Assembly: GCF_000002865.3 (NCBI RefSeq)
Contig: NW_001865051.1
Location: forward strand, 879,735 to 910,937
Direction of reading: 5' to 3'
Length of the DNA stretch: 31,203 nucleotides
Origin: Monosiga brevicollis MX1
Taxonomy: Eukaryota; Opisthokonta; Choanoflagellata; Craspedida; Salpingoecidae
In this document: piece by piece, positions 1-31,203 of the stretch
Numbering within the stretch: position 1 is the stretch's first letter
Layout: the number at the start of each line of letters is the position of its first letter
Notes under the pieces: model-generated
Told to the model about the DNA's origin: nothing
The model's input: the letters and a program-made list of their open reading frames with translations, nothing else
Database searches by the model: none
Program-made: the position numbers and the translations under genes

Positions 1-926
1 CCGCGGGGCGTGCCGAGGGCGTGCGAGGTGCACTGTGCGCCGGGTGCGCCGATCGCGTCGTCGTGTCACCGGACATCGGGCCCTCGTTGGCCGCTAGATT
101 ATCCGCGGGTCGTGCCGAGGGCGTGCGAGGTGCACTGTGCGCCGGGTGCGCCGATCGCGTCGTCGTGTCACCGGACATCGGGCCCTCGTTGGCCGCTAGA
201 TTATCCGCGGGTCGTGCCGAGGGCGTGCGAGGTGCACTGTGCGCCGGGTGCGCCGATCGCGTCGTCGTGTCACCGGACATCGGGCCCTCGTTGGCCGCTA
301 GATTTTCCGCGGGTCGTGCCGAGGGCGTGCGAGGTGCACTGTGCGCCGGGTGCGCCGATCGCGTCGTCGTGTCACCGGACATCGGGCCCTCGTTGGCCGC
401 TAGATTATCCGCGGGTCGTGCCGAGGGCGTGCGAGGTGCACTGTGCGCCGGGTGCGCCGATCGCGTCGTCGTGTCACCGGACATCGGGCCCTCGTTGGCC
501 GCTAGATTATCCGCGGGGCGTGCCGAGGGCGTGCGAGGTGCACTGTGCGCCGGGTGCGCCGATCGCGTCGTCGTGTTACCGGACATCGGGCCCTCGGTGG
601 CCGCTAGATTATCCGCGGGTCGTGCCGAGGGCGTGCGAGGTGCACTGTGCGCCGGGTGCGCCGATCGCGTCGTCGTGTCACCGGACATCGGGCCCTCGTT
701 GGCCGCTAGATTATCCGCGGGTCGTGCCGAGGGCGTGCGAGGTGCACTGTGCGCCGGGTGCGCCGATCGCGTCGTCGTGTCACCGGACATCGGGCCCTCG
801 TTGGCCGCTAGATTATCCGCGGGTCGTGCCGAGGGCGTGCGAGGTGCACTGTGCGCCGGGTGCGCCGATCGCGTCGTCGTGTCACCGGACATCGGGCCCT
901 CGTTGGCCGCTAGATTATTCGCAGGC
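1..926. repeat. 102-bp minisatellite, nine copies, in coding sequence
   Basis: A 102-bp unit is repeated head-to-tail about nine times (units start at 9, 111, 213 and so on) and runs off the left edge. Copies are almost identical. Variants include gattttcc at about 301, a unit at about 520-620 with gtgttacc and ccctcggtgg, and a diverged last copy at about 915-926. Because 102 is divisible by three, several frames stay open. The minus frame is the one continuous with the flanking coding sequence to 2254. There are no spacers, so this is not a CRISPR array. Confidence 0.95.
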
Positions 927-2435
927 CGTTGAGCTGGCACCAGGTCAGTTTTCTTGTGCACAAATTCTCTCTTCGTTGTAGTTTCTCCTACCATGACTCC
1001 GGGTTCGGGTTTGAGCGTATCTTTTGGGCGTTGCTCGGGCTCGCGCGCCTTGATAGGCATTGCTCGGAACGTTGACTTGTTCGTTGTTTCTCGTGAACTT
1101 GGTCCTTCTACTACGCACAAATTGTCGACTGGCTTTTTCACTGGAGTTCGTGGCAATGGCGCAAACGCTTGATGCGCTGACTTTGAGCTCGTGTCATCGC
1201 GGCTTGACATTTTGACATGCGGCGCATTGATGCCTGCTGAACCACCCTTGACTTCGTTTCTGCGCTGTAGAATCTGGGAAAGGGATGACGAAGACATCTC
1301 CACGGGTTCATCAAACTGACCAGCTTGTTTGCTTTCTGCAGGAGTAGGTGTCGACTTGGTGTTCCGATCTTTGCGCTTTGCGACCTTGGTCCTATCATCG
1401 GTTCCCTTGCGTAAGTTGCGTTGCCACTTTGAGGCAGGTTCATCAAAGCGGTGCTTGACCTCACGGCGAGAAACGCTTGGTGCTCCTGCTGTTTTTTCGC
1501 GATTGCTGATGCCAGGCTGTTCGCGTCGGACACGATATGTACGTTGGCGCTGCTTCTTCGCTTTGGCCTCGGTTTTTGAGGTCGGCTCAGCTGGCTGAGG
1601 CATTGCTGCGGTTACATTGGTTCCGCTGCCGCTAGCAGAAGCGGTTTCGGGAGTTTTGCGACGGGCAGGAAGCCAGCGCGTAATGCCTGTGGTGCGCCTT
1701 TGCGATGCCTGCTGCGCGGTTGCAGCGCGCACACTGCGGACGTTTGACGCTTTGCTGGAAGCATCAGCTTGTGAAGTAGCGGCACTGGCAATTGCCGTCG
1801 CGTTTGGGGTTGTTGAAGGCGTTTTCGTGCTTGAAAGGGGCGTCGATCCGGAGGGTGAATTGCCCAATGCGTGTTTGGCACCTTTGTCCTGGTTGGCGGC
1901 ACCGGACTTTGGCGCGGTAGAGCTTTTGCCTGTAATTGGATTATAACGGCGAGCAGAACTAGTCGTCACATTGGCTGTCACATTGTCAATGGAACGGGTT
2001 TTCCGTGGGACCACGCTCGAAGGTTCCAGAGTTGCCGTCGCAGACGATGAGCGTTCGCTGACGTGTTGACTGGAGCGGGTGCCTCGTGCAGCTGTGTTTG
2101 CAGCGGTAGCTGTCGCAGTTGCTCCCGAGGCTGGGAGTTGACTGGAAGCGGGTGGTGCGGTTGTTAGAATGGCTGGATGATCGAGCTGCTGCTCAGGGAA
2201 GGCACTTAAAGTAAAGGTATCGCGCCGTGGGCGTTGGCCTGGAGCACCGGCCGCCTGAGAAAAAAGACCGAGCGAGGATGATGAGTGGGAGTGCGATTAC
2301 AATCCGCTGGACCTGCTGAGTGGCAGGGAAGGATTGCGACAAAGGATCGTACGTCGCCAGCTCGGCGCAATGTGATGGTGTTACTCCTGGCCCGGCTTGG
2401 TCGGGTGGCTGTGCTCTCGCCGAAAATACCAGCAT
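1..2435 (-). CDS. Repeat-rich SAXO/MAP6-like putative microtubule-associated protein, 3' end missing
   Basis: On the minus strand a single frame stays open from about 2254 down to base 1 and leaves the window without a stop. It is easily missed because no start codon and stop bracket it locally. A likely first exon is 2313-2435 (ATG at 2435, 41 codons, phase-0 GT donor), joined over a 58-nt intron to an acceptor ending TTTTTTCTCAG at 2255. That gives about 792 residues in view. The first ~400 residues are Ser/Thr/Ala/Pro-rich with basic patches. Near the array come degenerate repeats (for example KDTLKPEPGVMVGETTTKRE), followed by nine near-identical 34-residue units with core DNLAANEGPMSGDTTT. 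The RPxDNL...EG...G.TTxR pattern resembles the Mn repeats by which SAXO/MAP6 proteins bind axonemal microtubules (recalled family pattern, not a search result). The coding call is strong; the family call is moderate. The C-terminus is unknown. Confidence 0.58.
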
Positions 2436-3606
2436 CTTGGGGGCGCTGGCCTCGCGTTTTCACTGGGACCGGCTCATGGGCACGAAGCTATCATACACCA
2501 GTTGAAATTGAGCAGGCGGCCAAAGGGTTCAAACCATCGGCACTGCTGAGAGAACGAAAAGGGGGGCGGGGAGGGGGGCGCTGGACTCAAACAAGAGCAC
2601 CATACACGTGTTACAAACTTTTGGAACGTACGTGGGGAACATTGGAAGTACGGCGCGCAGCCGGGGCTGGCATGGCGCCGCCATCTGCCGCCAGCCAAGG
2701 GAAGGACATGCTGCCCCGATATACTTTCCCGAACCAAATGCACTTTACAACCAAAAAGCACGCGCCCTTGACCAGACCGCACCCCGATCTCCGCAATCGG
2801 AGCGCCTCGAGCGACCGCTCACGAGCTCTGCACTGAACGAAAACATTACACACACACACACACACACACACTTGCGCACTGACTGTCATCCATTATCACA
2901 CACACCCACACACACACAACGTTTTGGCCTTGAAGAAGTTGGGTGTTGTATTGGCATGGGGTGGGTGGTCGGCAGTTGAGTTGGAGAAGCAGGGTGGAGA
3001 GGCAAGCGGTCGGCGCGCGCGCTGCCGACATGACATTCAGGAGTTGTGACCCCCCCGCTGACTGCCTGGCTGCCGTTTGGCCATAGCATCGCCTTGCTGC
3101 AACCCGACCAGAACAGCACAGAAGGTCAAGGGGTTCCCCTCGATCAGATGCAAAGAGTTGGGACCCAGTTTTTCCCCCTAGATCAATTCAAGTTGGCGCA
3201 GATCAAGCGGATCCGTGTTGCATGCATGGATGACATCAACCTAAAGCGTGTTTAATGATACAGTTTGGTCTGTCTGATGTTCTGTCTGACGTTCTGTAGG
3301 GCGTTGGTGTTGCTTGGCGTGGCGGGTTGGGGAGATGTCTTACGAGAACAAAAGGTGGCCTTTGGCTGGGGTGCCGGTGCCTTGGAGGATGGCGGCGTGT
3401 GAAGGAGCGTGAGGGGTGGAGCGTGAAATGGACGAATGAGTTGGGGCCAAAGTACATGTTTAAAGATGAAGCACAAGGGTAAGGCAACATTTTGGATTGA
3501 GCAGACAGGAAGCACCATTTGTACACTGGGAAAGTTGGCTCGTCGCTCACACAACAAAAGCTTGACATCAAATGTTGATAAACTGATAAACAGGCACCCG
3601 CCAAAT
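2436..3606. other. Intergenic region between two minus-strand genes
   Basis: This stretch lies between the start of the SAXO-like gene and the stop of the NEK kinase. It holds the upstream region of the first and the 3' UTR of the second. It contains two CA runs (about 2848-2871 and 2897-2918), homopolymer G and C patches, and a short imperfect repeat of the type tctgtctgatgttctgt near 3269-3298. The open frames here are short, overlap on both strands and show no domain, so I call no gene. Confidence 0.6.
2848..2918. repeat. CA microsatellites
   Basis: Two CA runs, 2848-2871 and about 2897-2918, are separated by a short unique sequence. They lie a few hundred bases upstream of the predicted SAXO-like start codon. 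Confidence 0.9.
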
Positions 3607-6007
3607 CTATTCAGCAATGGACATAAAGGCGGAGCTAGGCGCAAACAGCGTTGCCGGCTGTCGCCGATAATTGTGAGGCTTTAAGCTCACGCCGGTCGGC
3701 ACGTTCCAACCACCGCCAACAGCACCGGCACGGCGGTGCAGCGACGGCTGTGGATAGCCGGTCACAGACCCCGGCTGCTCTCTGTGATGGCGACCATCCG
3801 CTTGAGTCGAGCTGGGTTGTGGTGCAGAGTGATGTTGGGCCTGACGTCCAGGGCCCACGGGATCAGAGGTTGGAATTTGTAGAACCCGTCCAAAGCGGTC
3901 GAGTACGGCTTGTGTCTCGTGTCCCGAAACCGGTCGTGTGGACTGCGAGTGTGATGGTGAGCCTTCCACTGGCGCGATGGAAATGGGCAGGGGCTGATGA
4001 CTACGCGCAAACATGCCCTTGCCAATGCCAGAGCTGCCTTGAGGTGAGGACAGGGCAGCCGGGGGACCACGCGCTCTTGGGCTGGTGCCCTGTCGACCGG
4101 GCATAAGGCTTGCGTGCAGTGCATGCTGCTCATAGCGCCGCGGCTGCCGGCTGTCCATGTCTGGAACCTGAACGCGAGCGAGCGCGTTGGAGGCGGCGGC
4201 ACGCTGGTGGTCCAGGTGATGCGCCACATTCTGCATGTTAAGGTGCGACGAATCACCATTGAGACGAGCGCGCGCGCCGCCACTCGACAACGAGCCTGCG
4301 CTGCCATTGGGAGAAGCCCCGTCCAAGGTTCCACCCATGGCATGGCTCGTCTTTCGAAGAGACCCACTACCAGTAGCCACGAGGCCCTCGCTTCCGCCAC
4401 TGCCACCACTGCTGAAACGGCCAAAGCGCGATGGTGTGGGCAAGGCTGAGGGGGCCAGGGACAGAGGATTGACAGCGTTATTCGCAGCCCCTGGAACACG
4501 AGCAGGGGTGGCTTGCCCCAATCCGCGTTGCCCAGTGGCGGCCACAGATGCCCCAGTTCCTGGAACACGAGCAGGGGTGGCTTGCCCCAATCCGCGTTGC
4601 CCAGTGGCGGCCACAGATGCCCCAGTTCCTGGAACACGAGCAGGGGTGGCTTGCCCCAATCCGCGCTGCCCAGTGGCGGCCACAGATGCCATGCCCGAAG
4701 CGCTTGTCATGCCCGCAGAGCGCTGCGTCATGCCAGTGGCGGTAAAGGGACTTGAAGGATTGGGCTGATTGCCCGAGTCGATGCCATTGGAAGTGCCTGT
4801 CGTAGGAGCTTGCGTATCGCGCTGTGACTGTGTCAGGGATGACGGCAGGCTGGTGCCTTCCTCAGTTATCTCCTCACTGGCGCCTGGTACGCTCTCCACC
4901 GAGCCGTCAGCACCAAGCTGCTTATCAGCAAACTCGGCAAAGTAAGACTCGCGAAGCATGTCCTGAGCAGCTGGTCGGAGATAAGGATCGATGGTCAAAA
5001 GCTGCATCAAGGCTTGGCGGAGTTGAGGGGTGTAGACGGAAGGCAGGCGCTTGTCAAAGAGGCCATTGCGAATCTTGTGCATCAGTTCTTGAAGGTTCTT
5101 GGCCTCAAAAGTAGGCTTGAGTGTGCAGGCTTCATACAAGACGCAACCCAAGGCCCTGTGCCAGTGCAAAGAAGAGGACAGTGACATGCCGGCGCAGGTG
5201 CATTAGAATGAGATGAGACTGTGCAGTGGAATGCAAAGACAAGTGTGTGGGGAGCATGGCGCACCAAATGTCGACTTTTTGTGAGTAGGGGATGCCTTTA
5301 GTCTGCTCTGGAGCTTGATAAAGTGGCGTGCCGCAGGGCGTAGAGCAGGTTCGAAGCTGAATACGTTGTGCGTTGTCATCCAGGATGCGAGCACAACCCA
5401 AATCACCAAGCTTGACCACACCCGAGGGCATCAAGAAGATGTTGGCAGACTTGACGTCACGATGAATCATGCCTCGGCGATGGATGTAGGCCAAGGCCTG
5501 CATGATCTGGGTCATCCAAACCATGAGCTGATCTTCGGGCAGGTAGCGCTTGGTGCGCGAGCGCTCGTTTAGGAGCGTAGCCAGATCGCCCTGGTCGGCA
5601 TACTCCATGACAATGTAGACCATGCGTGGGGTTTTGACAACTTCCTGAAACTGAATGATAAAGGGGTGTCGTAACTGAGAGTGCACCTGTGCTTCGCTGC
5701 GAGCCTCCATCATGGCTTGATCGTTGTCAACGCTCATTTCCTTCATGCAAAAGTCTTCTTTCGTAGCCAAGTCGGTGGCCAACCAGGCCTTGCCAAAGGA
5801 ACCCAGTCTAGAGAAGGTACGGAATAGAGATTGATGAAAGCACGGTCATGTCATTTCGTTCCAAAGGCAAGACTAGCAGGGCGCATGCTATGACCACACA
5901 GACTTGGCCCGCACATACCCGATGATGCGTTTCTTCTGATACTTTTGGTGGATCTCAGTCAGGTTGGTGGCATTGCTGAGGTCAAAACGCCCTGGATTGA
6001 GGGCCAT
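3607..6007 (-). CDS. NEK-family (NIMA-related) serine/threonine kinase
   Basis: Three exons on the minus strand: 5919-6007, 5265-5807 and 3607-5155. Intron phases match exactly (phase 2 at both junctions) and give 726 aa. The kinase domain covers about residues 23-285. It has the glycine loop GLGSFGKA (30-37, rebuilt across intron 1), the ATP lysine in CMKE (K52), HRDVKSAN (HRD 145-147), DLG in place of DFG (165-167), an APE motif, and DIWALGCVLYE rebuilt exactly across intron 2. The DIWALGCVLYEACTLK block is characteristic of NEK kinases, which act in mitosis, at centrosomes and in cilia. The remaining ~440 residues are Ser/Pro/Gly-rich and probably disordered, with a three-fold 23-residue repeat. 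The start chosen is the ATG at 6007, the first in frame before the glycine-loop exon. The substrate cannot be inferred. Confidence 0.92.
4487..4691. repeat. 69-bp tandem repeat in the NEK tail
   Basis: Nearly three copies of a 69-bp unit encode the 23-residue motif ASVAATGQRGLGQATPARVP plus GTG on the minus strand. Copies differ by only one or two bases (for example cgcgttgc versus cgcgctgc), so the duplication is recent or actively homogenised. The unit length keeps the reading frame. Confidence 0.92.
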
Positions 6008-6350
6008 GATGCAGGGTGAACGAGGAAGGCTGCAGCAGTCCAAAATTGATCCCGTTGGATTGATCGACCGGCGTTGTGGATTTAATCTCTGCAGGCAAAA
6101 GTACAGAAGACAATCCGCAGCGTCTGGTGGCCGCTGGGCACTCTTGCTCGAACAATGTAGCAGGCTATCAAGCCAAACTGAGGGCAAACAGCACGAGCTA
6201 ATCTCGTGACATCTGGCTTCCAAGCATGTGCCAAGATAAGCGGCTGTGCAAAGAAGAAAGTCAGCCTTTGAGGTGCCAATAGTAATCGGCCCCCCTCCCC
6301 GTCACAGTGCGGCGAGTGCTGAAGCCGGCAGAACCCTTGCAAGGCTGATC

Positions 6351-6400
6351 CGTCCAAGAGCTCAAGTAAAATTGGCGTCCAAGAGCTCAAGTAAAATTGG
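6351..6400. repeat. Perfect 25-bp tandem duplication
   Basis: Two adjacent identical copies of a 25-bp unit beginning cgtccaagagctcaag and ending taaaattgg. It lies upstream of the NEK start codon. Confidence 0.93.
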
Positions 6401-6695
6401 CGTGAAACCCCCCTCCAAGAATAAACTGGCAAGCAAGAGCAACTTCCGAGACAGGGCTGTGCCGCAGACCTGGCGAGCCGGCGTAACGAGGCGCGAGGCA
6501 GGCAGCATCCACGGCCCCGAGGCACGAGCAAAACTGTGTCCGTGTGTGTTCGTGTGTGTGTGTGTGTGTGTGTGTGGTCGTGCGTCGTCAAGGCCACGGA
6601 CAATATACAGCCCTCGAACGGAGTGACAGGAACTTTTAAAAGCGAAAACAGTGAAGTTGCTCTGGAAATGTTGCGTATGCATCATCAAGACTCTC

Positions 6696-6910
6696 AAACG
6701 CTCTCTCAAACACACACACACTCTCTCTAAATCTCTCGAAAGCTCTCTAAATCTCTCTAAATCTCTGTCTCTCTATGCTATCTCTCTCCCTCTCTCTCTC
6801 TCTAAATCTCTCTCTCTAAATCTCTCTCTCTAAATCTCTCTCTCTAAATCTCTCTCTCTAAATCTCTCTCTCTAAATCTCTCTCTCTCTAAATCTCTCTC
6901 TCTCTCTCTT
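6696..6910. repeat. CT tract punctuated by AAA
   Basis: About 200 bp of CT repeat interrupted every 10-16 bases by AAA (tctctctctctaaatctctc type), with some CA. It lies between the divergent NEK and copine genes. Confidence 0.9.
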
Positions 6911-7284
6911 TGTGATGACAAAAATCCATAATTTCTTGTGCTGTTGTGTGTGTGCGAGCGATCAGATCCTTCCAGTCCTCGTCATTCGCGCTGCACGGTA
7001 CGCCTCTGCCCCTCTGCCCCTCTGTTCCTCTGCCCCTCTGCCCCTCTACCTTGCCCTTGTTCTTGGCCTTTGTCGTCGTTGACTTTGCCGGCATCGGCGG
7101 CGTCATTTTCTTGTCCCTCAAAGTCTGGCTTTCTCGCTCATCTGCCCTCCTCCACTGGTTTGTCGTCCTGGTGGTGCAGGAGAAAGCGGTCCACCGCCAG
7201 CTGTTTCGATTCGGCCAAGGAGCCGTTCAGCAAAAGGGCAGCTCAACCCCTGGATATCTTGTGCGGGTGTCGACACTCTACGCC

Positions 7285-10629
<3,345 letters not shown>

Positions 10630-11065
10630 CAAGGCCCCGTACAATTTTTGTACAGCACGTCATACATTGGGCATCCCGCGCCTGGATGAAGTGCCTGTGA
10701 AGAAGCGTTACACGTTATGAAAAAAATCTTAGACACTTTTGACTCAAAATTCATGACTTTTGGCCTTTTTGGAGAATTGGCATGAGGTCGGAAAGCCTGG
10801 TGTTTTTGGAAATTTGAATAGAAAGAAGAAAATAGGATGTTCAAACGCAGCATGTCACAAACAGCTGATAGCGACTGGCCCGTGCCGTGCGTTCGCGTTG
10901 CGTTCAATGTGTGAGGAAAAACGAAAGTAAATGACAGAAAGAAAAGAAGAAAAAACCGGGATCGCCATTCGATTTGAGCCTCTCGCAAGGAATTCGAGTC
11001 TGTCACAGGAATGAAGACGAAGGAACGGAAGGGATGCAGGCAAACCATGCGCCAGAGACAGCTGC
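10630..11065. other. Convergent 3' intergenic region
   Basis: This stretch lies between the copine stop and the last exon of the UBAP2-like gene, so it holds both 3' UTRs. Ten bases after the copine stop is a small palindrome, gtacaa-ttt-ttgtac (10639-10653). AT-rich patches follow. I see no gene. Confidence 0.5.
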
Positions 11066-11369
11066 TTAACTGGTGTGGTACTACAAAAAGATAGTCACGA
11101 GGTGAGATGCTGGTGTGAAAGCCTCCAAGCTGTATCAAGATTGCAGGCCTCAAAGTGACTCGAGATATCAAAAACTTACCGAGGACATGTCAAATGGATG
11201 ATGATGATAGGAACTGTCATGGTCACCCATGCCGCCGTGCTGGGCACTGCCCCGGCTGGCATCCGAGCTACTACCGGAAGGACCAACAGAGGGCGTGTAC
11301 TTGCTTGAGGCGCTGTAGGGCTGCTGCTGTTGACCTTGGTGGAACATGTAAGGAGGGAAGCCCATGCCA

Positions 11370-11419
<50 letters not shown>

Positions 11420-14359
11420 AGCGCCCATGCCGCCCATAGCGCCCATGCCACCCATGGTGCCCATGCCGCCCATGCCGCCCATAGCGCCCATGCCACCCAT
11501 AGTGCCCATGCCACCCATGGCGCCCATAGCGCTCATGGGGTACACGTAGTTCATGCCGCCCATGGGATACATCCCAGTGTTTTGCTGACCGCGCATGGAT
11601 GAGGGGTTGCCGTGTGACTTGCCGCTGTGCTGCTGCTGGCTACGAGGGCCCGATTGACGACCACCACTGTTGTAGGCATTGTGTGTGCCATAGTAAGCTT
11701 GTTGCTGATAGTTAGCCATGTTGCCCATTGGGTACGAGCCCTTGGTGTAGCCGTGTGACTCGTAGCCTGAAGCCCCAGAATGCTCGTATCCATACGGCAT
11801 ACCCATGTGCCCAGTAGGCATATGTTGGCCTTGCTGCTGGGGCTGAGGCTGTTGCTGCTGCTGCTGCTGCTGCTGCTGAGATTGCGGCTGCTGGGGTTGA
11901 GGCAGCGACGTTTGTTGCTGGGATGGCTGCTGGGGCTGCGCGGGAGCCATCTGGCTGGTCTGATGCGCAGGTGGTTGTTGTGAAGGCATCTGGACCGGGC
12001 TGTGCTGCTGCAGTTGCGGTTGCAGATGTTGCTGCTGCTGCTGCAGGTGTTGCTGTTGTGCCTGCTGCGCAAAGTTGGGGTTGACCGAGGGCTGAGCATC
12101 AGGCGCCGTCACACCCAGACCGCCGAGGGGACCCATGCCAGAGCTAGGAGCATCGATGGAGGTGGCCACGGAAGAGGGGAGGGAAGCAGGCAGCGGGGTG
12201 TTGAACTGATTGTTGAGGGGAGGCAGATCAAATGTGTTGTTGCCAGTGTTGATGGACGACTCGGCGCTAGCAGAGACGGTCGCGGGGGCGGGGGCCGAGA
12301 GAGGGGCAGCTGAGGTAGCAGGGCTCTTGGCACCGACGGGCTCGGGGGCAGTGTCGGCGTGGACGCCGAAATTGATACCCAGGTTGCCGAAGGTGGTGTC
12401 AAAGTTGGTGTTGAGCGAAGGCATCTTGACAACCTCATCATGGCCTGCGGACGTGGTGCGAGTGTACTTGCCAGCACCCTCGAGGGGGGGAAGCCATCCA
12501 GGAGCGGACTTGTCGGCGTCATCCTTGGCGGGCCAGTTGGTCGTCCATTCACTGGCAGCGTTGGTGGTACCCCAGGCATCCTTGGGGGGCGCAGAGCTGG
12601 GAGCAGCAGCGGGAGAAGCCGACACTGCAGGAGGCGCGGCCGCAGGGGCAGCGGGCTCGGTGGGAGCTGCAGGCTCAGTTGCGACGGGTTTAGGGCTGGG
12701 CCAAGACGCTGGCTCGGGCTTGGCAGGCTCCTGCTTGCTGCTGTTGTTGGAACCGGGTGCACCGGCAGACCAAGCATTCCAAGGAGCAGCTGAAGTGACA
12801 GTGGCCGCGGCTGCTGACTCGGGCGCTGCGGCTGGCTCGGGCAGAACAGCAGGGGTGTCCGACTTCTTCGCTGCAGTGGTAGGGTCGGGCAGGACGAGGG
12901 CATCAGCGTTGGCTGTTTCCTCCTTGCGGCCACGACCAGTTTTGCGGGCCTCGGCCTCAGCAGCCGCCGCAGCAGGCGTAGGCTGTGCTGCTGCTGCCGC
13001 TGCAGGGGTGGGTGCCGTCGCCAGCGTGGGTTTGGGAGGCTGGGGCTTTTGACTGTAACATGAGAGGATACAGTACACCACGAGGTGAGAGAAAGGATGG
13101 GAGTCAAGGCAGGTGGTTGGGCAGCCTGAAAGCAATGAGCTGAGATCAAGTAATTGGCAGCGTTGATCTTACCCAAAGAGAAGCTTGGACCAAGTCATGG
13201 GCTGTGGACCCTTGGGCTTTTCGGGTGCCTGCGGGGCCTGTTGTGTTTGTTGCTCCGGCGTGGAAACGGCAGCTTCGGTATCTGCGGCAGGAGTGGATTG
13301 ACGCAGCTCTGGGTTGACGCCACGGCCCGTACCTGCGGCAGCACCACGACCGGCACCACCACGGCCACGGCCACGACCCGTACCACGTCCACGGCCTAAT
13401 CATGCGCGCCCGTCCGGGGGAAGGTCACGAAAGATGGCAATCGTGAGACCTCGAGTTGTCCAACCACATCAATCCAGCCCAGAGAGCAAAGAGGGAAGGA
13501 GATGGGGCAGCTCGAGTAGCAGCTGACAATAAATGAGGCGAGGTCAGAAAAGCACGGTATGCGTACCTCGGCCTCGAGCACCGGCAAAACCGTTACTGTC
13601 GCCTTCGCCCTCACCGCGACCGCGACCACGAGGACGTGAGCCACGCTCACCCCGCGGGGCGCCATTGCTGTGATACTGATTCGAATCGCCGTCACCACGA
13701 GCAGCGGCACGAGCCGTCTTGCTCTTGGACTTTGAAGTCTGTGCCTGGGGCTGTCCATCCCGCGTCAGCTCTTCAAAGGCCCGATCAACATTGTTGTTGC
13801 AATCGCGCAAAGCTGTGACAAGGGTAAGCAGGGCAATGATGTGAGACGGCAAGAAGATGAGGGACGCCATGTGAGTGTGACGCGTTGGCAGGAGGGGGAG
13901 AGCAGGTGAAACATACTAAAGAGCATGTCATCATCTGAAGCATAAGAGCCAACGATGCTCAACTGAGTCTTGAGCTATAAACGCGGAGACGAGTCCCAAA
14001 CAGCGTGAGAGGCATTTGCGGAATGATCTTTTTTTTTTTTTTTTTTTTTAAAAAAAAAAGGGTGTGTGTGTTGGGGGGGGGAGAACAAGAGGAAAAAGAA
14101 GAAACAGATGGGAAGGCGAAGACGAAGGGGCTGACCTTTTTGAAGGCGGCGGAGAGCTCCGAATCAAGCTCGTCCTAGAGAAGGAGAGTGAGAGAGAGAT
14201 GGATGTGAGCCAGAACGGCGACTCGTTTTGGAGACATGCAGAGCTTGAAGGGCATTGAGTGAAAACACGGGAAGAGACGAGACGTACGACAAGTACTGCC
14301 GACATGACGCTGGTGTTGTGCGAGAAGCTGCTGGTAACCACGCTAGAGGGAGAGGCCAT
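11066..14359 (-). CDS. Lingerer/UBAP2-like protein: UBA domain, RGG, Gln-rich and Met/Gly-rich tail
   Basis: Seven exons on the minus strand: 14288-14359, 14136-14174, 13917-13974, 13567-13812, 13173-13395, 11180-13052, 11066-11080. Phases agree and give 841 aa. The UBA domain (about 30-85) is split over exons 2-4; its DDMLFTLRDCNNNVDRAF aligns with the ...ALHDCNGDVNRA... core of UBAP2/UBAP2L. RG/RGG repeats follow (about 107-165), then a long Ala/Pro-rich region with Trp motifs (PWNAW, DAWG, SEWTTNW). VKMPSLNTNF...FGNLGINFG (about 417-440) resembles the conserved Lingerer/UBAP2 motif of the type VEMPG...FG.L.FG. The tail has polyGln (about 600-615) and a Met-Gly-Gly-Met block (about 710-777). 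Animal members bind RNA and ubiquitin pathways and promote stress granules. The last exon codes only YHTS. Exon 1 is the least certain. Yeast Def1-like proteins share the architecture. Confidence 0.78.
11357..11560. repeat. Met-Gly-Gly coding repeat
   Basis: A GC-rich tandem array of ccc-atg-cc-type triplets encodes about 20 Met-Gly-Gly-Met or Met-Gly-Ala-Met steps on the minus strand, at about residues 710-777 of the UBAP2-like protein. The same DNA is open in other frames (His-Ala-Ala, Met-Pro-Pro), which are shadows. Confidence 0.85.
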
Positions 14360-14814
14360 TCAAGCAAAGCGGGCGGGGGCCGGCAAAAGAAGTGAGAGTC
14401 GAGTGACGAGCTTCAATGGGAATGCAGCGAATCGAGGAGGGAAGCAAACAACAGGCAGAGGGGAAAAACAGGCAGTCACACTACAACAACAACAACGACG
14501 ACGACGACGACGACAACAACAACAAGAAGCAAAGAGCACGTCTGGCGCACATCACGAGCACTGGAAAAGAAGACGCGGGAGAGGGACAGAGAGAGAAGAG
14601 AAGAGAAGAGAAGAGAAGAGCAGATGCTGGAGAAGCACAAGACGTCAATGGCAGCCAGAGCGAAGATGAGCATGTCAAGAGGGCTGGTTGACTGAAAGCA
14701 AGATGGAAGGCACATTAATGTCAAGGTTTCTGGTGGCCGAGGGCACACTGGAAACCAGCAAGAGCAGCAGAAGGGATCGCACAGCTCAGCGGCGCGCACA
14801 GTGGCACGTCGACG

Positions 14815-14816
<2 letters not shown>

Positions 14817-14849
<33 letters not shown>
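14817..14849. repeat. CA microsatellite
   Basis: An uninterrupted CA run of about 33 bp lies upstream of the UBAP2-like gene. Confidence 0.92.
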
Positions 14850-14851
<2 letters not shown>

Positions 14852-15041
14852 ATGACGCGCTCGCCAAGTGCGTGCTTGTGTGAAGGGCGGCACACCAAAG
14901 CTGAATGCAAGTTGCAATACTGGCCACGACCAGACAGCGTATCATGTACTCCAATGAAGAACCGCAAATGCAATCTTCACCTGCCTTGACCAAACCCAAG
15001 AGCAAGCCCGGCTGCCAAAACCAACAACAGGGCACAAGCAC

Positions 15042-15105
15042 AGAGAGAGAGAGAGAGAGAGAGAGCAGAGAGCGCGCAGAGAGCAGAGAGACGCACACAC
15101 ACACA

Positions 15106-15136
<31 letters not shown>

Positions 15137-15172
15137 CCATTTCTCTCTCTCTCTCTCACACACACACACACT
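15042..15172. repeat. Compound GA/CT/CA microsatellite
   Basis: GA repeats (15042-15065 and scattered to about 15091) are followed by CA, then CT (about 15106-15157), then CA (about 15157-15172). The GA and CT arms could pair with each other as an imperfect hairpin. Confidence 0.88.
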
Positions 15173-16662
15173 TACCCAGTGACACCCGAAACAACAAAAG
15201 AACCAGACTTGGGACTTGGTTGGACGGGAGTGAGGCTTGGCTAGGGATACGAGGGGGGTGGAGGTTGAAGGGCAGAGAGAAAGGGAGGAGGGATGGTAAA
15301 GGCAGAGGTGAGGGGAAAACCAGAAAAAACGTAATGGGTATTTTCAATGAGAAGACAGAGAATAAGGTCTACACTGGTCCAAAAAGAGAGATATGATGCC
15401 AATGTTGGCACAACGCAGAGATGCAATCAAATCAGCACGCCTCAACATGCCCCTAGTGTGCTTTCAACCCGACTTGCACCTCTGCTTAGACCTTGGAATT
15501 GCCTCTTTGGATGACAGCCTCTCGACCAGCTCCTCTGACAACCGCCCATAACAACCATCAGCTTGAAAAGTCAAGGTGAGATCCCAGTCCGCTTCTCCCG
15601 CACAGCTGCCGCACGCTTTCACCTCTCCACGCACCACCCCCTGGGCCGGCGCCACCGCCCGCGATGGCCCATGGCACTCACCCGCCCTTTAGCCCATGGT
15701 GGTGACCAGTGTCTTTTCGGCAAACCGCAATCCCTTGGCCTTTCTGCACTGGTGTCGCTGCCGTTGCTGGCCCGTGATTGTCCCTCCACCCCACCTCTGC
15801 TGGCCAGGTGCTGGTGTAACACGCTCACGGAACGTGTGGGAGTTTGCTGACCAGTTGCCCTTACTTCTCGTGAGCGTGGCCGAAGAGGCGGGCTTGTTTT
15901 GGGCTATCAACCAGGGCAAATTTATCCTCACAAGACCATTCACAAATAGCACGGATAATGGCTGACAATTGGTTGCCGCGCTTCTCGCCTCGCTACCAAA
16001 TCTACGTTTGCCTCGTTTCTTGCAGCAACGAAAGTGACGTGGAGCCGTGATCATGCATTTCTGCTGACATCCCAAACGTGCTCCGACGTTGCCGTTCACG
16101 TCACGCGCGTGCGCCTCGTTCGGATGCTAATAACGGCCAAACTCGGATGAGAAACCAGCCTAGTGAGTGAGTGAATCATGATCCTTGAGTGGCGGAGGGC
16201 ACGAAAAAGAGGGCACAGCATTTCGATCTCTATCTCGATCTGGTGTCAATTCCGATGGCTACTGAAACCAGGAGCCAAAAAAAAAAAAAGGAAAAAAAGA
16301 AAAGAGGGAAAAGAGTCAAGCTTGGCCGATCGGGCCAAGAGCATACAAGATTTGACATTCAGTTAATCAACAAGTGCGCGGCGTCCTCACACACGAGTAC
16401 TTTAGGAGCGCGCAAGTGGAAGCAAAGCCAATTTTAACAATCACATAGCGAGGCCATTTGTCTCTGACAAGGCCATCATCCGATATTGACGAGCAAAACA
16501 CATCAACGTATCATATACAAGACCAAAGCCACCAAGCCCAACGTCCTCCGAAACATTGAGGCTGTTCAAAGCAAACAAAACAAAAGCTAATCAAAAGAAG
16601 AAGAACAAAATGATAAAAGCAGAGACCGCGCTGCGCCGGTCAGGCAAACGGGGTCTCGGGTC

Positions 16663-17831
16663 CTAGCTGGCCTCTTGAAGATCAGAGGGAGCTCCATCAT
16701 GCAGCAAGCAAGCCTCCTCGGTGGCTAAAACTTGCTTGACCGCGGGAGCGGATAAGATAGAGCGAGTAGTTGGGGTAGAACAGCAGGAAATCCGGAGGTA
16801 TGGGCGGGTCGAAGGCGGAGCAAGTCGACAAAAATCATCGTCAAACTGATCCAAAGGGAAGTGGGCTTTGGTCGAGGCAGTCGTAACCAAACGGGCGGTC
16901 GTCGTGGCGCCAGCTTGGCTGGACATGCTCAGCGAATCAACAAAAAAAAACATTTGTACATACAAAATACACGGCCGCATCGCGGGCACCGCGTGCTGCG
17001 CGGCGTTGCGCCAGACAAAGCGGTGGCTCCAAAGACACCACCAACAAGTGGAAATTGAAAAAAAAAAAGGATCGGGTTGAAGGAGCTCGTCACATCAAAC
17101 GAATATAGAAAAGGGTCAATAAGAAAGACAAGACAAGACAAGACAAGAGCTAAGAACAAGGAAACCCACTCAAGGTTTGGCACGCCTCGAGCCAGGCGCA
17201 TCAGCCGGGCTCGAGGCAGGAAACATGGTGCTAAACACCAAAAAATTCAAAGCAAAAAAGAAAGTGGCCGCATCTCCGGCAGCCAATGTTTCCTTGTCCA
17301 GGTTCACGGAGAAGAGGGGGAGACAGAGATGGACTCTGGTTGGTGGGCACGGTGGTTTTCTGCAGAGCGAGCCACCGAGTCGACCTTGGCCAGGGCATCA
17401 CTGGTTGTGTCCATTTCTGCCTCTTCCGAAGTGCTTGTGAGGCTGGGATCGGGGCGCTGTTCTGCCACGGTGGAGGTGCGAGTGCAGACGGAGGTGCCTT
17501 CGCGGAGGGGCAGGGCAGCCAGAACGTCGGGATCGGCCTCGGGGGCGAAAAAAGTGCGTTGCAAGCGGCACCAGAGATGACGCTGGAGCAGGGTTGTGCG
17601 GAGGGTGCGACGATCGTCGGCGTCAAGCTTGAGGTTCTTGTTGTAAGCGGCTTGCACGAGATCACCCAGGGTCAAAGGCTGCTGCGAATGACGGTCCCGG
17701 GGGTACGAGTAGGCGCGGCGCTGACGGGCCACGGCCGGCCGGCTGCGGGGTGGGGTGGCGGACGGCGCCGAGATGCTGGAATCGTCCTTGTAGTGGCTCA
17801 GGCTCGTGGGGCGGGCAACCGAGCGCTCCAT
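16663..17831 (-). CDS. Unrecognised protein, probably two exons
   Basis: The first exon starts at ATG 17831 and is open to a stop at 17304-17306, 175 residues if unspliced. It is Ser/Arg-rich at the N-terminus. A compact helical-looking segment follows at about residues 50-100 (LTLGDLVQAAYNKNLKLDAD, then RRTLRTTLLQRHLWCRLQR), then an acidic Ser/Thr-rich tail. A GT donor (GTGAAC) sits at the stop, after CTTCTCC. Splicing there to an acceptor near 16928 (...GCTGAG) would remove the stop and continue in phase into a second exon, including HFPLDQFDDDF and ending at the stop at 16663. The first exon is reasonably supported by residue composition and a clean ATG; the second is tentative. I do not recognise the family and assign no function. 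Confidence 0.45.
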
Positions 17832-18306
17832 GCTTCTGGGTTTGGTTCAAGAGTTGAGACCTTGACACGTAACAGCGGCAAAGGCGATGGCGGCAGCGAT
17901 GGCGGTGGCGGTGGCAGGCAACCGCTCTGTTGGCAGCTGTCGGCACAAAAAAAAAACCAAAAATTTGGAAAAAAAAGTTGTGTGGTGAAGAAATAAAATC
18001 AAAACTCAAAAAGAGTACTGAACAACAAGATTTGATGCTGTTGAGTGTTGATGGTCAGTCGAAATCGAAAAGAGCAAAAGGGCAGTCGGGTACAGATCGG
18101 CAAAGGGGGTCAACCCAAGGCGTTTGAGCAAGCGTTCAACCAAAATCAGCACGTTGGTGCAAAGTCGAGGTGGAGATGAGGAAAATGCCCAATTTCGCGG
18201 CCGTCGTTGGGAGACCAGTTAGAGGCACAAGGGTGAGGGTGGATACGCGGGAAGTGGTGGGGGAGCTGCGCTTGGCACCACACACCAAGCGATTTGGCTT
18301 GCTTAT

Positions 18307-18341
<35 letters not shown>

Positions 18342-20171
18342 AGCTCTTTTGTTCGATGTGTTTGTGTGGATAACAGCATAACGTTTGCATTACGACGCAT
18401 GGGGTGGGTGGTGGATTCAAAGGGAGCTTGTGGTGGATGGCGCTTGAGCGCGAAGGGGGTTGTGTGGCGCGAGACGATTTTCGGGAAGGAACGGCACCAA
18501 GCGTACGAAGCAAGCGACCCGTGGCTGTTGATTCGATTGGTTCGGTTTGATTGTGTGCTTGCGAGTGCGGCCAAAAACACAAGGGAGTGCCGCAAACAAC
18601 GAATCAACAAGGTGTGATGTGATGGTGGGTGATTTTGTGGTGCACGGGCAACGCGGCCACCAAAAAAAAAAGGGTGCCGTAGGTTTGACACGGCTGCAGA
18701 GCAAGATGCTGCTTTTCGCCGATGATCAAGTTGCCTGGCCTACATTGGCAAGGGAATGTGTGATGTATGGAAAGTTGCGTTCGAGGTGATGGGCGGTGGA
18801 CAGAAGCAAGAGGCAACCCACGTCAGCCCCAAAGAGTGGGTTGCTGATGCCGATAGCGCGCGTTGGTGTGGGGTGGTCATGGGTCTGTGAGAACAAGTTG
18901 TGTCGCGAAGGTCACGAATGGGGGTATGCGGGTGTCAATTCGAGCTCACAAATTTCAAGCCCAGAAGCGAGAGGGTCGCCACGCCACCGAAAAGCGGCCC
19001 CCACAACCAAAACACCAAACCCTTCCATCCCTGCTATCAACCAAACGAGCCGAAGATGTGGGATCGGAAACGAATGACGCGCCATTCGTGTTTGGACTGC
19101 AACAAAAATTGGCTTACGGAAGAGCGGGCGCAGTCTTGACATTCGCCAAGCGCCCACACGGGAAAGCGGACACCAAGGAGGAGTAGTTCCAAACCGGTTC
19201 ATCATGCGTCCGCGCACGTCTCAATCCTTATGAGCACCGCATGTAAGTCAGGAAGCATCAGCCAGGAGCTGCATCCCAGCTCCACGAAGCTCTTGGTTGA
19301 CGAAGCTGCCTTGCAACCCCGAGCTGCTGCGTCGCGATACTCCTTCGCCGAGCCCCCTCTTCAGGCTGGGAACCGAGCTTCAACCCCACAGCCGAAAAAA
19401 AAAAAAAAACGCCATGGGATCAGTCTGTGTCTGGTAGGCCGGCAGTTCTTCGCCTGGTCGGAAGAAAGAAACGCGGTAGGGGGTAAGCTGCTCAGCTGGC
19501 TGCGCCGCTTGCTCACCACACCCTCTTTTCAGCCCCCATGATTGCTGTTCCAACTGCCCCCGTGTGTCATGAGACTGGATACTAAATTGATTGGGGTTGT
19601 CTTCTTATCCACCCCACTTGCGTCACCTTCACGCCAGCGGTGGACTGGGCCGTTTCTCGTCGAGAGCCCCACTAACATCATTCCTCTTGCCAACCCCCAT
19701 ACCTTGAGGTTAGGCCCAGACATGCCAAGGGTAACGCAGTCACCGTCCTCTCAGCATGTTTAGGTTGGGCGGCTGATGTGATGGTGTTCCAATGCGATTT
19801 CAGAGAACACCCGGTTTGGCTTTGCACAACGCCTTTGCTTGTTTCATGAGATCCAACAAATCCAGAAATCCAGAAAAAGAATTAGATTTGATCGGACCTC
19901 GTGGGAACCGCCCAGCCAATGAGCCTACCACGCTTACTATGTGCCCGCATGTCGATCCGATGCAATCGCACACAACCAAACCGCTCGCGCGGTTGATCAG
20001 ATGGCTGCGCCGTTGAGTTATGACAAAGCCAAGTTTTGACATGTCCACCTTTGACCAACGGAGCTCCACCTCCACATGCTCTGCCAGATGTTGGCACTAC
20101 ATCAGGCCACCAAAGACGCAGCCCTGTCGCCAACGCATGTCCCGGAATGAGACAAAAGAGAAGAAAACACG
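17832..20171. other. Intergenic region upstream of the unrecognised gene
   Basis: About 2.3 kb between the 3' end of UBFD1 and the start of the unrecognised gene. It has A-rich runs near 17945-17990, a CA run (18309-18338) and short A homopolymers (18661, 19395). Many overlapping open frames exist on both strands, but none has consistent coding character or a known motif. I see no gene here. Confidence 0.5.
18309..18338. repeat. CA microsatellite
   Basis: A CA run of about 30 bp lies in the intergenic region upstream of the unrecognised gene. Confidence 0.92.
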
Positions 20172-23100
20172 TCAGCTTGACATGCCCCAAATGCCGTGCC
20201 AAACGTGCTGCGCGCTATGCCAGCACGCGACTGCGCGGCAAAGGCCACACGTTTGGCACCCCGTGCATGGGACACAAGTTACGCTTGGTTGATCACGGGA
20301 GGAGCCGAGCACACCAAAGCAACAACAACAACAACAACAACCGATGACAACAACAACAATAAGGAAGCAAGCAGAGGCAGAGCGCGCATCGCCACACACC
20401 TTTGCACTTGCGACGTATTGGGCAGGAAAGTAGTAGACAAAGTACGTGGACTGAGCGGTGGACCCCATTTGAATGGCCTGCGGGTGCGTGCCCAGATACA
20501 AAAGGGATATCCCACGGTGTGCGTGAGGCATGTGTCATTCACACGTCAGCCGCGTGTCCCACCATCCAATCTCAAACAGAGGACAAATGCCCTGCAGAAG
20601 CAAGGGGAGGACATGAAGCAGGGCACACAACAAGCCAGACGACCGGCTGCACAATGTTCGTGCGTCAATCAGGATCAAGCTCGAGCACAAATGACCAGAC
20701 CAAACCAGGACCCAAAACAAACAGCCAAAATAGAGCGCAGGACAGCGGGTCAGACGGAAGACCCAATGACCCTAAACCAAAGGAGATGTGCACGCGCGCT
20801 CGGATGCGCATGCGCAAGGCAAGTGACACCCCACGACCTCAACATATAAGGCACCTTGGTTCCTCGTTGAAGAAAACAGGCGCAAGCAATCAAAGTGTCC
20901 ATTGGACACCCGCAACACCCTTAACACACACGTTGCTGATCCACGCCGACCAGTTTGACAGGTCACACAGCAGCAACGAGCAGGATCGAGCAGAAGCAGT
21001 GGCAGCAAAACCCCCTTTTCTTCAACAGGCAGCACACCGATGTGATACCTGATACCCCTCCCTCCCGCCGCTCGTGTCCAAACGCAGTCCCAACAGGACA
21101 AAATCAGTCAAGGAATCAGTCAGCCAGCCAGTCAGTCTCAGTCAGTCACAGTCAGTCAAACGCAGACACATGCAACGCATGGGCATCACTGTCACGCAGC
21201 GACTTGGGCTTGCTGGTACATCACACACCATTCTGCACCCTGGCCGTTGGGAAGGAGCATGTGGGACATGCAAGGACGAACGACAAACCAACGCGGGTAT
21301 GTCGGCGTCATGTCCAACCCCTGCTCGCCACCGGCAAGAGGTTATCAGCCAGCTTTGGTCCCTTCGTCCGCTGCATGTCGCATGCCCTGCGGGCGCGCGC
21401 ACGAGCGAGCTACGCCCCGGGAGCAAGGTTCCCTCCGCGGAGGGACACTCATCCGGGTCAGGACTGCACGAGGACCGTGCGTATCCAAGGCAAGCGCCAG
21501 TCGAGAAAACTTGGACCGCAGTCCTGTCGACGCGCGCGAGCATAGCTTGACGCCGGCGTCCCGCGAGACTTGGCTCGTGGCCGGACAACCCTTGTCGACT
21601 GCCTTGTCCTTGCACTGCCCCCGTTGATCAGGCTGTGCAAACCCATGACATGCTTGACGACACGGTCATGGTTGCATTGGCAGCGAAGACTGCCTGCCCA
21701 ACTCGCCCATTGACACTTGTGTCCAGACACGCTCGCGAGTGCCTTCACACCTGCACACCTTCACACCTTCACACCTTCACACCTTCACACCTTCACACCT
21801 TCACACCTTCACACCTGCACACCTTCACACCTGACAACTTTGACGACATTGCGAGGGGAAAAACAAAAACTCATCATCACACGCACTTCCGTCAACAACA
21901 AGGAGGACTGCACAACTTGCACCAACAGTAGAGCCGCACAACCTCGTCCACAACGGCCCTGCTTCCATTTGAGTTGAGACACGCAGAGGCTCAAAGCCAA
22001 CGGCCCACGCACCAGAATGTGATAATGTTCAAGAGACGGAATCGGTTCCGATTTGATTTGCTGGATCTTGGACAGCGGCACCTGCACGCCAAACAGAAAA
22101 GAAAAAAGGCACCGCGGTCATCAACCAGCCAGCTTCGCATGGCATGACACTCTCCAGGATCCAAGTCACGCTTCGCTACCGAACGCACGCCGCAGTCCAG
22201 ACTGGCCCGGCCTGCAAACCTGCCACCCACGCCAACCGCATCCCGGCACGCCAGAGCCCCAAGTACGTACCCGTCGCGTCTGACGCTTGGTACTAATAAT
22301 GAGCTCATTGGTGGTCAGCGAGAAGTGTAGTCGCACCTGCCAGCCAACGCGTGAACATGTAAGTGGCTCGAACATTGAGCTCCCGCGCGCCGTCAATGCT
22401 GCTCGCCATGCACCAGTTGCCACACGCTTGCTTCAGCATGGATCGCCCAGGCCATCCTCTGCCTGGTCAAGATGACACGCACCTTTTCGCCCGACCCGTC
22501 CAACATGCCGGAAATTGGCGCATCGGGCAACGGATCAGCACCTGGCAAGAAAGCAAGCGGTGCGTCATCCGGCACTCCACGATCCAAAATGCGCTTGTGC
22601 TTTGTCTCTGTAGCCCATGGCGTTTTGCGCGCCGCTGCTGCCGCCGCCACTTGTTCTAAGCCAGCATACCAGACGTTTGCAAACTTAGTCTAATCATTCG
22701 CCACACACACAAACACACACACGCACGCACACACACACACGCACACACACACACACACACACAACAGGCTTCAGCTTGCCATGTGCGTCAGGCAGGCCGT
22801 CATCGCCACCGAGCCGTCCCAGCTGCCTCCACCCCTCGCCTCAAGGTTGGCTCGGGTCGGGCCTTTCCCGACCAACATCGTGCTGAAGCCTTGCTCCCTT
22901 CCAGTGTCCTGTCCACCAGCCTGCTTGTCTCAGCCTGTCGCCACTACTAAAAAAGGGCAGGAAACAGGTGCATCCGCGTCCTTCCCAAGACTCTGGCACC
23001 CACATTCTGAACCACCGTGCTCGAGTCACATACCAGTTTGCTTGAGAGCACCCGTCTTGGCCAAAGCATCAACCTGTCACGCCATGGTGCGTTCGATCCA

Positions 23101-23886
23101 ACAGATGACCCGTAACACGCGGCATGAAAGGGATGAAAACATTGAGGCATCCAAACAAACACCATTCTGCAGCAAGACGAGAGAAGGCGACTCACCTGCT
23201 CCACAGACTTGACAGCATCCGATGTAGCGCCCACAACCAGGATTTGCGCTTTGTTGGCAAGTTTGGCCTCCACCAACGAGCGATTCTCCAGCTCGGGCTT
23301 GCCCGGCCCTGCCAACAAGCCTGAAGCATCCCATGGAAAGAAAAATGGGTGTGTTTGAAAGAAACGGCTTGATGACTTGTCACCTTGACGCACGCTCGTG
23401 TTCACGGCTTCGCTCTGATCGGCTTCAAGCCAAGAGCGCGCCCTCTTGCTACTGTCGTACCTTTGTGCATCAGCTTGATCTTGTCCCCGGGCACATGAGT
23501 CATGTCCGAAATTTTGTCTTTGAGAGTCTGGACAGTCATGGACGGGTCCACCTCGAGTTTCAGCTTTTCCTTGGCATACACGATGCGCAAGGTCCACACT
23601 GCCAGATTCAACCGGGCCCATGAGGAGAAAAAGCAAATGACACCCCTCATTGCAGCGCCAGTCGTCATGACCAGCACCAGCTCGGCACAACCCAAAATGG
23701 TCAAAAGAAGATACGCTCAAGAGTACTCGAGCAGGGCACCCCAGGACGATCATCCGATGCTCTCCCTCACGCACACACACACACACTCTCTCTCTCTCTA
23801 ACTCTCTCTCAAACTCTCTCTCAAACTCTCTCTCTCTCTTTTCATCAGGCCGCTTGATAGCACCCACCATCTTCAGCGCTTGCCAT
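20172..23886 (-). CDS. UBFD1: UBFD1 orthologue (ubiquitin-family domain-containing protein)
   Basis: Nine exons on the minus strand: 23868-23886, 23461-23598, 23196-23320, 23034-23073, 22483-22655, 22271-22336, 22013-22081, 20400-20477, 20172-20207. Phases agree throughout and give 247 aa. The start exon is only 19 nt (MASAED plus one base). The ubiquitin-like domain is at about 8-85: LRIVYAKEKLKLEVDPSMTV, KLMHKGLL, and KAQILVVGATSDAVKSV, matching the recalled UBFD1 ...KIMVVGSTINDV block. The C-terminal domain, the family's hallmark, shows KHKRILDRGVPDD, SGMLDGSGEKVRL, VPLSKIQQIKSEPI and YFVYYFPAQYVASAK. Family members are poorly characterised, with a role in NF-kB signalling reported in animals. 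The last exon (HVWHGIWGMSS) is the least certain part; an alternative acceptor gives GCVFGGLM (20097-20123). The gene is head-to-head with PRMT1. Confidence 0.88.
20196..20259. repeat. 12-bp inverted repeat at the UBFD1 terminal splice site
   Basis: gtgccaaacgtg (20196-20207) and its exact reverse complement cacgtttggcac (20248-20259) flank a 40-nt loop. In the minus-strand transcript the downstream arm is exactly the first 12 nt of the predicted last UBFD1 exon, so the 3' splice site falls at the stem-loop boundary. Confidence 0.85.
20478..22012 (-). other. Unusually long UBFD1 intron (1,535 nt)
   Basis: This interval joins the exon ending HYHIL to the exon starting AIQMG, both phase 0. It is several times longer than any other intron in the window. 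It contains a TTCACACC octamer array, a CAGT-rich patch (about 21105-21160) and GC-rich sequence. I see no convincing nested gene on either strand. Confidence 0.75.
21736..21831. repeat. TTCACACC octamer tandem array
   Basis: About ten tandem copies of an 8-bp unit (ttcacacc, with occasional tgcacacc) lie inside the long UBFD1 intron. On the minus strand this reads GGTGTGAA/GGTGTGCA and offers repeated AG|GTGTG splice-like sites. Confidence 0.92.
22702..22763. repeat. CA microsatellite in a UBFD1 intron
   Basis: An interrupted CA run of about 60 bp lies inside the intron at 22656-23033. Confidence 0.9.
23770..23841. repeat. CA/CT compound microsatellite in the first UBFD1 intron
   Basis: CA repeats are followed by CT repeats carrying aac/aaac interruptions, inside the 269-nt first intron (23599-23867). 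Confidence 0.9.
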
Positions 23887-24236
23887 TTTGACCGGTCACA
23901 ATGCAACAGCTCAGAGATGCAAGCCGTGCACCCAAGCATTCGTCCCCTGCAGCCATCGCGCACACAAGCCCATGAGCACAACAAACAGCTCGTACCGACC
24001 AGTCCCACCAAGTCCAGACGTACCTCTCAACACAAGCGCAATCTCGTGTTGCCGTTTCCTTGACCACTGCCACTGCCACTGCCACTGCCACTGCTGCTGC
24101 CACTGCTGCTGCTGCTGCTACTATCGCTGCTGTCAACGCCGCTGCCGTATCGCTTGTGTCGTCCAAGGGAAAACAAAAAGGTGTCGCGGCTTCCAGCTTG
24201 GAAGAAGAAAACAAAACAACAACACCAGAGATGTTG

Positions 24237-24242
24237 TATAAA
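24237..24242 (+). promoter_or_regulatory. TATA-like box upstream of the alternative PRMT1 first exon
   Basis: The sequence tataaa lies about 195 bp before ATG 24435. It matches the TATA consensus, but no initiator or transcript evidence is visible. Confidence 0.25.
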
Positions 24243-24434
24243 GGTGCACGGGGGTGAGAGATTGTACCTGACCACGACGGCAAATCTAGAGAGAGGCTTG
24301 GACTTGTACCACCCTGATAACTAGAATCAAAGCCTGAATGAGAGATTCATTGAGCATGGGTTCTGGATCCAGAGAAGTGGACAACTTTTTCAGCTGATTC
24401 AGAGAAAATAGACAGCTAAGCCTACACACTAAAA

Positions 24435-24458
24435 ATGGCCAAGCCCGTCACTGCTTTC
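24435..24458 (+). CDS. PRMT1: Alternative first coding exon of PRMT1 (MAKPVTAF)
   Basis: ATG 24435 opens eight codons (MAKPVTAF) that end exactly at a strong donor, GTGAGT (24459). The phase is 0, the same as the main first exon, so it could splice directly to the PRMT1 exon at 24990. If unspliced, the frame ends at a TAA at 24486-24488 and would act as a short upstream ORF. Mammalian PRMT1 is known to use alternative first exons that change the N-terminus. Confidence 0.35.
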
Positions 24459-24483
24459 GTGAGTAACACGGCCTCCCTCATTC

Positions 24484-24490
24484 TATAAAT
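24484..24490 (+). promoter_or_regulatory. TATA-like box upstream of the main PRMT1 start
   Basis: The sequence tataaat lies about 118 bp before ATG 24602, with another TATA-like stretch near 24500. It lies downstream of the alternative first exon, so it could mark a second promoter. Confidence 0.3.
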
Positions 24491-24601
24491 GCCATTCCCT
24501 AATATAAACTTTTGCCCACGCCGAGACCCAAGATAGACGATTCGTCCACAAATAACACCCATCTCCTATTTTCCACCGCTTCTTCCAAACTTAGCGTCAC
24601 C

Positions 24602-27243
<2,642 letters not shown>

Positions 27244-28126
27244 GCAGCATGTGTCATCTGCCTCATGGTTTTGTCCAGGTTTTTCTCCCTTGTGGTCCTC
27301 CAACATGTTTGACTTGATTGTTCGTCTGTATGCTTCTACCTTGAGCGCTGCAGGCTTCCTGAATGAGCTTGCTTTTTTTTCTTGCTTTGAACCCGTGCCC
27401 TTGTGTATGTGTATTCGTGCTTGATTTCATCAATTGTCTGCTTTCTCGTTTGAAGATGCCTTCATTGTTGGTTCGGGTGAATTGGTTGTTTTTCATGTGT
27501 TTGTCACGGTCTCTCGCCGTAGCGCCTCAGTACATCTTTGAGGCGCATGGCAGGGTGTGGCCCGCCGCCATCTGCGACGCGCGTGCAGGGCCCCAGGACC
27601 TTGCGGTTGTCCCCGCACAATTTTCAATGTCATACGATCATGGTTTTGTCTGCTCACACCCTCCCACAAAAAAAACCGCGCGCATGATGAGCAGGAACAA
27701 GTGCAAGGGGGATTCATTCTTAAATTTGGCAAGAGCCATGCAACAACACGGGAGAACATGGTAATGATGGGGAAAACAAAACTACAAGGCCATGCATGAT
27801 CCATCAAGCTGATCAACAGCAGAGACGGGCCTGACCAAGCGTAAAAATCGCAAACTAATCGTAAAGATGGCTGGATAATCATGTAGGATGATGAGATGAC
27901 AGCAAGCAATAACCAAAGAAGAATAACGCAAGAGATGATATAAATCGCGGCCATGCACTGCATGCGGCGCGTGAAGGGATCAACCCTTTCCTAGAAAATT
28001 CCAAAAATTTGCAAGAGAACACAAAGTTTGTGCCAGACGGTGAAGTCTGCAAGTGCATGAGGTCAAAAGCACGAGGTCAAAAGCACGGCACAGGGGGACC
28101 CGATAAGAAAACAAGGACACTTGTCA
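27244..28126. other. Convergent 3' region of PRMT1 and the Ser-rich gene
   Basis: This stretch holds the 3' UTRs of two converging genes. It is less GC-rich than the coding parts. A 156-codon minus-strand open frame (27493-27963) has hydrophobic stretches but no recognisable motif and sits in the expected UTR. I call no gene. Confidence 0.5.
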
Positions 28127-28930
28127 CTACTCATTGATGATGGCCAGGTTGGGAAATCGCCGGCGGTTGGTCTTGACGGTGGGCGGTACAGCGGGAAGAA
28201 CGCGGGGCTTTGAGTTGCTGCGAGCAGCATTGACATGCGAAAGACCATTGTCTAAGCTTTGAGAGCGTTTCAAGGAGTTGTGCAAAGACCAAGTCGTCTT
28301 GCGGGGTGCGTCAATGATCAGCTGGGTAGTGGTGCTGGTGCGATTGTTGCTGCACTGGTTGGCCGTCGAGCGCTTGCCTTTGACCGAGGCAAACCCGAGG
28401 GCCACGGTGAGACGGGCCATGAGATTGGAGGGAGGGAGAGTACGGCGTCGCTGTGTGGGCGTACTGCCAGCGCTGCTGACTGCGCTGCTGCTTCGACTGC
28501 TGAAGGCGCTATTGCTCAAGCTCACAGGCGCCTTGTCAGTATCCAAGCCCTCGTCGTCGCTAGTCAAGGCATCAGCGAGGACATTGGGCGGGTCGACCAT
28601 GTCGCTGTCGCTGCCACTGTCACAATCACTGGCACTGTTAGCGACCATGCGGGCGGCAAGATCGTCCGAGTAGTTGAAGACTTGGATGTGCTGGCCACCA
28701 CAAGAGCACAGGGCCAAATCATCGTGATGAGCGGGAGGCCAAGAGTCTGTGGGGCTGTCGAGGGAGGTCCAGGACAGGGCTGAATCCCGGCGGGAGAAGC
28801 TTGATGGACAGCGCTGGTTGCGCTTGCAGACAGAACGCCGCACCACCTCGGCCATGTGCACCACCGAGATGGCAGCGACTTCTCTATGCGACGAGACGGT
28901 TCCCGTCCGGCTGCGTTGGAAGGACGCCAT
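28127..28930 (-). CDS. Unrecognised Ser-rich protein
   Basis: A single uninterrupted frame from ATG 28930 to the stop at 28127 gives 267 aa. I do not recognise the family. Visible parts are a Ser/Arg-rich N-terminus (RRSVCKRNQRCPSSFSRRDS), a short Cys pair (CSCGG), an acidic Ser/Asp stretch (SDCDSGSDSDMVD and TSDDEGLDTD, the latter a possible casein-kinase-2-type site), a polySer segment, a basic RRRTLPPSNLMARL segment, and a basic C-terminus (NRRRFPNLAII). It is probably largely disordered and may be phosphorylated. The frame extends a few codons upstream only with a non-ATG codon, so ATG 28930 is chosen. It converges on PRMT1. An upstream exon cannot be excluded. Confidence 0.55.
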   Translation of the reverse strand: MASFQRSRTGTVSSHREVAAISVVHMAEVVRRSVCKRNQRCPSSFSRRDSALSWTSLDSPTDSWPPAHHDDLALCSCGGQHIQVFNYSDDLAARMVANSASDCDSGSDSDMVDPPNVLADALTSDDEGLDTDKAPVSLSNSAFSSRSSSAVSSAGSTPTQRRRTLPPSNLMARLTVALGFASVKGKRSTANQCSNNRTSTTTQLIIDAPRKTTWSLHNSLKRSQSLDNGLSHVNAARSNSKPRVLPAVPPTVKTNRRRFPNLAIINE

Positions 28931-29697
28931 CTCACTGAGAGTGACGGAACTTGTCAAGCCCCCAAAGCGAGATGGGTGGGAGCTGAAACGGCGGCGGCGC
29001 GAGCTAGTTCTATTTTCTGTCTGCGGGTCGCCAGCACAGCCTTGGCTGAGAATCGCTCTCGTCCAAACCCGTTGTGCAAACGGCAGCGGGCAAGGGGTCG
29101 CGGATCAAAGCCGTCGTGCAGACAATCAGCTGTCGTGGACCAAAAACAAATGTAAAATGCGCCAACACCGCCGTTGACAGTGGCGATAGTACCACACACA
29201 CACACGTACGGGAACGTAAAGGGGGCGGAGGCGGAGGTGGGCGGATAAGCCAAAAAAAAAAAAAAATTGTATGAACACTTGCGTTTGGGGTGCTGGAGCG
29301 GCGGTGTGTCCGAATGCCTTCCTTCACGGCCACGTAGGGCGGTGGCTGTTGAGTTCACCGAGTCACGCTTGTGCCGACGTATCTCCCCAAGGTCGCCGCT
29401 GACCCGACTGCCCTTTGCCCCCGCCGCAGTCACTCTCCCTCTATCTACACGGGGCTGCCATTGTTCCGTCAGAACTTTCCTCACCTCACACACCCACACG
29501 GATACCCACATACCCACACTGCTGAACACATAAAAGGACGTTTTGGAGGGCACATGTGTACTCTTATATGGGATATATGGGTTCAAAGGGCAAGCACCTT
29601 CTCCATAAATTTGCACACGTAGAGGAATGGTCAGTGGAAACAATGGTCAACAATGTCATAACAATGTGTTGGTCACATTGCGTCGGAGGCCATTCCA

Positions 29698-29737
<40 letters not shown>

Positions 29738-30728
29738 GTGTGTGTGTGTCAATGTGATGCGTTGTGCATCTTTCGACTCGTGGCGTTTGACCTCATGGCG
29801 GTCATGCTATCAGGTGCTTTGAATCTCCGGCGGTAATGCTTTGAAACGCGTACAAGGCATTGGCAAGAACGTTGCCAGGTTGTTCGGGATCTCAGTGGTG
29901 GTGTGTGGGGGGGTTGTTGCCTCGGCAAGCTTGGGGCATTATCGGCGCCTCACAGCTGTCCAGACGACACACATCACCGTGCCCCACCCTTGCACTCGGA
30001 CCCCAAGCGCGTGCAGCGATCTGAATTGAGATGACAACGGCATCTCCAAAGATGACAACGGCCTTCCTCGCACGCGCGTCGCACGCCCGTATACACGCTC
30101 TTGCGCTTCCCCATCTCTCTCTCCAGCGCGAATGGCCACGATCCCAACCAATATTTGTCAGTTTTTCTGCCTACATGTTTGGTTGTTTGGTCCATGTGGG
30201 CATGAGCAAAAACCGCACGCTAGGCAGAGGTGTGGTAAAAGCAAGCCAATATAACAACAAAGTGAACACATGGGTGTGATCTTGGTGAGTGTCGTCACCA
30301 AAGTTTAAAATGTCATTATCATCCCTTCAGAACCCATCGGCCCCACAAGTGCATGTTACCCAATCGATTCAGTGTCTCTCTCTGTCTCTCTGTCTCTCTC
30401 TGGCAAGTTCCTGTTTCATCAGGAGCAGGGGCGGTAACGCAACATGACCCCGTCAGTAACCAACCGTTGCCAGTTATCCAGTTGTCATCCTGATAAAAAA
30501 AACACGGAGACACTTTTTCACCTGTTCATCGAGACAACTTCGGTCACGTACCAAGTGTCATCCCCTTATGGTTTGACCGTTGAGATTCGTTCTTCCGTTA
30601 CAATTTCCGTTGCATTTTCCTTCTCCTCAACGGTGAGTCCCCACCCTTCCTCATTCCTCGCATGCGCTGCCATTTATTGATGCGTGAACCATCTCACCTT
30701 GCCTTTCTTTTCTTTGCGTGCAGCCATT
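28931..30728. other. Intergenic region before the zinc-finger gene
   Basis: About 1.8 kb between divergent genes. It contains a run of A (29251-29265), a TG run (29700-29749) and a CT-rich patch (about 30375-30400). A likely 5' UTR intron of the next gene is 30633-30723 (GTGAGT...TGCAG). Open frames are short and overlap, and I see no gene. Confidence 0.5.
29700..29749. repeat. TG microsatellite
   Basis: A TG run of about 50 bp with one cg interruption. Confidence 0.93.
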
Positions 30729-31203
30729 ATGGCGACTCCTTCTCCGGTGTCTTGTGCAATCTGCAACATGCTTGTCTCGGATTCCAATGAGCAACGCCAT
30801 GTTCAAACGCACCATTCCACTCCACCCGATCTCCGCCGCCCTTCCGAGTGCTTTCCTTCTCTGAACTGGATTGACTGTCCTGCGCCAGGATGTGTGTGCT
30901 CAATGCGCAAGGGCGATCCGCTGATGGCGCACTACATTGAAAGCCATCCTGTACATGCCAACGAAAATTTGACCACCTTTTTTCCCAGCGCTGTTTGCTG
31001 CGACTGCGGCCACTGGTCCTTTAATCGCGTCTGCGCCAAAAGGCATCGCTCTATGAAGCATCGTGATGCAATAACGCATCCCCCCAAGGTCAGCTCCCGC
31101 GTCTTCGTGCTCGGACATGCACTACGCACAGTGCAATTGATCCTTTGGCAGGCCTGCCTCATGGAACAAATCCCGAACAAGTGCCTCTCAATCTTATTTT
31201 CTT
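30729..31203 (+). CDS. Cys/His-rich zinc-finger-like protein, 5' part only
   Basis: The frame opens at ATG 30729, six bases after a TGCAG acceptor of a probable 5' UTR intron, and stays open to the right edge. Three successive C2H2-like units are visible: CAICNML...QRHVQTHH, CPAPGCVCSMRKG...AHYIESH, and CCDCGHWSFNRVCAKRHRSMKH. Spacings are irregular compared with classical C2H2 fingers. An intron at about 31090-31151 (GTCAGC...TTTGGCAG, phase 0) is possible; the frame is open with or without it. Such degenerate finger clusters occur in transcription regulators and at the N-termini of some retroelement proteins. The part in view does not decide between these. Confidence 0.5.
   Translation, partial: MATPSPVSCAICNMLVSDSNEQRHVQTHHSTPPDLRRPSECFPSLNWIDCPAPGCVCSMRKGDPLMAHYIESHPVHANENLTTFFPSAVCCDCGHWSFNRVCAKRHRSMKHRDAITHPPKVSSRVFVLGHALRTVQLILWQACLMEQIPNKCLSILFS

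Follow-up and report, generated by a model that had tools for sequence, protein, structure and literature searches.

Does the 102-bp minisatellite at one edge of this Monosiga brevicollis locus encode protein, and if so, on which strand and of what kind? The window, meaning the whole stretch of 31,203 nucleotides that was analyzed, corresponds to C44:879735-910937, where C44 is one of the 57 contigs of a 39.47-Mb genome. Its first 929 bases are occupied by a tandem array of 9.1 copies (98% matches by TRF), which a first-pass annotation had proposed to be read from the minus strand as 34-residue SAXO-like units. Translation of that strand gives TTTRSAHPAHSAPRTPSARPADNLAANEGPMSGD as the array unit, or 34 residues per 102-bp copy. 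The analyses described herein make it probable that the locus is a minus-strand protein-coding gene, and that its array exon specifies a long extended protein whose 34-residue units are related to the Mn repeats of the SAXO/MAP6/SPM1 proteins.

Reading frame and boundaries of the array gene

Window base 1 adjoins a run of 4512 N bases (C44:875223-879734). A minus-frame stop codon just left of the window had been named, together with a lack of profile similarity, as grounds for giving up the claim, and none was found there. Rather, on the left of the N run the array picks up again with 5.7 further copies in an unchanged frame, as judged by TRF and translation, and beyond these copies come a diverged last unit and then a stop. 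The sequence that follows the far-side array reads 'TTTLSTFVELP...RRVSFI', and the stop lies at C44:874276, or window coordinate -5458. The N run probably has an estimated length rather than one measured from sequence, because it misses a multiple of 102 by 24 bases and the two array parts that it separates are out of phase.

The sequenced copies are highly uniform. Eight of the 14 motif-bearing copies are identical to the consensus, and only seven differences are present overall (four residue-changing and three silent). This pattern indicates that the array is one of recent homogenization, in which a single unit was amplified and is flanked by diverged units on both sides. Searches of the genome revealed no 102-bp unit elsewhere (all seven DNA matches are at the array locus) and no paralogues of the repeat protein elsewhere (all eight protein matches are at the array locus), and an Rfam search of the window yielded 0 matches.

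The minus frame is open from an in-frame stop at window 2297-2299, which bounds it on the 5′ side, up to the window edge, and no sequenced array copy carries a stop in this frame. It also stays open for about 1.3 kb past the array, as the first-pass annotation had observed. Specifically, window 931-2254 holds 441 stop-free codons, a run reached by 0 of 2000 dinucleotide shuffles (longest six-frame run 427), and the remaining five frames carry 7 to 20 stops each in this region. Past the far end of the array, the minus frame is open for approximately 120 codons to its stop, a length that 202 of 2000 shuffles reach and that is not significant alone. Two plus frames are open throughout the array (window 1-981 and 3-932), which had likewise been recognized earlier. 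These frames close 52 and 3 bases past the end of the array; across the N run, their starts lie 2 and 11 residues beyond the other end of the array. The third plus frame has stops within the array.

The diverged region outside the array was also compared with the array in each frame, giving local scores of 143 for the minus frame, 95 for plus frame 3, and 18 to 35 for the other four. One diverged unit, called u1, scores 80 against the array unit, which is matched by 0 of 5000 shuffles. With the two units aligned by protein motif, a choice that favors residue identity, 13 of 23 aligned residues are kept, and changes are found at 19 of 23 third codon positions compared to 15 of 46 first and second positions (Fisher p 1e-4). 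This third-position pattern cannot choose between the minus frame and plus frame 3 because both share the same wobble position, whereas the distribution of stops does choose. Judged from the sequence, the minus strand of the array is the coding one, and every 102-bp copy specifies a single 34-residue unit.

Codon usage is an ambiguous guide to the strand. The minus frame is the best of six in window 931-2254 (-0.16 versus -0.36 to -0.50) but plus frame 3 scores better than the minus frame for the array unit. The minus-frame value is far under that of known coding segments (0.39, sd 0.11), for which 56 segments served as the reference after four of 60 were removed (three with stops and one from the window). 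A score based on synonymous choices only barely separated the frames.

Three diverged units (window 881-1192, minus) precede the array in the direction of translation, and one comes after it. Unit u1 (1088-1192) reads TSSKSAHQAFAPLPRTPVKKPVDNLCVVEGPSSRE and carries His at the aromatic slot, like the array. Unit u2 (983-1087) reads TTNKSTFRAMPIKAREPEQRPKDTLKPEPGVMVGE with Phe at this slot, and u3 (881-982) consists of TTTKREFVHKKTDLVPAQRP plus an array-type tail, again with Phe at the Mn aromatic slot. The RPxDNL..EG..G.TTxR pattern that had drawn attention to this frame is present in the minus translation. Ahead of the units is a nonrepetitive N-terminal part (1193-2254, minus), which belongs to the 931-2254 stop-free run, is Ser/Thr/Ala-rich and then Lys/Arg-rich, and gave 0 Pfam matches at E up to 10. 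The end given in the first-pass annotation, 2254, falls at a splice-acceptor-like TTTTTTCTCAG followed by GCGG. This putative 3′ splice site (2255-2265, minus), predicted from nucleotide sequence only, lies just before exon codon 1 in phase 0. Several ATG-to-GT candidates for a first exon occur upstream, none of them convincing. AlphaFold modeling of window 725-1228 on the minus strand (168 residues) predicted disorder (pLDDT 53.8), which has no bearing either way on the SAXO reading.

Other features are found in the neighborhood. Upstream of the SAXO-like gene and on the same strand is a protein kinase gene (window 3607-5900, minus) that matches PF00069 over 5135-5746, has a weaker sub-cut-off end in 3610-5187, and appears NEK-like by eye. 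It holds its own 69-bp coding repeat of 2.9 copies (4490-4690). Another kinase match, at C7:86597-87154 on a different contig, sits inside a 29192-residue open frame that may result from translation through a long stretch of Ns. Farther along the window, a Copine domain (PF07002; 9445-9970, plus) is split over two reading frames that are probably two exons, and a 9/45-bp repeat (11361-11537) codes for a Met/Gly-rich segment of a minus-strand ORF that is Gln-rich and has no Pfam match. Elsewhere in the genome, one Sec1-family exon is identical at 43 of 44 residues to UNC18 of PDB 2xhe_A, a Monosiga brevicollis chain, another matched Vps45, and an ORF with three PDZ domains matched no PDB chains but DLG-like ones. 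The 146 PDZ matches in the genome agree with the more than 150 given for M. brevicollis (PMC8512817).

Evidence for relatedness to SAXO proteins

The search against SAXO profiles that had been proposed earlier gave a divided result. Matches to Pfam SAXO1-2 (PF05217) do not reach the gathering cut-off of 26.5 bits with the window ORF (19.0), the array alone (24.4), or the far-side part (16.6). Two units alone produced no SAXO family match and three produced one at E 0.053, while a 168-residue stretch holding the diverged units gave no Pfam match. Pfam was dropped as sole proof, since a translation of the array in the wrong frame (plus frame 3) exceeds the cut-off for the HHH_5 family and profile scores on the array therefore prove little. 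Given this inflation and the loss of the SAXO match by short segments, permutation and shuffle controls were used.

In a PDB search with window 2-1603, SAXO1 (8ou0_D) was the sole match at E up to 1, with E 3.4e-7. Its local phmmer score of 22.6 bits was reached by 0 of 2000 versions in which the unit was permuted with period and composition kept (best 8.3, a score being reported in 1520 of the 2000). When five distinct units were compared with nine SAXO1 units by hhalign, 31 of 34 columns aligned in register (E 7.8e-6), 0 of 300 column shuffles reached the score, and the E value was still 4.2e-5 without the array row. There was no signal with u1 and u2 only (E 0.06), and a PDB search with the five-row unit profile at E up to 10 failed to recover SAXO1. 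Searches of the genome with SAXO1 and with PF05217 each gave five matches at E up to 10, all confined to the array ORF and weak (best E 0.024 and 0.44, respectively). A genome search for the MDM1/SAXO6 family gave no match, but the controls were silent as well and so this result carries no information.

The units are arranged in tandem at a spacing of 34-35 residues and in a fixed register, TT-x-[KR]-x-x-[F/H], then about 12 residues, then [KR]P. A SAXO1-derived matrix fits u2, u3, the array unit, and the last unit (p 0.0055 to 0.00025) and does not fit u1 (p 0.43), and the pattern [TS][TSN]x4[YF]x11[KR]P is found twice among 625 non-redundant residues, as against twice among 268,313 background-frame residues, with both tests framed only after the units were known. 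High Pro content and a basic pI, which are used to recognize SAXO proteins, are seen in the 751-residue window part of the protein (11.2% Pro, computed pI 11.0); taken by itself, the array unit has 14.7% Pro but a pI of 6.6. The N-terminal cysteine cluster known as SAXO motif 1 was not found in the window part, which has a single Cys and does not take in the upstream exon.

The units depart from the Mn motif at its aromatic residue. The Mn syntax as given in PMC10973386, [TS][TS]x4[YF], fits only three of the 18 sequenced motifs (u2, u3, and the last unit), and these flank the array on both sides. In the other 15 (u1 plus the 14 copies of the array), His occupies the position of the Mn Tyr or Phe. 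Because u1 and the array share SAH even though most u1 third codon positions differ, His looks older than the amplification. The effect of His at this slot is probably a weaker or altered contact per unit, for which the large number of copies may make up.

SAXO1 and SAXO2 (FAM154; PF05217; 8ou0 chain D), which include the best PDB match, likewise have tandem units of about 33-34 residues, are Pro-rich and basic, and carry TT-x-[KR]-x-x-aromatic with [KR]P 18-19 residues on. Unlike these proteins, the Monosiga protein falls under the Pfam cut-off, has His in its amplified unit, and shows no Cys cluster in its window part. Its 18 sequenced motifs (14 of them near-identical) compare with 10 or more reported for human SAXO1 and SAXO2 (PMC9564825). 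TbSAXO and PfSAXO are described as alternating a roughly 15-residue Mn-like motif with an inter-repeat of 18-20 residues, with which the Monosiga spacing of about 33-35 residues agrees, and the PfSAXO repeats are described as highly conserved; in contrast, those proteins have 6 and 12 motifs (PMC3280300). Each internal repeat of apicomplexan SPM1 is believed to engage a single tubulin dimer along the protofilament, four or more of the six SPM1 repeats are needed for localization, and repeat number among SPM1 homologues varies by species from 5 to 13 copies (PMC8144581). Copy number is higher in the Monosiga array, and the likeness to SPM1 rests on the description of that protein rather than on its sequence.

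Thus, the earlier description of these units as SAXO-like holds with regard to register, spacing, and profile similarity to SAXO1, while the Pfam cut-off is not reached and three of the 18 motifs keep the Mn aromatic residue. The evidence supports distant homology to SAXO proteins rather than clean family membership.

Alternative explanations

It might be reasonable to view the product as an unrelated low-complexity protein, rich in Pro, Thr, Ala, and Ser and encoded on the same minus strand, whose likeness to SAXO is convergent. The sub-threshold Pfam score, the short segments without a match, and the aromatic residue lost in 15 of 18 motifs are all consistent with this view, as is the abundance of tandem-repeat proteins in M. 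brevicollis (690 of 9,269 proteins according to PMC2805694). However, convergence does not readily explain why register and spacing agree with SAXO1 units over 31 columns to a degree that no column shuffle attains, why no composition- and period-matched permutation reaches the SAXO1 score, or why Phe-bearing units flank the array on both sides. We therefore regard this explanation as unlikely, although it deserves real weight.

Two further possibilities dispute the coding strand or coding itself. A noncoding minisatellite with a fortuitously open frame, or a decayed gene, would be consistent with the lukewarm codon usage and with the few differences among copies, which show no silent excess. 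The 441 stop-free codons beyond the array, the lack of stops in the sequenced copies, and the concentration of u1-to-array changes at third codon positions argue otherwise, and we consider such an origin very improbable. Still harder to accept, and in our estimation nearly negligible, is coding on the plus strand, where frame 3 (window 3-929) would specify helix-hairpin-helix-like units. This frame matches HHH_5 (PF14520) at 47.4 bits, over a cut-off of 27, has the better codon score for the array unit, shares its wobble position with the minus frame, and resembles the diverged region (95) more than in any of 5000 shuffles. Yet this frame hardly extends beyond the repeat: it ends 3 bases past the near side of the array, opens 11 residues outside the far side, and is interrupted by a stop in the diverged region. 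Moreover, two copies alone match HHH_5 at E 0.014 and three at 0.0017, accompanied by 11 and 16 assorted families that are mostly zinc-ribbon types, and the HHH_5 match therefore fits a repeat-inflated, Cys-rich false match. The same plus-strand translation also exceeds the cut-offs (27) of YhfS-like_C (31.8 bits) and DZR_2 (27.3 bits). A tandem repeat readily yields an above-cut-off profile match in the wrong frame.

Possible function and implications

The most likely interpretation is a divergent, amplified protein of the SAXO/Mn type that is encoded by a real coding minisatellite. Mn motifs are described as short helices at the tubulin intradimer interface, 8 nm apart along the protofilament (PMC9564825). 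By analogy, each Monosiga unit may, like an Mn unit with its 8-nm period, run along one tubulin dimer within flagellar microtubules, and copy number would then set the number of dimers spanned per molecule. The 18 sequenced motifs would correspond to a span of approximately 144 nm, and to more if the N run holds copies; if the length of this run is right, it could house about 44 more units. Gain or loss of a repeat copy would probably lengthen or shorten the protein by a single binding module, and a role in flagellar stability can be envisaged on the same analogy.

We also speculate, as a considerably bolder and rather doubtful proposal, that the product is a very large microtubule inner protein of filamentous form. 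Tens of Mn-derived His units would follow one another along the doublet lumen, and minisatellite copy number would act as an inherited molecular ruler of the reach of a single molecule. A protein of this kind could be a constituent of filaments seen in the lumen, for instance the unassigned rail-MIP of Salpingoeca rosetta flagella (PMC9671500), although the latter is about 3.5 nm wide and was described in a different species.

The authors who defined the SAXO family report having identified no orthologue in Monosiga (PMC3280300). Our literature search yielded no report of a choanoflagellate SAXO among the papers covered, which did not include PMC11153136 and PMC3789837, each holding both 'choanoflagellate' and 'MAP6'. 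If the divergent, amplified protein described above is a true SAXO, then the family extends to a choanoflagellate in a form that is both divergent and amplified, and a natural copy-number series could be used to test the additivity of Mn units along the protofilament.
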